A stretch of 64,000 nucleotides of DNA from Fimbriimonadaceae bacterium (GTDB lineage Bacteria; Armatimonadota; UBA10988). This document shows, piece after piece, positions 1 to 64,000 of this stretch; position 1 is the first letter of the stretch; every line of letters starts with the position of its first letter. The notes under the pieces were generated by a model, which was not told the origin of the DNA, did not search any database, and saw nothing but the letters and a program-made list of their open reading frames with translations. Made by a program: the position numbers and the translations under genes. The stretch is from NCBI GenBank assembly GCA_020850355.1, contig JADZEX010000010.1, positions 62,001 to 126,000 of the forward strand. The letters are read 5' to 3'.

Positions 1-147
1 TGCTTCCGGATGCCGCGCATCTGCAGCAGAGTTGGGGCCGCAATCTCGCTCATCGGGGTTTCCGGTCGACCTATTCGCCAGCGCGGGTCGTCCTCCTGCC
101 GGTTGACAGCGGGCCCGCCGCGAGGCATTCTGCGGGCGGAGTCGCCG

Positions 148-1533
148 ATGCCCGCACCGCTGCGCGTCGCCGTCGTCAGCATCCGTCGACCGATCTTCCG
201 GGGCGACCAGGACGCCGTCTGGCAACGCAGCGTGGCCGGCCTGGAGCGGCTCCTGGCGCCGGAGGGCGTGGCCTTGACGGTGCTCCCGACGGCGGTCACC
301 GATCCCACCAGCGCCGCCGATCTGGCGATCGACCTGGGCCGCGAGCGGCCCGATCTGGTGCTCCTGCAGGCGACCACCTTCGCCACCGCCGACCTTTACG
401 CTCCGCTGCTCAGCGTCGGACGCCCGACCGGCCTGTGGGCTGTCCCGGAGCCCGACCTGGGCGGTCCGCTGCCGCTCAACTCGCTGTGCGGCGTGAACTT
501 CATCCGGAGCCTCGACCGGCCGCACGATCCCCTCACCAAGTGGTTCTACGGCTGGCCCGAGCAGCCGGCCTTCCGCGCCCGGCTGCTGACCACGGTGCGG
601 GCGCTGCGCGCCCTGCGCCGGTTGCGGCAGGCGCGGGTCCTGGCGATCGGCGGCACCGCGCCGACGTTCGAGCGCTTCGCCCTGGACTCCGAGACCGTCG
701 CCGCCCGGTTCGGCTGCCAGGTCGATGCGAAACCGCTGGAACTGCTTTTCGAGCGCGTCGCGCGAGTCCGTGAGCCGGCTGCGTTGGACCTCGCGGCGGA
801 GCTCAGTGCCGGGCTGGCGGCGCCGCTGGACGACCCGACGCCGCTGCTGCCGGCGGCTCGCCTGGAACTCGGGCTGCGCGAGCTGGCGCTGGCCAGCGGC
901 TACGATGCCGTCGCGCTGCGCTGCTGGCCGGAGCTGCCCGAACGGTGCGGGGCGATGCCCTGCGCGGCGGTGGCGCGGCTGTTTGACGACGGCTGCCCGA
1001 CGGCCTGCGAGGGCGACCTGCTGGGCGCGCTGAGCTGCCTGGCGCTGGCGGCGCTGAGCGGCCGGGATCCGATTCTGATGGACCTCTCGCACCAGGTCGA
1101 CGAGCAGTTGATCTTCTGGCACTGCGGCAACGGGCCGCGCTCGCAGGCGGCCGGCGGGCAGGTCACCCTGCAGAACCACTTCAACCGGCCCGACACCCCG
1201 CTGGTGCGACAGATGGTGCTGGCGCCCGGCGACACCACGATGCTGCGGTTTGTCGACGATCAGGCGGCGGCGGTCTTCGATGGCGTCTGGGCCGCCGCGC
1301 CGGCGGCCTTCGAGGGGGTCAGCGGGTGGCTCCACCGGGTCACCTGGAACGGCGAGGTTGCGCTGAGTCCGGCCGACCTGATTGCCACCGTGCTCGACCG
1401 GCGGCTGCCGCACCACTATGCCTTTGCGCCCGGCCAGTGGGCCGATGAAGCGATGGAGTTGGCGGCCTGGTTGGGCCTGCGGCTGATCGAGCCGTCGCCG
1501 CACCGGCCGGCAGCGCGGCGTGAAGCGCTGTAG
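148..1533 (+). CDS. L-fucose/L-arabinose isomerase-like protein
   Basis: A 461-residue cytosolic protein resembling the L-fucose isomerase family, which interconverts aldoses and ketoses using a divalent metal. The C-terminal half carries the HCGNGP segment and a late HHYAF...G...E.A.WLGL stretch typical of FucI-like C-terminal domains, and the N-terminal half looks like the Rossmann-type FucI domains. The frame stays open back to the window edge, but the residues before 148 look non-coding. I chose the ATG at 148, which follows GGCGGAG and starts the conserved beta strand PLRVAVVSIRRP. RdgB follows 9 bp later, so the two are probably co-transcribed. The true substrate is unknown, because many members of this family in glycan degraders are not fucose isomerases. 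Confidence 0.75.
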   Translation: MPAPLRVAVVSIRRPIFRGDQDAVWQRSVAGLERLLAPEGVALTVLPTAVTDPTSAADLAIDLGRERPDLVLLQATTFATADLYAPLLSVGRPTGLWAVPEPDLGGPLPLNSLCGVNFIRSLDRPHDPLTKWFYGWPEQPAFRARLLTTVRALRALRRLRQARVLAIGGTAPTFERFALDSETVAARFGCQVDAKPLELLFERVARVREPAALDLAAELSAGLAAPLDDPTPLLPAARLELGLRELALASGYDAVALRCWPELPERCGAMPCAAVARLFDDGCPTACEGDLLGALSCLALAALSGRDPILMDLSHQVDEQLIFWHCGNGPRSQAAGGQVTLQNHFNRPDTPLVRQMVLAPGDTTMLRFVDDQAAAVFDGVWAAAPAAFEGVSGWLHRVTWNGEVALSPADLIATVLDRRLPHHYAFAPGQWADEAMELAAWLGLRLIEPSPHRPAARREAL

Positions 1534-1542
1534 GGAGGCACG

Positions 1543-2148
1543 ATGCGACGACTGCTCTTGGCGACTCGCAACCCCGGTAAGGTGGCTGAGCTGCAGGCCC
1601 TGCTGCGCGAACTCGACGTGACGGTGGTCGGTCTCGACTCCTTCCCCGACCTGCCCGAGCTGCCCGAGGAGGGCGACACCCTGACCGCCAACGCGCTGCA
1701 GAAGGCCCGCACCGCGCGCCAGTTGACCGGCCTGCCGGCGTTGGCTGACGACAGCGGACTGTGGGTCGACGCCCTGGATGGGGCCCCTGGCGTCTGCTCG
1801 GCGCAATATGGTGGGCCAGGGCTGGATGACGCCGGGCGCTGCGATTACCTGCTGGCCCGGCTCCAGGCGCTCGGTTGCTCGCACAGCCGGGCCTGTTTCC
1901 AGGCCGTGGTGGCGTGTGTCTCGGCGGCTGGCGAGCATTGCACCGGCGGCCTCTGGCCGGGCATCGTGCGCGGGCCCGCCGCCGGCAGCCGGGGGTTTGG
2001 TTACGACCCGCTCTTCCGCCTGCTCGACCGTGACGCCACGGCGGCGATGCTGGAGCCCGCCGAGAAGAGCCGGCTGAGCCACCGCGGCCAGGCGGTCCGG
2101 GCCATGACGGCCTGGTTACGCGCGCACCCGGAGTGGCTGCTGGCGTAG
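1543..2148 (+). CDS. rdgB: XTP/dITP diphosphatase (RdgB/Ham1 family)
   Basis: This 201-residue protein is a house-cleaning nucleotide pyrophosphatase. It hydrolyses XTP, dITP and ITP to monophosphates, which keeps deaminated purines out of DNA. The family motifs are all present: TRNPGKVAEL at the N-terminus, NALQKA, ADDSGLWVDAL followed by PGV.SAQYGG, GFGYDPLF and the terminal SHRGQA. Length is normal for the family. It starts at an ATG after AGGGAGG and lies 9 bp downstream of the fucose-isomerase-like gene, so co-transcription is likely although no functional link is obvious. Confidence 0.95.
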   Translation: MRRLLLATRNPGKVAELQALLRELDVTVVGLDSFPDLPELPEEGDTLTANALQKARTARQLTGLPALADDSGLWVDALDGAPGVCSAQYGGPGLDDAGRCDYLLARLQALGCSHSRACFQAVVACVSAAGEHCTGGLWPGIVRGPAAGSRGFGYDPLFRLLDRDATAAMLEPAEKSRLSHRGQAVRAMTAWLRAHPEWLLA

Positions 2149-2216
2149 GTTGACGCGCTGGCCGGTGGCGCCGTCTGGGTCGACAAGCCTCGCAGGAGGC
2201 GAGAAGGAGACCGGCC

Positions 2217-3500
2217 ATGACGAGGACTTTGCGATACGCCGTCGCGGCGCTGCTGCTGACGGTGCTAACCGCCGCAGCCGACGACCGGCAGCGCGGCCGG
2301 GAGCCGGCCGGCGACCGCGACCGGGACCGCGACCGCACCCCGCCCGCGGCCGGCTCGGGGCAGCCCTCCGGCGACGCGCCACGCGACCGCGAGCCGCAGC
2401 GGCCGCCGGACTCCAACCGCCCGCCGCAGCCCTCGCCGGACGCCAACCGCGCCCCGCAGGGCGGCCCCGACCGCTGCCCGCCGCAGCAGAACCCGAACGG
2501 CGGCTACTACCCGCCCGGCGGCGGCTACTACCCGCCGAGCGGAGGGTCGACGACGCGCCGCCTGACGGCCGAAGCGGTGATCGAGCACCCGCGGCCGTTC
2601 CATGTCCGCGCCCGCCTCGGGGCGGTCGGCGACCCGTTCTGGGCGCAGTCGGTGACCTTCCGCGAAGAGGGCTACGACATCGTCCGCGCCGAGGGCGAGC
2701 GCTACCGCCCGCCGAACGACGGCCGCCGGCTGGCGCGGGTCAGCATCGACCTCAGCCGCTGGGCGCAGTACGCCGACGGCTACCGCGAGTGGTACCTCCG
2801 GATCGAAGACACCTTCGGCGATGGCGGCTACTTGCGGTCGTTCAGCATCCAGTCCGACTACGGCGTGGCCCAGGTCCGCAGCGTGCCAGCCTGGTTCGGC
2901 CAGGGCCGCAACATTGAGGCCCGCGTGACGCCGCGGGGCGGCGGCTACAGCAACTACCCCGGTGGCAACTACCCCGGCGGTAACTACCCCGGCGGCGGCT
3001 ACGAGCCCTATCCGGGTCCTGGTCAGTACCCCAACCCCGGCAGCAGCTCGGCGCTGGTGGTGCGGCGACTCAACCAGCAGGTCCGGCCCGACGGCCGGGT
3101 GGTGATCGAGTATCTGCTGAACCCGTCGTCGGCCCGCATCGGCCGCCTCGAGGTGACCGAGAACCTGCCCCCGACCGGCTGGCGGATCGTCAACGCCAAC
3201 CCGCGGCCGCGCTACCTCGACAGCCGCGGCCTGCAGGTGGTCTGGGACCTGATCAACCCGACTCCCGGCCAGCGGCTGCTGCTGGAAGTGATCGCCCCGC
3301 GCACCGAGGGCTGGCAGTCGTTCTGGGGCACCACCCGGATCGACGGCAGCAGCAGCGCCACGATTGGCGGCGAGAATCGGGTGCTGATCAGCAACGGCTA
3401 CTACAACCAGCCCGGTTACTACGACTGGCGGATCACCCCGGCACCGGGCGGCGCGGGCGAGTTGCTCAAGGACATCCTGCCCGAGACGCTCGACCGCTGA
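2217..3500 (+). CDS. secreted Pro/Gly/Tyr-rich protein of unknown function
   Basis: A 427-residue protein with a clear signal peptide (about residues 1-21, TLRYAVAALLLTVLTAAA). An extended low-complexity stretch rich in Arg, Asp and Pro follows (about 22-110), with GGYYPP repeats. A folded domain of about 125 residues starts with LTAEAVIEHPRPFHV. Next come a NYPGG repeat linker and a C-terminal beta-rich domain (about residues 280-380) that resembles DUF11-like domains: VVIEYLLNP, VTENLPPTGW, WDLINPTPGQR. The ATG at 2217 follows AAGGAGA. The protein is likely exported and either surface-exposed or part of the envelope matrix. I cannot name a function. A strong hairpin follows the stop codon. 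Confidence 0.8.
   Translation: MTRTLRYAVAALLLTVLTAAADDRQRGREPAGDRDRDRDRTPPAAGSGQPSGDAPRDREPQRPPDSNRPPQPSPDANRAPQGGPDRCPPQQNPNGGYYPPGGGYYPPSGGSTTRRLTAEAVIEHPRPFHVRARLGAVGDPFWAQSVTFREEGYDIVRAEGERYRPPNDGRRLARVSIDLSRWAQYADGYREWYLRIEDTFGDGGYLRSFSIQSDYGVAQVRSVPAWFGQGRNIEARVTPRGGGYSNYPGGNYPGGNYPGGGYEPYPGPGQYPNPGSSSALVVRRLNQQVRPDGRVVIEYLLNPSSARIGRLEVTENLPPTGWRIVNANPRPRYLDSRGLQVVWDLINPTPGQRLLLEVIAPRTEGWQSFWGTTRIDGSSSATIGGENRVLISNGYYNQPGYYDWRITPAPGGAGELLKDILPETLDR
2952..2996 (+). repeat. three 15-bp in-frame tandem repeats
   Basis: The unit AACTACCCCGGYGGY occurs three times in direct succession (2952-2966, 2967-2981, 2982-2996) inside the secreted protein gene, and encodes NYPGG three times. The copies differ only at third codon positions, which indicates recent expansion or selection on the peptide. 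The array forms the linker between two folded domains. Confidence 0.9.
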
Positions 3501-3518
3501 GCATCCCGGCGGCTGAAT

Positions 3519-3554
3519 CACACGGGCGGCCCCCCCATGGGGGCCGCCCGTGTG
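3519..3554. terminator. perfect 16-bp hairpin between convergent genes
   Basis: Two 16-nt arms, 3519-3534 and 3539-3554, are exact reverse complements around the loop CCAT. The hairpin lies between the stop codons of two convergent genes (3500 and 3582) and would serve both directions. No run of Ts follows on either strand, so classical intrinsic termination is unproven, but position and stem strength fit a bidirectional terminator or 3'-end stabiliser. Confidence 0.7.
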
Positions 3555-3581
3555 CCTGAGTCGGGTCCGGTCCGCCGGCCG

Positions 3582-5633
3582 TTACGGCACGCTGGCGGTG
3601 ATGGCGTCGTCGCCGATGTCATCGACCGTCAGCTTGAAAGCCTTCAGCGCATCGTGCGACTCCAAGATCACCGGGAGGTCCTCCACCAACGTCTGCGGCA
3701 CCGTCAGGCCCAGCTTCAGGACGCCCTTGGAGTAACTCGTGCGGACGACCTTGGTGACCCCCTCCACGTTCTGCAGGGCCTTCGTGAAGTTGGACGCCGC
3801 GGTCACGCCCTTGAAGCCCGAGACCGTCAAGCTCACCTCGACAGCCGGCCCCGATGCCGGGGTTGGCGGGGTCGGGGTTGGCGTGGGGGTTGGGGCCGGC
3901 GTCGCCAGGGCCGGATCGAGCGGCAGCCAGGCCAGCACCGGCAGCAGGTCGCGGGCTTGTGTCGAGACGTCCTCGATGGCCGCCTCGATCAGCCGTTCGT
4001 CGGCCGTCGGCTGGTCGGCGGGCAAGGCCAGCGGGGCCGGCTTGCCGAGGCCCTTGACCACCGTCTGCCGCGGTGCCGTCTGCTCGGAGACCGTCGCGCC
4101 GGCCACGTTGAGGGTCGTCTGCAGCGCTCCGCTGGGCGCGTAGACCTCCAGGCGGGCGACCGCGCGGGCGAGCTGCCGAGTGATCAGCGTCTGTTCCCAG
4201 GTCACCTCGGCGTTGCGGCCGGCGGCCTCGTCGCGGCGCTTTTCCCAGGCCTGGTAGGCTTCTTCGAACTTGGCATAGTCCTGCTGGTACTTCGGATCGT
4301 CCTTGCCGCGCGGATAGACCTTCGGGCCGATCAGAATGTAGAGCCGCGCGTCGGGGTCCGGCGGCTCCGGCGCGCGCTCGGTGAAGGCGACCGGCTGGCC
4401 ACCTTTGCTGGCCAGGATCCGGGGCGTGCCTTCCAGGTAGGTCGTCGACCGCGTCAACTGCTGCACCACCAGCACCGCGGCGACGCCACGGGCGGCGGGC
4501 CAGCCCTGCAACCGGCCGGCGCCACCGGCCGCGGCGGCGGTTAGCAGCTCCTGCTCGGACCGCGGGTCGTTGGCGACTTGCCAACCCGTGGCGGCCGGCA
4601 GGTTGACCCGCAGCCTGGCCACCACGGCGTCGCCGATCCCGCGCAGGATCGGCGTGCCGCCGGTCGCGGCCAGCGTCAGGTCAGTCGGCTGGCGCAAGTC
4701 GGGCACCGCCAGACTGCCGCCGGCCGCGTCGATTCCCGTCAGCCGCACCCCATCCCAGCTCGGATTCGGGGCAGCGCGGCTGGCCAGACTGGCCGGGAAG
4801 ACCGTGGCGGTCTGGCGCTCCAGCGGCAGCCAGGCCGCGATCCGCAGCCGGCCCCGGACATCCGCGCTGGCGGTCACCACGCGACCGACCTCGCCGCGGC
4901 TGGCAGCCTGGGCGACGGTCGCCGGCAGCTCTTCCAGGAGCAACTCGCGTTGCGTGGCCGGCAGCGTCTGCCAGATCGCCGGCGTCAGGACGATCACCGC
5001 CATCGGCGCGGCCCGCAGGCTGGTGGCGGTCACCTGGGCGGCACTCACCGGCACCGCTCGCCAGCGCTCGGTCTTGGCGCCCAGCGCCCCGAGCCAGCTC
5101 ACCAGCGGCTCGGGCTTGGAGGCGACCACCAGCGCCGGCCGCAGGCGGTAACGGATCAGGCTGCGCGCATTCTGTTGAAAGTGCCCCACTTCGGTGGTCA
5201 GGAGCTGAAGGGTCGCCTCGGACGTGGTCTGCTCGTCGGGCGCGACCACCGCGCACTCCCAGTTGCCCGCGCCCAAGGCGCGGGCCGTCACCGCGACCTC
5301 GTCCAGCGGCACACTGTGCAGCGCCTGGCCGACCACCGGGAAGGCTGCCGCCGGCATGATCTGACGGTAGTCGCCGCGCAGCAGGATCAGCACCTGCTCC
5401 TGCTGTTCGATCACCGCGTCCCGGTAGGCGTCCGGCCGGATCGCCCGCAGTGGCAGCCCGCCGAGTTGCCGGTGCAGCCAGTCCAGGCCGCGGACTTCCT
5501 CCGGGTAGATTGCGACGACCTTGGTCCCCGGAGTCTCGCGCCAGGTCTCCAGCAGAGTCTTGGCGCCGCCGCCGCTGCAGCCCAGGGCACCGAGCGCCAA
5601 CCACAGCCAGCTCCGCCCGAACACCTGCCTCAT
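3582..5633 (-). CDS. large predicted lipoprotein, function unknown
   Basis: A 683-residue protein. The chosen ATG at 5633 follows GGAG and starts a signal peptide, RQVFGRSWLWLALGALGC, with a likely lipidated Cys19 followed by SGGG. Ala at position -3 makes the lipobox slightly atypical. The middle part is a long mixed alpha/beta region of no recognised family. About residues 575-595 are a TP-repeat linker (PTPTPTPTPP). The last 90 residues form a compact domain beginning VEVSLTVSGFKGV, with an alternating beta/alpha pattern like small secretin- or flagellar-type domains. The gene lies 79 bp downstream of the acetyltransferase gene on the same strand. It is probably an envelope protein, but no reaction can be assigned. 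Confidence 0.75.
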   Translation of the reverse strand: MRQVFGRSWLWLALGALGCSGGGAKTLLETWRETPGTKVVAIYPEEVRGLDWLHRQLGGLPLRAIRPDAYRDAVIEQQEQVLILLRGDYRQIMPAAAFPVVGQALHSVPLDEVAVTARALGAGNWECAVVAPDEQTTSEATLQLLTTEVGHFQQNARSLIRYRLRPALVVASKPEPLVSWLGALGAKTERWRAVPVSAAQVTATSLRAAPMAVIVLTPAIWQTLPATQRELLLEELPATVAQAASRGEVGRVVTASADVRGRLRIAAWLPLERQTATVFPASLASRAAPNPSWDGVRLTGIDAAGGSLAVPDLRQPTDLTLAATGGTPILRGIGDAVVARLRVNLPAATGWQVANDPRSEQELLTAAAAGGAGRLQGWPAARGVAAVLVVQQLTRSTTYLEGTPRILASKGGQPVAFTERAPEPPDPDARLYILIGPKVYPRGKDDPKYQQDYAKFEEAYQAWEKRRDEAAGRNAEVTWEQTLITRQLARAVARLEVYAPSGALQTTLNVAGATVSEQTAPRQTVVKGLGKPAPLALPADQPTADERLIEAAIEDVSTQARDLLPVLAWLPLDPALATPAPTPTPTPTPPTPASGPAVEVSLTVSGFKGVTAASNFTKALQNVEGVTKVVRTSYSKGVLKLGLTVPQTLVEDLPVILESHDALKAFKLTVDDIGDDAITASVP

Positions 5634-5689
5634 CACAGTCTCCGTCTGACCCCTGCCGGTCAGCTTTCCAAGAAGATGCCTCCCCAAGC

Positions 5690-5722
5690 GTCGCTCTGAC
5701 AGTCTGCGGCCTTCAGAGCGAC
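5690..5722 (-). terminator. 10-bp inverted repeat spanning the acetyltransferase stop
   Basis: Arms 5690-5699 (GTCGCTCTGA) and 5713-5722 (TCAGAGCGAC) are exact complements with a 13-nt loop. The right arm contains the stop codon of the acetyltransferase gene, and the lipoprotein gene starts 57 bp beyond the left arm. It could attenuate read-through between the two genes. There is no T-tract, so confidence is limited. Confidence 0.4.
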
Positions 5723-6528
5723 CACTCCATTTCCCACTGCCGGGTCCAGCAGGACACGCCGGCTGCCCGGTCCAGTGCTGGCTGCACCGGGTCATCGTCG
5801 GGGACGTTGCCAAAGTTGAAAGCGGGCAGGGCGCCCAGCAGCTTCAGGCCGGTGGAGCCTGGCTCGTCGCCGGCGAGGCCGAGGTCGAGCACGCTGCCAC
5901 CGTTGTGCAGCATGAAGGCCACCGTCCGCCCGGCACGTTGCAGAGCCTTGGCACTGAGCGCCTCCTGTCGCCGGCGGAGGCACTGGGGCGAGGCCCCCCA
6001 GGTGCGCCGGACCTGGGTCCACTGCTGGTACTGCTCGAGACACGTCGCGGCGGTGGCGTCGACGATCTCCTCGTCGGCGGCCAGGGCGGTCCGGACGCTG
6101 CCGCGGTAGAGTCCCAGGTCGCGTCCGCGGCGCATGCCGGCTCGTTCGTAGGCCAGCACGGCGCGCGGGTTGGCCTGCACCACTTCCAGCCGCCAGACCT
6201 TAGCCCCGAGGCCCCGCAGCGCCGTGGCGGTGGCCGCCAGCAGGGCCTGCCCGACGCCCTGGCCGCGGTACTCGGGGCGCACCCCGAAGCCGCCGCACCA
6301 GGCCTCGTCACCGCGCAACGCACCCCAGCAGAAGCCCGCGTCGCGGCCGTCAACCACGGCGATCAGGCAGGCCGGCAGCTCGAAACCGTTGGCCCGCGCA
6401 GCACTCTCGAAGCTGCTGCCGGCGGCCTTGACATGGCCCGGCAGCACGTAGTGTCGCCACATTGCCTGCCACTGGATCTCGGCCATCCGCGCCGGCAGGT
6501 CGGCCGCGGTACAGGCGTGCAGTTGCAT
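5713..6528 (-). CDS. GNAT-family N-acetyltransferase
   Basis: A 271-residue protein whose first 160 residues form a GNAT fold. The acetyl-CoA binding motif A is visible as FGVRPEYRGQGVGQALL (Q/RxxGxG/A), followed by LEV.QANPRAVLAYERAGM, the usual motif B region. About 100 further residues of unclear family follow. The ATG at 6528 follows GGGAG. The substrate cannot be read from the sequence. It is divergent from a DegT aminotransferase gene 94 bp away. Both could act on amino sugars, since paired aminotransferase and acetyltransferase steps are common in nucleotide-amino-sugar synthesis, but that link is inference. Confidence 0.85.
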   Translation of the reverse strand: MQLHACTAADLPARMAEIQWQAMWRHYVLPGHVKAAGSSFESAARANGFELPACLIAVVDGRDAGFCWGALRGDEAWCGGFGVRPEYRGQGVGQALLAATATALRGLGAKVWRLEVVQANPRAVLAYERAGMRRGRDLGLYRGSVRTALAADEEIVDATAATCLEQYQQWTQVRRTWGASPQCLRRRQEALSAKALQRAGRTVAFMLHNGGSVLDLGLAGDEPGSTGLKLLGALPAFNFGNVPDDDPVQPALDRAAGVSCWTRQWEMEWSL

Positions 6529-6622
6529 CGGCCACTCCCGCGGCGGCGATTCGCAGCGCGGCCGCCGATTCCTCGGCAGGACTTGCCCGCCGCCCGCCGT
6601 ATCGACCGCCGCGGAGACGCTG

Positions 6623-7861
6623 ATGGTGAAGTTGGCGGTGGATGGTGGGACCGCGGTGCGGACGACGCCCTGGCCAGCCCGGCGGCTGTTTGGTGAGGCC
6701 GAGCGTGCCGCCGCGCTGGCGCTGTTCGACCAGGCCATCGGCAGCGGCCAGGCGTTTGGCTACAACGGCGCGCCCGAGGAGCAGTACCGCCAGCAGTTCG
6801 CCGCGTTCCTCGGCGGCGGGCAGGCGCACACCGTCAATAGCGGCACCTCCGCCGTCCTGGCGGCGGTCGCCGGCTGTGCCCTGCCGCCGTTCAGCGAGGT
6901 CGTCGTGCCGCCCATCACCGATCCCGGCGGGGTGATGCCAGTGGCTTTGCTGAACCTGATCCCCGTCGTCGCCGACGCCGTGCCAGGCTCGTACAACGTC
7001 GGTGCCGCCAGCCTGGAAGCGGCCCTCACCGCGCGCACCAGCGCCGTGCTGGTGGCCCACATCGCCGGCGATCCCGTCGAGATGGGGCCAGTCGTCGAGC
7101 TGTGTCGCCAGCGTGGCCTGAAGCTGATCGAGGATTGCGCCCAAGCCCACGGCGCCACCTGCGACGGCAAGCTGGTCGGCACCTTCGGCGACATCGCCGC
7201 CTTCAGCACGATGAGCGGCAAGCACCACGCCACCGGCGCGCAGGGAGGGGTGGTCTGGTCGGCCGACGAGCAGACCTTCTGGCGCGCCCGGCGCTTCGCC
7301 GACCGCGGCAAGCCCTTCGGGACCACCGCCACAACCAACGTGGAGGCCGGGCTGAACCTCAACCTGAACGACCTCTCGGCGGCCATCGGGCTACCGCAGT
7401 TGGCCAAGCTGCCGAGCATCATCGACCGCCGCCGGGCCGTGGCCGACGCCATCGTCGCGGGCCTGAAGCAGATCCCGGGGGTTCGCCCCGGCTGGATCCC
7501 AGCGGGCGCCCGCTCGGCGCACTGGTTCCTGCGGGTCGAGGTCGACCCGGTGGCCATCCGGGTGCCGATGGGAGACTTCGTGAAGGCCGTGTCGGCCGAG
7601 GGGATCCCGGTCGGGTGGCCCTACACCGTGATCACCAGCGACGCCGAGTGGTTCCGGAGCCAGATTGTCTTCGGCACGCCGGGCCTGCCCTGGAGCGCCC
7701 CGCAGTACAGCGGCCCGCGGCACCCGGAGTACGCCCTGCCGCAGGCCCGCCTGAATCGCGATCGGCAGTTCAATGTCTACCTGCACGAAGCGTGCAGCCA
7801 GGACGAGGCCAGCGACGTGGTGGCGGCGATCTCGAAGGTGGCGCAGGCCTATCGGGCCTGA
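6623..7861 (+). CDS. DegT/DnrJ/EryC1/StrS-family PLP aminotransferase
   Basis: A 412-residue, PLP-dependent fold type I enzyme of the sugar aminotransferase/AHBA-synthase family. Visible features are NSGTSAVLAAV (phosphate-cofactor loop), IEDCAQAHGA (about 169-178, with the Asp that pairs with the pyridine nitrogen) and the candidate Schiff-base Lys200 in STMSGKHHATGAQGG. The usual GEGG after the lysine reads GAQGG here, a mild divergence. The ATG at 6623 follows GGAG. The 3' end overlaps the convergent UPF0182 gene by 13 bp. Members act on keto-sugars or cyclitols, and no nucleotide-sugar pathway is complete here, so the substrate is unknown. Confidence 0.88.
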   Translation: MVKLAVDGGTAVRTTPWPARRLFGEAERAAALALFDQAIGSGQAFGYNGAPEEQYRQQFAAFLGGGQAHTVNSGTSAVLAAVAGCALPPFSEVVVPPITDPGGVMPVALLNLIPVVADAVPGSYNVGAASLEAALTARTSAVLVAHIAGDPVEMGPVVELCRQRGLKLIEDCAQAHGATCDGKLVGTFGDIAAFSTMSGKHHATGAQGGVVWSADEQTFWRARRFADRGKPFGTTATTNVEAGLNLNLNDLSAAIGLPQLAKLPSIIDRRRAVADAIVAGLKQIPGVRPGWIPAGARSAHWFLRVEVDPVAIRVPMGDFVKAVSAEGIPVGWPYTVITSDAEWFRSQIVFGTPGLPWSAPQYSGPRHPEYALPQARLNRDRQFNVYLHEACSQDEASDVVAAISKVAQAYRA

Positions 7862-10710
7862 CCCGGCGCGGCAGCCGGCGCCGGGGCCTGCCCGAACTCC
7901 TGCAGCAGCCGGCCGACGGCGTTGAGCTTCTCGCCGTAGGTCCGCAGGTCGCCCTGCTGGCGAGCGGCCTCGGCCGCGCTGTAGGCGGCCGCCGCCTGGC
8001 GCCCGAGCTGTTGGAGCCGGAGCGCCTCGACCGAGCCACTGGTCTCGCGGTCACCGCTCAGCGCCAGTTCCAGCGCCCGGTCCAGCCGGTCGGCCATCCG
8101 CACCACGCCGTTGTAGAAGACCACCACGCGCTTCAGTTCCGGCAGCGCGCCGCGTCGCTCGGCCGTCAGGTAGAGCGGTTCGACATAGAGCAGGGTGTTG
8201 CCGACCGGAATCACCAGCAGCCGCCCGCGCAGCACCCGGCTGCCCTGCTCGCTCCAAAGGGTCAGTTGCTGGCTGATCTCCGGATCCTGATCGATCAGCG
8301 CCTCGACCTGCAGCGGCCCGAAGACGAGGGTGCTCTTGGGGAAGTGGAAGACCGTCAACTGGCCGTACCGCGCGGGATCACAGTCGGCGGCCAGCCAGCC
8401 GATCAGGTTGTCGCGCCCGGTCGCGGCTTCGACGTTGCTGGCCGGGGTGAACGGCAGGATCAGCCGGAACTGCGCCTGCGCTTCGCCGGGCAACCGTAAC
8501 AACGCGTAGTACGGCGCCATCCGCTCGCGGCGCGGCTCGAAGTGGTAGCTGCCGTCGGGCTGCGGGGTGCGGACCGTGGTCTCCTCGCGCGCCACGTCCC
8601 AGAGGTCTTCGCCGTTGTAGAAGACCTCCGGCGCGGTCATGTGGTAGCGTGCGTAAGCCCGCGCCTGCAGCGCGAAGAGATCGGCGGGGTAGCGTACATG
8701 CTCCCGCAGCGCCGCGGGCAGCGGGTCGCGCGTGAAGAGCGTCGGGAAGGCCCGCGCCCAGGCCGCCAGCAGCGGGTCGTGGGGGTCCCAGGCGTAGAAG
8801 CGCACCGTGCCGTCGTAGGCGTCGACGGTGACCTTGACGCTGTTGCGGACATAGTTGACCATCTGCCGCGTTTCACGTTCGACCTGCACGGCCGAGAGCG
8901 TCACCGCGGGCGCCAGCGGGTAGGTCTGCGCGTAGGGGTAGCGCTGGCTGACCGTGTAGGCGTCGACCAGCCAGACGATCCGCCCGTCGACCACCACCGG
9001 GTAGGGCTCGCTGTCGTAGTCCAGGAACGGCGCCAGCGTCTGCAGCCGCTCCAGCACCGCGCGGCGCCAATGCAGCCGGCTGCCAGGTTGTAGCAACCGG
9101 CTGATCAGCACGTTGAGGCTGCGCAGCCGCACCGCCCACGCCAGGCGCCGCAGCCCGCCGCCGAGCGGCACGCCGCCCTGGCCAGCGTAGGTCGTCCCCA
9201 CGTTGCGGTCGCCGGCCGGGTAGTCCAGCTCCTGCGTCGTACTGCCGGGACGCAAACCGGTGAGGGCATAGTCCGACGGGATCTCACCGTAGTAGATGCG
9301 GGGCTGCGTCAGCGGCAACTCCGGCGGCGTGCGCGGCGGAATGTCGCGGATCAGCTTGACCGGCTCGCCGGCTGCGCCGCTGTCGTGCGCCGAGGCCATC
9401 ACCAGACCGTAACCGTGGGTGTAAACCAGGTGCCGGTTGACCCAGTTCTGGGCGGCCTGCTCCAGCCGATCAACCTGCATCTCGCGCGCCACCACGGCGA
9501 CCTGCTGCCGGCGCCCGCCGACCTGGTAGCGGTCGTAGTCGGCCACCAGGAAGTTGTAGTAGGCCCGCAGCGTCTCGGTGCCGACCAACTGCTCGGTGAT
9601 TTCGGGCGGCGACCAGAGCGGCACCGTCGACAGCACCTCGCGCTCGGCGGCCAACTGCTCCGGCGCCAGCGCCGCACCCAGCTCGAACGGCTGGACCCGC
9701 ACCTGGGCCAGGCCCAACGCCTCGCGGGTGGCAGCGATGCTGCGCTCGATGTAGGGCCGCTCGGCGTCGCTCTCGTTCGGCAAGACCGCCAGCGTACGGT
9801 AGAGCGCCAGGCCACCGTAGCCGGCCGCGACGACCAGCAGGTAGACCACCACGACGAGCGCCAACCGGCGCAGCGACGCGGCGCGGACGTTGCCCAGCAG
9901 GAGCACCGCCGCCAGCAGCGAGAGGCCCACCAGCAGCCCGCAGAACGGCAGGCGGACTGCCACGTCGACCGCCCCGGCGCCGGCCACCACGGCGCTGCGG
10001 CTGCCAGTCAGCAGGTTGAACCGTGCGAGCCACCAGCCCCAACCCAGCAGCAGCGCGACGCCAGCCCCGAGCCAGGAGAGATGCCGCCGCGCCGCCGGGA
10101 CCAGGTTGGTGAGGTCCCCACTGCTGTCGGCATCGCCGGGCACCGGCAGTTCGGCGTAGCGCAGGTAGAGCAGCGCCCAAGCCGTCACCGCCAGGCCGGC
10201 GAGCAGGCGTTGCAGGCCGATCTGGAACGGTAACTGCTGCAGGTAGAAGGCCAGGTCGCGGCCGAAGACCGGGTCGCCGCTGCCCCACGGCTGGCTGTGC
10301 GCCGCAAGCAGCCAGGGCGACCAGAGCGCCGCGCCGCTGACGCCGGCGAAGACGCTGGCCAGCAGCAGCAGCGGGCCAGTCAGGACCCACATCACCGGCC
10401 CGCCGTGGGTCACGCCCGGCCGGTTCTGGGCCCACGCCGGCGGCCCATCGAGCCGCAGGCTGAGGCGGAAGTTGGCGTACAGCAGCAGCAGCCCGGCGCC
10501 CGCGCCGAGCAGGAAGCCGGCCAGGCGGCAGGTCAGGCTGCGGACGAACACGGCGGCGAACCCGAGGTGGTCGAACCAGAGGAAGTCGGCGTACAGCAGC
10601 AGGGCCCGCCACACCACGACGCCCAGCAGCCCGGCGCCCAACACCCACCACCGGAGCCGACGCCAGAGGGAGTTCACAAGTGCATCGCTCGACCGGCGGC
10701 AGCATAGCAT
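7849..10710 (-). CDS. UPF0182 family integral membrane protein
   Basis: A protein of about 950 residues matching the UPF0182 family in length and layout. The first 300 residues hold about seven hydrophobic segments (VLGAGLLGVVVWRALLL onwards), followed by a large soluble domain. The hallmark YTHGYGLVMASAHDSG..G.P..LI.DIPP region is present, with the family's PRIYYGE segment downstream. Biochemical function is not established for this family. A GTG at 10677 (VNSLWRRLRWW) is an alternative start, and neither start has a clear ribosome site. The gene is divergent from the GH4 gene and overlaps the convergent aminotransferase gene by 13 bp. Confidence 0.9.
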   Translation of the reverse strand: MLCCRRSSDALVNSLWRRLRWWVLGAGLLGVVVWRALLLYADFLWFDHLGFAAVFVRSLTCRLAGFLLGAGAGLLLLYANFRLSLRLDGPPAWAQNRPGVTHGGPVMWVLTGPLLLLASVFAGVSGAALWSPWLLAAHSQPWGSGDPVFGRDLAFYLQQLPFQIGLQRLLAGLAVTAWALLYLRYAELPVPGDADSSGDLTNLVPAARRHLSWLGAGVALLLGWGWWLARFNLLTGSRSAVVAGAGAVDVAVRLPFCGLLVGLSLLAAVLLLGNVRAASLRRLALVVVVYLLVVAAGYGGLALYRTLAVLPNESDAERPYIERSIAATREALGLAQVRVQPFELGAALAPEQLAAEREVLSTVPLWSPPEITEQLVGTETLRAYYNFLVADYDRYQVGGRRQQVAVVAREMQVDRLEQAAQNWVNRHLVYTHGYGLVMASAHDSGAAGEPVKLIRDIPPRTPPELPLTQPRIYYGEIPSDYALTGLRPGSTTQELDYPAGDRNVGTTYAGQGGVPLGGGLRRLAWAVRLRSLNVLISRLLQPGSRLHWRRAVLERLQTLAPFLDYDSEPYPVVVDGRIVWLVDAYTVSQRYPYAQTYPLAPAVTLSAVQVERETRQMVNYVRNSVKVTVDAYDGTVRFYAWDPHDPLLAAWARAFPTLFTRDPLPAALREHVRYPADLFALQARAYARYHMTAPEVFYNGEDLWDVAREETTVRTPQPDGSYHFEPRRERMAPYYALLRLPGEAQAQFRLILPFTPASNVEAATGRDNLIGWLAADCDPARYGQLTVFHFPKSTLVFGPLQVEALIDQDPEISQQLTLWSEQGSRVLRGRLLVIPVGNTLLYVEPLYLTAERRGALPELKRVVVFYNGVVRMADRLDRALELALSGDRETSGSVEALRLQQLGRQAAAAYSAAEAARQQGDLRTYGEKLNAVGRLLQEFGQAPAPAAAPGQAR

Positions 10711-10802
10711 TGCCGGCGGGCGCGGTCAACGCTGCGGCCGGCGCGACAGGAATCGGCCGCGCGCTGGCCAAGCGTCCTGGCGGCGGACGAGGGAGAGCCC
10801 AG

Positions 10803-12236
10803 ATGGCACGCATCGCGATGATCGGCGCCGGCAGCCAGGTCTTCTGCAAGACCTTGTCGATGGACATCTTCGCCACTCCGGCCCTGGCCGGCAGCGAGAT
10901 TCGGTTGATGAGCCGGACCCGGCCGAAGCTCGACCGGATGGCAGCCTACCTGCAGCGGGTCGTCGCCGACAACGGGCTCGACTTTCAGATCAGCAGCACG
11001 CTGGACCGGCGCGAGGCGATCCGCGACGCCGACTATGTGATCTGTATGGTCCAGGTCGGCGGCCTCGACGCCTACAGCCTGGACTACCAGATCCCGCTGA
11101 AGTACGGCGTCGACCAGTGCATTGGCGACAGCCTCGGCCCCGGCGGGGTGTTCCGCGGACTGCGCACGATCCCCGTGCTGGGTGACCTGGTGCGCGACAT
11201 GGAGGAGCTCTGCCCGCAGGCCCTGCTGCTCAACTACACCAACCCGATGGCGGCCTGCTGCCTGGCCCTCGGGCGCTGCTCGCAGCAGGTGCAGTTCATC
11301 GGCCTCTGCCACGGCGTGCAGACCACCCTCGATCTGATCGCCGGGTACCTCACGCGGCCGAAGGAGCAGATCGACTTTCTGTGCGCCGGCATCAACCACA
11401 TGGGCTGGTTCCTGGAGCTGCACGACAAGCTCACCGGCGAGGACCTCTACCCGCAACTGCGGGCCTGCTTCGAACGCCCCGAGTACTACGCCAACGAGAA
11501 GGTCCGCGGCGAGGTGCTGCGGCAGTTCGGCTACTTCATGACCGAATCGACCGGCCACCTGTCGGAGTACATCCCCTGGTTCCGCAGCAGCCAGCGCGCC
11601 CTCGACCTGTACTGCGACGAACCCAGCTTCGGCGGCGAGAGTGGCGCCTACTTCAAATACTGTCACCTGCTCGACACCAAGTACCGCGATGTCGATTACC
11701 TCGCCAGCGAGGACTCGACGGTCGGCCGGCGCTCGGTGGAGTACTGCTCCTATATCCTCGAGGCGCACCAGACCGACCGCGTCTTCCGCCTCAACGGCAA
11801 CGTCCGCAACGACGGCTACCTCACCAACCTGCCCGCCGGCTGCTGCGTCGAGGTGCCGGTCTACGTCGATCGCCTCGGCCTGCATCCGGCCCGGGTCGGC
11901 GCCCTGCCACCGCAACTGGCGGCGCTCAACCAGAGCAACGTCACGGTGCAGACCCTGGCCGTCGAGGCCGGCCTGACCGGCGACCCGGAGCACATCGTCC
12001 ACGCCATCGCGCTGGACCCGCTGACCAGCGCCTGCTGCACCCTGGCCGAGATCCGGGCGATGTGCGCCGAGCTGCTGGAGGCCCAACGCGAGTGGCTGCC
12101 GCAGTTCGCCGGCCAGACGCTGAAGGCCACCCCGGTGATCAGCATCCCACCCGACACGCAGCGGGTCGACGTGCCGCTCGACCCGGCCCTGGCGATTGTC
12201 CACCGCTTCGGCGAGCTGGCTTCGCGACAGGTCTGA
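10803..12236 (+). CDS. GH4 family alpha-galactosidase/glycosidase
   Basis: A 477-residue NAD+ and metal-dependent glycosidase of family GH4, which acts by oxidation and elimination rather than ordinary hydrolysis. The N-terminus has the Rossmann nucleotide loop IAMIGAGSQVF. Downstream are LLNYTNPMAACC and GLCHGVQTT (the Cys-His region that binds Mn2+), and INHMGWFLEL. The layout resembles the MelA (alpha-galactosidase) branch more than 6-phospho-glycosidases, but specificity cannot be fixed by eye. The ATG at 10803 follows GAGGGAGAG. There is no signal peptide, so it acts on oligosaccharides already in the cytoplasm. Confidence 0.9.
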   Translation: MARIAMIGAGSQVFCKTLSMDIFATPALAGSEIRLMSRTRPKLDRMAAYLQRVVADNGLDFQISSTLDRREAIRDADYVICMVQVGGLDAYSLDYQIPLKYGVDQCIGDSLGPGGVFRGLRTIPVLGDLVRDMEELCPQALLLNYTNPMAACCLALGRCSQQVQFIGLCHGVQTTLDLIAGYLTRPKEQIDFLCAGINHMGWFLELHDKLTGEDLYPQLRACFERPEYYANEKVRGEVLRQFGYFMTESTGHLSEYIPWFRSSQRALDLYCDEPSFGGESGAYFKYCHLLDTKYRDVDYLASEDSTVGRRSVEYCSYILEAHQTDRVFRLNGNVRNDGYLTNLPAGCCVEVPVYVDRLGLHPARVGALPPQLAALNQSNVTVQTLAVEAGLTGDPEHIVHAIALDPLTSACCTLAEIRAMCAELLEAQREWLPQFAGQTLKATPVISIPPDTQRVDVPLDPALAIVHRFGELASRQV

Positions 12237-12289
12237 GCGACCCGCACCGGGGCCTTTCCGATGACGTTGCGTGGTTGTTGAGCCGCGCT

Positions 12290-12315
12290 GGAACTTCTCG
12301 TCTGGCGTAACGTTA
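12290..12315 (+). promoter_or_regulatory. candidate ECF-sigma promoter for the LolA-like/thioredoxin genes
   Basis: GGAAC at 12290-12294 and CGTTA at 12311-12315 are separated by 16 nt, which matches the general group of ECF sigma promoters (GGAAC, 16-17 nt, CGTT). Transcription would begin near 12322, leaving a leader of about 38 nt before the ATG at 12360. The extended -35 GGAACTTCT recurs at 41600. This is a pattern match only. Confidence 0.5.
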
Positions 12316-12359
12316 GAGTCCGGCGACTCCTGACGTGGGACGTCGGGACGGGGAGTGGG

Positions 12360-13712
12360 ATGGCAAAGACAGACGAGTCTGTCGAGGTGGGGCGCCGCTG
12401 CGTGGCGACTGGCCGCTGGCGACGAGGGGCGGTGATCGGGCTGCCGTTGCTGGTGCTCCTTGGCTTGGCCGGGTTCGCCACGCTGTGGCGAGCGCAGGAC
12501 AGCCCGCAGCGGTTGCTGCGGCGGCTGGAGGCACCGCCTGGGATGGTCGCCGGCCGGATCCGCGGAGTGGTCCGCCTCGAAGTGGTCGCCAGCGGCAGCA
12601 CGACCAGCGTCCAGCAGAACTACTCGGCCTCGTGGGCCGCGCCGAACCTCTTGCGGCTGGAGTGCGGGGAGGGCGCGCAGCGTGGCCTGATGGTCTGTGA
12701 TGGGCGCCATGTCTGGCTGCAGGTCGGCAGCGACCAGGTGGCGCGTTGTCCGGCGCCAGCCGACTGGACGGCCTGGGCGACCTCGCGCGAAGTGCAGCAG
12801 ACCCTCCGGGAACGGAGTACGACCCCGGCGATGCGCGAACTGCTCGCGGCCCATCTGACCTGCCGCGAGGTCGTCGCAGGCATCGATCCGCAGAGCGAGT
12901 GGATGCGGCAGTTGCCGCCCGTGCCGGGGCGGCCCGTCACCGCGACCTTGCCGTTCGGTCCGCGGGTCACCTGGTGGATCGGTCGGCAACAACCCCATCG
13001 GATGGCCTGCGAGATCCCACCGGCACAGCTCCAGGAGCTGCTGCGGAAGTATGTCGGGGCCGACGCCGAGATGCCAAAGGCAATGGCGTTGGGCTTCCGG
13101 GTGCTGCTGACCTTCACGGAGTGCCGCCTGTTGACGCAGCGGCCGGCCGACCTGCAGTTCCAGTACCACTTGGCAGCCCGCCAGCGCGTCGTTGAGGCTG
13201 CCGGTCCGCTGGACCTGGCGAAGGCACTGCTGGATGCGCCGGACACGGGGCGGGCTGTCCGGGACGAGCCCTCGAAGCTGCTCGGGAAACCGCTCCCGGA
13301 GTTCGAGGCGCGCACCCTCGAGGGCCGCCGCGTCAGCAGCCGCAGCCTGCGCGGTCGCCCGCTGGTGCTCGATCTCTGGGCCACCTGGTGCCCGCCCTGC
13401 CGGGCTGCGCTACCGCGGCTGGAGCGGCTCCACCAACAACACCGTTCCGCCGGGCTACAGGTCGTCGCCCTGTCGGTCGACTCCCGCCCCGTGGAGGTGC
13501 AGGCGTTCCTGAAGCGCCAGCCGCAGGACCTGACGGTCTGGCACTTGTCGCCGGCCAGCCAAGACCACGACCGCCTGGCGCAGGCCCTGCATCTTGCGGG
13601 AATCCCGCGGACCCTCTATGTCGACCGCCGCGGCATCATCCGCGAGGACGCCACGGGGCTGCATTCGGAAGCTGCAATGCGCGCGGCGCTGCGCAAGATC
13701 GGCATCCGTTAG
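12360..13712 (+). CDS. membrane-anchored LolA-like plus TlpA thioredoxin protein
   Basis: A 450-residue protein and the first of three tandem paralogues. One transmembrane segment near the N-terminus (about 27-43, IGLPLLVLLGLAGFATLWRA) probably anchors it with the rest outside the membrane. Residues about 50-280 resemble the LolA/DUF2092-type beta sheet (NYSASWAAPNLLRLE, LMVCDGRHVWL, FRVLLTFTECRL). Residues about 310-450 are a TlpA/ResA-like thioredoxin domain with the intact redox motif W343-C344-P-P-C347 and the cis-proline segment GIPRTLYVDRRG. It probably reduces or exchanges disulfides in the envelope. The ATG at 12360 follows GGGGAGTGGG, 45 bp after an ECF-like -10 element. The next gene starts 26 bp after its stop. 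Confidence 0.85.
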   Translation: MAKTDESVEVGRRCVATGRWRRGAVIGLPLLVLLGLAGFATLWRAQDSPQRLLRRLEAPPGMVAGRIRGVVRLEVVASGSTTSVQQNYSASWAAPNLLRLECGEGAQRGLMVCDGRHVWLQVGSDQVARCPAPADWTAWATSREVQQTLRERSTTPAMRELLAAHLTCREVVAGIDPQSEWMRQLPPVPGRPVTATLPFGPRVTWWIGRQQPHRMACEIPPAQLQELLRKYVGADAEMPKAMALGFRVLLTFTECRLLTQRPADLQFQYHLAARQRVVEAAGPLDLAKALLDAPDTGRAVRDEPSKLLGKPLPEFEARTLEGRRVSSRSLRGRPLVLDLWATWCPPCRAALPRLERLHQQHRSAGLQVVALSVDSRPVEVQAFLKRQPQDLTVWHLSPASQDHDRLAQALHLAGIPRTLYVDRRGIIREDATGLHSEAAMRAALRKIGIR

Positions 13713-13738
13713 GGGGCTCAGCGCAGGGAGGACCGACG

Positions 13739-14668
13739 ATGAGTGAGCAAACTGCACCGACCACCTACCAACGAGGCACGCACCGCGATGCCGGGCGGCT
13801 GATCGGGTGCCTGCTGCGGCTCTTCGTGCTGCTGGCCATTGGCGGCGTGGTGGCCGCCTGTGGCCTCTTCTTCTATCTCCGAGCACACCCCGAGAAGCTG
13901 CTGGAGAAGCTGCTGCCGACCACCCCGCTGGCCCAGGCGCAGGTGACCGCCAGCTACACCATCGACATGCAGATGGGCACCTTCAACACCAAGTCGACCC
14001 ACGACATCAGCCTGGCCTACGCCAGGCCGAACCTGCTGCATGCCAAGTTCGGCTCGGGCATGAGCCAGGTCGTGGTCAACAGCGACGGCCAGCAGTTGCA
14101 CCTGGATCTCCTGAACGGCCAAATGGTGGTGCGCTGCCCGGCGCCGCCAGACTTCGCCAAGGTGGCCGACGACCCGGCCTGGCGCAAGCTGGGGGCGAAG
14201 CTGCCGGCCCCGGCCGCGGTGGGCGGCAAGGGCAACTGGCGCGACGCGATCAGCAAGATCGAGTTCGGCATCGACCGCGGCAGTGAGTGGATGAAGACCC
14301 TGGCCGCGCCGCTCGGCAGCAAGGCCCTGACCGTCACGTCGAAAGACGGCGGGGTGGTCACGGTCTGGATCGACCCCCGCCGCGCGAAGCTGACCCAGGC
14401 CGCGATGGACATCACGCCCGAACGGCTGCAGGCCCAGATGGCCAAAGCGCAGCCGGGCGGCAAGCTGCCGGGTGGTGGCGCCGCGCCCAACCTCGGCCAG
14501 ATGCACACCCGCCACCTGCTCAAGGTCAGCCAGTTCGACCTGCAGCAGCGGCCGGACCCGAGCAAGTTCAAGTACCGCCCGCCGGCCGGGGCACGAGTTA
14601 CGCAGGCGAAGTCGTTGGCGGAGCTGCCGACGGCGTTGATGGGGATGGCCCGCGGCGGGATGCGGTGA
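13739..14668 (+). CDS. membrane-anchored LolA-like protein without thioredoxin domain
   Basis: A 309-residue middle paralogue of the tandem trio. It has an N-terminal transmembrane anchor (about 24-42, CLLRLFVLLAIGGVVAACGLFF) and a LolA/DUF2092-like domain. The shared signatures are SLAYARPNLLHAKFG, DGQQLHLDLLNGQMVVRCPAPPDF, and GSEWMKTL, which matches QSEWMRQL in the first copy. It stops where the thioredoxin domain would begin, after a short tail that includes QFDLQQRPDPSKFKY. The ATG at 13739 follows GCAGGGAGG, 26 bp after the preceding stop, so it is almost certainly in the same operon. It may bind a lipophilic ligand or act as a partner for its thioredoxin-bearing sisters. No function is established. 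Confidence 0.82.
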   Translation: MSEQTAPTTYQRGTHRDAGRLIGCLLRLFVLLAIGGVVAACGLFFYLRAHPEKLLEKLLPTTPLAQAQVTASYTIDMQMGTFNTKSTHDISLAYARPNLLHAKFGSGMSQVVVNSDGQQLHLDLLNGQMVVRCPAPPDFAKVADDPAWRKLGAKLPAPAAVGGKGNWRDAISKIEFGIDRGSEWMKTLAAPLGSKALTVTSKDGGVVTVWIDPRRAKLTQAAMDITPERLQAQMAKAQPGGKLPGGGAAPNLGQMHTRHLLKVSQFDLQQRPDPSKFKYRPPAGARVTQAKSLAELPTALMGMARGGMR

Positions 14669-14727
14669 GGACCGCGGCGAGTGGCGCGGCCCGCCAGGCG
14701 CCGTGGCACCCGCAAAGGGGGAACAAG

Positions 14728-16158
14728 ATGGTCACGCGACGTCAGCGGGTTGGCGCCGTGCTTACGGCGGTGGCGTTGTTGCTGGTGGCCGGCGCCCAAT
14801 GGTCGGCGGCCAACCAACTGCGGGCCCACCCCGACCGGCGGCTGACACCCCTCCTGGAGACCCTCGCCGGGCCGGCCTGGGAGTTGGCGGGCCAGGCTGA
14901 GGTGACTGGGATGGTTGACGGTCAATCCCTGTCGTGGGCAGGGCCGCTGAGCTTGGTCTGGGCCGCGCCCAACCGGCTCCGTCTGGTGGTGGGCGAGGGT
15001 CTCGAGCAACGGGCGCTGTGCAGCGATGGCAAGGCGCTGACCATCGTCCTCGGCCAGGGGGAGCGGACCTGGCGGATGCCGGCGCCGCCGGACCTGACCA
15101 GGGTGCTGGGCGACCCGGCGGTGCGGCGCCAGGTGCGCCGCCAGGGCTACTGGAGGCTGGTGGAGTACTTCCAGAGCAGCCCAGAACGCCCGCTGGTGGC
15201 CGACTGGGTAGACGGTCCAGACCCTGCCAGCGCGTGGGTGCGGGAACTGCCGCCGGTGCGCGGTAGCCGCGCCGTGACGATGGCGCTGAGCCGCAATCTG
15301 CGGCTCACCTGCTGGGCTTCCCGCGACCGCCTTCGACGGGTTGCCTTCGAGGCTCCGCCGGCGACCATGCAGGCCATCGGCAGCTTCCTGCTGGACCTGC
15401 CACGCCCGCCGGTGCCGGACCTTTTGCCTGGCCAGGTGGCGCCAGCCCTGCCCCGACTTGATCTGCGGGCGCAATGGGTGCTGTCCACCTGCGCGCCGAC
15501 GAGTGATCTCACCGGCCGGTTTGAGGCCCCAACGCGCGACGGCCCGGCGCCGACCGAGGTGGCGTCCTTGGCACACTGGCTGGCGGCCCACCTGCGCCTT
15601 CCCCTCCAGCCGCGCCTGGGATCGGCCAGCCTGGTTGGCCAGCGCCTGCCGGCCTTCACCGCGCGCACGCTCGCGGGGCGCGCCGTCTCCAGCAGATCCT
15701 TGCTAGGTCGCCCGGCGGTCCTGGAGTTCGGCGCCACCTGGTGTCCACCCAGCCAGGACTCGATCGAGCGGCTGGCCATGCTGCAGGCTGCCTGGTCTCG
15801 CCAGGGCGTCCGGTTCGTGGCCGTCTTCACCAATGCCACGACGCGACCGGTGCAGGCGTTCCTACAGAACAGTGGAGTCACGCTGGAAAGCTGGCACTTG
15901 GACTGGCGTACCGCCGAGGCGAAGCGGGTCGAGCGGGTCTACCGCATGGTGGGTATCCCACGCACGCTCTACGTCGACCGCCGCGGCATGGTCGTCGACG
16001 ACAGCATTGGTCTGCAGCCAACCGCGGTCATCGAGGAATACCTCAGCGACCTGGTCACGCCCGCCGCCGCGGCGGCCGCGCTCGCTATGCCCGCTGGAGC
16101 AGCAGCAGCCAGTCCTCCTCCGGCCCCGGCGGCGGCGGCACCGTCTGGCCCGCGCTGA
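14728..16158 (+). CDS. LolA-like/thioredoxin paralogue with degenerate CPPS motif
   Basis: A 476-residue third copy of the trio. It has a signal anchor (RVGAVLTAVALLLVAGAQWSA), a LolA-like domain with LSLVWAAPNRLRLVVGEG and MPAPPDLTRVL, and a C-terminal TlpA-like domain (FTARTLAGRAVSSRSLLGRPAVLEFGATW). Its active site reads W338-C339-P-P-S342, so the resolving cysteine is a serine (AGC, one base from TGC). The cis-Pro strand GIPRTLYVDRRG is kept. A CPPS thioredoxin can form mixed disulfides but cannot complete the normal cycle, so it may trap, isomerise or bind substrates. The C-terminus ends in an Ala/Pro tail. Its last 74 bp overlap the convergent DUF4038 gene. Confidence 0.83.
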   Translation: MVTRRQRVGAVLTAVALLLVAGAQWSAANQLRAHPDRRLTPLLETLAGPAWELAGQAEVTGMVDGQSLSWAGPLSLVWAAPNRLRLVVGEGLEQRALCSDGKALTIVLGQGERTWRMPAPPDLTRVLGDPAVRRQVRRQGYWRLVEYFQSSPERPLVADWVDGPDPASAWVRELPPVRGSRAVTMALSRNLRLTCWASRDRLRRVAFEAPPATMQAIGSFLLDLPRPPVPDLLPGQVAPALPRLDLRAQWVLSTCAPTSDLTGRFEAPTRDGPAPTEVASLAHWLAAHLRLPLQPRLGSASLVGQRLPAFTARTLAGRAVSSRSLLGRPAVLEFGATWCPPSQDSIERLAMLQAAWSRQGVRFVAVFTNATTRPVQAFLQNSGVTLESWHLDWRTAEAKRVERVYRMVGIPRTLYVDRRGMVVDDSIGLQPTAVIEEYLSDLVTPAAAAAALAMPAGAAAASPPPAPAAAAPSGPR

Positions 16159-17662
16159 CGCGGCCGAGCGGCGTTTCGGCGAAGGTCACCGGATCGAGGG
16201 CGGTGGCCTGCCAGGCGGTGTCCAGGTTGTGCAAGGTGACGGGTCGGCGGCTGGGCGCGTAGATCAGCCGCAGGTCGGCGCGGCCGGCGCAGTAGGCGCG
16301 GTCGGCGGCGTCCAGCGCGGCGCCGGTGAGGGTGGCCCACGCGGGGTGCGGCGCCAGGTCCGGCCAGCCACAGCGCAGCAACAGGGCTTTGGCCCAGGCG
16401 AGCTGCTGCGAGCCGGGCAGGTGCAGGGCGTCCTGCCAGGGGATCGTGCCGTAGTTGCCGCCATGCGGGCTGGCGCCGTGGGGCTGGTCGGCGCGGTTGC
16501 ACTGCCAAAGGCCGTTGGCGCCGTAGGTATGACCGGCGGCACCCGACAGGAGGCTGGCCCAGGCGACCATCCGCTGTGGCCCGGCGCGGAACTGGTCGAG
16601 CAGCATCTCGTAGGCCACTTCGCTGTTCAAGACCGGCATCCGCGGCTCGGCGGCGTAAGACCAATCGTGGGTCTCCAGCGACGGCAGCAGCACCTCGCGG
16701 TGGCCGTGACCGGTCTGCAGCATGTCGAAGTCGAGCAGCTCCGGATCGTCGATGGCGCCCCGCGCGCTGAGGCGGCCGAGGCCGGTGGGGTGCACCGACA
16801 GCGGGTGGCTGAAGGGGTCGGTCTGGCGGACGTAGCGTGCCACGGCGGTCCAGCCGGTGACCGCTGCGCGGTCGTCGTAGGGGAAGCCCTCGGCCAGGTA
16901 CCAGGGCAGGTTAACCTCGCCGCCGACGCACCAGAAGACGGGCCAGGCGGCGTAGCGCGCCAAGAGGTAGCGCCAGTGCTGTTGCAGCCGGGCAACACCC
17001 ATCCAACCCAGGAAATAGCCCCAGGCGCCGACCAGACAGGGCACCAGGCCGTGCTCGACGAGATCCGCGAAGCGGCGGTCGACGGCGTCGTAGTAGGCCG
17101 GCCGGATCCGCGCGAAGTTGGGCTCCCAGGCCTGTCCCGCCTCGTTGGCACCGCGCTCGTCGAAGGCGGGCATGTCAGGGTACAGGCCAGCCACGATCTG
17201 GATCACCGTGAAGCCTTTGGCGACCCGGTCGGCGACCATCTGCTTCCAATCGTCGGGCCAGGCGAGGCGCTGGCAGAAGGCCATCCACCAGGTGTCGCCG
17301 AGCCACAAGAAGGGCGTGCCATCGGCGTGCTCGAAGCGCCGCCGGTCGGCTGTGACCTGTGGTGCGCCGTGCCGATAGAGCGGGTGGTCGCCACGGTAGG
17401 GCAGCACTTGCAGCCGCCGCTGCTGGCCGTCCAAGGCCGCGATGGCGGCGCACTCTGTGACCAGCCGATGCTCGCCGACCAGCGGTGAGCTGTAGCGCAC
17501 TCGCCAGACATCGCCCCCAGCCCAGAAGGCCGGCACTCGCCGGGTGACCCCAGCGGGGTCGGTCACCAGGGCGTCGAGCTGCACATCGTGGAACGGATCG
17601 GCGGCCCCCGGGTCGGCCTGGAAGGCGAACTCGGCGACGTGGTTCTGGGAGACGGTCAGCAT
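16085..17662 (-). CDS. DUF5060/DUF4038 glycosidase (GH140-like)
   Basis: A 525-residue protein with the architecture of DUF4038 (GH140, apiosidase-like) enzymes. An N-terminal DUF5060 beta domain (about 1-85, with WAGGDVWRVRYSSPLVGEHRLV) precedes a TIM barrel starting TPFLWLGDTWWMAFCQRL and continuing GFTVIQIVAGLYP. Acidic candidates for catalysis are Glu in FWCVGGEVNLPWY and Glu in MPVLNSEVAYE, at the strand ends expected for the family. A short C-terminal beta segment follows. No signal peptide is evident, so it may act inside the cell or leave by another route. Its 3' end overlaps the thioredoxin-like gene by 74 bp on the opposite strand. The exact substrate is unknown. Confidence 0.85.
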   Translation of the reverse strand: MLTVSQNHVAEFAFQADPGAADPFHDVQLDALVTDPAGVTRRVPAFWAGGDVWRVRYSSPLVGEHRLVTECAAIAALDGQQRRLQVLPYRGDHPLYRHGAPQVTADRRRFEHADGTPFLWLGDTWWMAFCQRLAWPDDWKQMVADRVAKGFTVIQIVAGLYPDMPAFDERGANEAGQAWEPNFARIRPAYYDAVDRRFADLVEHGLVPCLVGAWGYFLGWMGVARLQQHWRYLLARYAAWPVFWCVGGEVNLPWYLAEGFPYDDRAAVTGWTAVARYVRQTDPFSHPLSVHPTGLGRLSARGAIDDPELLDFDMLQTGHGHREVLLPSLETHDWSYAAEPRMPVLNSEVAYEMLLDQFRAGPQRMVAWASLLSGAAGHTYGANGLWQCNRADQPHGASPHGGNYGTIPWQDALHLPGSQQLAWAKALLLRCGWPDLAPHPAWATLTGAALDAADRAYCAGRADLRLIYAPSRRPVTLHNLDTAWQATALDPVTFAETPLGRVSAGQTVPPPPGPEEDWLLLLQRA

Positions 17663-17868
17663 CGGTCAGGCTCCAGCGCTGGGATACGCGGTCGGACCCG
17701 CCTGGCCTCTTGCCATTTGGGGGCTGACCGGGCGACGCCAAAGGTAACCCCGAGGTGTCCCGCGCTGCCGGAATCGCGGCTGGGCGGGTCTGGCGCGAGG
17801 GGCCGATCCATGATACACCGCAGGTAGCGGCTGACCAGGGCGACGAGCCACGACACGCGGGGCGCGCG

Positions 17869-20800
17869 ATGCAGATCGAACCGACGGCGGCGGACCTGCA
17901 GGGGGTGTTGCGGGCGGCCGACGAGTTGATCGGCCTGGTCGACCTCGACGACGTCTGTCGCCGGGCGGTCGAACTGGCGCGTGAACGGCTGGGGCTGGAA
18001 CGCGTCGGGCTGTTCCTGTTGGACGGCCAGCCGCCTGTCTGGCGCGGCACCTATGGCACCGACCTGGCCGGCCAGACGACCGACGAACGAGCGACCACCG
18101 TGGTGCCGGGGCATGGCGTGTGGCACCACTTCCTGCAGGAGGCGGTGGCCGGCGGCCCGCGCTGGCTGAAGCAGCCGGACTTCCCGTTACGCGCCCACGG
18201 CGAGGTGGTCGGCAGCGGCGAGCATGCGGTCACGGCGGTGATGGCCGGTCCCGAGCTGCTGGCGGTGGTGTTCAACGACAACGCCCTCAGCCGTCAGCCG
18301 CTGCGCGACGACGTCCAGGAGGTCCTGGCGGCCTACGGCTCGTTGCTCGGCCACATCATTCAGCGCAAGCGGGTGACCTGGCAACTGCGGGCGTCAGAGG
18401 AGCTCTACCGTGACCTGGTCGAGTCGGCCCAGGAGCTGATCTGGCGGATCGACCACGCGGGGCGGTTCACCTTCCTCAACCAGGCCTGGGAGACCGTGCT
18501 GGGCCGGCCGCTTGACACTCTGCTGGGGCGCCGCTTCGGCGACTTTCAGGACGACGCGCAGGTCGCGGCGGATCTACCGATGGCCACCCGCTTCAAGGCC
18601 GGGCAACGCATCGTGGGTTACCGGACCGAGTTCCGGACCGCTGCGGGCGAGGTGGTCCACCTGACCATCAACGGCACACCCCAGTTGGAACAGACCGGCC
18701 GCTTCGTGGGTGGGCAAGGCACGGCCGTCGATACCACCGCCTGGCGCCAGCAGGAGCAGGCCCTGCAGGTGCAGCAAGACAACCTCCGCTCGCTCTTCAA
18801 CGCCACCCAGGAGAGCGTTTTCTTGATGGACCCGGCAGGGCTCATTCTGGAGGCCAATCCGACCTTTGCGGCGCGGCTGGGGCGGTCGGTTGGGGACTGT
18901 GTGGGGCGGCTGGTGTGGGACCTCATTCCGCCGGAGGTGGCGGCTGCGCGCCGGGCTCATGTGGCGCAGGTGCTGCGGACGGGGCGTCCGCTGGCCTTTG
19001 ACGACACGCGCGACGGGCTGTGGTTGCGGCATGTGCTGTACCCGGTCCTGGACCGCCAGGGACGGGTCGCGCGGCTGGCTTCCTATGCGACCGATCTGAC
19101 TGCCCGGCGGCAGTCTGAGGAGGCCCTGCGGCGCAGCGAGGAGCGCTACCATTCGTTCGTGGAGCAGAGCCACGAGGCGATCTACTGCACCGAGTTCGAC
19201 CAGCCGATCGACACCAGCCTCCCGGTCGAACAGCAGATCGACCTGATCTATGAGCGGGCCTACATGGGCGAATGCAACGCGGCGATGGCGGCGATGTACG
19301 GCCTGCCGTCGCCGGCTGAGTTCGCGGGCCGGCGGCTGGTGGACGTCCACGGCGGCAGCAGCAACCCCACCAACCGGGCGATGTTCGCCAGGTTCATCGC
19401 CAGCGGGTACCGCGCGATTCAGAATGAGACCGCCGAGGTGCTCCCCGACGGCCAGCGGAGGTGGTTCGTCAGCAACGACATCGGCATCGTCGAGGACGGC
19501 CACCTGGTGCGCATTTGGGGCACCTCGCTGGACGTCACCGAGCGGCGGCAGGCCGAGGAGGCGCTCCGGGAGTCGCGCGAGCTCTTGCGGGCGGTGCTCG
19601 ACGCCATCCCGGTGCGGGTGTTCTGGAAAGACCGCGAGTCGCGGTACCTCGGCTGCAACCTCACCTTTGCGCGGGACGCCGGCTGTGCGTCACCGGACGA
19701 GCTGCTGGGTCGGGATGACTATGAGCTGGACTGGCGCTCTCAGGCCGACCTCTATCGGGCCGATGACCAGGCGGTGATCCACAGCGGCGTGGGGCGCATG
19801 TCCTACGAGGAGCCGCAGAGCAGGCCAAACGGCGAGCAACTCCAGTTGCTGACCAGCAAGCTGCCGCTGCGCGACACCACCGGCGCGGTGGTGGGTGTGC
19901 TGGGCACCTACCTCGACATCACGCCGCGGCAGCGGGCCGAGGAGGCCCTGCGCGCCAGCGAGTCCCGCTTCCGGTCGATCGCCGACTACACCTTCGAATG
20001 GGAGAACTGGGTCGGGCCCGACGGGGAGCTGCGTTGGGTCAGCCCGGCGGTCGAGCAGCTTACCGGCTATGCGGCAGCCGAGTGCCACGAGCTGCCGCAC
20101 TTCCCGCTGGCGCTGGTGGTCGCCGAGGACCGCGCGGGCGTCGCCGCGGAGCTGCAACGAGCGCTGGCGGGCGGCGAGCAGGCCGAGTACCCCTTCAGTC
20201 TGCAGCGCCGCGACGGCGTGATCCGCCGGATGGCGCTGGCCTACCGGCCGATCACTGAAGGCGGCCAACAGCAGCTTGGCTACCGCAGTTGCATCCGTGA
20301 CATCACCGCCCGCAGCCGCGCCGAAGACTTGGTGGCGACGCGGCTGCAACTGGCCGAGGCCGCCGGCAGCGCCACGGTGGACGAGGTGATGCAGTTGGCG
20401 ATGGACGCCGCCGAGCGGCTGACCGACAGTTCGATCGGTTTCTTCCACGTCGTCGACCCGGACCAGGAGCACCTCACGTTGACTGCCTGGTCCACCAACA
20501 CGGTGGCGCACATGTGTACCGCCGAGGGCAAGGGCAGCCACTACCCCATCTCCATGGCCGGCGTCTGGGTGGACTGCTTCCACACCAAGGCGACGGTGAT
20601 CCACAACGACCTCGCGAGCCTGGCGCATCGCAAAGGCATGCCCAATGGCCATGCGCCGGTGATCCGTGAGATGGTCGTCCCGGTGATCCGCGACGGCCTG
20701 GTCCGGGCCATCCTGGGGGTCGGCAACAAGGCTACCGACTACACCGACGACGACGCCCGAATGTTGGAGGCGCTGACCGGGCTGGTGATCGATCTGGTGG

Positions 20801-22686
20801 AACGCAAACAGGCGGAGCAGGCGCTCCGCGAGAGCGAGGCGCGGCACCGCTCGGTGGTCGAGAACTCGCCCGACGGCGTCGTGCGCTTCGATCGCGAGGG
20901 CCGGCACCTCTACGCCAGCCCGGCGATGGAGCGCCTCACGGGGCTCCCGGCGGACGCCCTGGCTGGCCGCACCGTCGGCGAGCTCGGCCTGCCCGCGGAC
21001 TTCTGCGAGACCCTCGAGACCGGCCTGCGGCGGGCACAGCGTACTGCGGAGTCGGTGGAGTGCGAAGCGACCTTGAAGTCGGGCCAGGGCGAGCAGCACA
21101 TCAATCTGCGACTGATCCCCGAGCGCGGTCAAGACGGGTCGGTCGGCAGTGTGCTGTTGCTGGTCCGTGACATCACCGAGCACCGCCGCACCGAGCGTGA
21201 CTACCAGCGGTTGTTCACCTCGCTGGACGCGGCCTTTGCCGTCCAAGAGCTGCTCTACGACGCGGCCGGGCGCCCGCAGGACTGGCGCTACCAGGCGCTC
21301 AACCCGGCCTTCGAGCGACTGCTCGGGCGGTCCAGCGGCAGCCTGGTGGGCCACTGCGGCAGCATGGTGCTGCCGGGGCTGGCGGCGGAGTGGGTGGCGC
21401 ACTTCGGCGAGGTGGTGGCGAGCGGCGAGACGACGCAGTTCGAGTGCCACAGCGCCGACCTCGGACGCCACCTGGCGGTGACCGCCTACGCGCTGGGCGG
21501 CCAGCAGGTTGCGACGCTGATCGAGGACGTCACCCAGCGGCTGCTGTTGGAAGAGCAGGTCCGGCACTCGCAACGTTTGGAGTCGATCGGCCGCCTGGCC
21601 GGCGGCGTGGCCCACGACTTCAACAACCTGCTGACCCCAATCCTCGGCTATGCCCAGTTCCTGGCTGCCGACCTGCGGCCTGACGACCCGCGCGCGGCGG
21701 ACGTCGCCGAGATCCAGCAGGCCGGGTTGCGGGCGCGCGACCTGACGCGGCAGTTGCTGGCGTTCGGCCGCAAGCAGGTGCTGAGCCTCACCGAGGTCGA
21801 CCTCCGCGAGGTGGTCGGCAGTTTCCAGCGGCTGCTCCGCCGGACACTGCGCGAGGACATCGAGCTGGTCGTGGACCTCGACCAGCAGCCCTGCGTGGTG
21901 CTCGCCGACGCGGGCCAGTTGGAGAAGGTGCTGATGAACCTGGCGGTCAACGCGCAGGATGCGATGCCGGACGGCGGGCGCCTGACCATCCGGGTGCGGG
22001 CAGCCGGCGGGGCGGTGCGGCGGGCGGAGCTGCTGGTCAGCGACACCGGCAGCGGGATCGAGGCCGGGATCCTGGCCCACATCTTCGAGCCCTTCTACAC
22101 CACCAAGCGCGCTGGCCAGGGGACGGGCCTCGGTCTGGCCACGGTGCATGGCATCGTCGGCCAGCATGGCGGGCGGGTCGAAGTCGACTCGGCGCCAGGG
22201 CAGGGCACCACCTTCCGGGTGACGCTGCCGCTGGCGGTGGCGCCGGAGCGGGCGCCCCGCGTGGTGCGGCCGGTCTCGACCGCCAGCGGCTGCGAGGGCT
22301 CCGAGACGGTGGCGGTGGTCGACGACGACGCCGGCATCCTGGAGCTGGCGCGGCGGGCGCTGCGCGCGCAAGGCTACGACGTGGTCGCCGCCCAAGGCGG
22401 CCCGGAGCTGTTGCAGCAACTCCGCCAGCAGCCGCGGACGCTCGATCTGCTGGTCACCGACGTGGTGATGCCAGCGCTCAACGGGCGGCAGCTCTACGAG
22501 CAACTCAGCGCGCAGCAAGCCGGTCTGCGAGTGCTCTACATCACCGGCTACGACGACGAGGTGCTCGGCACCCGGGGGGTGCTGGACGACGGCATTCAGT
22601 TGCTGCTGAAGCCGTTCACCCCGCAGGTGCTCTGCCAGAAGGTGCGCCAGGTCCTCGATCAGCCGATCTCGGCGCCGCACCCTTGA
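17869..22686 (+). CDS. multi-PAS/GAF hybrid sensor histidine kinase with receiver
   Basis: A 1,605-residue cytoplasmic-looking sensor with no membrane segment. By position it has an N-terminal GAF domain (about 1-165), PAS domains starting near residues 178, 306, 427, 573 and 701, a GAF_2 domain (about 821-978), and two more PAS domains near 994 and 1113. A HisKA domain follows with phosphoacceptor H1249 (GGVAHDFNNLL), then HATPase_c (NLAVNAQDAMPDGG, DTGSGI, GTGLGLATVHG), and a C-terminal receiver with D1531 in LVTDVVMP. It probably integrates several small-molecule or redox signals. No output regulator gene is adjacent. The start at 17869 is the best ATG before the GAF domain; its ribosome site is weak, so an earlier start is possible. 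Confidence 0.9.
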   Translation: MQIEPTAADLQGVLRAADELIGLVDLDDVCRRAVELARERLGLERVGLFLLDGQPPVWRGTYGTDLAGQTTDERATTVVPGHGVWHHFLQEAVAGGPRWLKQPDFPLRAHGEVVGSGEHAVTAVMAGPELLAVVFNDNALSRQPLRDDVQEVLAAYGSLLGHIIQRKRVTWQLRASEELYRDLVESAQELIWRIDHAGRFTFLNQAWETVLGRPLDTLLGRRFGDFQDDAQVAADLPMATRFKAGQRIVGYRTEFRTAAGEVVHLTINGTPQLEQTGRFVGGQGTAVDTTAWRQQEQALQVQQDNLRSLFNATQESVFLMDPAGLILEANPTFAARLGRSVGDCVGRLVWDLIPPEVAAARRAHVAQVLRTGRPLAFDDTRDGLWLRHVLYPVLDRQGRVARLASYATDLTARRQSEEALRRSEERYHSFVEQSHEAIYCTEFDQPIDTSLPVEQQIDLIYERAYMGECNAAMAAMYGLPSPAEFAGRRLVDVHGGSSNPTNRAMFARFIASGYRAIQNETAEVLPDGQRRWFVSNDIGIVEDGHLVRIWGTSLDVTERRQAEEALRESRELLRAVLDAIPVRVFWKDRESRYLGCNLTFARDAGCASPDELLGRDDYELDWRSQADLYRADDQAVIHSGVGRMSYEEPQSRPNGEQLQLLTSKLPLRDTTGAVVGVLGTYLDITPRQRAEEALRASESRFRSIADYTFEWENWVGPDGELRWVSPAVEQLTGYAAAECHELPHFPLALVVAEDRAGVAAELQRALAGGEQAEYPFSLQRRDGVIRRMALAYRPITEGGQQQLGYRSCIRDITARSRAEDLVATRLQLAEAAGSATVDEVMQLAMDAAERLTDSSIGFFHVVDPDQEHLTLTAWSTNTVAHMCTAEGKGSHYPISMAGVWVDCFHTKATVIHNDLASLAHRKGMPNGHAPVIREMVVPVIRDGLVRAILGVGNKATDYTDDDARMLEALTGLVIDLVERKQAEQALRESEARHRSVVENSPDGVVRFDREGRHLYASPAMERLTGLPADALAGRTVGELGLPADFCETLETGLRRAQRTAESVECEATLKSGQGEQHINLRLIPERGQDGSVGSVLLLVRDITEHRRTERDYQRLFTSLDAAFAVQELLYDAAGRPQDWRYQALNPAFERLLGRSSGSLVGHCGSMVLPGLAAEWVAHFGEVVASGETTQFECHSADLGRHLAVTAYALGGQQVATLIEDVTQRLLLEEQVRHSQRLESIGRLAGGVAHDFNNLLTPILGYAQFLAADLRPDDPRAADVAEIQQAGLRARDLTRQLLAFGRKQVLSLTEVDLREVVGSFQRLLRRTLREDIELVVDLDQQPCVVLADAGQLEKVLMNLAVNAQDAMPDGGRLTIRVRAAGGAVRRAELLVSDTGSGIEAGILAHIFEPFYTTKRAGQGTGLGLATVHGIVGQHGGRVEVDSAPGQGTTFRVTLPLAVAPERAPRVVRPVSTASGCEGSETVAVVDDDAGILELARRALRAQGYDVVAAQGGPELLQQLRQQPRTLDLLVTDVVMPALNGRQLYEQLSAQQAGLRVLYITGYDDEVLGTRGVLDDGIQLLLKPFTPQVLCQKVRQVLDQPISAPHP

Positions 22687-22729
22687 CCAGTCTCGCGGCA
22701 TCTGCCAGCATCGCGGCAGGACCACCACG

Positions 22730-25300
22730 ATGTCGACGGCCGCCGTTCTGCTGACCCTCTGCTGGCCGCAGCCCCGCGAGCTGCAGGCCGCCGCCGCCTG
22801 GGAGCTGCGGCTGCCGCTGCAGGTTACGGCCCCGGCCGCGCTGGCCGGGCCGGCCGCGCTGCTGACCCGTGAACTCCAGGAGCGCTGGGGCCCCGCCGCG
22901 GTCGCGGCCACTGGCCGGACGACGCTCGACCTGCGGGTCGATCCGACCGCCTGCGAGCGGGCGGAGGAGTACCGCATCGCCAGCTCGGCGACCGGCGCGG
23001 AGCTGCTGGCGCACGACCCGCAGGGCGCCTACTGGGCGGTCCACAGCCTGCTGCAGCTCCTGCCGGCCGCGACACCCACCGCCGACGGCTGGCGGCTGCC
23101 CGGCCTGCGGCTGCGCGACTGGCCCGCGACGCCGTTCCGGGCCTTCATGATCCAGGGCGCCTGGTCAGGCGATGTCGCGGCCTGGAAGCAGAATCTCGAC
23201 CTGCTGGCGCGCTGCAAGATCAGCCATGTCGCCCTGGAGTTTGGGCCGCAGGTGCAGCTCGACCGACTGCCCCGCGCCGCCCGCGGGGCGCGCTTCACGA
23301 AGGCCCAGGCCCGCGAGATCGTCGACTACGCCCGCAGCCTGGGGCTGCGGCCGATCGGCTACCTCAACCTGCTCGGCCACCTCGACCGCGCTTACACGCA
23401 GGAGCCCTACACCGGTCACGGCGGGCTGCGGATCGATCAGGAGGCGACCTGGAGCGAGTTCGTCGAGCCCATCTTGGACGAGCTGCTGGAAGTCTATGGG
23501 CCGCTGGAGTACTTCCACGCGGGGATGGACGAGGCCTGGGAGCTTTTCGAGTGGTACTCCACCTCCGGGCGCGACCCGGTGGCGTTGCTGGTGCAGCACG
23601 TCCGGCGGGTCCACGAGTATCTGCAGCAACGCGGCGTGAAGCTGGTGATCTGGCACGACATGTTCATCGCGCCGGTGCTCGCCAAGACCCTCGGCGGGCC
23701 GGTCGGCCCGGCCAATGGCGGGCCGCCGCAGAACAGCGCGGCGGCGCTGGCGCAGGTGCCGCGTGAGGTGATCCTGAACTACTGGTTCTACGACACGGTC
23801 GCCGCCTACCCGGCGCTCGACTACCTGCGCCAGCAGGGCTTCACGGTCTGGGCCAGCCCATGGCGGACGCCCGCGGCGCTGGTTGCGGCGGCGGCGCAGC
23901 GTGGGGTACCGCTCCACGGAACGCACTGGAACGGGCCACCCGGATGCTTCTCGTCGGTGGTCGACGGCCCGGTCCCGGCGCTGTTCGCAGCGGCGGCCTG
24001 GCAGCCCGGCGCTCAGACCGACGCGCAGTTGCTGGCCGGCGCCCGCCAGGCCACCGCGGCCGAGCTCTGGCGGCGCCGCAGCGGGTCGGCGGCCGCGTCG
24101 CGACTCCGGCTGCTGCGGTCGGACGGCCCGCCGCAGGAGCTGCGCTGGCCCGCCCAGGCCGACCTCGCGCCGACGCTGGCGACCGGGCTGGCCTTCGACT
24201 TCGACCACCCGGCCACCATCGCGGCGTTGCCGTCGGCCGGGCAGGAGCTGGCCGACCCGTCGCGGGCGGTGGCGGTGGTGCTGCCCGGGGGCCAGCGGCT
24301 GCCGCTCGATGGCGTCAACGTCGGCCGCGGCGAGGATCAGGTGATCCTCTACGCCGCCCCGCGGCGCAGCAGCGGCACCAATCACTATGGCGTCGAGGTC
24401 GCTGTCGCGGCGGATGGGACGGTCTTGGACATCGCCGACTACGGGGCCTCCGATCATGCCGTGCCGGCGGGCGGGTTTGTCTTGTCGGCCCACGCCGGAC
24501 CACGCAGCACCGCGCTGCGACGGCTCAGCGCGCTCCAGCCGGGCCACCGCGTGGCGGTCGTCGACGCGGCCGGGCAGTGGCTGGGCGGCTGGGATGCCGG
24601 TCGCCTGGAGCTGCAGACGCCGCTCGGCCGCTGGCCGGTCGACGGCCTGGACACGGCCCGCGAGGCGGGTCGGCTGGTGGTCTTCCGGGCGCCCCGCGAG
24701 GGCGGCACGGGCACCAATCCGTGGGGCCTCGAGGTCGGCGTGGCGGCCGGCGCGGTGACCGCCGTGGAGGTGCAGCGGGGCAACGCCGCCCTGCCGGCCG
24801 ACGGCTGGGTGATCTCGGCGCATCTCGACCACCCGGCGGCGGCAGCGCTCCGAGCGCTGCCGGTGGGCGCCCCGGTCCACCTGCTGCTGCGGCTGGGCGG
24901 GCGAGACTACGACGTCGACACCGAGCTGGCGCGGCGCCGCCTGGCCTGGCCGATCGGGGCGGCGGTGCAGCGCCTGCAGGTGGTCACCGCCACCGCCACC
25001 GCCAGCAGTCCGGGCCGCCTGTTGGGCTGGTTGGAGGTCGAGTACGCCGACGGCGGGCGCGAGCGGCTGCCGTGGCGCGCCGGCGCCGATGCCCTGCCGG
25101 CCGGGGCCAGCGACCCGCCGTCCAGCCTGGCTCCCGGCCGCTGGCTGCTGCCGCCGACCGCCGTCGCGCAGCGCGGGCTGGTCCGTGAGTGGACCAACCC
25201 GCGACCGCAGGCGGTCGTGCAGCGGCTGGTGTTTCGGCCGGATCTCGCCGCGCTGGAGTGCGGCTGGCTGATCCGAGCGGTCACCGCCGAGGGCGACTGA
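22730..25300 (+). CDS. secreted GH20-like protein with two tandem C-terminal repeats
   Basis: An 856-residue protein. It starts with a short hydrophobic leader (AAVLLTLC), then a GH20b-like alpha/beta domain (about 30-135, with LGPAALLTRELQERWG and HDPQGAYWAVHSLLQLL). The (beta/alpha)8 barrel follows; its catalytic pair would be D267-E268 in HAGMDEAW, where GH20 enzymes have GGDE. Two copies of a beta-rich repeat follow (about 527-612 and 638-722), sharing GTN.(Y/W)G(V/L)EV.VA and a G(F/W)V(L/I)SAH segment. Similar repeats occur near phosphodiester glycosidases and other envelope enzymes. It probably acts on an amino-sugar polymer outside the cell. The stop codon is 6 bp from that of the convergent peptidase gene. 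Confidence 0.78.
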   Translation: MSTAAVLLTLCWPQPRELQAAAAWELRLPLQVTAPAALAGPAALLTRELQERWGPAAVAATGRTTLDLRVDPTACERAEEYRIASSATGAELLAHDPQGAYWAVHSLLQLLPAATPTADGWRLPGLRLRDWPATPFRAFMIQGAWSGDVAAWKQNLDLLARCKISHVALEFGPQVQLDRLPRAARGARFTKAQAREIVDYARSLGLRPIGYLNLLGHLDRAYTQEPYTGHGGLRIDQEATWSEFVEPILDELLEVYGPLEYFHAGMDEAWELFEWYSTSGRDPVALLVQHVRRVHEYLQQRGVKLVIWHDMFIAPVLAKTLGGPVGPANGGPPQNSAAALAQVPREVILNYWFYDTVAAYPALDYLRQQGFTVWASPWRTPAALVAAAAQRGVPLHGTHWNGPPGCFSSVVDGPVPALFAAAAWQPGAQTDAQLLAGARQATAAELWRRRSGSAAASRLRLLRSDGPPQELRWPAQADLAPTLATGLAFDFDHPATIAALPSAGQELADPSRAVAVVLPGGQRLPLDGVNVGRGEDQVILYAAPRRSSGTNHYGVEVAVAADGTVLDIADYGASDHAVPAGGFVLSAHAGPRSTALRRLSALQPGHRVAVVDAAGQWLGGWDAGRLELQTPLGRWPVDGLDTAREAGRLVVFRAPREGGTGTNPWGLEVGVAAGAVTAVEVQRGNAALPADGWVISAHLDHPAAAALRALPVGAPVHLLLRLGGRDYDVDTELARRRLAWPIGAAVQRLQVVTATATASSPGRLLGWLEVEYADGGRERLPWRAGADALPAGASDPPSSLAPGRWLLPPTAVAQRGLVREWTNPRPQAVVQRLVFRPDLAALECGWLIRAVTAEGD

Positions 25301-25306
25301 GGCGGT

Positions 25307-28036
25307 CTACGGCAGGTCGCCGGCGACCCCCACGAGCAGCGCCTCGGGCTTCACGAAGCGACGCAGCGCGGCGTTCACCTGGTCGGCGCTGAGGGCGCCG
25401 AGTTGCTCGTCGAGGGCCGCCTCCCAGGCGTACTTGCGGCCCAGGAAGAGGTGGTCAGCCAGGCTGGCGACCATCCCGGCGTCGGCGGCGCGGGCGGTGC
25501 GGCGTTGCAGCAGCAGCGCTTCGCGACCCTTCGTGACCTCCTCGGCGGTGAACCCATCGCGCAGCAAGTTGGCGACCTCCTCGTTCAGGGCCGCCTCGAA
25601 CTTGGCGAGGTCCCTGGCCGGGAAGATGCCGCCCATCGCCACCACCCCACGGGTGTCGATGGCGTTGGCCGAGAAGCTGGCGCCGACCCCGTAGCTCAGG
25701 CCGTCTTTCTCGCGCAGGCGCTTCCAGAGCCGCGAGTCGGCACCGCCGCCGAGCAAGCGGGCGACCAGCAGGCCGGCGGCGTACTGTGGATCGTCGTCGC
25801 GCACGGCCAACGGCAGCACCGCCTGGTAGAGCCCGTTCGGCTTGTCGGCGAGGTCGACCAACACCCGTTGCGCGGCTACCGCGACGAACGGCCGCGGGAT
25901 CCGGGTGTAGGGCCGGGTCGTCTGCCAGCCGCCGAGCAACTGCTCGACCAGCGGTGGGAGCGCCGCCGCGTCGAAGTCGCCGGTGACGGCCACCTCGCCG
26001 CTGCTGGCGCCGTAGAACTCGCGGTGGAAGGCATGCACCTGCTCCAGTGTCAGGGCCCGCAGCGCGGCGGCCTCCTCGTCCGGGCTGTCGACGTGTCGCG
26101 GGTCACCGGCCGGGTAGGGGTTCAGCAGTTGCCCCAACCGCACCCCAAGCACGGCCTGTGGGTCGGTGCGGTCGGACTCCAGGTCGGTCAGCGCCCGCGT
26201 GCGGAGCTCTTCCAGGTCAGCCGCCGGGAAGGTCGGGTGGCGCAGCACCTCGGCCCCAAGGGTCAGCGCCGCCGCCAGGTTGTCGCGCGTCGTGCGCACC
26301 GCGATGGTCGCTTCGCTGAGGCCGCCGCTCACCGACACGTCAGCCTTGAGGCGCGTGATCTCGTCCTGAATCTGCTGCCGGGTGTACCTCGCCGAACCGC
26401 GCAGCAGCAGCCGTCCGGCCATCTCGGCGGCCGGGGCGCGGCCCTGCAGGCTGGCGAGATCGCCAAACCGCACGGTGATCCGGGCCCAGACCTCGTTGCC
26501 CCGCGTCTTCCGCGGCAGCAGCGCCATCTTCAGACCGCCCGCGCTGGTCGACCACTGCGTGCGCGCGTCCATCGTCGCGGGAGTGGCCTCGAAGGCCTCC
26601 CCGGTGGCCACCGCGGCGCGGCCCTGGTAGCCCTCCAGCAGCTTCGCCAGATCTGGCGCGGCGGGAATCGTGACGCGGGCTGGATTGGCGGTCGGGTAGT
26701 ACAGCCCGACGGTGCGGTTGGTCGGCTTGAGGTAGGTGGTGGCGACCCGCTGCACGTCCTCGACGGTCACCGCGGCGACCCGGTCGCGATGCAGGAAGAA
26801 CAGCCGCCAGTCGCCCTGGCTGGCCCACTCGCTGAGGCTGGTGGCAACCCGTTGCGGGTTGAACAGCGCCTGGTCATAGCGCCGCCCGAGATCGGCCTTG
26901 GCCCGCTCGACCTCGGCCGCCAGCAGCGGCTGGCCGGCCAGCCCTTCGAGCACCTGCAACAGCGCATCGCGCAGCGGCGGCAGCGGCTGGTCGGCCTTGG
27001 CGTCGGCATCGGCCAGCAGCAGGCTGGGGTCGCGCAGCCGGAAGTTGAAGGCGCTGCTGCCGGTGGCCAGCCCGGTCTTGACCAGGGCGGTCTGCAGCCG
27101 ACCGGCCACCGGGTCGTTGAGCACCCAGCCCAACACCTCCAGCGCCGCGCTGTCGGGATGCGCCGTGGCGGGGACGTGGTAGCCCACCAGCACGCCGGGC
27201 GTCCCGCCGCTCAGCCGCACGACGACCTCCTGCTCACCGATCTGCGGCGGCTCCACGGTGTAGGTTGGCAGCAGCGTCCGGCCCGGCCGTGGCAGCGGGC
27301 CGAACTTGCGCTGGACCAGCGCCAGCGTGGCCGCCGGGTCGCACTTGCCGGCGACCACCAGGACGGCGTTGTCGGGCTGGTAGTAGTGCCGGTAGAAGGC
27401 CAGCACGCGCTCCAGCGGCACGGCCTCCAGGTCGCTGCGCAGACCGATCGTCGAGCGGCCGTAGTTGTGCCACTGGAACGCCGCGGCGGCGACCCGGAAG
27501 ACCATCTGGCGGCCGACCTCGTTCTCGCCCGAGTCCATCTCGTTCTGGACGATGGTCCGCTCGGCAGCGATGTCGGCCGCGGCGATCTGCAGGCCGGTCA
27601 TGCGGTCGGCTTCCAGGTCCAGCGCCCACTCGAGGTTCTCGGGCGTCGCCTGCAAGGTCTCGTAGTAGTTGGTGCGGTCGTAGGAGGTGGTGCCGTTCCA
27701 CTGGGCCCCGCGCTGCGTGCCCTCGGTCTTAATGTCCTGATGGCGTGAGGCGCTGCGGAACATCAGGTGCTCAAACAGATGCGCCATCCCGCCTTCGCCG
27801 TAGTTCTCGTGGCGCGAGCCGACGAGGTAGGTGACGCAGACCGTGACGGTGTCCTTGGTGTCGTCGGGGAATAGCAGCACGCGCAGGCCGTTGGCCAGGC
27901 GGTACTCGCTGATGCCCTCGATGCTGGGGCCGGCGGTGACGCCCGCGGGCAAGGTGGTGACTGGCGCCGCCGCCAACGGGGCAGCCAACAGCAGCACGGC
28001 GTAAGTCAGGCTGCGCAGCCCGCGCATCAACCGCAT
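25307..28036 (-). CDS. secreted M16-family zinc peptidase (two-domain)
   Basis: A 909-residue pitrilysin/processing-peptidase-like protein with a signal peptide (about 1-24). The first M16 module has the inverted zinc motif H86-L-F-E89-H90 plus the downstream acidic ligand region ERTIVQNEMDSGEN, so it should be active. The second module (from about residue 500, KMALLPRKTRGNEVWA) keeps the fold (RFGDLASLQGRAPAAEM, and a closing GLSYGVGASFSANAIDTRG) but has no HxxEH, the usual division in two-module M16 enzymes. It probably degrades peptides in the periplasm. The ATG at 28036 follows GAGGAGAG. A longer upstream reading frame was rejected because it lacks a signal peptide. Confidence 0.92.
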   Translation of the reverse strand: MRLMRGLRSLTYAVLLLAAPLAAAPVTTLPAGVTAGPSIEGISEYRLANGLRVLLFPDDTKDTVTVCVTYLVGSRHENYGEGGMAHLFEHLMFRSASRHQDIKTEGTQRGAQWNGTTSYDRTNYYETLQATPENLEWALDLEADRMTGLQIAAADIAAERTIVQNEMDSGENEVGRQMVFRVAAAAFQWHNYGRSTIGLRSDLEAVPLERVLAFYRHYYQPDNAVLVVAGKCDPAATLALVQRKFGPLPRPGRTLLPTYTVEPPQIGEQEVVVRLSGGTPGVLVGYHVPATAHPDSAALEVLGWVLNDPVAGRLQTALVKTGLATGSSAFNFRLRDPSLLLADADAKADQPLPPLRDALLQVLEGLAGQPLLAAEVERAKADLGRRYDQALFNPQRVATSLSEWASQGDWRLFFLHRDRVAAVTVEDVQRVATTYLKPTNRTVGLYYPTANPARVTIPAAPDLAKLLEGYQGRAAVATGEAFEATPATMDARTQWSTSAGGLKMALLPRKTRGNEVWARITVRFGDLASLQGRAPAAEMAGRLLLRGSARYTRQQIQDEITRLKADVSVSGGLSEATIAVRTTRDNLAAALTLGAEVLRHPTFPAADLEELRTRALTDLESDRTDPQAVLGVRLGQLLNPYPAGDPRHVDSPDEEAAALRALTLEQVHAFHREFYGASSGEVAVTGDFDAAALPPLVEQLLGGWQTTRPYTRIPRPFVAVAAQRVLVDLADKPNGLYQAVLPLAVRDDDPQYAAGLLVARLLGGGADSRLWKRLREKDGLSYGVGASFSANAIDTRGVVAMGGIFPARDLAKFEAALNEEVANLLRDGFTAEEVTKGREALLLQRRTARAADAGMVASLADHLFLGRKYAWEAALDEQLGALSADQVNAALRRFVKPEALLVGVAGDLP

Positions 28037-28115
28037 GGAGACTCTCCTCACCCCTCCAGGATACCTCCAACCGGGCCAACTGACAGCCCTCAGTTGCCCC
28101 GCGGCGGCGCCCTGG

Positions 28116-28144
28116 TTGACGCTCTCCGGCCGGCATGGCATAAC
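28116..28144 (+). promoter_or_regulatory. candidate sigma70-type promoter, oxidoreductase gene
   Basis: TTGACG (28116-28121) and CATAAC (28139-28144) are separated by exactly 17 nt. The predicted start near 28151 would give a very short leader before the ATG at 28162, so the exact start may lie a few bases earlier. It would drive the oxidoreductase gene and the secreted protein gene 10 bp behind it. Confidence 0.5.
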
Positions 28145-28161
28145 CTGCGCGGGAGCCTGCG

Positions 28162-29280
28162 ATGAGCCTGCCACGGACGGCCGCCGAGCTTGCGATCCTG
28201 CCACCACCACCGCCGGACCTGCGGCCCGGCATCGGCTGCATCGGCGCGGGCTTCATCATGGCCGACTGTCACCTGCCGGCCTACCGCGACGCCGGGTACC
28301 AGGTGATCGGACTGCACAGCCGCACCCGTGAGACCGCCGCGGCCGTCGCGGCGCGGCACGGCATTGAGCTGTACGATTCCCTGACCGCGCTGCTGGCCGA
28401 CCCGCGCGTCGAAGTGGTCGACGTGGCGGTGCCGCCGCATCTGCAGATGGCGGTGATCGAACGGATCTGCGACGCGCCCCGCCGGGTCCGCGGGATCCTG
28501 GCTCAAAAGCCCCTGGCCGGCAACCTCGCCGACGCCGTGCGGGTGGTGCGGTTGTGTGAGGCCGCTGGGATCACCCTGGCCGTTAACCAGAACATGCGCT
28601 ACGACCAGAGCATCCGGGCCTGCCACACGCTGCTCGCCGGCGGCCACCTCGGCGAGCCAGTGCTGGCGACCATCGACATGCGGGCGATCCCGCACTGGAT
28701 GCCGTGGCAGGCCGAGCAGGGCTGGTGCACGCTGCGGATCATGAGCATCCACCACCTCGACACCTTCCGCTACCTCTTCGGCAATCCCGACCGCATCTAC
28801 GCCTCGGTGCGCCCCGATCCGCGCACGCGCTTTGTCCACCGCGATGGCGTTTGCCTGAGCATCCTGGAGTACGGCGACGGCCTGCGCTGCAGCTCCTGGG
28901 ACGATGTCTGGAGCGGCCCGGCCCGCGAGGGAGCGGCCGAGGCGAAGGGCATCCGCTGGCGCGTCGAGGGTACGCGGGGGATGGCCCTGGGGACCATCGG
29001 CTGGCCGGACTACCCGGACGGCAGCCCCTCGACGATCCAATACACGACGGTCGACGCGGGCGCCGAGTGGATCCAGCCGAGCTGGCCCGAGCGCTGGTTC
29101 CACGACGCCTTCCGCGGCCCGATGGGCGACCTGCTGACGGCCCAGGCGACCGGGCAGCCGCCGGCGCTCAACGGCCGCGACAACCTCTGGACGATGGCCC
29201 TGGTCGAGGCGGCCTATCGCTCGGCCGAGTTGCACTGCGCCGTGGCGCCGGCCGAACTGCTGGCGGCGGCCGGCGCCTGA
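28162..29280 (+). CDS. Gfo/Idh/MocA family oxidoreductase
   Basis: A 372-residue NAD(P)-dependent dehydrogenase. The Rossmann loop GCIGAGFIMADCHLPAY (about 24-40) is at the N-terminus, and the family catalytic segment AQKPLAGNLADA (the EKP-type lysine) lies near residue 113. The C-terminal alpha/beta domain contains RIMSIHHLDTFRYLFG, the family's conserved His-Asp region. The ATG at 28162 follows GGGAG. These enzymes oxidise sugar or cyclitol hydroxyls, or cleave glycosides by an oxidative route. It is followed after 10 bp by a secreted protein gene, so the two probably belong to one glycan-related operon. Confidence 0.9.
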   Translation: MSLPRTAAELAILPPPPPDLRPGIGCIGAGFIMADCHLPAYRDAGYQVIGLHSRTRETAAAVAARHGIELYDSLTALLADPRVEVVDVAVPPHLQMAVIERICDAPRRVRGILAQKPLAGNLADAVRVVRLCEAAGITLAVNQNMRYDQSIRACHTLLAGGHLGEPVLATIDMRAIPHWMPWQAEQGWCTLRIMSIHHLDTFRYLFGNPDRIYASVRPDPRTRFVHRDGVCLSILEYGDGLRCSSWDDVWSGPAREGAAEAKGIRWRVEGTRGMALGTIGWPDYPDGSPSTIQYTTVDAGAEWIQPSWPERWFHDAFRGPMGDLLTAQATGQPPALNGRDNLWTMALVEAAYRSAELHCAVAPAELLAAAGA

Positions 29281-29290
29281 AGGAGCCCCG

Positions 29291-31237
29291 ATGCTGACCC
29301 TCTGGCTGCTGGCCGCGCTGGTGCCGCCGGCACCCGCCCCATCAACGGTCCGCGAACTGCTCGGCGAGAGCGCCGCCGCGGCGGTCTCGCGCTACCAGCA
29401 CTGGGAGCTCGGTTACCGCCAGGGCCTCGGCCACAGCGACGGTCAGACCTCCGGGCAGTTGGCCTGGGGCGAGAGCGCCTTCCTACGGGATCTGGTGACC
29501 CTCGCCGAGCTGACCGGCGACCCCTACTGGCTGGAGCGCTTCGAAGCCCATTTCGACCGTTGCCTGGCCAGCCAGTCCGACCGCAACGGCGACGGCTACC
29601 TGGCCTGGGACGACCGCGACTACAGCGTCGGGCTGGTCGAGGTCGGGGCCGTGCCGCCGGGGCTGAGCGTGACGCCGGCCAGCCGGCGCGAGTCAGTCGC
29701 CGCCAAGGCCGCCCAGATCAGCGGCCACCGTTATGCCTTGCGCTGGCCAACTTCGGCGACGCTGCAGGTCGACGACCTGACCACCGGGCAACCCGTCCTG
29801 GGGCCGGTCCCGTACGGCGCGACGATCAGCGTGGACCTGTTTGCGGCCAAGGTCTTGGCCGACGACGTCGCGCTGCGGGCGGCCAGCGGACCGTTGACGA
29901 TCAGCGGCCCGGCGCCGGCCGGGGTCCGCGTCGAGGTGCAGACCACCGCCCGCGAGTGGATCGAGTATGTCGTCCACGACGGCATGATCACCTGGCCGTT
30001 GGCGCGGTACCTGGCCCTGGTGGCAGCCGACCCGCAGGCCAGTGCCGCGCGGCGGGCGAAGGCCGAGTTGTACCGCGCCTGGTTCGAGCGGCAGATCCAC
30101 CATAAGTGGCAGCGTGCCTGGCGCGACCTGCCGGACGGGGCCGGCGCCTACACCTTCACCGCGGCGGTCACCGAGCGCTATCCCAACTACCTGTTGCCGC
30201 ACAACCAGTACCTGGCGCTGGCTCGGAGCTACCTGGTGCTGGCCGACCTCCCGGGTCTGCCGCAGGCGGCGGCCTACCGGGCCAAAGCCACGGCGATGGC
30301 GCGCTACTTCAAGGCCCATCTGCAGCCGAGCCCCGACGGACAGGGCTACCTCTGGAACTACTGGGACCCGGCCCCCGGCGAGGACGTCCGCCGGTCCGCC
30401 GAGGACCATGGTCATGCCACCATCGACGTCGGCTTCGTGGTCGAGGCGGTGCGCCGCGGGGTGGTCTTCGAGCCGGCCGACGCGCTGCGCCTGGCGCACA
30501 CCTACACCCGCGTGATGGCTGGCGACAGCCAGCCGCCGCGGCTGACCTTCCGGGTGGACGGCCAGGGTGAGCGCAAGCAGGCCACCTGGGACGACTGGCT
30601 GCTGCTGGGCGAATGGTCCGAGCCGGCGCTCCGGCAGGCGGTGGCGCTGGGCGGCAGCAACGTGCGCTGCCGGGTGCAACTGCTGGAAGTGCTGCACCGC
30701 CTGGGCGGGCTGACCGCCGCCGATCGCGCGGCAGCATTGGCGGGCAGCGTGGCGCTGCAGACCCAGTTGCCGCTGATCCGGGCCGGCAACGGCGGCTTCG
30801 AGGCGGGTCACGAGAGCGGACCGTTCGGCTGGACCTTCAGCCGCTGGTCGGAGCAGGCCGGCGAGGGCCGCTTCGAGTGGAGCCGCGAGGCCCACAGCGG
30901 GCAGCGCAGCGCGGCGCTGCTGGGCACGGCGGGCCGGCCCAACCTGGTCCTCGAGCGGGTGCTGGAGGTGGCCGGGCCAACCGTCGGGACCGTCACGGTC
31001 TGGTACCGCACCAGCGGTGAGCCGCGGCCGTCGCTCAGCCTGATCGCCGACCGCGGCGCGCAGCCGCAGCAGTATGACAACAGCCCGGCCCTGGCGACCA
31101 GCGAGGCCTGGCGGCAGGCCCGCTGGGAGTTCCGAACGCAGCCCGGCGTGCGGGTCGCGCGACTGTTCCTGCGGGCCGCGGGAGTCGGGACGGTCTGGTT
31201 CGACGACCTTGAGCTGACCCTGCAGCCGGCGCCGTGA
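29291..31237 (+). CDS. secreted alpha/alpha-toroid-like protein with C-terminal sugar-binding-like domain
   Basis: A 648-residue protein with a signal peptide (LTLWLLAALVPPAPAP). Much of it is helical with regularly spaced aromatic residues (YLALARSYLVLADL, AMARYFKAHL, YLWNYWDPAPGED, HATIDVGFVVEAVRRG). This resembles the (alpha/alpha) barrels of glycan lyases and C5-epimerases rather than a TIM barrel. The last 160 residues (from NGGFEAGHESGPFGWTFSRW) look like a CBM4/9-type jelly roll. The ATG follows AAGGAG, 10 bp after the oxidoreductase gene. It is probably a glycan-active enzyme, but I cannot assign a family or catalytic residues. Its stop codon faces the GH2 gene stop at a distance of 9 bp. 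Confidence 0.75.
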   Translation: MLTLWLLAALVPPAPAPSTVRELLGESAAAAVSRYQHWELGYRQGLGHSDGQTSGQLAWGESAFLRDLVTLAELTGDPYWLERFEAHFDRCLASQSDRNGDGYLAWDDRDYSVGLVEVGAVPPGLSVTPASRRESVAAKAAQISGHRYALRWPTSATLQVDDLTTGQPVLGPVPYGATISVDLFAAKVLADDVALRAASGPLTISGPAPAGVRVEVQTTAREWIEYVVHDGMITWPLARYLALVAADPQASAARRAKAELYRAWFERQIHHKWQRAWRDLPDGAGAYTFTAAVTERYPNYLLPHNQYLALARSYLVLADLPGLPQAAAYRAKATAMARYFKAHLQPSPDGQGYLWNYWDPAPGEDVRRSAEDHGHATIDVGFVVEAVRRGVVFEPADALRLAHTYTRVMAGDSQPPRLTFRVDGQGERKQATWDDWLLLGEWSEPALRQAVALGGSNVRCRVQLLEVLHRLGGLTAADRAAALAGSVALQTQLPLIRAGNGGFEAGHESGPFGWTFSRWSEQAGEGRFEWSREAHSGQRSAALLGTAGRPNLVLERVLEVAGPTVGTVTVWYRTSGEPRPSLSLIADRGAQPQQYDNSPALATSEAWRQARWEFRTQPGVRVARLFLRAAGVGTVWFDDLELTLQPAP

Positions 31238-31246
31238 CTCCGGTCG

Positions 31247-33574
31247 TCAGGCCTGTCGCGCCGCTTCCTGCACCGCGGCGAGGTCGGCGGGCAGCCGCAG
31301 CCGGGTGATCCAGCCGGCGTACTGCCGCAGATCGAACGGCCGGGGGCCGGCCAGGTAGTGGTTGCAGCCGGTGCCGCCGCCGTCAAGTTGCCACTCGATC
31401 CAGCGCATCGCCCGGACGGCCGACTCCGCCACGCTGCCCAACGTCCGGTGCCCGTGGGCCGGTAGCTCGAACCGCCCGGCCAGCAGCAGCTCGGCGCTGT
31501 CCAGGTCGCGCACGGCAAACTGCCCGGCGACCGCGCCGCGAGTCTGGTTGACCGCCCGCAGCTCCTGCCGCCCCGCGACCGGCTCGGCCAACAGCAGCAG
31601 CGGGTTGCCCTGCAGCCGCTGCAGGTAGGGATAGGCCAGCTTGCGGCGGTTGTAGTAATCCACAATGGCGTCGGAGAGGATCGGCCAGCCGTCGCGCAGG
31701 TTCCACCAGAGCATGCCGGTCCGCCGCGGGTCGCCGCGCCAGCGCTCCAGGAAGAACTTCAGCGCCTCGGCCTGGGAGATCTGCGAGGCCAGCCAGTAGG
31801 CGTCGAGCTCGGCGGGCACGGTGTCGAACAGCACGCCGATCTGCTTCGCCATCAGCTCGATGCGGTAGTTGTACGAGGTGTCCGCCGGCTGCGGCCGCAC
31901 GGCGTGGGTCAGCCACTGCTCGTTGCCCTGCCACGGCCAGAGCTGGTCGGCGTCGCAGAGCGCTTCCAGAGTGGCCCGCTCGGGGCAGCCGTGGTAGCCG
32001 ATCTCGCTGACGAAAAGGGCGTTGGAGCCGGTGTAGGTCGGCCCCTTGAAGTCGTCGCGCGGGCCCCACAGGTGGTCCTCGGGCTTAAGCTGGTTGTGGT
32101 TGCCACGACGCACCAGCTCGGGGCTGCGGTAGGGCGAGCTGGGCAGGTAAGGTCGGGTGGGATCGAGTCGTTGCAGCACGCCCGGCAGCAGTTGCCGGCT
32201 GTAGACGTCGCTGTTCGGGTCGCGCCCGGAGCCGCTCCAGACATAGGCGTCGTCGATCTCGTTGTTGCCCGCCCAGAGCGCCAGGCAGGGGTGTTGGCGG
32301 AGTCGCTCGACCTCGACCTCGGCCTCGCGCAGGAGTTGGCTGCGCAGCCCGGTGGTGTGCGGGTAGATGGCGCAGGCCAGCGCGAAGTCCTGCCAGACCA
32401 GGATCCCGGCCTCGTCGCAGAAGTCGAAGAAGGCGTCGACTTCGTAGACGTTGCCGCCCCAGAAGCGCACCATGTTGCAGTGCAAGTCGGCGAGCATCGC
32501 GCAGGCGGCTGGCAGGTGCTGCCGGTCGCGGCTATGAAAGGCGTCCAGCGGCACCCAGTTGGTGCCCTGGCAGAAGATCCGCTCACCGTTGACGACGAAG
32601 CAGAAGTCGCCGCCCTGGTCGTCGATCACGTCCGTGCGCTGCAGCTCGATGGTGCGCAAGCCGATCCGGGTGGAGTGCTCGGCCTGCAGCTCACCGGCCG
32701 CGTCGCGGAGCGTTAGGCGCGCCTCGTAGAGCGGCGCCGCGCCATAGCCGCGCGGCCACCACAGCGCGGCCTCGGCAACCTCCAGGCCAAACTGCCCCCG
32801 CAACCCGAGCACGGGCCGGGTTTGGCTGGCCGCCACCCGCCCGTCGCGGCACAGCTCGGCGGTCAACTGCCAGCCGTCGAGGCTGCGCTGGTCGGTCGCC
32901 AGTTGCCAGTCCAGCCGCACTCCCGCCCGGGCGCCCGCGGGATCGACCCAGCGGGTGGTCCAGTAGGCCCAGCGCACCCGCGTGGCGGGCACGGCTTCGA
33001 GGTAGATCGGGCGCCAGATCCCCGCCGAGACCGCCCGCGGCATGATGTCCCAGCCGTACATGTGGGGCGCCTTGCGGACCAGCAGCGACTCCCAGTTGCC
33101 GGGCGCGGCGTGCGCGTCGGGTAGCAGCGGCTGGTCGCGCTGCACCAGCAGCGGCGAGCTGATCCGCACCTCCAGGCTGTTGCTGCCGAGGCGCAGGCCA
33201 TCGAGCCCGAAGCGGTGGGCGTGCAGCATGTTGTCGGCGCCACCGACCCACTGGCCGTTGAGATAGACCTCGGCGGTACAGTCGATTCCCTCGCACACCA
33301 GCTCCACCGGCGCCGGCGGCAAAGCTGGTAGCTCGAACGCCCGGTGGTACCACCAGGCCCAGGTCTCCAGCTCCCGCAGTTGGTAGATCTGGTGGCCCCG
33401 CTGCAGGTCGGCCGGCAGCAGTCCGGCGCGGATCAGGTCGAGTTCGACATTGCCCGGCACCGCGGCGGGCAGTTGCTGCCAGTCGGCATAGGGACCGCGC
33501 TCACCCCACAGGTCGGCCGGGTCCTGCGGCCCGCAGGTCAGCTCCCATTCGCCGCCCAGGTCGAGTCTCCACAT
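31247..33574 (-). CDS. GH2 family beta-mannosidase
   Basis: A 775-residue retaining glycosidase of family GH2, beta-mannosidase-like. It has the N-terminal sugar-binding jelly roll (WRLDLGGEWEL, AVPGNVELDLIRAGLLPADL, WAWWYHRAFELP), the immunoglobulin-like domain and the TIM barrel. Glu439 in LALWAGNNEID is the expected acid/base and Glu524 in FVSEIGYHG the expected nucleophile. There is no signal peptide, so it should act on imported manno-oligosaccharides. The ATG at 33574 follows GGAGG. It is the last gene of a minus-strand operon (xylulokinase, heparinase-like, SHOCT protein, this gene), 22 bp after the SHOCT gene. Confidence 0.92.
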   Translation of the reverse strand: MWRLDLGGEWELTCGPQDPADLWGERGPYADWQQLPAAVPGNVELDLIRAGLLPADLQRGHQIYQLRELETWAWWYHRAFELPALPPAPVELVCEGIDCTAEVYLNGQWVGGADNMLHAHRFGLDGLRLGSNSLEVRISSPLLVQRDQPLLPDAHAAPGNWESLLVRKAPHMYGWDIMPRAVSAGIWRPIYLEAVPATRVRWAYWTTRWVDPAGARAGVRLDWQLATDQRSLDGWQLTAELCRDGRVAASQTRPVLGLRGQFGLEVAEAALWWPRGYGAAPLYEARLTLRDAAGELQAEHSTRIGLRTIELQRTDVIDDQGGDFCFVVNGERIFCQGTNWVPLDAFHSRDRQHLPAACAMLADLHCNMVRFWGGNVYEVDAFFDFCDEAGILVWQDFALACAIYPHTTGLRSQLLREAEVEVERLRQHPCLALWAGNNEIDDAYVWSGSGRDPNSDVYSRQLLPGVLQRLDPTRPYLPSSPYRSPELVRRGNHNQLKPEDHLWGPRDDFKGPTYTGSNALFVSEIGYHGCPERATLEALCDADQLWPWQGNEQWLTHAVRPQPADTSYNYRIELMAKQIGVLFDTVPAELDAYWLASQISQAEALKFFLERWRGDPRRTGMLWWNLRDGWPILSDAIVDYYNRRKLAYPYLQRLQGNPLLLLAEPVAGRQELRAVNQTRGAVAGQFAVRDLDSAELLLAGRFELPAHGHRTLGSVAESAVRAMRWIEWQLDGGGTGCNHYLAGPRPFDLRQYAGWITRLRLPADLAAVQEAARQA

Positions 33575-33596
33575 TGCATCCTCCTGCCAGGTCCAG

Positions 33597-34739
33597 CTAC
33601 AGCAGGTCGAGGATCAGCTGCCGGCGGTCGGCGTATTCGGCGTCGCTGATCAACCCCTCCTGATGCAACTCACGCAGCAGGCGCAGGCGGGCTTTGATGC
33701 TCTCGGGGTCGACCAGCGAGTGGACTGCCGGCGGTGGGGTGGGCGGGCCGCCCGCTGGTCGGGGCGGTGCCCAGCCGGGGTCGGCGTACTCGGGCCGGCC
33801 CGCCTCGGGTGGGGTCAGGTCGCCAGCGGCCGCCAGCAGCTCCAGCACCGCCTGCACGTTGTCGGGTTGTAGCACGGCGGGCAGCAGTTGCTCGGCCAGG
33901 CGGTACGGATCGGGTCGTCCGGCCGCGGTGCGGGGCAGGTCCAGCGGTGCCAGCAGCAGTCGCTGCAACTGCTCGGTGCGGCCATCGGTCGGGGCCAGCA
34001 GCTCGGTCAGCCGCTGCTCCAGCCGTTCGCGCACGGCGCCGCGCAGCATCGAGTTGCCCGCCGGCGTGCCCGGAGTCAGCAGCCGCCCGTGCTCCAACGC
34101 CTGGCGCACGGCGTCGGCGGGGTTGGCGGCGGGCAGGGCCCACGAGCGCACCTCGGCGAGGTGCGCCAGGAGCGCGTCGCGCAGGACCGACCCGTGAAAC
34201 GGTTCGACCGCGCGGGCCGCGCCCGGCAGGCGGAACGCCTCCGGCGGCTCCGGGCAGTGGGCCAGCAGCCCATCGGCGGCCAGGTCACGCAGACAGGCGG
34301 CGAGCTGCGCCGGCTCCAGCAGGCGTTGCCGCACCTCGGCCACCGCCGCCGCCAGCGCGGCCTGTGTGGCTTCCTCGGACGGCTCCTCGCGCAGCAGGGC
34401 CACCAGGTTCAGGCGCCGTTGTCGCGGCTGCTCGGACGCCAGCCGGTCGGCCAGCCGGTGCTCCCAGTTCTTGTCCAGCACGACCCGCTCGAGCGCCGTG
34501 CCGAGCAGCTCGCAGAGCGCGTCGGCGGCGATACTGCCAGCAACCTGCGGCTGCAACGCCGGGAGCAGCGTGGCGGCCAACGCCACCAGCGCGTTGGCCG
34601 TCTCGGCGACGACCGCATACTCCTCGGGGCGGGCCGCCAGCAACTGCTCGCTGAGCTGGTGCGCCTCGACCCGTAGCCCGTGGCTGTTCAGCGGCGGGCT
34701 GGCGGCGGCGTGGAAGACTTCGATGGTCACGGGCAGCAT
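33597..34739 (-). CDS. SHOCT-domain protein of unknown function
   Basis: A 380-residue, mostly helical, Leu- and Ala-rich protein. The last 33 residues are a SHOCT domain (IKARLRLLRELHQEGLISDAEYADRRQLILDLL), a short oligomerisation helix pair often found at protein termini. The remaining 340 residues match no family I recognise; a Pro-rich linker (about 315-345) separates them from SHOCT. Its ATG lies one base after the stop of the heparinase-like gene (TGAAATG), with GGGGAG inside that gene, so translation is likely coupled. It may be a cytoplasmic scaffold or regulator of the operon's products, but this rests on position only. Confidence 0.75.
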   Translation of the reverse strand: MLPVTIEVFHAAASPPLNSHGLRVEAHQLSEQLLAARPEEYAVVAETANALVALAATLLPALQPQVAGSIAADALCELLGTALERVVLDKNWEHRLADRLASEQPRQRRLNLVALLREEPSEEATQAALAAAVAEVRQRLLEPAQLAACLRDLAADGLLAHCPEPPEAFRLPGAARAVEPFHGSVLRDALLAHLAEVRSWALPAANPADAVRQALEHGRLLTPGTPAGNSMLRGAVRERLEQRLTELLAPTDGRTEQLQRLLLAPLDLPRTAAGRPDPYRLAEQLLPAVLQPDNVQAVLELLAAAGDLTPPEAGRPEYADPGWAPPRPAGGPPTPPPAVHSLVDPESIKARLRLLRELHQEGLISDAEYADRRQLILDLL

Positions 34740-34740
34740 T

Positions 34741-37350
34741 TCACGCTCCCCGCCGCCAGGCCACGATGGCCGTCGGCGCGGCCCGGTGCGGGCCGGGGTG
34801 CGAGCGCTGCGGATGCCCCGTGGCCTGCGCCCGACCGGTGGCGTCCAGGCCGAAGCCGCCGGCCTCCACCGTCGTCAGGCGCTGGCCCTTCCCGTCCACC
34901 GTCGCTGTCCGCACGTGATAGGGCGAGACGCGGCCGTCGCCATGTGTCACCAGCACCAGATCTCCCGGCCCAACCCGCAGGGGCGCATCCAACACCAGAC
35001 CGTCTGCCTCAATGGCCGTCACGGCCACCGTGGCCGGATCGGCCCGCCAGGACTGCTGGTCGACCCGCAGCTCACCCGGACCGACCAGCCACACCGCCAG
35101 CAGGCCCTGCTGGTCGGCCTGCAGGACTGCCGCGGCGCCGGTCGCGAGGATCTGCCGACCTTGCCAGACAGCCTGCAAGCCCTGCGGTTGCAGCAACAGC
35201 AGGTCCTGCCGCTCCGGCCGCTGGCAACGGACCTCAACGGCCGCCAGACAGGCCGGCCAGGCGAGGCGCTGGGCGGCCACCCGCGGCTCGCCGGGGTGGG
35301 GCTCCAGGATGCTCAGAAAAGTGCTCGCCGTCGCCTGACGTCGCCAAAGCAGGCCCGGCATGGTCGCCTCGGGCAGCCGCCGGTCGTCCTCGCCAGCGTG
35401 TCGGATGGTCGGCGCCCGGGCGCTGATCACCTGGTCACCCGGCGCGGTGCAGAGCGTCGCCCGCAGCCCCGCGTCGGCGACCTGGAAGTCGGCCGTGGTG
35501 GCCGCCGTGGCCGTCGCGCGGCGCAGGTCGGACAGAAAGGCGTAGGCCAGGTGCGGCTGAGTCGCGGCCTGCAGTTGCGACTCGGCGGTGGGCAGCTCCG
35601 CCGGCACACCCGCCGGCAGCAGGCTGGGCAACGGGCTGCCCGGCGCCAGGGAGAGCTGCAGCGTCGCCGGCTCGTCCGGCGGGCCCCACAGCAAGTAGTC
35701 GTGCTGCTGCCCGCCGACCACCTCGAAGCAGTCCACCAGGTAGGCCGCGCGGTCGTCCAGGCCGACCTGCAGCACGGTCCGCCGGTAGGTCTGCGCCCGT
35801 TGCGGGTAGACCTCCGGATTGTCGACCGACACCCCGCCCAGGGCGCCGTCGTCGGGCAGCCACCAACGCAGGTTGCCGTCGGTCGGCAGCGCCGCGTTGC
35901 CGAGGGCCTGCGGCTGGCCATCGATCACCACCAGATTGTGCGACAGGCTGGTGATGGTCCAGCCGCGCCAGGCGGTGTGGGTGTAGCCAAGGTCCGGCAG
36001 CCACTCGCGGCCGCGGGCAAACAGGTTCAGCGCCAGCCCATCGCCATGCTGGTGGCCGTAGCCGCCCGACCAGGTCAACCAGGCCTGCTGCTGCGCGGCG
36101 CCGCGCCCGCGACCGAGGCAGGCCTGGCCCAGCGCCCCCAACAGCACGCTGCGCGACTGCTCCAGTGGCGGCCCCTGCTCCAGGGCCCAGGTATCGTGGA
36201 CCGGCAGCCGGCGTCCATTGGGCAGCCGCAGCGCCGCCAGCGCCGCCAGGCTGCGGGCCAGCGCCGGCAGGTCGCGACGCAGGTCCAGGTCGGTCAAGCG
36301 GTCCTGCCCGGCCGGCGGCTGCCAGGTCGGCGGGTCGCTGTAGCCGCGGCTGTAGAGCTGCAACAGCTCGAGGTTGCCGAGCACCTGCTGCTGGTAACTC
36401 GGCGCGCCTTCGGACCAGGCGCCGTCACGGTAGAACTGCGTCGCCATCAGCCGTTGCAGGCGCTGCAGCGGCTCGTGAACATAGCGCGGCTCGCCCAGCA
36501 CGCGGCCCGCTGCGACCAGGTTCCACCAGAGCACCGGGCTCATGTTGCCGTAGTCTTCGCGATTCGCCAGCACCTGCTCGCAGGCGACCTGGAGGAACTC
36601 CTGCTCGAACCGCCGACGCGCCGCGGCGGCGCCCTGCGGCAGCGCCTCCCAGGCGGGGTCGTCGCGCAGCAGGTCGTAAGCCCGCAGCAGCGCCACCGGC
36701 ACGTCGGCGTAGGCCCACCAGTACCAGCGCGCGGTGCGGAAGTTGCTGCGAAACTGCTCCGGCGGCACCTGCCCGTCGTAGATCACCTTCGGCTGAAAGG
36801 GGTAGTCGTAGTGGAAGCAGTACCGCGGGTAGACCGCCGCGAACTGGTCGAGCAGGGTCACCGCCAGCGTCGCGACCGCCGGGTCGGGCTGCACAAACGC
36901 CAGTTGCGCCAGGGCCAGGGCCTGTCGTTCGAGAAACTCGCGCTGCTGGTAGTCACGCCGCGCTTCGAAGAAGTGCCGGTAGCCCTTGGCGTTCTGCCAG
37001 TAGGGGTACTCGACCGTCTCGCCGTTCGGCGCGACATGCCGCTCGACGCCGCTGGTGGGGTACTGCGGTGAGGGGTAACGGTGGCCGCAGTAGCGACACC
37101 TCGCCTGGCCCGGCGCGTGCAGGTCCCAGTCGAGCTGGTCCTCCTGTTTGCCGCCGCTGCAGTTGGCGCAGCCGACGAAGAAGAGCCCGCTCTGCGTTGG
37201 CACGAGCTGGCGCAGGGCCGCTGGTGAGAGCGCCCGCACGGCGGCGGTGGCGTTCCGCAGGCGCGCCAGGTCGCCAGCCCCGACCTGGGGCGGCAACTGC
37301 GGCGCGCCGAGCGCGCAGACCACGGCCATCGTCCAGAGCGCCGTCGGCAT
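34741..37350 (-). CDS. secreted heparinase II/III-like polysaccharide lyase
   Basis: An 869-residue protein. A signal-peptide-like start (MPTALWTMAVVCALGAP) precedes a region with two CxxC pairs, CANC at about 61-64 and CRYC at about 84-87, which could bind zinc. An alpha-helical toroid follows. The C-terminal beta-sheet domain has GGYGHQHGDGLALNLFARGREWLPDLGY, the hallmark of the heparinase II/III-like domain and its catalytic or metal-binding His. It probably cleaves an acidic polysaccharide by beta-elimination. The ATG at 37350 is 63 bp after the xylulokinase gene. The next gene is translationally coupled. Confidence 0.88.
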   Translation of the reverse strand: MPTALWTMAVVCALGAPQLPPQVGAGDLARLRNATAAVRALSPAALRQLVPTQSGLFFVGCANCSGGKQEDQLDWDLHAPGQARCRYCGHRYPSPQYPTSGVERHVAPNGETVEYPYWQNAKGYRHFFEARRDYQQREFLERQALALAQLAFVQPDPAVATLAVTLLDQFAAVYPRYCFHYDYPFQPKVIYDGQVPPEQFRSNFRTARWYWWAYADVPVALLRAYDLLRDDPAWEALPQGAAAARRRFEQEFLQVACEQVLANREDYGNMSPVLWWNLVAAGRVLGEPRYVHEPLQRLQRLMATQFYRDGAWSEGAPSYQQQVLGNLELLQLYSRGYSDPPTWQPPAGQDRLTDLDLRRDLPALARSLAALAALRLPNGRRLPVHDTWALEQGPPLEQSRSVLLGALGQACLGRGRGAAQQQAWLTWSGGYGHQHGDGLALNLFARGREWLPDLGYTHTAWRGWTITSLSHNLVVIDGQPQALGNAALPTDGNLRWWLPDDGALGGVSVDNPEVYPQRAQTYRRTVLQVGLDDRAAYLVDCFEVVGGQQHDYLLWGPPDEPATLQLSLAPGSPLPSLLPAGVPAELPTAESQLQAATQPHLAYAFLSDLRRATATAATTADFQVADAGLRATLCTAPGDQVISARAPTIRHAGEDDRRLPEATMPGLLWRRQATASTFLSILEPHPGEPRVAAQRLAWPACLAAVEVRCQRPERQDLLLLQPQGLQAVWQGRQILATGAAAVLQADQQGLLAVWLVGPGELRVDQQSWRADPATVAVTAIEADGLVLDAPLRVGPGDLVLVTHGDGRVSPYHVRTATVDGKGQRLTTVEAGGFGLDATGRAQATGHPQRSHPGPHRAAPTAIVAWRRGA

Positions 37351-37413
37351 GCCCGCGGCTGGCTCCGCTCTCCCCCTCTTGCCCCACTCGGCCGCCGCTG
37401 CTGGCGCTGCCCG

Positions 37414-38958
37414 CTACCCCATGTGGCGGGCGACCAGACCAGCGGCCTGCGCAAACTGCTCGCGCAAGCGGCCGTACAAAGGACGGTACAAGTCCTGGTA
37501 GACATCTTCATAGACACGCGTCGCCGCGGTTTGGGGCGCGGTTGTCGAAATCGGGCGGATGATCGCCGCACAGGCCGCGTCGACGCTCGGCCAGACGCCG
37601 GTGCCAACGCCGGCCAGCAGGGCCACGCCGAGCGCCGCGCCTTCGTCGATGTTGATCGTCGAGATCGGCAGCCCGAAGACGTCGGCCTGGATCTGGCGCC
37701 ACAGCGCGGACCGGGCGCCGCCGCCGCTGGCGCGGACCTCGCGGATCGGCACGCCGCTGGCTTTCATGATCTCCACCGCATCGCGCAACCCAAAGGCGAC
37801 GCCCTCCAGCACGGCGCGGGCGAGATGCCGCTGGTCGTGGCGCAGGCTGAGGTTCAGGAACGCGCCCCGGGCGTTGGGGTCGGGGTGGGGGGTCCGCTCG
37901 CCCGTCAAGTAAGGCAGGAAGACCAGCCCTTCGCAGCCGGCCGGCGCCGTCGCCGCCGCCGCGGTGATCAGTTCGTAGGGGTCCTGCCCGGTGAGCCTGG
38001 CGACCGCCGTCTCGTCACCGGCCAGGACGTCGCGGTACCAGCGCAATGAGCCGCCGGCGCTCAGCATCACGCCCATGATGTGCCACTTGCCGGGCACCGC
38101 GTGGCAGAAGGTGTGGGTCCGCAGGTCGGCATCCGTGGCGGGCGTGTCGGCGCTGGCGAAGACGACGCCCGAGGTGCCGGTGGAGACCCACAGCAGCCCC
38201 GGCTCGACGATCCCAGTCCCGACCGCGCCCGCGGCACAGTCGCCCGCGCCGCCGACCACCGGCGTGCCGACCGCCAGCCCGGTCGCCGCCGCGGCCGCGG
38301 CGGTCACGGTGCCAGTCACCTCGGGCGACTCGACGACCCGCGGGAACCACTCGGCCGGCAGCTCCAGGCGGTCCAGCAGGGCGGTCGACCAGGTGCGCTG
38401 CGGCACGTTCAGCAGCGCTGTGCCCGAGGCGTCGGAGACTTCAGTGGCAAACTCGCCGGTCAGCTTGTAGCGAAGGTAGTCCTTCGGGAGCAGCACCTGC
38501 CGCAAACGCGCGAAGTGCGCCGGTTCGACATCGCGCAGCCAGAGGATCTTGCCGGCCTGGAAGCCGGTCAGCACCGGGTTGCGGATCTCGCTCACCAGCA
38601 ACTCGCCCGCCGCGGCGTTGATGGCGTCGCATTGCGGGCCGGTGCGCTGGTCGTTCCAGAGCAGCGCCGGCCGGATCACCTCGCCGGCGGCGTCCAGGAA
38701 GACCGAGCCGTGCATCTGGCCGCTCAACCCGACCCCGGTGACGGCGGTGGCCGCGACGCCGGCCTGCTGCAGCACCTGTCGGATGGTGCTGCTGACGGCG
38801 GCCCACCAGTCGGCCGGGTCCTGCTCGGTCCAGCCGGGCTGCGGGGTGTGCAGCGGGTACTCGCCGAGGGCGCTCGCCACCACCGCACCCCGGTCGCTGT
38901 CGAGCAGCATCGTCTTGGCCCCCGAGGTCCCGACGTCGATCCCCAGCAGCAGCGCCAT
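37414..38958 (-). CDS. xylB: xylulokinase
   Basis: A 514-residue FGGY-family kinase that phosphorylates D-xylulose at C5 with ATP. The N-terminal ATPase loop LLGIDVGTSGAKTMLLD, the substrate segment GLSGQMHGSVFLD with LLWNDQRTG, and the C-terminal GGAGDCAAGAVG (catalytic Asp) and ASGGGARSALWRQIQADVFGLPI are all XylB-like. It starts at the ATG at 38958 after GGGAGG. It heads a four-gene operon with a polysaccharide lyase and a beta-mannosidase, which suggests pentose or uronate-derived sugars from the same glycan. No xylose isomerase is present in the window. Confidence 0.93.
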   Translation of the reverse strand: MALLLGIDVGTSGAKTMLLDSDRGAVVASALGEYPLHTPQPGWTEQDPADWWAAVSSTIRQVLQQAGVAATAVTGVGLSGQMHGSVFLDAAGEVIRPALLWNDQRTGPQCDAINAAAGELLVSEIRNPVLTGFQAGKILWLRDVEPAHFARLRQVLLPKDYLRYKLTGEFATEVSDASGTALLNVPQRTWSTALLDRLELPAEWFPRVVESPEVTGTVTAAAAAATGLAVGTPVVGGAGDCAAGAVGTGIVEPGLLWVSTGTSGVVFASADTPATDADLRTHTFCHAVPGKWHIMGVMLSAGGSLRWYRDVLAGDETAVARLTGQDPYELITAAAATAPAGCEGLVFLPYLTGERTPHPDPNARGAFLNLSLRHDQRHLARAVLEGVAFGLRDAVEIMKASGVPIREVRASGGGARSALWRQIQADVFGLPISTINIDEGAALGVALLAGVGTGVWPSVDAACAAIIRPISTTAPQTAATRVYEDVYQDLYRPLYGRLREQFAQAAGLVARHMG

Positions 38959-39012
38959 GATGGCCTCCCTCACGGCGGTCGAGTGTAGCAGAGCCAGGCC
39001 ACCGTCGCAACG

Positions 39013-39041
39013 TCGTCAGGCCGCTGGCGGTGTGCTAGACT
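39013..39041 (+). promoter_or_regulatory. weak candidate promoter, methyltransferase gene
   Basis: TCGTCA (39013-39018) and TAGACT (39036-39041) with a 17-nt spacer fit a sigma70-like promoter at four of six bases each. A start near 39048 favours the second ATG at 39073 as the translation start. Confidence 0.35.
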
Positions 39042-39072
39042 GAGTGCGTCAGGGATGGCCCGGAGCCAGCCG

Positions 39073-40227
39073 ATGCCGACGCCCGGCGGCCCGCCGTTGG
39101 CCCGCTGGTTGGCCCAGTTGCAGGCGACCGCAGGCGCCTCCGCGGCGCTCGAGGCCCTGGCGCGCTGGCCGCGGCACTGGTTTCTCGACGGCGTCTGCGA
39201 CGCCCAAGGGGTGGCGTGGCCGGTCGGTCCGGACTGCGCCGACTCCGCACGCCTGGCGCTGGTCTATCGCGACGAGGCGCTGCCGGTCGCCTGGGAGGCG
39301 GGCCGGGCCGTCAGCAGCACCACGCAGCCGTCGTTGATGCTGACGATGCTGCGCCTGCTGGAGCTGCGGCCCGGGGCTCGGGTGCTGGAGATCGGCACCG
39401 CCACCGGCTGGAACGCGGCGCTGCTGGGCGAGTTGGTGGGTCCCAGCGGCGCGGTCACGAGTCTCGAAGTGGACCCCCGCCTGGCAGCCCTCGCCGCGGG
39501 GCGACTGCGCGCATTGGGGGTCGGGCCGCAGGTGCAGGTCGTCGCCCAGGACGGTTTCGCCGGCCACCCCGCCGCGGCGCCCTTCGACGCCATGGTCGCC
39601 ACGATGGCGTGCCCCGATCTGCCCCCGGCCTGGCTGCAGCAGTTGGCCCCCGGCGGCCGGCTGGTGCTGCCGCTGCTGCTGCCCAACCTGGCCGCCCCGC
39701 TGCTGCGCCTGCGGCGTGAGGCCGCTGGCTGGCAGGGCCAGTTCCATGGCTGGAGCTGGTTCGTGGCGGCCCGCGGCGCGGCCTGGCCGGCGCAGCCGGT
39801 GGTCACCGCCGCGCGGCGCGACCCGCTCTTGGCGCCCTGGCTGGCTGGCCCGGCGCAGCGCTGGGAGCTGCCCTGGGCCGCGGCGGCGGCGGGAGGCAGC
39901 GCGGCCTGCGGGATGTGGTTGCTGGCGACCGCTGAGCCAGGGCTGACGGCCGTGGCGCTGGCGGATCCCGCGGGACCGGAGGTGTGCTGGGCGCTCACCT
40001 CGCCGGCCGGCCTGGCGGTGCTGCAGCCCGGCGCGGTGGTCGGCTACGGTGACCGTGCCGTGGCGCAGCGCCTGCGGGCGGCGGTGGCGCGCTTCCAGGC
40101 GGCCGGCGCGCCGGGACTGCCCGACTGGCTGGTCGCCATCGATCGGCCCGGCGCGGCCGACGCGGTCTTGCGGTACCGCAGCGCGACGCTCACGTTGCAG
40201 CGCCGCGAGCAGCCTTGCGCCGGGTAG
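39073..40227 (+). CDS. PCMT-like SAM-dependent methyltransferase with C-terminal extension
   Basis: A 384-residue protein. It contains the protein-L-isoaspartate O-methyltransferase fold: the substrate segment SSTTQPSLMLTMLRLLEL, the SAM-binding loop RVLEIGTATGWNAALLGELVG, and VVAQDGFAGHP...FDAMVATMACPDLPPAWLQQLAPGG. Ordinary PCMTs have about 215 residues, and here about 160 extra residues follow, as in the PCMT-like enzymes of some actinobacteria and RiPP clusters. It may repair isoaspartate or modify a specific substrate. The ATG at 39073 is preferred over 39055 because CGGAG sits 7 bp before it. Confidence 0.85.
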   Translation: MPTPGGPPLARWLAQLQATAGASAALEALARWPRHWFLDGVCDAQGVAWPVGPDCADSARLALVYRDEALPVAWEAGRAVSSTTQPSLMLTMLRLLELRPGARVLEIGTATGWNAALLGELVGPSGAVTSLEVDPRLAALAAGRLRALGVGPQVQVVAQDGFAGHPAAAPFDAMVATMACPDLPPAWLQQLAPGGRLVLPLLLPNLAAPLLRLRREAAGWQGQFHGWSWFVAARGAAWPAQPVVTAARRDPLLAPWLAGPAQRWELPWAAAAAGGSAACGMWLLATAEPGLTAVALADPAGPEVCWALTSPAGLAVLQPGAVVGYGDRAVAQRLRAAVARFQAAGAPGLPDWLVAIDRPGAADAVLRYRSATLTLQRREQPCAG

Positions 40228-40243
40228 GGCGATGCGTTATCCT
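40215..40243 (+). promoter_or_regulatory. candidate sigma70-type promoter, secreted protein gene
   Basis: TTGCGC (40215-40220), a 17-nt spacer and TATCCT (40238-40243) make a good sigma70-like promoter. The predicted start near 40250 gives a 50-nt leader before the ATG at 40300. The -35 element lies within the last codons of the preceding methyltransferase gene. Confidence 0.5.
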
Positions 40244-40299
40244 CCCGGTACGTCGGGGGTTGGGGACGCCAAACCGTGGCTCGGCGCGAGGTGGGCTCG

Positions 40300-41598
40300 A
40301 TGATTCGGAAGTGCGGCTGGCCCCTGCTGCTGGGGACTCTGGCGTGGTCGGTCTTGCCGGCGCAGACGCTGACCCTGCAACCCGCCCAGGTCTCACACGC
40401 CGTCGCGGTGATCGGCGAGCCGGTCGAGATCGCCGCCGACCTGGCCAACAACAGCGGCGACCCGGTCGCGCCGATCAGCGCCGAGTTGCTCCTGCCGACC
40501 GGCTGGCGGGCCGACCCGGTGCGCATCGATCTGCCGTCGCTGGCACCCTACACCCGGCAACGGCTGCGCTTCCATGCAGTCGCCGACGCCGCCGGCCACG
40601 GCGGCGGGCGGGTGATGATCAGCGCTCCTGGCCTGCTCCAGCCGCTGGCGGCCAACTTCCCGGTGGCCTCGGTGGCCCCGCTCAGCGTGCTGCCATCGAA
40701 GTGGTCGATGCGCGAACGCAGCATGGGGATGGTCTCCGACGACGGCACCATCTACGTCACCACCGGCTCCTACATCGTCTTCCTGCCGAACTGCGGCGGC
40801 GACCGCGGGCCCGGCCTGATCTACGTGCGGCGCGGCGAGGAGTGGGAACGGGTCGCCACCTTCCCGGCGATGGGCCGCATCATCTACGAAGACGGCCCGC
40901 CGCAGAAGCCGGTGATCGCCGAGCACTGGATCTTCCCGACCACCTGGTGGATCCCCCGCGACCCGGCCGGCGACTACCTGATGACGCTCAAGGAGACCTG
41001 GCAGGACGGCCGGGGCCGTCGCTGGATGGCCAAGATGTGGCTCGGGCCGACCAAGGACCCGCGCGTCGTGAAGTGTACCCACGCCTTCTGGTGCGACGGT
41101 GAGGTCAAGCTGCGACGGTACGAAGGTCCGTTGCTGAATGTCGGCGACGGCACCTTCCGAGGCGCCCGGGCGGCGCTCCTGGCGCCGGGTGTGCCGGCGG
41201 CGCAGACCGATCCGGTGCTGCTGCGGGCGGGCCAGGTTGAGCAGGGCGTGGTGGCCGTCGAGCGCCCGAACGGCGGCGTGATCGGGATGCTCTGGGATCC
41301 CAGCCAGCTCTGGGTCGCGGGCAAGGCCACCCCGCAGGTGCTGGTCGCCTCGCCCAACAGCCTGTACCGGCGCGACAACCATTACGTCGGGCTGGTCGTG
41401 CCGCACTTCGCCGCGCGGCAGCCCGCCGACGCGGTCAGCGCGCCGTCTTTCAAGGTCCCCGCGAAGCGGCCGGTCTACGTGCGCTGCGAGCTGTTCGCCA
41501 GCGCCACCGGTGACGTCGCCGAAGCGGCCGCGCTGTGGCGCGACCGGATTGCTGGCGAACTGCGCGCCGACGCCCGGCGGCCGGCGCCACTGCCCTGA
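40300..41598 (+). CDS. secreted protein of unknown function
   Basis: A 432-residue protein with a signal peptide (MIRKCGWPLLLGTLAWSVLPAQ). Residues about 25-125 look like an immunoglobulin-like/NEW3-type beta domain (ISAELLLPTGWRADPVRIDL). The rest is a beta-rich domain with many aromatic and Trp-rich strands (TIYVTTGSYIVFLPN, VIAEHWIFPTTWWIPRDP, MWLGPTKDPRVVKCTHAFWCDGEV). No family is recognised. The ATG at 40300 follows GAGGTG. A sigma70-like promoter precedes it and an ECF-like element follows its stop, so it is probably a single-gene transcript. Confidence 0.75.
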   Translation: MIRKCGWPLLLGTLAWSVLPAQTLTLQPAQVSHAVAVIGEPVEIAADLANNSGDPVAPISAELLLPTGWRADPVRIDLPSLAPYTRQRLRFHAVADAAGHGGGRVMISAPGLLQPLAANFPVASVAPLSVLPSKWSMRERSMGMVSDDGTIYVTTGSYIVFLPNCGGDRGPGLIYVRRGEEWERVATFPAMGRIIYEDGPPQKPVIAEHWIFPTTWWIPRDPAGDYLMTLKETWQDGRGRRWMAKMWLGPTKDPRVVKCTHAFWCDGEVKLRRYEGPLLNVGDGTFRGARAALLAPGVPAAQTDPVLLRAGQVEQGVVAVERPNGGVIGMLWDPSQLWVAGKATPQVLVASPNSLYRRDNHYVGLVVPHFAARQPADAVSAPSFKVPAKRPVYVRCELFASATGDVAEAAALWRDRIAGELRADARRPAPLP

Positions 41599-41599
41599 G

Positions 41600-41625
41600 G
41601 GAACTTCTGCCGCCGGCGCACGCTT
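41600..41625 (+). promoter_or_regulatory. second GGAACTTCT element, possible ECF promoter
   Basis: GGAACTTCT (41600-41608) is identical to the extended -35 at 12290. After 16 nt from GGAAC comes CGCTT (41621-41625), weaker than the CGTTA seen at 12311. The ATG at 41660 lies 60 bp from the element, against 70 bp at the first site. A shared ECF sigma factor is possible. Confidence 0.35.
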
Positions 41626-41659
41626 CAGCCTGACAGGCCCCCAGGGCTGGGAGACGGTG

Positions 41660-42262
41660 ATGCCCGAACGAGTCTACAGTGACCTCGACCTCGACCTGGA
41701 CGACCTGGCGGACGCCATCGTCGACTGGTTCGAACACGACGGTTTCGAGGTGCAGGACTTTCAGGAGGGTCCAGCGATCTTCATCCAGGCCCGCAAGCAG
41801 AACCTGATGACCACCCTCTCGGCCACCAGCCAGGCCCTCAACGTGCGCCTCGCGCCGCTCAGCGCGGGCTTCAAGGTGCAGGTTGGCTCGGGTGAGTGGC
41901 TCGATAAGGGCGTCGGCGCCATCGCCTCGGTGGCGTTGAAGTTTCTCAACCCACTGCTGGCCGTCGGCACCGCCGCCGCGACCGGGTACGGGGTCTACAA
42001 GCAACTGAAGCTGCCGGAGTTGCTGCTCGATTTCATCGACATGTATGTCGACCGGCACGCTGCCCCGCGGCCCGACCGTGAGGTCAGCGAGCGGCGCCCG
42101 CGCCGGGAGCCGGCAGCCGCTGGTGCGCCCACGCCGGCCGAGCCGCCGCCTGGCACTGGCGCGCGCTTCTGCCCCCAGTGCGGCGCAGCGGTGAAGCCCG
42201 CCGACCGCTTCTGCGCCAGCTGCGGCGCCAGGCTCGAGGCAGCGGCCGAACCCGTCGGCTGA
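41660..42262 (+). CDS. zinc-ribbon protein of unknown function
   Basis: A 200-residue protein. An acidic N-terminal domain (about 1-125: DLDLDLDDLADAIVDWFEHDGFEVQDFQEG) ends with a hydrophobic stretch (ASVALKFLNPLLAVGTAAATGYGVYKQ). A Pro/Arg-rich linker follows, then a C-terminal zinc ribbon with two CxxC pairs (FCPQCGAAVKPADRFCASCGARLE), as in DZANK-type proteins. It is probably a small membrane-associated or lipid-contacting protein, but no function can be assigned. The ATG at 41660 follows GGGAG. It is convergent with the epimerase gene and separated from it by a hairpin. Confidence 0.75.
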   Translation: MPERVYSDLDLDLDDLADAIVDWFEHDGFEVQDFQEGPAIFIQARKQNLMTTLSATSQALNVRLAPLSAGFKVQVGSGEWLDKGVGAIASVALKFLNPLLAVGTAAATGYGVYKQLKLPELLLDFIDMYVDRHAAPRPDREVSERRPRREPAAAGAPTPAEPPPGTGARFCPQCGAAVKPADRFCASCGARLEAAAEPVG

Positions 42263-42292
42263 CCCGAGTCGCAGCATCAGCGACCAAAGAAA

Positions 42293-42320
42293 CGGCGGCA
42301 GGCCGGGGGGCCTACCGCCG
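42293..42320. terminator. hairpin between zinc-ribbon and epimerase genes
   Basis: Arms 42293-42304 (CGGCGGCAGGCC) and 42309-42320 (GGCCTACCGCCG) pair over 12 bp with one mismatch, around a GGGG loop. It lies between two convergent stop codons and could terminate both transcripts. No T-tract follows. Confidence 0.6.
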
Positions 42321-42345
42321 CAGGTGCGCTCGACGTGAGAGAGAA

Positions 42346-43464
42346 CTACCCGGCCGCGTGCAACACCGCCCGCTTCGCCGGCTGGTCGAGGTAGAGCCGC
42401 GCCAGCTCGTCCTCGTGGTCGACCACCCAGCGGATGATGCGGTCGTAGCCCTCCTCGACGGTCACTTGCGGCGTCCAGCCGGTGGCCGCGGTGAGGGGGC
42501 GGATGTCGCTGATGTAGATGCAATGGTCGGCCTTGCGGGGGTCCTCTTCGTAGACCACCGGCACCGACCAGCCGAACCGCCGCTCCATCAGAGCAGTCGC
42601 TTCGCGCAAACTGAGGGTGATGTCCCGGCCGCCGCCGACGTTGAAGACCCGGCCGGCGAGCTGGTCGAGCATCCCGATTTCGGTCTCGATCAGGCGGCAG
42701 ATGTCCTCGATGAAGAGCGCGTCGCGGACCTGCTTGCCTGCCCACCCGATGTACTTCAGCGGCAGGCCGAAGTGGAAGGCGATGGCCCACCAGGCGACCC
42801 AGCCCTGGGCCGACTTGCCGAACTGGCCCTCACCTGCGAGGCACGAGAAGCGGTTGATCACCGTCTTCACGCCAAAGGCGTCGCTCCACTCCTGGCAGGC
42901 CAAGTCGGCCATGATCTTGGAGAGGCCGTAGATGCTGTGGTCCTTGCCATCGACCGTGAACTCGGCGCTGAAGCCGTGGTCGGGGTCGAAGCCCGCGGGC
43001 AGCTTGTCGCCGTACTCGGCGGCGATGGCGGCCTTGTCCCAGACCCAGCGGCTGTCCTGCTCGACCACCGGGAACTTGTTGATGTGGACCCCGGCGTAGG
43101 TCTTGTTGGTGCTCCAGAAGACCAGCCCCGCGCCACAGCGGCGGGCGAACTCGAGGGTGTTGAGCAGTCCGATGGTGTTGTTGTTGATGTCGAACAGCGG
43201 GTTGGCGTAGCCATCGATGGCCGACGGCTGGGCGCAGCACTCCAGCACGACTTCGATGTCCTTCGGCAGCGCGACGAAGTCTTCGGCGCAGCGCACGTCG
43301 CCGTGGACGAAGGTGATGCCCTGTTCCTTCAGCCGCGGCAGGTTCAGCTCGCTGCCACGCCGGACCAGGTTGTCCATCACGAAGACGCGGTGCCCCCGCG
43401 CTGCCAGCCACTGGGCCAGGTTGGCGCCCACAAAACCCGCACCGCCGGTGATCAGGATCTTCAT
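42346..43464 (-). CDS. NAD-dependent epimerase, CDP-paratose 2-epimerase-like
   Basis: A 372-residue extended short-chain dehydrogenase acting on nucleotide sugars. It has the NAD loop GGAGFVGANLAQWL (about 7-20) and DINNNTIGLLNTLEFAR. The catalytic pair is in YGLSK (Y-x3-K), with STNKTYAG upstream. The segment LPLKYIGWAGKQVRDALFIEDICRLI resembles CDP-paratose (CDP-tyvelose) 2-epimerases, but the real sugar could differ. The gene follows a GT-C-like membrane protein gene (43519-44739) on the same strand, 54 bp upstream of that gene's 3' end. A link to a surface polysaccharide is therefore plausible. Confidence 0.82.
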   Translation of the reverse strand: MKILITGGAGFVGANLAQWLAARGHRVFVMDNLVRRGSELNLPRLKEQGITFVHGDVRCAEDFVALPKDIEVVLECCAQPSAIDGYANPLFDINNNTIGLLNTLEFARRCGAGLVFWSTNKTYAGVHINKFPVVEQDSRWVWDKAAIAAEYGDKLPAGFDPDHGFSAEFTVDGKDHSIYGLSKIMADLACQEWSDAFGVKTVINRFSCLAGEGQFGKSAQGWVAWWAIAFHFGLPLKYIGWAGKQVRDALFIEDICRLIETEIGMLDQLAGRVFNVGGGRDITLSLREATALMERRFGWSVPVVYEEDPRKADHCIYISDIRPLTAATGWTPQVTVEEGYDRIIRWVVDHEDELARLYLDQPAKRAVLHAAG

Positions 43465-43518
43465 CGCTTGCCTCTCAGAGCCGCCTGCAATACCCCTATC
43501 GTCTGGGGCGGGAGGCTC

Positions 43519-44739
43519 TTAAGAGGTGTCGCCGGGCGGTGGGTTCAACCGTCGTTCGGCCGCCAGGCGGCCGGCCCAGCGCTGCCAGGCCAGCCGGCCC
43601 CCGCCGTGGTGCCACAGCGCCCGGCCGCCCAGCCAGACCAGCAGCGGGTCCAAGACCTGGGGCATGTACTCGTACCAGCCCCAGATGTCGTGCAGCGGCA
43701 AGATCGGCAGGTAGGCCGCGGTCTTCCAGGCATAGATCAGCAGCAGCGCCGGGCGGTCGTGGCGCCACAGCAGCAGCAGCCCGTAGCAGGTCAGCAGAGC
43801 CTTGGCAAGCGCGCGGTAGAAGATGGCCGAGCAGAAGGCACTGCCGCCGGCGGCGTAGAGGATCCGCGCGGTATCCGCTGGCCAGTAGGCCAGGTTGTAG
43901 CAGGCCTGCTGCACGGTGGTGCCGGGCGAGCGCTCCAGCAGCAGCTTGAGCAGGCCGGCGAAGCCGTGCGCGGAATCGTAACCGCCGGCCATGTTGGTCT
44001 GGGCGTAGCGGTACCAGACGTACCAGACCAGCGCCAGCGCCAGGGATACCGCCTGCGCAGACAGCGCGCGCCGGGGCGTCGTCTGCCGCCAGCAGGTGGC
44101 GGCCACGAAGAGTCCCAGCGGGACCAGCGCCAGGGCCATCTCCTTGCTGAGGTAGGCCGCCAGCCCCGTCGGCAGCAGCCCCCAGAGCGCCGCGCGGCGG
44201 CCGCTGTCGAGCCAGCAGAGCAGCAGCAGCAGCCAGGCCAGCGCCGCGGCGGTGCAGGTCAGGTCGTGACGGCAGGCGACGCTGCCGATCACCGCCAGCG
44301 AGCCGCGCGTCGGTCGCGCCGCGGCGACCAGCAAGACAGCGTAGCTCCAGGCCGGGGGGACCTGCCAACGGCGCAGCAACGGCAGCAGCAGCACCACCAC
44401 CAGCGCCGCCCAGCCGGCGTTGACCACCAGGTAGGGCCAACGCCGGCTGCCCCAGAGCTGGTATTCGCACCACAGCGTGAGGGCCGGCAAGGGCCGGAAG
44501 GTGTGGACCTTCTGGGGGTCGTCGCCCCAGAACCAGCGCAGCGCCTGGCCCAGCGTCTGGGCCTCGCCGACTCCTTGCAGCTTGAAGAAGCCGTCGCGGT
44601 CGACGCTCATCGAGAGCGGCTGGCTCGGTAGCACCAGCCGAATCTGCGTCGCCGCCGCGGCCCACAGCAGCAGCCACAACAGCATCCACTGGCGACCACG
44701 CCGTGGCCACGGCCCAAGGTCTGCGAGCGCTTCGCTCAT
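43519..44739 (-). CDS. polytopic membrane protein, possible GT-C glycosyltransferase
   Basis: A 406-residue protein with about eight or nine hydrophobic segments (WMLLWLLLWAAAATQIRLVL, VVNAGWAALVVVLLLPLL, YAVLLVAAA, TAAALAWLLLLLCW and others). The first loop carries DRDGFFKLQGVGEAQTL and HTFRPLPALTLWCEYQLWG. This FRP..PALT segment occurs in the TMTC-like and other GT-C membrane glycosyltransferases of environmental bacteria. The acceptor is unknown. The ATG at 44739 follows GGGAG. The epimerase gene reads in the same direction from upstream, and both may serve envelope glycans. Confidence 0.7.
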   Translation of the reverse strand: MSEALADLGPWPRRGRQWMLLWLLLWAAAATQIRLVLPSQPLSMSVDRDGFFKLQGVGEAQTLGQALRWFWGDDPQKVHTFRPLPALTLWCEYQLWGSRRWPYLVVNAGWAALVVVLLLPLLRRWQVPPAWSYAVLLVAAARPTRGSLAVIGSVACRHDLTCTAAALAWLLLLLCWLDSGRRAALWGLLPTGLAAYLSKEMALALVPLGLFVAATCWRQTTPRRALSAQAVSLALALVWYVWYRYAQTNMAGGYDSAHGFAGLLKLLLERSPGTTVQQACYNLAYWPADTARILYAAGGSAFCSAIFYRALAKALLTCYGLLLLWRHDRPALLLIYAWKTAAYLPILPLHDIWGWYEYMPQVLDPLLVWLGGRALWHHGGGRLAWQRWAGRLAAERRLNPPPGDTS

Positions 44740-44830
44740 CGCCGCTCCCTGCCGGTAGCATGCCGTCCCGCGCTGGCTGCTGGCAGGAGGCGGCGCCAGC
44801 GGTCCGAAAGCGAGCGGCCGGGAGCTGACG

Positions 44831-47089
44831 ATGTTGCGAACCGAACCAGCCGTCGACCAGCGCGAGCTGCACAGCGTCACGCTGGAGGCCGACCTGGTGG
44901 TGGTGGGCGGCGGCCTGGCCGGGGTCTGCGCGGCCGTCACCGCGGCGCGGCAGGGCTTGGAGGTGGTGCTGCTGCACGACCGGCCGGTGCTCGGGGGCAA
45001 CTCCTCCAGCGAGATCCGCCTGTGGGTCCTCGGGGCCACCTCGCACATGGGCAGCAACAACCGCTGGGCCCGCGAGAGCGGCGTCGTCGACGAAGTGCTG
45101 GTCGAGAACCTCTACCGCAACCGCGAGGGCAACGCGGTGCTCTTCGACCTGGTGCTGCTCGATCTCGTGGCGGCGGAGCCTCGGCTGACGGTGCTGCTGA
45201 ATACGCCCTGCCACGCCGTGACGATGGCGGCGCCGGGGACCATTGGCACGGTCGAGGGCTTCTGCGCGCAGAACTCAACCCGCTACCGGGTGACCGCGCC
45301 GCTGTTCTGCGATGCCTCGGGCGATGGGGTGCTGGGCTATCTCGCGGGCGCCGCCTTCCGGGTCGGGGCCGAGGCCGCCGCCGAGTTCGACGAGCCGCTG
45401 GCGCCCGACGAGGAGTTTGGCAGCCTGCTCGGGCACAGCCTCTACTTCTACAGCCGCGACACCGGCCAGCCGGTGACCTTTGTGCCGCCGAGCTACGCGC
45501 TGACCGACATCACCGGCCTGCCGCGCTGGCGGAGCTTCAACGCCCAGTCCAACGGCCTGCAGCTCTGGTGGCTGGAGTGGGGCGGGCGCGGAGACACGGT
45601 ACACGACACCGAGGCCATCAAGTGGGAGCTGTGGCGCGTCGCGCTGGGCGTCTGGCACCACATCAAGAACTCCGGGCAGTTCCCCGACGCCGCCAACCTG
45701 ACCTTGGAGTGGCTCGGCCAGATCCCCGGCAAGCGCGAGAGCCGGCGCTTCGAGGGCGACACCTGGCTGACCCAGCGTGACATCATCGAGCAGCGCCAGC
45801 CCTTCGACGCGGTCGGCTACGGCGGCTGGTCGATCGACCTGCACCCGGCCGACGGGGTCTACGGCAGCCGGCCCTCGAGCTATCACTGGCACAGCCGCGG
45901 GGTCTACCCGATCCCGTTTCGCACGCTGTACAGCCGCAACGTCGGCAATCTCCTGCTGGCCGGCCGGATCGTTGGCAGCAGTCACGTCGCTTTCGGCTCG
46001 ACTCGCGTGATGGGCACCTGTGCGCACAGCGCCCAGGCGGTCGGCCTGGCGGCGGCACTCTGCCGGCGCCACGACCTGCTGCCGCGCGACCTGCTGAAGC
46101 CGCCGCGCCTGACCGAGCTGCAGCAGGGCCTGCTGCGGGCCGGGCAGTTCATCCCGCACATCGCCGGCGCCGATCCAGCCGACCTGGCGAGGCAGGCGCA
46201 GATCAGCGCCAGCAGCAGCCTGCAGAACCTCTGGCTGCCAGCCGACGGCCCGTTGCTGCCGCTGGAGGTGGCCCGAGCCCAGATGATCCCGCTGAAGCCG
46301 GGACCGGTGCCGACCTTCACGCTGACGGTCTGCGCCGAGCAGGCCACCGTGCTGACGGTGCGGCTGCTGACCAGCGACCGGCCCACCAACCACACCCCCG
46401 ACGTCGAGCTGGCAAGCTGCCAGGTGGCGGTCGGGGCGGGCGACGACCAGGCCGTCGAGATCTCGTTCGACGTCAGCATCGACCAACCGCGGTACGTCTT
46501 CCTGGCGGTCGAACCCGCGCCGGGGGTCGCGCTGCGGGGTAGCCAGCAACGGCTGACCGGCGTCCTGGCGCTCGCCCGCCGGGGCCGCCAGGCGGGCGGG
46601 CAGGGCGTCGAGGGCTTCGACTTCTGGTGTCCCGGCCGGCGGCCCGGCGGGCACAACCTGGCGCTGGCCAGCGCTGGCCTGACGACGGTCTTCGCCCCGG
46701 CCAACGTGGTCGACGGCTTCACCCGACCAACCGACGGCCCGCACGCCTGGGTCGCCGGGTACCACGACCCGCGGCCGACCCTGACGTTCACCTGGCCGCA
46801 GCCAATGGCGGTGCAGATCGTGCAGTTGTCCTTCGACACCGACTTCGACCATGCCATGGAGTCGGTCTTCATGCCGCACTGCGACGGTCCGATCCCGTTC
46901 TGTGTGAAGGGCTGGCGACTGCTCGCTGAGGGCGGGCGCGAGCTGGCCGCCGCCACGGACAACCATCAGACCCGCCGGGTGGTCGAACTGGCCGAGCCGA
47001 TCGTCACGCAGGTCTTGCAGTTGGAGGTCACCGACCGCTGGAGCCCGGCGCCAGCGGCGGTCTTCGAGGTCCGGGTCTACGGGCCGTAG
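44831..47089 (+). CDS. FAD-dependent oxidoreductase (FAD_oxidored family)
   Basis: A 752-residue flavoprotein. The N-terminal dinucleotide fold has ADLVVVGGGLAGVCAAVTAARQGLEVVLLHDRPVLGGNSSSEIR, with the GxGxxG and family-typical GGNSS segment. A second FAD contact lies in RVTAPLFCDASGDGVLGYLAGAAFRVG. The catalytic domain ends near residue 440 with VMGTCAHSAQAVGLAAAL. The remaining 300 residues look like one or two beta-sandwich domains, perhaps carbohydrate-binding. This fusion is common in glycan-degrading bacteria, but the substrate is unknown. The ATG at 44831 follows GGGAG. It is convergent with the small membrane protein gene, with a hairpin between them. Confidence 0.85.
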   Translation: MLRTEPAVDQRELHSVTLEADLVVVGGGLAGVCAAVTAARQGLEVVLLHDRPVLGGNSSSEIRLWVLGATSHMGSNNRWARESGVVDEVLVENLYRNREGNAVLFDLVLLDLVAAEPRLTVLLNTPCHAVTMAAPGTIGTVEGFCAQNSTRYRVTAPLFCDASGDGVLGYLAGAAFRVGAEAAAEFDEPLAPDEEFGSLLGHSLYFYSRDTGQPVTFVPPSYALTDITGLPRWRSFNAQSNGLQLWWLEWGGRGDTVHDTEAIKWELWRVALGVWHHIKNSGQFPDAANLTLEWLGQIPGKRESRRFEGDTWLTQRDIIEQRQPFDAVGYGGWSIDLHPADGVYGSRPSSYHWHSRGVYPIPFRTLYSRNVGNLLLAGRIVGSSHVAFGSTRVMGTCAHSAQAVGLAAALCRRHDLLPRDLLKPPRLTELQQGLLRAGQFIPHIAGADPADLARQAQISASSSLQNLWLPADGPLLPLEVARAQMIPLKPGPVPTFTLTVCAEQATVLTVRLLTSDRPTNHTPDVELASCQVAVGAGDDQAVEISFDVSIDQPRYVFLAVEPAPGVALRGSQQRLTGVLALARRGRQAGGQGVEGFDFWCPGRRPGGHNLALASAGLTTVFAPANVVDGFTRPTDGPHAWVAGYHDPRPTLTFTWPQPMAVQIVQLSFDTDFDHAMESVFMPHCDGPIPFCVKGWRLLAEGGRELAAATDNHQTRRVVELAEPIVTQVLQLEVTDRWSPAPAAVFEVRVYGP

Positions 47090-47105
47090 GGCCCTCGAAG
47101 CGAGA

Positions 47106-47132
47106 CGGCCACCGGTGGCGAACCGGTGGCCG
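47106..47132. terminator. hairpin between oxidoreductase and small membrane protein genes
   Basis: GGCCACCGGT (47107-47116) and ACCGGTGGCC (47122-47131) pair perfectly, extended by one C-G pair to 47106 and 47132, around the loop GGCGA. It lies between convergent stops (47089 and 47144), so it probably terminates both transcripts, although no T-run follows. Confidence 0.65.
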
Positions 47133-47143
47133 CTGGCCGGGAG

Positions 47144-47422
47144 TCAGGCGCGGCGCCGCAACGGTTGGCCGTGAGGCTTGGCGGCCGGCGCGGCTTCGGG
47201 CTCCAGATGCGCGGCGCGGACCGCCAGTCCGAGGCCGCCGTAGCTTTCGCCGCTCTCGTCGTAATGGCACAGAATCAAGCGCTCGGTGACCCGCTGCCGC
47301 CGCCGCCGCGACTCGGCTGCGCGCCGCGCCTGGCGTTCGGCGAACAGCCGGTCCTGCCACTTGGACCACGCGGTGAGCGCCACGGCGAGAGCCACGCCAC
47401 CGACCAACCAGGTCCACATCAT
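47144..47422 (-). CDS. small single-span membrane protein
   Basis: A 92-residue protein with one N-terminal hydrophobic segment (MWTWLVGGVALAVALTAW) and a strongly basic stretch (RQARRAAESRRRRQRVTERL), followed by a soluble tail. The topology is probably N-out with the basic part in the cytoplasm. The tandem ATG at 47417-47422 follows GAAGGATGG, a good ribosome site. No family is recognised. It is divergent from the GH95 gene, 243 bp away. Confidence 0.6.
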   Translation of the reverse strand: MMWTWLVGGVALAVALTAWSKWQDRLFAERQARRAAESRRRRQRVTERLILCHYDESGESYGGLGLAVRAAHLEPEAAPAAKPHGQPLRRRA

Positions 47423-47665
47423 CCACCATCCTTCATGGAGCGGCGGCTGGGGCGACGGCCCGGCCGATCCTGAAAGCTCCGCTCTCGATCTGGGCTTACC
47501 ATCCGGAGGACGGCAGTGTTGCCGGGTCCCACGTTACGGTCTTCAGAACCGCCGATTGCAGCCCTTGCGGCAAAGTGACCGCGAAGTTCCAATCCGCCGC
47601 CGGCCACGGTGCGGCGAGGGTTGACGGCGACGCCGGAAGCGGGTTCGATGGGCCGGGAGGGTCGC
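47423..47665. other. 243-bp divergent intergenic region, largest gap in the window
   Basis: Lies between the small membrane protein gene (minus) and the GH95 gene (plus), so it must hold both promoters. A minus-strand GGAACTTCG occurs at about 47583-47591, but the sequence 16 nt on (CGCAA) is not a convincing -10. I see no tRNA, repeat or riboswitch-like fold. Confidence 0.6.
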
Positions 47666-49873
47666 ATGGCACAGCCCGTCGAGCTGCGGTTCGGATTCCC
47701 GCTGCCGCGCCCGCACACCGGGGTGGCGCTCGGCAACGGCCAGTTAGGCGTCCTGGTGTGGGGCGGCGAGCAGCTCTGCCTGACGCTCAACCGGGCCGAC
47801 TACTGGGACCATCGCGGCGGCGAGGAGCTACTCCCCGGCAACGACTACCAGCGCCTCTGCGCGGCCTGGGACCCGCACGACTCGCGGGCGCTCGAAAGCG
47901 CCTTCGGGCGGGCACCGCGCCCCGGCGGCTGGCGGCCCTCGACGCGGCTGCCGCTCGGCCGGTTGGAAGTGGCGCTGGCGCCGGGCTGCCGGCTGGTCGA
48001 GGCGGTGCTACAGCCCGCGGCGGGCCGCCTACGGCTGCGGGTCGAGGGGGCCTGTCGGGGCGAGCTGGCCCTGGCGGTCGATCCCGACAGCGCGCTGCTC
48101 TGGGTCGACGACCCCGCGGGGTTGCTGGGTGCGGTCACCGCCCGACCGGCCTGGGACTTCGTGGCCGACTACCTGCGCAGCCTGGAGCACCCCGAGCCGC
48201 AACGGCTGGCCGCCGGCGACCACGTCGGCTGGTCGCAGACGCTGCCGGCGGACCCGGCACTGGCGGTGTTCGCCGAGCGCCAGCCGGCCGGCCTGGCAGT
48301 CGCCGTGACCCGCGGTGAGAGCCCCGACGCCGCACTCGCCGCGGCGCGGCTGGAGGTTGGCCGGGTCGGGCCCGGCGGCGCCTTGCTGCAGGCCGCTGCC
48401 CTGGCCTGGTGGCGCGGCTACTGGCTGACGCTCCCCGAGGTCCACCTGCCCGAGCCGTGGATGCAGTTCTTCTACGACTACGCGACCTACAAGTTCGGCG
48501 CGGCGACGGCGCCCGAAAGCACCCACCCGGCCGGCCTGCAGGGGCCCTGGGTCGAGGAGTACCAGCGCACGCCCTGGTCCGGCGACTACCACTTCAACGT
48601 CAACATCCAGCAGATCTACACCCTCGCCTTCCACCTCGGCAAGTGCGACCACTTGCAGCCGTTGCTTGACCAGGTCGCCCGCTACCAGCCGCTGATGCGC
48701 CGGCAGGCGCAGGTGCTGCACGGCCTTGACGATGGTCTGGTGCTGGCCCACGCCGTCGACGACCGCGGCCTGGCCTGCGGCGGGATCTCGGCCGGCGCCA
48801 TCCTCGACCAGGCGGTGCTCGGCTGGACGGCCCACCTGCACTGGCTCTACTGGCAGCATACCGGCGACCGGGAGTTCCTGCGTCAGCGCGCCTGGCCACT
48901 GCTGCGGGGCTGCCTGCGGGTCTACCAGGCGATGCTCGAACCGCGCCCAGGCGGTGGCCGCGGGCTCGGTCTGTCGATCAGCGCGGAGTACGCCCAGCCG
49001 CTGCCGGGCGGGCGATCTCAGAACGTCGGCCGCGATGCGAGCTGCCAGTTGAGCTGCGCCCGCCTGCTGGCGAGTCATCTGCAGGCGGCTGCGGCCGAGC
49101 TGGGCGAACCGGCCGAGGACTGGTGGGCGGACCTCGCCAGCCTGGCGCCCTACACGCTGGTCGGCGAACCCGGTCACGAGCGGATCGCCATCTGGGAGGG
49201 GCAGGACCTGGACCTGTGTCACCGCCACCACTCCCACCTGGCGGCGCTTTATCCCTTCGACAACCTGCCCGACGACCCCGCCACCGCGGCCGTGCTCGAC
49301 GAGAGCCTGGACCACTGGATCCGGAAGGGCATGGGCCAGTGGAGCGAGTGGTGCATGCCCTGGGCGGCGATCCTCCAGGCGCGGGCCGGCTTCACCGAAG
49401 CGCCGCGGGTGATCCTCAACCTGTGGCGCGAGATCTTCGTCAACGAGGGCTGGGCGACGGCCTACCTGCCACGCTTCCGCGGCCTCACCGCGCACCGGCG
49501 GGCCGATCTGCAGAAGCCGAAGGAGACCACCGAGATCATGCAGCTCGACGGCACAATGGCCGGCGCGACGGCGTTGCTGGAGTTGTTGCTGCACTGCCGC
49601 CGGGGCCAGATCCGGGTGTTCCCGGCGGTGCCCGCCGCGTGGGCGGAGGTGAGCTTCCGCAACCTCTGGATGCCCGGCCCGTTTGTCGTCAGCGCGCGGC
49701 GCGAGGGTGGGGTGACGACCGCGGTGCAGGTCACCAGCCGCCGCGGCGGCCGGCTGCGGCTGGACGTGCCCGACCGGCCAACCATGCAACTACGCCAGGG
49801 CGGCCAGCAGACCGAGGTGGCGCTACCCCTCGATCGGCTGACCGCGCCCGGCGAGTTGCTCGAACTGTTGTAG
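47666..49873 (+). CDS. GH95-like alpha-L-fucosidase
   Basis: A 735-residue protein resembling family GH95 (inverting alpha-1,2-L-fucosidase/galactosidase). It has an N-terminal beta-sandwich with RHYWP-type motifs (LPRPHTGVALGNGQLGVLVWG, LTLNRADYWDHRGG) and an (alpha/alpha)6 barrel. The characteristic segment is PWSGDYHFNVNIQQIY, followed by DLDLCHRHHSHLAALYPFDNLP and W...CMPWAAILQARAG. The C-terminal beta domain has RRGQIRVFPAVPAAW and the usual FRNLW region. The ATG at 47666 follows GGGAGG. There is no signal peptide, so it may act in the cytoplasm. It would remove terminal fucose, consistent with the fucose-isomerase-like gene at the start of the window. Confidence 0.85.
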   Translation: MAQPVELRFGFPLPRPHTGVALGNGQLGVLVWGGEQLCLTLNRADYWDHRGGEELLPGNDYQRLCAAWDPHDSRALESAFGRAPRPGGWRPSTRLPLGRLEVALAPGCRLVEAVLQPAAGRLRLRVEGACRGELALAVDPDSALLWVDDPAGLLGAVTARPAWDFVADYLRSLEHPEPQRLAAGDHVGWSQTLPADPALAVFAERQPAGLAVAVTRGESPDAALAAARLEVGRVGPGGALLQAAALAWWRGYWLTLPEVHLPEPWMQFFYDYATYKFGAATAPESTHPAGLQGPWVEEYQRTPWSGDYHFNVNIQQIYTLAFHLGKCDHLQPLLDQVARYQPLMRRQAQVLHGLDDGLVLAHAVDDRGLACGGISAGAILDQAVLGWTAHLHWLYWQHTGDREFLRQRAWPLLRGCLRVYQAMLEPRPGGGRGLGLSISAEYAQPLPGGRSQNVGRDASCQLSCARLLASHLQAAAAELGEPAEDWWADLASLAPYTLVGEPGHERIAIWEGQDLDLCHRHHSHLAALYPFDNLPDDPATAAVLDESLDHWIRKGMGQWSEWCMPWAAILQARAGFTEAPRVILNLWREIFVNEGWATAYLPRFRGLTAHRRADLQKPKETTEIMQLDGTMAGATALLELLLHCRRGQIRVFPAVPAAWAEVSFRNLWMPGPFVVSARREGGVTTAVQVTSRRGGRLRLDVPDRPTMQLRQGGQQTEVALPLDRLTAPGELLELL

Positions 49874-49878
49874 CTGCC

Positions 49879-50472
49879 TCAGAGGCTCGGCGTCCCGACG
49901 GGAGTCTCGGGCAGCCCGGGCAGCCGCTCGTTGCCGGTCAGGCGCAAGAAGCCGTGAGCGATCATCATGCTGCCGATCGGGATGGTGATGATCTGGCCGA
50001 AGCCGACCAGGCCACCGACGCTCATGATCAGACCGGCGACGAAGATGAAGATCGCGTGCTGGGCCATGTCCTCGGAGAACATCCGCCAGGACTCCTTCAG
50101 CGCCTCGATCGGGTTGTGCTCGCCATCGGCCATCAAGAACAGCGACCAGCTCAGGCCGAACGCGGCGACCAGGCCGGGCAGGACGCAGAGCATCGTGCCG
50201 ACCGCCACCACCAGGCCCACCAGCAGCGACAGGATGAACGCCGGCACGACCACCTTGAAGCCGTAGAAGACGTCGCCGAACTCGGCCGGCTCGTCCCGCG
50301 CGATCTTCAGGCAGAGGTAGTTGAAGCCCACCTGCATCGGCCCGCAGAGCAGGCCCAGCGAGAGCATCGACACGACCAGCGTGATCACATAGCCGCCGAT
50401 CAGCAGCCCGGCCGCCCGGCCGAACGAGGCCCACCCGCGGTTGAGAGTCAGCCCAATGTCCAGGGGATTCAT
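49879..50472 (-). CDS. polytopic membrane protein (DUF975/DUF2189-like)
   Basis: A 197-residue protein of hydrophobic segments: about 24-50 (LLIGGYVITLVVSMLSLGLLCG), 75-100 (VVVPAFILSLLVGLVVAVGTMLCVLPGLVAAFGL) and 130-165 (AIFIFVAGLIMSVGGLVGFGQIITIPIGSMMIAHGFL). The soluble stretch GEHNPIEALKESWRMFSED resembles DUF975- or DUF2189-type proteins, whose role is unclear. The ATG at 50472 follows GGAG. Its stop faces that of the GH95 gene 5 bp away, and it is divergent from the following TIM-barrel gene. Confidence 0.78.
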   Translation of the reverse strand: MNPLDIGLTLNRGWASFGRAAGLLIGGYVITLVVSMLSLGLLCGPMQVGFNYLCLKIARDEPAEFGDVFYGFKVVVPAFILSLLVGLVVAVGTMLCVLPGLVAAFGLSWSLFLMADGEHNPIEALKESWRMFSEDMAQHAIFIFVAGLIMSVGGLVGFGQIITIPIGSMMIAHGFLRLTGNERLPGLPETPVGTPSL

Positions 50473-50579
50473 CTGTTGCTCCACAGCGTCGTTGCCGAGA
50501 GCATGACGCACCGCTGTGACGGGTGTCTGACGGATGGTCGACAAGCCGCTGATCGGCTATTCTCGGACGGGAGCCGACG

Positions 50580-51416
50580 ATGCCCAGCTACTGTGTGATG
50601 AGCCTGTCGTTCCACGGCCCACTGCTGCGCGGCGAGTTGCAGTTCGGCCGCTTCTGCCGCGACCTGCAGCAGGCCGGGCTGACCGCGTTGGAGCCGGCCA
50701 CCTCGCTATTCGGCGGTGACCTGGTCGAGGCCGAACTGCGCTCCGCCGTGGCCGACGCCGGCCTGGCGTTGCCCTGTTACGACGCGCTGGCCAACCTGGT
50801 CCACGCCGACTCCGCGCCGCGTCAGGCGGCGCTCGACAGCGTGCGGCGCGACCTGGACCGCTGTGCCCGGTGGGGCATCCCCCTGGTGATGGTCGCCGGC
50901 TCGCGCAAGCACGCCGAGCTGAGCGAGGCAGCCTGCCGCCAGCAGGTCGCCGCCGGCCTCAACGCCCTGGTCGACGAGGCCACCGCCCGCGGGCAGACGC
51001 TGCTCTTGGAGAGCTTCGGCGCGGACCTGCAGGTGCACGCCTCCAGCGCCCAACTCGCCGACGTGGTGCGGCAGTGCGATCCGCGGATCATGGTGACTTT
51101 CGACATGGGCAACTACATCCTGGGCGGCGACCGGCCGGCCGCGGTCGTGCCCGCCTGGCTGCCGCGCACGCGCCACGTCCACGTCAAGGACTTCGCCCGC
51201 CTGCCGGCAGGTGACCCCGGCGGTCTGCCGTCGCACGACGGCCACCGCTACACCGGCTGCCGCCTCGGCACCGGCGCCGTGGACCTCGCCGCGACGGTGC
51301 GGGCGCTGCGCGACGGGGGCTACGCCGGCGCCTGGTCGCTCGAGATGTCCGGCGCCGACAGCCTCCCCCAACTCGCCGCCGACCTGACCGTGCTGCGGGC
51401 GGCGGTGGAGGGGTAG
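50580..51416 (+). CDS. xylose-isomerase-like TIM-barrel sugar epimerase
   Basis: A 278-residue protein of the AP-endonuclease-2/sugar phosphate isomerase family. The core strands are visible (GLTALEPATSLFGGDL, IPLVMVAGSRKH, LLLESFGAD, MVTFDMGNYIL, HVHVKDFARLP, WSLEMSGADS). Metal ligands are expected at Glu in LLLESFG, Asp in VTFDMGN, His in HVHVKD and Glu in WSLEMSG. Members epimerise or isomerise sugars or cyclitols, and this one has no pathway context. The ATG at 50580 follows GGGAG. Its stop codon ends 1 bp before that of the convergent TOPRIM gene. Confidence 0.85.
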   Translation: MPSYCVMSLSFHGPLLRGELQFGRFCRDLQQAGLTALEPATSLFGGDLVEAELRSAVADAGLALPCYDALANLVHADSAPRQAALDSVRRDLDRCARWGIPLVMVAGSRKHAELSEAACRQQVAAGLNALVDEATARGQTLLLESFGADLQVHASSAQLADVVRQCDPRIMVTFDMGNYILGGDRPAAVVPAWLPRTRHVHVKDFARLPAGDPGGLPSHDGHRYTGCRLGTGAVDLAATVRALRDGGYAGAWSLEMSGADSLPQLAADLTVLRAAVEG

Positions 51417-51417
51417 G

Positions 51418-52077
51418 CTAAGGCAGATAGGTCTGCGCGCACAACCAAGCGGACAGCTCCGCCTGCAGGCGCTGGAAGGAGGCCAAGCGCCGCAAAGATG
51501 CCAGGCTGACCTCCTCACCAAGGCGCCGCAAGTAGGTTGAGATGGGGTACTTCCGCTGCGAGCGGTCGCCCACAGCAGCGAAATGCAGTTCTCGCAACGC
51601 CTTCTTAGGATCGGTCAGCCGCTCGACATCGCTGAGTCCTGGCGGGTCAGGGGCCTTGGCCCGGCTCGGAACACCCAAGCAGCGACGCAGGGCCTCCTGA
51701 TCGGCCAGCACCCAGGCTTCCGTCTCGCGGACCGGGATCACAGCGACCACCCCCAGCCGCCGGTCGCCTCGGCGCAGCTCCTGCCGCGCCGGCTCGACGC
51801 GCTTGGCCAGTGCCTCTTGCCAGTCGCTGTCGCCGTCGGCATGGATGAACAGCAGGTGAAACGCGGAGGCGCTGTCCTTGGCGGCCAGGCAGATGCGGTC
51901 CAGACGTCTCCGCGCAGCAGATCCTGCGGGGCCGTGTAGCTCCAAGGGGTCCGGCGCGATCTCCACCAGGCTGGTGGCATCGCGGCACGCCCACTCCAGG
52001 AGCCGGCGCAGCAGGGGCTGGAGGAAGTCATGGTCGGAGCGGCCCTCGGCGAAAAGCGCCCAGGCTAGCCGCCTCAT
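51418..52077 (-). CDS. DUF4276-like TOPRIM protein, partner of the AAA ATPase
   Basis: A 219-residue protein with TOPRIM-like features: the N-terminal glutamate segment WALFAEGRSDHDFLQPLL, the acidic metal cluster LFIHADGDSDWQEA, and the DUF4276-type signature ETEAWVLADQEALRR. TOPRIM domains use such acidic residues to bind Mg2+ and cut or nick nucleic acids. The ATG at 52077 overlaps the ATPase stop codon (ATGA), so the two genes are translationally coupled. Such ATPase-TOPRIM pairs resemble split OLD-family nucleases and the PARIS and RloA/RloB-type defence systems, but defence function here is inference. Nearest other guess: a regulatory or repair nuclease. Confidence 0.7.
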   Translation of the reverse strand: MRRLAWALFAEGRSDHDFLQPLLRRLLEWACRDATSLVEIAPDPLELHGPAGSAARRRLDRICLAAKDSASAFHLLFIHADGDSDWQEALAKRVEPARQELRRGDRRLGVVAVIPVRETEAWVLADQEALRRCLGVPSRAKAPDPPGLSDVERLTDPKKALRELHFAAVGDRSQRKYPISTYLRRLGEEVSLASLRRLASFQRLQAELSAWLCAQTYLP

Positions 52078-53480
52078 GCGGTCTTGTCCTCTGTCTCTGG
52101 CGATGGCTGAGCATGGCTGAGGTAGGAGTCCACCTCGAAGTCTGAGACGCAATCCGAATCATCCAAACCGGGCAGGATACCGCGGACGACGCGGGCCCGA
52201 CTGCGGCGAGCCGGCGTCTGTCCCATGCCCACCACGGTCGTTTGCTCCATGAAGGCGAGCAACGGCCCTGGCCCCTGCACGGGCCCGGCGGCACGGGCGC
52301 CCGCCAGCACTACGGGTGAGTGGCTGCTCAGCAGGATCTGCCGCCAAGGTTGGCCCGGCAGATCCGGATCGTCGTCAGGCCAGGCCACGTGCACCGCGAG
52401 TAGCCCTACCAGGTCGCGCAGACGCGCTGGGTGAATCCCGTTCTCGGGCTCCTCGAAGCAGACCAGGGCTCCATACAACGGGTCGTGGAGCATCGCCAGG
52501 AGGGCGGTCACGCGCAGCGTGCCATCCGATGCCAAGGCCGCCGGGACCGGGCCTTCGTCGCGCATGCGAACGACCAGGCGGTACTCTCGCTGGTCCGGAT
52601 CTGGCAGTACATCGAGTCCTGTGACGCCCGGAATGAGTGCCGTCAGTTGGGCTTCCAGTGCCGGGAACGAGTTGCTCGCCGGCTCGACGTCCCGCAGTCG
52701 GTGCAGCACGGTCGGCAGATTGGCCCCATCGGGCTCGAGCGGCCCGGCTGCGAGCACCGAGCTGGATCGACGCAGGGCGCGCGGGTCAAAGTGCAAGAAG
52801 CGCCAAGACCGCAAGGTCTCCCGCAGTGCCAGAAGATGCGGGAAGTCGGGCGTGATCGCGCCAGATAGCACGGTGGCGTGGGTCGGGTAGACCGTGCGGC
52901 GGCGGCCCTGACTGCCGTCCTGGCTGATCTCGATGGCCGCCGGACGGTGGCGCGCCGCCGGCTCTGGAAGCGACGCCTCAGGCTGGTCCTGCTGCGGTTC
53001 CAGGAACGTCTTGCGGCGCTGATACAAGAGGTAGCGCTCCGGGACCGCGGTCGAGGGTGCCCAACGGTCATCGCCCTTGCGCAGAGTCACCGCCCGTTCG
53101 TGCGAGACCACCAGCCGCGGCCCGGTCGCCGTCTGAATCCGGCGCACCTCAACCTCGTAGCGCACCCGGGTCCGATTCAGCACACACGCGGCCCCGGCGG
53201 AGTCGGTGACGGTCCGGGGCAACAGCACTTCGACAGCGAAGCGCACCCCGGCCTCCTCGGCATCGCGGAGCGCAGAGTCGAACAGGCCGAAGGGACCACC
53301 GCGGACCGCCGAGAACGCCTCATTCAGCGGCTGGGTGGCCAGCAAAGAGAGCAGGTGGAGGGCATCGAACAGATTCGACTTGCCGGCAGCGTTCTGCCCG
53401 ACCAGGATCGTGAACGGCAGCAAATCCAGGCTGAACCCCTGGAACGACTTGAACCCGTCGATCTCGATCCGCGTCAGCAT
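52074..53480 (-). CDS. AAA ATPase of the SMC/OLD type
   Basis: A 468-residue ATPase with ABC-like motifs split by a long insertion. Walker A is GQNAAGKS (28-35) in FTILVGQNAAGKSNLFDALHLLSLLATQPL. The signature-like ALASDGTLRVTALLAML, Walker B ALVCFEEPENGIHP and the H-loop LLSSHSPVVL follow in the usual order. The middle part (about 100-300) is a family-specific insertion rather than coiled coil. Such AAA_21 proteins sense or act on nucleic acid and drive partner nucleases. The ATG at 53480 is preferred over a GTG at 53519 because it begins the conserved LTRIEIDGFKSF strand after GGAGG. Palindromes sit directly upstream. It shares an ATGA overlap with the TOPRIM gene. Confidence 0.85.
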   Translation of the reverse strand: MLTRIEIDGFKSFQGFSLDLLPFTILVGQNAAGKSNLFDALHLLSLLATQPLNEAFSAVRGGPFGLFDSALRDAEEAGVRFAVEVLLPRTVTDSAGAACVLNRTRVRYEVEVRRIQTATGPRLVVSHERAVTLRKGDDRWAPSTAVPERYLLYQRRKTFLEPQQDQPEASLPEPAARHRPAAIEISQDGSQGRRRTVYPTHATVLSGAITPDFPHLLALRETLRSWRFLHFDPRALRRSSSVLAAGPLEPDGANLPTVLHRLRDVEPASNSFPALEAQLTALIPGVTGLDVLPDPDQREYRLVVRMRDEGPVPAALASDGTLRVTALLAMLHDPLYGALVCFEEPENGIHPARLRDLVGLLAVHVAWPDDDPDLPGQPWRQILLSSHSPVVLAGARAAGPVQGPGPLLAFMEQTTVVGMGQTPARRSRARVVRGILPGLDDSDCVSDFEVDSYLSHAQPSPETEDKTA

Positions 53481-53482
53481 CG

Positions 53483-53516
53483 GGCGGTACCGCCTCCGGT
53501 GAGTGCCCTGTTCACC
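53483..53516 (-). promoter_or_regulatory. two palindromes upstream of the ATPase/TOPRIM module
   Basis: GGCGGTACCGCC (53483-53494) is a perfect 12-bp palindrome just before the ATPase ATG and overlaps its ribosome site. GGTGA-N9-TCACC (53498-53516) is a second inverted repeat 3 bp further upstream. Either could be an operator controlling the module. Confidence 0.35.
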
Positions 53517-53546
53517 CACCTACCGCCAGCACCTCCGCCGTCTGCC

Positions 53547-56500
53547 CTACCGCACCGTGAAGCTGGCCTTCGCCTGCGCGCCGCCGATCAGCTCGGTGAC
53601 GGTGACCGTCCAGCGGCCCGGCAGGTCGTTCGTCGCCAGGGTCAACGGCTGGCTCCAGGTGCCGTCGCGCAGGGCGTAGTAGCCTTCCCACTCCGCCGGC
53701 CGATTCTGCGGGTCGCGGAGCTCCACGCGCAGCGGCACGACCGCCGCCAGGGGCTGGCCGGCGAGCTGCATCTTGACCGTCACGGTGACCTTGCCGCCGC
53801 GTTCGGCATTGCCCGCCGCCACGGTCGGCAGGGGCAGGCGCTGGTCAAGCAAGACGTAAAGACGTCCCTCGCCGGGGCCCAGTTTGGTAGTGAAGCTGAC
53901 CCCGCCGGGGACGGTCTTGGTGGCGACCACCTGCCGCGCCAGGGCGTCGTAGACCACCGCGCGCGGCCGGCGGACCGTGATCGTGGCGGAGCTCGGCAGA
54001 CCCTCTTCCATCACCCGGCCATGGTGCCCGACGTACTTGCCGAAGCGGCGCTGGTCGTTGATCACGAAGAGGTAGTCGGCCTGCCCGGCGCGGCGGCGAC
54101 GGCAGACGACGTCGGGATTGTCGCTCTCCAGATAGCGCGTGAAGACCGTGTCGAGCTCCGTCCGCAGCCCGGCGGCGAGCTTCTGCAGCGCCGTCTTGTC
54201 GACGTCGGCCTGTTTGGTGCGGGTGTAGGTGGGCAGCAGCATGTCCGGCACGATGGCCGGGCAGAGGTTGCGGTCTCCGATCACCAGCCCGCCGCGGTTC
54301 TGGAAGGCGACGATCCGGTCGACCACGCTCCGCGGCAGCACGTCGCAGTTCGGCAGCAGCAGGACCTGGTAGGCGTCGAGTCCGTCGCGCAGCAGGTGCT
54401 CTTCGTAGACCACCTTCGGCTGGAGCTGCGCCCATTGCGCGATCAGGTGGACGTCGGCTTCCCAGCCCTCGCCCCAACCGTAGCCGCCGCGGCCGGCGAG
54501 CATTTGGCTGGTGAAGCTCTCCAGCAGGGCGACGTTCTGCGGCCCGTCCGGAATCTGGCGCAGCGCCGGGCCGTAGGGCCGCACCACCTCGCGGGTCAAC
54601 TGCGCCAGGACCTCCTTGGTCTCGAGGTTGGTGCAGCGGTAGGCGCCGTGCGTGCCGTCGGGCGACAGCGACGCCCAGCCATGGTACATGATGCCTTCGA
54701 TCGGCCGCGCCAGCTTGCACCAGAGGGCCTCGCGGAGGTGGTCGGGCGCGATGGTGATGAACTGCGCGTCGGGCTGCTCGCGCTCCCAGGACGCTCGGTC
54801 GGCCTCGTTCTCGGGCAGTTTCGGGGCAGTGCCCGAACGGTACCAGATGGCCTGCGTCATCTTCATCGCCCGCCGCCGTCCACCGTCGGCCATCGCAATC
54901 ACCTGATCGCAGGTCAGGCCCAGCTTCAGCGGGTCGGGGTAGCTGTAGGTCCAGGTCGACGCGATGTCGCAGTTGCCGCCGCTGCCCCAGATCGACGGCA
55001 CCCGGGTGACCGGATCGTACCAGGTGTAGAATCCCGGCCGCACGTTGCGCTGCAACCCCTCATGGGTCGCGGTGTGGAGCGGATTCCAGCCGTCGCCGGA
55101 CTTCCAGAACCAGCGGTAGAAGGTCAGCAGCGGGTGGTTGTCGGGGACCACGCGGTTGGCTGGGAAGCCCGGCAGGCTGGTGTACCGGACGCCCCACTTG
55201 GTGACCGCCTGCGCCGGGATGTCGGCCCCGGTCGCCGCGCGGCAGGCGGCGGCATCGTGCTCGTGGAAGCAGAGCGCGGTGTGGTCGCGCATCTCACTGT
55301 GGATCAGGCAGCCGCGGAACGCCGGATGGTCGCCGTAGTCGGCCCCCAGCGCCCGGCCGGTGTTGCGGCTCAGCGCCACCACCGCGGGGAACAGCGCACA
55401 GACCGCGGGCGGCTCGACCGGCTTGCCATCGCGCTCGACGCGGCGGAACTGGGCCAGCAGCTCCGGCGTGCGCTCAATGTGCAGCGGTTCGTGGATGTAT
55501 CCCACGCCGCCCATTCCGGCGCGCAGCAGGTCATCCAAGGCGGCCCGCTTGGTGGCCACATCGTCCGGGCTGGATGAAGCTGCCTTCTCGCCATCGCGCC
55601 AGACTCGGGCGTAGTCGGCATGCGTGCTGATCTGGTCGGTAAAGCCGATCCGTTGCGCCTCCTTGATGGATGGGTCGGCGCCCCACAAGATCACTGGCAT
55701 GAAGTCCGGCTGCCGCGGCATCACGGCCACCGGGACGGTCAACTCGACGCGTTTCGCGCCGACCGCGCTGGCGCCGACCGCGACCACCTGCAACGGGTAG
55801 TCGCCCGGCCGGAGCGTCGTGTCGACCGGCAACTCGCCCTGCCACGGCGTGCCCGGGCTGAGCGTGGGCAGGCTGGCCAACTGTTTGCTGCTGCCGCCCT
55901 GGGTCGCGGTGACCCGCACTTCACGCAGCGGCACGCTGAGGTCGCTGACGAGGGTCAGCAGGACTTTGGCCCCGGGCTCGAAGCGCTGGAAGACCCGCCG
56001 GCCGCGGTCGGCCGTGAGGTCGACGCTGCCTTCGAAGGCCGGTGGGATGCCGGCCGAGAGGCGCACTTGACCCAACCGGCCGGGGGCTCCCTGGTACGAG
56101 CTGCCGACGCGGTCGCCAATCACCAGGGGGTGCTTCCCGTCGGCCACTGCGCCGCGGCCCTCGGCCTGGCGGCGGCCGGCCGGCTGACCGTTGAGGTAGA
56201 ACCGACCGATCCCCGATCCGTTGTAGGTGAAGGCGAAGTGGATCCACTCGCCGGGCACCAGCTTGAAGAGCTGCGAGGTGTACATCTCGGAGGAGTTGCC
56301 GAAGCCGAGGTGCGCCGCCAACTGCTGCTGCTCGCCGCTGCGCCGCAGGAACAGACAGTAGTCCTGATGGGCGTCGGGCAGGTCGCGGTCGTAGTTGATG
56401 TACTTCTTGTCGACCAGCATATAGCTGGCGGTGGCCAGCGCGGCCGGATCGGGCCGGAACCAGAGCTCGAGGCAGAACGCGCCGCTCGGCGTGAGGTCCG

Positions 56501-56795
56501 CCGCGTCCGGAGTCACCGCCCCGCCGGGCTTCTCAGCCGCCTCGACCGTGGCGACGGCCTGGAGCGCTCCGAGGCCGGGCAACGGTCCCGCGGCGACCAC
56601 CTTGGTGAGGTCGCCGCGGATGGTCAGGTCGTGCTTGCGGCCCGAGTTGTCACGGAGTTCGGCGCCGGGCTTGAACTGGTAGAGCGCCAGCACCTGCGGC
56701 CCGCTGGCCGCCTCGCCCTCGTATGGCTGCCGCCAGGCTTCCTGAGCGGCCAACGGCAGGGCCAAGAGGCCCAGCAGCATCCCGGCTCGACGCAT
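53547..56795 (-). CDS. secreted LamG-domain beta-galactosidase-like protein
   Basis: A 1,082-residue protein with a signal peptide (MRRAGMLLGLLALPLAAQ). A LamG/concanavalin-like domain follows (about 70-250: GAFCLELWFRPDPAALATASYMLVDKKYINYDRDLPDAHQDYCLFL). The middle resembles a TIM-barrel sugar hydrolase (FMPVILWGADPSIKEAQRIGFTDQISTHADYARVWRDGE, GVGYIHEPLHIERT) and then a trimerisation/glutamine-amidotransferase-like domain (VLLLPNCDVLPRSVVDRIVAFQNRGGLVIGDRNL). A beta-rich C-terminus follows. No catalytic residues are certain. The ATG at 56795 follows GAGGAGA. It lies 11 bp downstream of the HEAT-repeat gene, so the two are co-transcribed. Confidence 0.78.
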   Translation of the reverse strand: MRRAGMLLGLLALPLAAQEAWRQPYEGEAASGPQVLALYQFKPGAELRDNSGRKHDLTIRGDLTKVVAAGPLPGLGALQAVATVEAAEKPGGAVTPDAADLTPSGAFCLELWFRPDPAALATASYMLVDKKYINYDRDLPDAHQDYCLFLRRSGEQQQLAAHLGFGNSSEMYTSQLFKLVPGEWIHFAFTYNGSGIGRFYLNGQPAGRRQAEGRGAVADGKHPLVIGDRVGSSYQGAPGRLGQVRLSAGIPPAFEGSVDLTADRGRRVFQRFEPGAKVLLTLVSDLSVPLREVRVTATQGGSSKQLASLPTLSPGTPWQGELPVDTTLRPGDYPLQVVAVGASAVGAKRVELTVPVAVMPRQPDFMPVILWGADPSIKEAQRIGFTDQISTHADYARVWRDGEKAASSSPDDVATKRAALDDLLRAGMGGVGYIHEPLHIERTPELLAQFRRVERDGKPVEPPAVCALFPAVVALSRNTGRALGADYGDHPAFRGCLIHSEMRDHTALCFHEHDAAACRAATGADIPAQAVTKWGVRYTSLPGFPANRVVPDNHPLLTFYRWFWKSGDGWNPLHTATHEGLQRNVRPGFYTWYDPVTRVPSIWGSGGNCDIASTWTYSYPDPLKLGLTCDQVIAMADGGRRRAMKMTQAIWYRSGTAPKLPENEADRASWEREQPDAQFITIAPDHLREALWCKLARPIEGIMYHGWASLSPDGTHGAYRCTNLETKEVLAQLTREVVRPYGPALRQIPDGPQNVALLESFTSQMLAGRGGYGWGEGWEADVHLIAQWAQLQPKVVYEEHLLRDGLDAYQVLLLPNCDVLPRSVVDRIVAFQNRGGLVIGDRNLCPAIVPDMLLPTYTRTKQADVDKTALQKLAAGLRTELDTVFTRYLESDNPDVVCRRRRAGQADYLFVINDQRRFGKYVGHHGRVMEEGLPSSATITVRRPRAVVYDALARQVVATKTVPGGVSFTTKLGPGEGRLYVLLDQRLPLPTVAAGNAERGGKVTVTVKMQLAGQPLAAVVPLRVELRDPQNRPAEWEGYYALRDGTWSQPLTLATNDLPGRWTVTVTELIGGAQAKASFTVR

Positions 56796-56806
56796 CGCAG
56801 GTCTCC

Positions 56807-57811
56807 TCAGCGGAGGGCCAGGCACTCGATCTGGACGGGCTTCCAGATGCCGCCGGCGAACTTGGTGTTGAGCACGCGGACCGTGATTTGGTTGTCCTGC
56901 CCCCAGCGCAGGGCGCCGCTGACATCCAGCGCAAAGGGCTTGTCCCAGCCCAGCGGCCCGATGTCATGCTGGCCGACGTACTCGCCGTTGATCCAGACCC
57001 AGGCCGACTCGTCGACCGCCTGGAACGACAGCTCCGCCGCCTGATGCTCCGGCCGCGCCGGCAGCGTCAGGTTGCGGCGGTACCAGGCCACACCTTCGTA
57101 CTCGTACCCGGCCTGCTGCCAGTACTGCCCGGCGACGATTGGCTTCCAGTCCGCCGTCGGCAGCGCCGGGGCGAACCAGTTCTGCTCGTGCCCGGTCTCG
57201 GTCGGATCGAGCCGGAACCACCAGCCCTCGGGCGGCACCGCGACGGTCGCGGTCACCTTTACCCGCGTCAGGACGTCCTTGATGTCGGGCCGTTGCCGGA
57301 ACAGCAGGCTCTCTTTGTGGAACGGCCAGAGCGCCTCCTGAGCGGGGCGGCGAACCTCCAACGAGGCGTCCTGCTTGGCCTGCTGTAGCAGCTTCAGCAC
57401 CGCTTCCGTGCGCGGCTGCCAGGCGGCCAGGGCGCTCACCACCGACAGCCGGAGCAGCTCGTCGGGGTCCTGCAGAACCTCGGCCGCGACCGCCAGCGCC
57501 GCGGTATCCGCCGACGCCAGCAACGCGCCGACCGCGATCCGCCGGACCAGCGCATCGGAGTTGCCGAGCGCCGCGCGGAGCGCCGGCCGGCCGGGTTCAC
57601 CGAGGCCGCTGAGCACCCGCGCGGCGGCCCGCCGGACCAGGTTGTTGGGATCGGCCAGGGCCTGCTGCAAGGCCGGCACGGCCGCCGCGCCCTTGGTCCG
57701 CAGGGCCAACACCGCCTGCCGGCGGGCAGCCGCATCCGGCGGGGCGGGCGCCGCCGTCAGGCCGCCTGCCACCACCAACACCGCCAGTCCGATCACGCGC
57801 CACGCTGGCAT
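56807..57811 (-). CDS. secreted HEAT-repeat and GH2-like sugar-binding protein
   Basis: A 334-residue protein with a signal peptide (WRVIGLAVLVVAGGLTAAPAPP). Residues about 40-160 are HEAT-like alpha repeats (AVPALQQALADPNNLVRRAAARVLSGLG, RPALRAALGNSDALVRRIAVGALLAS). The second half is a GH2-type jelly roll (WYRRNLTLPARPEHQAAELSFQAVDESAWVWINGEYVGQHDIGPLGW...FALDVSGAL) that lacks the catalytic barrel. It is therefore probably a binding or adaptor protein rather than an enzyme. The ATG at 57811 follows GGGAG. It is followed after 11 bp by the LamG protein gene and preceded by a pseudopilin gene 112 bp upstream. Confidence 0.8.
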   Translation of the reverse strand: MPAWRVIGLAVLVVAGGLTAAPAPPDAAARRQAVLALRTKGAAAVPALQQALADPNNLVRRAAARVLSGLGEPGRPALRAALGNSDALVRRIAVGALLASADTAALAVAAEVLQDPDELLRLSVVSALAAWQPRTEAVLKLLQQAKQDASLEVRRPAQEALWPFHKESLLFRQRPDIKDVLTRVKVTATVAVPPEGWWFRLDPTETGHEQNWFAPALPTADWKPIVAGQYWQQAGYEYEGVAWYRRNLTLPARPEHQAAELSFQAVDESAWVWINGEYVGQHDIGPLGWDKPFALDVSGALRWGQDNQITVRVLNTKFAGGIWKPVQIECLALR

Positions 57812-57923
57812 TGCGCTCTCCCGGCACCACTGGCTACACCGCCGCGCCCGCGACTCCTGCCAGCGCCGCGCCGCGACCGGTCGGGCCGACCGGCCGCGGC
57901 ACGATCCACTGGTCACCACGGGC

Positions 57924-58580
57924 CTACTGGATCTTCCACCACTTCGCCTGCAGCAGCTCGGTCTGCTTGATCCACTTGGCGTGCCCGTCGGCGAAGACGT
58001 TGTTGCAGCCCTCGTTATGGACCCCGCCGCGCGGGTCGCCGTAGTCCCTGACCAGGTTGGCGGTGATGGCGGCGTCACCGGAGCCGTAGACCTGAATCCA
58101 GTAGATGTCCCAGGCCCGCGTCGCCGGCCTCGTGGCGAACCAGCTCGCGTACGCCACCAGCGCACCTTCGGTGATGTAGACCACCTCGGCGGGACTCAAC
58201 AGCCGGGCCTCGTGCAGCGCTGGCGTCGGCGGATAGGCCGGGAACTGCCAGGCGTTGAAGCTGTAGCCCAGCTCCCAGCCGCTATTGGACGGGCAGATGA
58301 ACATCTGCGTGTTCTTGCAGTAAGGCGCCAGATTCTCGAACCAGCGGGGCAGGTAGGTCGGGGCTCCCATGCTGGAGTAGCAGTAGTTGCCGTCGTAGTC
58401 GCTCTTGTACTGCTCGACCGCCAGCCCGATCTGCTTGCAGTTGCTGAGGCAACTGGTCTGCCGCGCCTTCTCGCGCGCCTTGGCGAAGACCGGGAACAGA
58501 ATCGCCGCCAGAATGGCGATGATGGCAATCACGACCAACAGCTCGATCAGCGTGAAGGCCGCGCGCCTTGCTCGTAACAT
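57924..58580 (-). CDS. DUF1559 prepilin-like protein
   Basis: A 218-residue protein with a type II secretion/type IV pilin-like N-terminus ([48 protein letters not shown]). Prepilin peptidase would cut after Ala8, one residue before the FTLIE helix. The C-terminus has the H-X9-DG element ([18 protein letters not shown]), typical of DUF1559 pseudopilins that are very abundant in Planctomycetota and Armatimonadota. Function is unproven; they are thought to be surface or secretion-linked structural proteins. The ATG at 58580 follows GGAGGAG. It is the first of a cluster with the HEAT and LamG secreted proteins. Confidence 0.9.
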
Positions 58581-58726
58581 GCTCGACTCCTCCGGCCGCC
58601 GCTCCCTCGAGACGGGAGCGAAGGGTCCACTGGACCCCGGTGTCGGCCATTGGATCAGTATCGCTGCCGCGGGTGCGTCGCGTCAAGCCGCGACGAGGAA
58701 GTTCATCGGCCGGCAACCGGGCCGTC

Positions 58727-59608
58727 TCAAAGGGCACCCAAATCGGCCAGCAGGGCCCGGCAGTAGGCCAGGTCTTGTTGGGCGAACCACTCCCGGTCGC
58801 CATCGCGCGGGGCTTCCAGGACCAGTGGTCCGTCGTAACCGCTGGCGAACAGCTCGCGGAGGAAGGCCCGCGTGTTGATCTCGCCGTCGGCCAGGCCGCA
58901 GCGCACCCGCAGCGGCGGGCTGCCGGCTGGGCCGGCGACGGTCAGGACGTTCTTGAGGTGGACCAGGTAGAGCCGCTGCCCGCACTGCGCGATGGTCTCG
59001 CTGGCGGACGGGTGGCGCGGGAAGTGGTGGATGTTGGCGTAGTCCAGGTTGACCCCGACGGCCGGGCTGCCGATCTGCTCGCAGAGCGCGCAGGCTGGTT
59101 CGGCGAGGTCGTGCAGGTAGTTCATGTGGGTCTCGAAAGCCAGCCGCAGCCCGAGCTCCGTGGCGACTGCCGCGAGGTGCTGGTACCCGGCGACCGCCTG
59201 CTCCCAGTGCGCGGCGCTGGCGCAGGCCGAGCCGTGCTGCTCCCAGGCGCCGGGTGGTGCCTGCGGGTTGGTCAGCCCGCCGCTGAAGGCGTTCAGCACG
59301 GTCAACGGCAGGCGGGCCGCGGCGGCGCGCAGGAACTGCTCGTAGAGCTCGACCTCGCGCTGTCGGTCGGCGTCCGCCGGCAGCATCAGGTTGGGGCCTG
59401 GCGCGCCGAACAGGACGACCTCCAGGCCGGTCTCGCGGACCCCGGCGGCGACGGCCTCGAGGTACTCGGTGGGGTCCTCGGTGATCCCGTAGCGGCGCTG
59501 CCGGAACTCGATCCCGGCATAGCCCCAGCGCTGCGCCAGGCGGCACATCGCGGCCACGCTCTGACCTTGCTCGACGTAGTTGCAGTGCAGTACCAGCGGA
59601 CCAGCCAT
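58727..59608 (-). CDS. xylose-isomerase-like TIM-barrel sugar epimerase
   Basis: A 293-residue AP-endonuclease-2-type barrel. Visible strands include GYAGIEFRQRRYGI, LEVVLFGAPGPNLM, LRLAFETHMNYLHDL (metal ligand Glu), AVGVNLDYANIHHF (Asp and His), LYLVHLKNVLTVAG and DGPLVLEAPRDGD (Glu). It has no signal peptide and should act on sugars or cyclitols in the cytoplasm. Its ATG at 59608 lies 1 bp after the stop of the regulator gene (TGACATG) and follows GGAG, so translational coupling is likely and the regulator probably controls it. Confidence 0.88.
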   Translation of the reverse strand: MAGPLVLHCNYVEQGQSVAAMCRLAQRWGYAGIEFRQRRYGITEDPTEYLEAVAAGVRETGLEVVLFGAPGPNLMLPADADRQREVELYEQFLRAAAARLPLTVLNAFSGGLTNPQAPPGAWEQHGSACASAAHWEQAVAGYQHLAAVATELGLRLAFETHMNYLHDLAEPACALCEQIGSPAVGVNLDYANIHHFPRHPSASETIAQCGQRLYLVHLKNVLTVAGPAGSPPLRVRCGLADGEINTRAFLRELFASGYDGPLVLEAPRDGDREWFAQQDLAYCRALLADLGAL

Positions 59609-59609
59609 G

Positions 59610-60722
59610 TCAGCTCCAGGCGCCCCCGGCCGCGACCGGCCGCGGGGCAGGGATCAGCGGCCCGGCGCTGCGCCGGATGCGCAACGGGGCCGGCACCAGA
59701 CGATCGACCGGCGGGCGCCAGCCGTGGCGGCAGCGCTCGACCACCAGCTCCACGGCCAGGGCGCCAAGCTCCTCGACCGGTTCGGCGAAGGTGGTCAGCA
59801 GCGGGTCACCGGTGGGCGAGGCCGAGAGGTCGTCGTAACCGACCACGCTGAGGTCGCGGCCGGGGGTCAGGCCGGCCTCCCAGATCGCCTGCAGGGCCCC
59901 TTCGGCGTAGCCGTCGCGGGCCGCTACCAGGGCCGTCGGCGGCTGCGGCAGGGCCAGCAGCCGTTGCGTGCCGAGGTACCCGGCCAGCAGCAACGGCCGG
60001 CCATCGCGTACCACCAGGGCGGGGTGGTACGCAATCCCCGCGGCGGCCAGGGTGGCGGCATAGCCGTCGTGCGAGGCATCGTAGAAGTAGCGCGCGGGCT
60101 CCTGGCCGATCCAGGCGATCCGCCGGTGGCCCAGGTTCAACAACAGCTCGGTGGCCGCCTGCGCCACCGCGGCGTGGTCGACCCGCGTGACCGCCAGGCT
60201 GCCCGTCAAGGGGCGCTCCAGGTTGGCCACGGCGACCGGCACCCGGCGCGCTTCGAGATCCAGGGCGGCGGCCATCTGGCGCTCGTCGCCCGCCTCCAGG
60301 AAGACTACCCCGTCGCCGGCCGCGGCCAGGGCGGTGGGGTCGAAGGTGGCCGGTTCCCACCGTCGGAGCTGCGCACCGTGCCGCTCGACAGCCGCCTGCA
60401 CGCCCCGTTGCAGCCCCCAGAACTCCCCGACGATCGGCGTGCCGGCCGCCGCCACCAGCAGCAACGTCAGGTGGTCGGCCGGCGCGCCGCCGCGAACCCG
60501 CGTGCCGCGCCGCGGCGCGCGTTCGATCAGGCCGTCGCGGTCGAGCAGCTCCAGCGCCCGCGCCATCGTGCGGCGGCTGACCCCGAGCTCGGCGGCGAGC
60601 TCGCGCTCACCGGGCAGGTAGCCGCCCACGGGGTAACGTCCGGCGCCTAACTGCCGGCGCAGCCGACTGGCGACCTGCTCGGGCAGACTGCTGCGCAGCG
60701 GCTCCGACTCGACTCCCGGCAC
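59610..60722 (-). CDS. GntR-type HTH fused to LacI-type sugar-binding domain
   Basis: A 370-residue transcription regulator. The first 75 residues form a GntR winged helix (SLPEQVASRLRRQLGAGRYPVGGYLPGERELAAELGVSRRTMARALELLDRDGLIERAPRRGTRV). The rest is a LacI/PBP1 ligand-binding domain (VVFLEAGDERQ, VAVANLERPL, VTRVDHAAVAQAATELLLNLGHRRIAWIG, PTALVAARDGYAEGALQAIWEAGLTPGRDLSVVGYDDL). It should respond to a sugar and bind an operator. A promoter and an inverted repeat at 60733-60798 lie before it, which suggests autoregulation. It is coupled to the TIM-barrel gene downstream and divergent from a DegT gene. Confidence 0.93.
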   Translation of the reverse strand: MPGVESEPLRSSLPEQVASRLRRQLGAGRYPVGGYLPGERELAAELGVSRRTMARALELLDRDGLIERAPRRGTRVRGGAPADHLTLLLVAAAGTPIVGEFWGLQRGVQAAVERHGAQLRRWEPATFDPTALAAAGDGVVFLEAGDERQMAAALDLEARRVPVAVANLERPLTGSLAVTRVDHAAVAQAATELLLNLGHRRIAWIGQEPARYFYDASHDGYAATLAAAGIAYHPALVVRDGRPLLLAGYLGTQRLLALPQPPTALVAARDGYAEGALQAIWEAGLTPGRDLSVVGYDDLSASPTGDPLLTTFAEPVEELGALAVELVVERCRHGWRPPVDRLVPAPLRIRRSAGPLIPAPRPVAAGGAWS

Positions 60723-60732
60723 ACCTCACCGC

Positions 60733-60792
60733 CTTGGCCAGTGGTCCCCCGACGAAACCAGCGCCAGGAGTATACCGCGACCGCTGGCCAAG
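60733..60792. promoter_or_regulatory. inverted repeat, likely operator of the GntR-LacI regulator
   Basis: CTTGGCCAGTGGTC (60733-60746) and GACCGCTGGCCAAG (60779-60792) are reverse complements at 13 of 14 positions, with centres 46 bp apart. Each contains the partly palindromic TTGGCCA. The distal arm lies in the spacer of the regulator promoter and the proximal arm lies between the predicted start site and the ATG, a classic layout for autorepression. Confidence 0.55.
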
Positions 60793-60798
60793 CCGCAA
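60769..60798 (-). promoter_or_regulatory. candidate regulator promoter (minus strand)
   Basis: On the minus strand TTGCGG (60798-60793), an 18-nt spacer and TATACT (60774-60769) resemble a sigma70 promoter with a strong -10. The start would be near 60762, giving a leader of about 40 nt to the regulator ATG at 60722. Confidence 0.5.
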
Positions 60799-60816
60799 GT
60801 CGGAACTGCAGAGCCG

Positions 60817-60845
60817 TTGTCGCGACGGTGGCGAGGTGCTACAGT
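60817..60845 (+). promoter_or_regulatory. candidate promoter, DegT gene
   Basis: TTGTCG (60817-60822), a 17-nt spacer and TACAGT (60840-60845) fit a sigma70-like promoter at four of six bases each. The start near 60852 would leave a leader of about 53 nt before the ATG at 60905. The 8-bp palindrome GTCGCGAC (60819-60826) overlaps the -35 element and could be a repressor site. Confidence 0.4.
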
Positions 60846-60904
60846 TGGCATCGTCGCCGGCGGCCAGGGAGCCACTGGTCACCGGTCGGACCAGAGGGCA
60901 GCGC

Positions 60905-62206
60905 ATGACTCCAGGGCGAGCTGGACGGTTGGCGGTGCTGGGCGGGGAGCGCGCGGTCGCGACCACCGACCGCCGGATCTTCGACTGGCCGCAGTGGACG
61001 CCCGAGCATCGCGAGGCGATGCTGGCGGTGATCGACAGCGGCGGCACGTCGGAGTGGGACGTCACGTTGCAGTTCGAGGCCGCCTGGGCGGCCTACAACG
61101 GCGTCGAGTACGCGCTGGCTTACCCCAACGGCACCGCCGCGCTGCAGGCCGCGATGTTCGCGGTCGGGCTGCAGCGGGGCGACGAGATCATCGGGCCGGC
61201 CTTCACCTACTGGGCGAGCCTCTCGCCAGCGCTGACGCTGGGCGCGATTTCGGTCTTTGCCGACCTCGATCCGGAATCGCTCTGTCTCGACCCACGCTCG
61301 GTGGCGGCCAAGATCGGGCCCCGCACGCGGGCCATCATGGTGGTCCACTACAACGCCCATCCGGCGGCGATGGACGAGCTGCTGGCGCTGGCGCGGCAGC
61401 ACGATCTGCGGGTGATCGAAGACGTCAGCCGCGCCCAGGGCTCGCTCTACCGCGGCACGATGTGTGGCGCGCTGGGCGATGTGGGGGCGCTTTCGATGAT
61501 GGCGCGCAAGTCGTTCGCCATCGGTGAGGGCGGCATGTTGGTGACTCGCGACCGGGCCGTCTACGAGCGGGCGGTGGCCTGGAGCCACTACGAGCGGCAC
61601 GACAGCGATTTGACCGACCCGGCGCTGCGGGCGATCAGCGGCATCCCGTTGGGCGGGGTCAAGGGCCGGCTGAACCAGGTTGCCGCGGCCTGCGGGCTGG
61701 TCGAGACGCGCCACTATCCCGCGCGGCTCCGCGAAATCGACGCCGCGTTGCGACGCTTCGCCGAGGGCTTGGCGGGCGTGCCAGGCGTGCGGCTGCGCGC
61801 TGTGGACGAACCCGGCTCGTCGATGGGTGGCTGGTACTACCCGGTCGTGCACTACGAGGCGGCCGCCCTCGGCGGGCTGCCGCTGGCCGAGTTCGGCCGC
61901 GCGGTGGCGGCCGAGGGTGCCTGGTGGGCCCCGTTGCCCGACCGTCCGTTGCACCGCCATCCGTTCTTCCAGCAGGCCGACATCTACGGCGACGGGCAGC
62001 CGACGCGGCTGGTCGGCGCGACGCGCGATGTGCGTGACGCGGACGGCGATCTGCCGGTCAGCGAGACGATCCGCGAGCGGGCCTGTATGGGGCCCTGGTT
62101 CAAGCACGACTGGGCCGACCAGATCGCGGCGCAGGCGACCGCCTGGCGCAAGGTGGCGGAACAGGCCGACACGCTGCTGGCCGCCCGCGCGGCCGCCGCC
62201 GACTGA
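60905..62206 (+). CDS. DegT/DnrJ/EryC1/StrS-family PLP enzyme
   Basis: A 433-residue PLP-dependent fold type I protein of the sugar aminotransferase family. Landmarks are YPNGTAALQAAMFAVGL (cofactor phosphate loop), GDEIIGPAFTYWASLSPAL, IEDVSRAQGSLYRG (Asp173 pairing with the pyridine) and the Schiff-base Lys202 in LSMMARKSFAIGEGGML. This copy has the canonical GEGG, unlike the copy at 6.6 kb. The ATG at 60905 follows AGAGG. The ceramidase-like gene begins 10 bp after its stop, so the two form an operon opposite the regulator. Substrate unknown; a keto-sugar or cyclitol is likely. Confidence 0.87.
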   Translation: MTPGRAGRLAVLGGERAVATTDRRIFDWPQWTPEHREAMLAVIDSGGTSEWDVTLQFEAAWAAYNGVEYALAYPNGTAALQAAMFAVGLQRGDEIIGPAFTYWASLSPALTLGAISVFADLDPESLCLDPRSVAAKIGPRTRAIMVVHYNAHPAAMDELLALARQHDLRVIEDVSRAQGSLYRGTMCGALGDVGALSMMARKSFAIGEGGMLVTRDRAVYERAVAWSHYERHDSDLTDPALRAISGIPLGGVKGRLNQVAAACGLVETRHYPARLREIDAALRRFAEGLAGVPGVRLRAVDEPGSSMGGWYYPVVHYEAAALGGLPLAEFGRAVAAEGAWWAPLPDRPLHRHPFFQQADIYGDGQPTRLVGATRDVRDADGDLPVSETIRERACMGPWFKHDWADQIAAQATAWRKVAEQADTLLAARAAAAD

Positions 62207-62216
62207 GGAGATGCTG

Positions 62217-63491
62217 ATGCAAGCTGGCTTCGCCCGAGTCGACCTGTCGCCGCCGGTGGGCTACCCGCTGATGGGCTGGGGGGTGCCCGCGGAGCGCTCC
62301 TGCAGCGCGGTCCACGATCCGCTCTATGCCCGGGCCCTGGTGATCCGTGAAGGCACCGCGACGGCGGTCATCGTGGCCCTCGACCTGTGCTTCATCGGTC
62401 GCGACGACACGGCCCGGATCCACGGCCTGTTGGGCCGTGCCTACGGCCTGGAACCACGGCAGGTCCTGCTCAACGCCTCGCACACCCATGCCGGTCCGGC
62501 GGTCGGTAACTACAACGAGCTGGAATGGTGGCTGGCGCCGCGGGGCTACCAGCGGCAGGTCGACCGCGGCATCGTGACGGCTGTCGGCGCGGCTCTGGCG
62601 GCGCTGCAGCCGGCCACGCTGTGGGCCGGCCAGGGGCGCACCACGTTGCCGCTCAACCGTCGCCAACTGCGTGAGAGCGGCATCTTCAACGCCCCGAATC
62701 CCGCTGGCCCGGTCTACGATGCGCTGCCGGTGGTGCTCCTGCGAGATGCGGCCGAGCAGCCGCTGGCGCTCCTTTTCGCCGCGTCGACGCATCCCGTCTG
62801 CTTCTCCGGCAGCGCCGTCTCCGCCGACTTTCCGGGTGCCGCCTGCGCCGCGCTGGATGCGGCGCTGGGGCGGCCCTGCAGCCTGTTTGTGCAGGGCATG
62901 GGCGGTGATTCGCGGCCCTGCACGCTGGCCGCCGGCCGTGACTGGCGCCGCGACCCAGGCGAGGCCGAGACCACGGCCACCGGCCAGTTGCTGGCCAGCG
63001 AGGTGCAGGCGCTGCTGCCGCAGCTCCGGCCGGTCAAGCCGCGGGTGCAGTCGGCGCTGCTCGAGACCGCCTGGCCGCTGGTCCCGCTGACGGCGGCGCA
63101 GTACGCCGCCGAGGCGGCGGCCGACCCGCGCCGGCGGCGGTGGGCCGAAGAGTGCCAGGCGCAGCTCGCCGCCGGGACTCTCCCGGCGAGCTGCAACCTC
63201 TTGCTGCAAGGCCTGCAACTGGGTGACGGCCTGCGCCTCGCCGCGCTGGAGGGTGAGCCCTGCCACGGCTACGGCCCGCTGCTGGAGGCCGGCTGGGACT
63301 CCGGGCAGACGGTGGCCTTGGGGTACACCGGCGGCGAGGGAATGTATGTGGTGACCACGCCAATGCTCGCCGCTGGCGGCTACGAGCCGCTGAGCTACTG
63401 GGAGTACCACCAACCGGGTCCGCTGGCGCCAGGCATGGAGGCGACGCTGGTCAGCGGCCTGGCCGAGCTGCGCCGTCGCGGGGTGGGGTAG
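62217..63491 (+). CDS. neutral ceramidase-like (N-terminal domain) metalloenzyme
   Basis: A 424-residue protein matching the N-terminal domain of neutral/alkaline non-lysosomal ceramidases. The zinc motif HTHAGP is at H89-T-H91, with GFARVDLSPPVGYPLMGWG at the start and FVQGMGGDSRP and GYTGGEGMYVVTTPMLAAGGYEPL later. It lacks the C-terminal immunoglobulin-like domain of full ceramidases, so a different amide or glycoside substrate is possible. There is no signal peptide. Of two in-frame ATGs (62211 and 62217), the second is placed 6 bp after GAGGAG and is the better start. It is downstream of the DegT gene in the same transcript. Confidence 0.82.
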   Translation: MQAGFARVDLSPPVGYPLMGWGVPAERSCSAVHDPLYARALVIREGTATAVIVALDLCFIGRDDTARIHGLLGRAYGLEPRQVLLNASHTHAGPAVGNYNELEWWLAPRGYQRQVDRGIVTAVGAALAALQPATLWAGQGRTTLPLNRRQLRESGIFNAPNPAGPVYDALPVVLLRDAAEQPLALLFAASTHPVCFSGSAVSADFPGAACAALDAALGRPCSLFVQGMGGDSRPCTLAAGRDWRRDPGEAETTATGQLLASEVQALLPQLRPVKPRVQSALLETAWPLVPLTAAQYAAEAAADPRRRRWAEECQAQLAAGTLPASCNLLLQGLQLGDGLRLAALEGEPCHGYGPLLEAGWDSGQTVALGYTGGEGMYVVTTPMLAAGGYEPLSYWEYHQPGPLAPGMEATLVSGLAELRRRGVG

Positions 63492-63493
63492 GC

Positions 63494-64000
63494 TCAGGTC
63501 GCCGCGGCGACCCGGGTCAGCAGCTCTTCGCCCTCGGCCGGGCTGGCAGCGCCGGTCAGGATGAACAGCCCTTCCGGCCGCAAGATGCGGCAGGCGGCCT
63601 CGACTTCGTCGAACGGCAGGCTGATCACCAGGCCTTTGCCGGCCGCCTGGATTCGCTGGTAGAGCTCCAGCCAGGCGAGGCCCCCGGCCTGCCCGGTGCC
63701 GGGGGTCCACTGGATGGCATGCACCCGCGGCAGACTCAGCAGGCGGTCGAGATGCTGCAGGGCGCCGGGGCCGTCGAGGTGGTAGACGGCGCTGCCGGCC
63801 CAGGCGGTCAGCTCCTCCAGCTCCGGGACCACGTAGAACTCGAACAGCTCCGGTGAGAGCATGCACGACAGATCGCTCTGTAGCGTCACGTTACGCCGGC
63901 GGGGCGACCAGATGCTGAGCCAGGAACTGCTGCCCTCCTGCGGCGCCAGCAGCTCCTCCAGCCGTACCGCGATCTGCAGCCAGGCATCCAGCACCTGCCG
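63494..64000 (-). CDS. UroD-like protein, truncated by the window edge
   Basis: C-terminal part (at least 169 residues) of a protein of the uroporphyrinogen decarboxylase/methyltransferase barrel family. Signs are SDLSCMLSPELFEFYVVPELEELTAWAGSAVYHLDGPGALQHLDRLLSLPRVHAIQWTPGTG, the typical late barrel strands of UroD-like proteins in glycan-degrading bacteria. These family members are often methyltransferase-type enzymes and not heme-pathway UroD. The start lies beyond position 64000. Its stop codon is 2 bp from that of the ceramidase-like gene. Confidence 0.75.
   Translation of the reverse strand, partial: RQVLDAWLQIAVRLEELLAPQEGSSSWLSIWSPRRRNVTLQSDLSCMLSPELFEFYVVPELEELTAWAGSAVYHLDGPGALQHLDRLLSLPRVHAIQWTPGTGQAGGLAWLELYQRIQAAGKGLVISLPFDEVEAACRILRPEGLFILTGAASPAEGEELLTRVAAAT

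Follow-up and report, generated by a model that had tools for sequence, protein, structure and literature searches.

A tandem triplet of LolA-like and LolA-like/thioredoxin genes in a Fimbriimonadaceae genome, best read as diverged local duplicates

The window, a stretch of 64,000 nucleotides from the draft genome of a Fimbriimonadaceae bacterium (6.67 Mb, 95% complete), contains three consecutive genes for predicted membrane-anchored proteins, which are called A, B and C in the following. The features of the locus are:

10782-12236, forward strand: glycosyl hydrolase family 4 (GH4) gene, upstream neighbour, outside the unit
12360-13712, forward strand: gene A, 450 amino acids; membrane helix at about 24-42, LolA/DUF2092-like domain to about 300, TlpA/ResA-type thioredoxin domain at about 305-447
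about 13388-13399 (first codon 13389), forward strand: codons of the active site C344-P-P-C347 of gene A, from the translation
13739-14668, forward strand: gene B, 309 amino acids; membrane helix at 15-49 and a LolA-fold domain only, without thioredoxin
14728-16158, forward strand: gene C, 476 amino acids; membrane helix at 4-33, LolA-like domain, TlpA/ResA-type thioredoxin domain at about 303-442
15742-15753, forward strand: codons of the active site C339-P-P-S342 of gene C (tgt cca ccc agc), in which serine replaces the resolving cysteine
16057-16158, forward strand: alanine/proline-rich tail of gene C, the last 34 codons or so, present neither in A nor in any homologue
16085-17662, reverse strand: DUF5060 and apiosidase-like gene, downstream and convergent, outside the unit

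An earlier note on this DNA had described three paralogous, membrane-anchored proteins in a row, and this description was borne out. A and C could be aligned over their full length (461 columns, E 5e-48) with an identity of about 33% (34% by another count), while the alignments of B with A (E 3e-17) and with C (E 3e-18) cover the N-terminal domain. Every protein has one hydrophobic segment, which is N-terminal, and hydrophobicity over the full length revealed none further along; the simplest topology would therefore be a signal anchor with the remainder of the protein in the periplasm. The active-site numbering given in the note (CPPC at C344/C347 in A, no site in B, CPPS at C339/S342 in C) was exact, and no CxxC motif occurs anywhere in the B protein. 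The quoted motifs APNLLRLE, MPAPPD and CPAPPD are present in variants, namely APNLLRLE and CPAPAD in A, RPNLLHAK and CPAPPD in B, and APNRLRLV and MPAPPD in C. Of the span proposed, 12290-16158, the end was correct and the beginning was not, because position 12290 falls in the leader of gene A, which has its first usable start codon at 12360.

All three genes lie on the forward strand, separated by only 26 nt (A/B) and 59 nt (B/C), and a ribosome-binding-like sequence precedes each start. Judged by these gaps, A and C are probably co-transcribed. The GC content at third codon positions is 0.86 in A, 0.92 in B and 0.83 in C, the lowest of the three, at a window mean of 0.90. A mobile or phage origin was rejected, as the composition matches the rest of the window and the chromosomal neighbours are ordinary: the GH4 glycosidase, a UPF0182 protein and the apiosidase-like gene, with no sigma or anti-sigma gene adjoining the three genes. 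An antisense frame of 524 codons (14020-15591, reverse strand) runs over B and C; it was rejected as a real gene, since the homology sits in the forward frames and nothing points to a gene on this strand, and it is a shadow frame of the kind typical of GC-rich DNA. It was also rejected that gene C is a frameshift or annotation artefact, since its homology spans the full length. About 1.6 kb downstream of C, the translation reveals the start of a gene for a multi-PAS/GAF hybrid histidine kinase of up to 1643 amino acids with a C-terminal receiver domain (17755-22686, forward strand).

The assignment of the N-terminal domain to LolA or DUF2092, made in the earlier note, was upheld by the predicted fold, and in Pfam it was marginal. 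B reached 17.4 bits with DUF2092 (PF09865), below the gathering cut-off of 21.2, and neither A nor C had a match to this family. A relative of the same family without thioredoxin domain (genome G002) barely cleared the cut-off with 21.8 bits, so that the domain can be regarded as a divergent neighbour of DUF2092, which has been placed in the LolA fold (PMC4520260). The LolA family model TIGR00547 scored 14.4 bits on B and did not reach its cut-off of 112, and canonical LolA (PF03548) had no match in the whole source genome or in three relatives. The predicted model of B (pLDDT 80.8) was matched by Foldseek to LolA structures with an E value of 6.6e-9 and a probability of 1.00 at a TM-score of only about 0.5, and also to RseB (2p4b, E 1.1e-3). 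A profile of the family also meets LolA in its last motif (E 0.002). On the basis of the model, the N-terminal domains of A, B and C would belong to the LolA/RseB structural superfamily, which is characterized by an unclosed beta-barrel with a helical lid. Elsewhere in the source genome (locus L001, 40-2244; G000:C5, match 63645-63917) an ECF-type sigma factor gene (40-651), a likely anti-sigma factor gene (648-1133) and a DUF2092 gene (1090-2244) follow each other with overlapping ends, and they look like a sigma/RseA/RseB-like operon.

With 68.7 bits in A and 38.6 bits in C, both thioredoxin domains clearly exceeded the Pfam cut-off of 26 for the AhpC-TSA family, and the domain of C was also recognised in a search of solved structures. 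The best Foldseek match of the predicted model of C (pLDDT 79.7; pTM 0.55, with an unreliable relative placement of the two domains) was ResA (E 6.6e-11). A reached none of the NCBIfam equivalog or subfamily cut-offs for ResA (74.2 of 170 bits), TlpA (67.4 of 230) and DsbE (50.6 of 123). The dithiol WCxxC active site is present in A and not in C, which has lost the resolving cysteine and keeps the nucleophilic Cys339, the cis-proline loop (IPRTL) and the thioredoxin core. A CxxS at the active-site position together with a retained cis-proline loop, as seen in the alignment, makes C a CXXS protein, a described class of thioredoxin-fold sites (PMC2757866). Five active homologues share 40 thioredoxin positions without variation, and of these 31 are kept in A and 29 in C, compared to 23 and 15 in two distant homologues from the genomes G262 and G269. 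A further cysteine, in the N-terminal domain (C255 in A and C, C281 in the relative from G001), was considered as an internal partner of the thioredoxin domain; this idea was dropped, because more distant fusions are devoid of it. It is also not present in B or in the relatives from G002 and G003.

The earlier note had named a conserved gene order and a conserved exchange of cysteine for serine in relatives as support for a real system, and neither was found. The triplet is absent from 291 genomes of the phylum Armatimonadota, among them three of the same family and none of the same genus, the three family members including two that are only 72% and 80% complete. Each of the latter three has one gene with the N-terminal domain. 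The single gene of G001 encodes a CPPC fusion of 474 amino acids that is 36% identical to A, and G002 has a gene for a protein of 334 amino acids without thioredoxin domain. In G003 a gene for a thioredoxin-free protein of 303 amino acids (L066 6875-7783, reverse strand) follows about 22 nt after a separate, partly masked CPPC thioredoxin gene (L066 7806-8354, reverse strand), and this pair is a split form of the LolA-like/thioredoxin fusion. A search of the 291 genomes with a profile of the N-terminal domain retrieved intact CxxC fusions, besides that of G001, from G285, G286 and G254, the last with two genes. These two lie next to each other (L100 514-2754 and 2767-4317, reverse strand), one of them with two N-terminal domains ahead of the CPPC domain, and are an independent tandem expansion of the LolA-like/TlpA family. 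The G285 fusion (L102 3423-5159, reverse strand) carries an additional copper amine oxidase N-terminal domain (PF07833, 62.6 bits) at its N-terminus. Members without thioredoxin domain are B and its counterparts in G002, G003, G274, G289 and G290. In two distant fusions both thioredoxin cysteines have been lost, so that pseudo-thioredoxins are recurrent:

L104 5346-6764, forward strand: fusion of G262 with HPNA at the active site (WHPNAS)
L103 4514-6076, forward strand: fusion of G269 without cysteine in the active site

In five genomes a gene for a small membrane-anchored NTF2/DUF2950-like protein is located directly upstream of the LolA-like(-thioredoxin) gene:

L032 10236-10941, reverse strand: NTF2/DUF2950-like gene
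L103 3990-4607, forward strand: NTF2/DUF2950-like gene
L105 7084-7599 and 7665-8222, reverse strand: NTF2/DUF2950-like genes
L101 3880-4560, forward strand: NTF2/DUF2950-like gene
L106 1446-2183, forward strand: NTF2/DUF2950-like gene

By its position this protein appears to be a conserved partner of the family, and the source genome has no such gene.

The CPPS site itself was also searched for. With AGY serine codons, the only match to A-x-W-C-P-P-S inside a thioredoxin domain in the 291 genomes was C itself, and with TCN codons no thioredoxin was found among the 30 loci listed. Nor did a close orthologue of C emerge when 84,980 species genomes were scanned. As far as tested, the exchange seems to be private to the source genome. 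Two distant fusions have lost both cysteines and a second CPPS was not found, indicating that a crippled thioredoxin domain is a recurrent outcome and not a conserved cysteine-to-serine design.

Phylogenetic trees were calculated for both domains. In the tree of the N-terminal domain A, B and C formed a clade with moderate support (84/87) and in the presence of long branches, A and C were sisters (86/86), and the genes of G001 and G003 formed a pair beside them (95/93). The terminal branches were 0.85 for B, 1.17 for A and 1.99 for C, the longest of the three. In the thioredoxin tree A and C grouped together (98/96), with a branch of 1.33 for C versus 0.54 for A, and the two cysteine-less domains had the longest branches. 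Because A, B and C cluster, A and C are sisters, and each relative of the same family has a single gene with this N-terminal domain, the duplications probably occurred within the source lineage. The duplication that led to A and C is judged to be old, because their identity is only about 34%. The tail of C (16057-16158) has GC contents of 0.85/0.94/0.65 at the three codon positions, unlike coding sequence, and overlaps the 3'-end of the convergent apiosidase-like gene; therefore, C has probably lost its original stop codon and is read through into the antisense strand of its neighbour.

Taken together, the sequences are best read as diverged local gene duplicates rather than as a conserved three-part machine. 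The preferred explanation, to which a probability of roughly 0.6 is assigned, is that a gene for a membrane-anchored periplasmic LolA-like(-TlpA) protein was duplicated in tandem in this lineage, and that A is the working copy, B a binding-only copy and C a copy with a thioredoxin domain of little catalytic activity. The divergent DUF2092/LolA-like domain would bind a hydrophobic ligand, a lipid or a lipoprotein, as suggested by the LolA fold. Two genes for DsbD/CcdA-type reductases are present in the source genome, and such a membrane reductase could pass electrons to the CPPC site of A, which would then reduce periplasmic disulfides close to whatever the LolA-like pocket holds. A functional link between the two parts is supported by the split pair of G003 and by the many fusions. 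B would bind its ligand without redox chemistry. C could neither complete a dithiol cycle nor resolve mixed disulfides, and thus the most likely role of its thioredoxin domain is in structure or protein docking, with little catalysis and under relaxed constraint, for which the longest branch in the N-domain tree, the read-through tail and the lowered GC content at third codon positions argue. The moderate support for the A+B+C clade, the long branches and the LolA TM-score of only about 0.5 speak against the duplicate and ligand-binder reading, and the thioredoxin core of C, conserved nearly as well as that of A, is better kept than one would expect if the domain were idle.

The earlier note had named local duplication and decay as the meaning of an absent triplet. 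The trees agree with the duplication, and simple decay is not a fully correct reading either. That C is merely on its way to a pseudogene without any role seems unlikely. The loss of the resolving cysteine, the probable loss of the stop codon, the lowest GC content at third codon positions, the longest branch and the lack of a detected orthologue would all fit, yet the frame of 476 codons and the strong ribosome site are intact, the motifs of the N-terminal domain are kept along with the 29 thioredoxin positions (31 in A), and the frame has survived an old duplication. Intact frame, ribosome site and thioredoxin core indicate that C is no plain pseudogene and that the protein is likely still made. 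As C keeps these positions and the cysteines were lost in at least two other family members, the family seems to tolerate, and may retain, thioredoxin domains that are half-active or devoid of thiols.

It is rather improbable that the three proteins form a specialised redox relay, in which C captures a client through a mixed disulfide between Cys339 and the thiol of the client, A frees the client by reduction, and B contributes ligand binding without chemistry. The layout of one active, one thioredoxin-free and one half-active copy, from which specialised partners had been proposed, is indeed present, and with the nucleophile, cis-proline loop and core retained in C only the resolving cysteine is gone. 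Trapping by C would be chemically feasible, as partners are captured in the same way by the engineered C110S variants of TlpA (PDB 4txo, 4txv), and A and C are neighbours in a probable transcription unit. However, neither a CPPS orthologue nor the triplet is conserved among the 291 genomes, which weakens the idea of specialised partners, and C is the fastest evolving copy. The degenerate relatives in G262 and G269 lost both cysteines, which argues against disulfide trapping as the property under selection in this family.

Envelope-stress sensing resembling that of RseB, with the LolA-like domains detecting misplaced lipids or lipoproteins and acting on a signalling partner and the thioredoxin domain as an accessory, is doubtful at best. 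RseB is found among the Foldseek matches of B, the sole DUF2092 gene above the Pfam cut-off in the source genome is the third gene of the ECF sigma/anti-sigma operon, and the PAS-rich histidine kinase gene is close by; however, no sigma or anti-sigma gene is among the neighbours of A, B and C, and the neighbour common to the relatives encodes the small NTF2-like protein instead of a sigma factor. Least likely of all is that the three proteins handle lipids or lipoproteins under redox control. C would then be a naturally monothiol trap of TlpA type, fused to a domain that binds lipids or lipoproteins, and would hold a thiol-bearing envelope client in a mixed disulfide until this is resolved by A, while B would shuttle the ligand.

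The duplicate reading leaves the triplet as a modest addition to what is known, with an active, a half-active and a thioredoxin-free copy in one cell. The recurrent loss of thioredoxin cysteines (CPPS, HPNA, cysteine-free), the members without thioredoxin domain and the split pair of G003 suggest that the thioredoxin domain either does more than disulfide chemistry or is readily dispensable. Functional studies of LolA-like/thioredoxin fusions or of DUF2092 were not found in the literature searched, which yielded only the fold assignment.

Several known systems can be compared with the three genes. The N-terminal domain shares its predicted fold with LolA (PDB 1iwl, 2w7q), RseB (2p4b) and VioE, and with LolA a similar last motif, F-x-Y-x-P-P-x-G. 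The window proteins differ from LolA in being membrane-anchored, in having no Pfam LolA match and not reaching the family cut-off, and in a TM-score of about 0.5. With the reductases ResA, TlpA and CcmG (PDB 1st9, 4nmu, 1jfu) A and C have in common the fold, the position of WCxxC, the cis-proline loop and the membrane anchoring. In contrast to these, the thioredoxin domain ends a LolA-like domain in the window proteins, the scores of A fall well short of the equivalog cut-offs for ResA and TlpA, and C is without the second cysteine. C resembles CXXS thioredoxin-fold proteins, i.e., monothiol glutaredoxins, CXXS-type protein disulfide isomerases and the engineered TlpA C110S, in that the N-terminal cysteine and the cis-proline loop are kept and the C-terminal cysteine is exchanged for serine; unlike them it is of TlpA type, and its monothiol form appears not to be conserved. 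The closest architecture is found in DUF2092 and TlpA/AhpC-TSA fusions of about 400-480 amino acids from 'Candidatus Tritonobacter lacicola' (L112; DUF2092 68.5 bits plus redoxin) and Armatimonadota (L113), which also have a LolA-like domain followed by a TlpA-type domain with CPPC. The window proteins miss the DUF2092 cut-off and differ in the long N-terminal membrane anchor, the tandem triplet and the CPPS of C. The combination recurs elsewhere in Armatimonadota and in one other lineage, and is not new, as L112 and L113 have it outside the subfamily of the window proteins. LolA-like/TlpA fusions and CXXS sites had thus each been known before, and new here is the tandem triplet with a CPPS copy.
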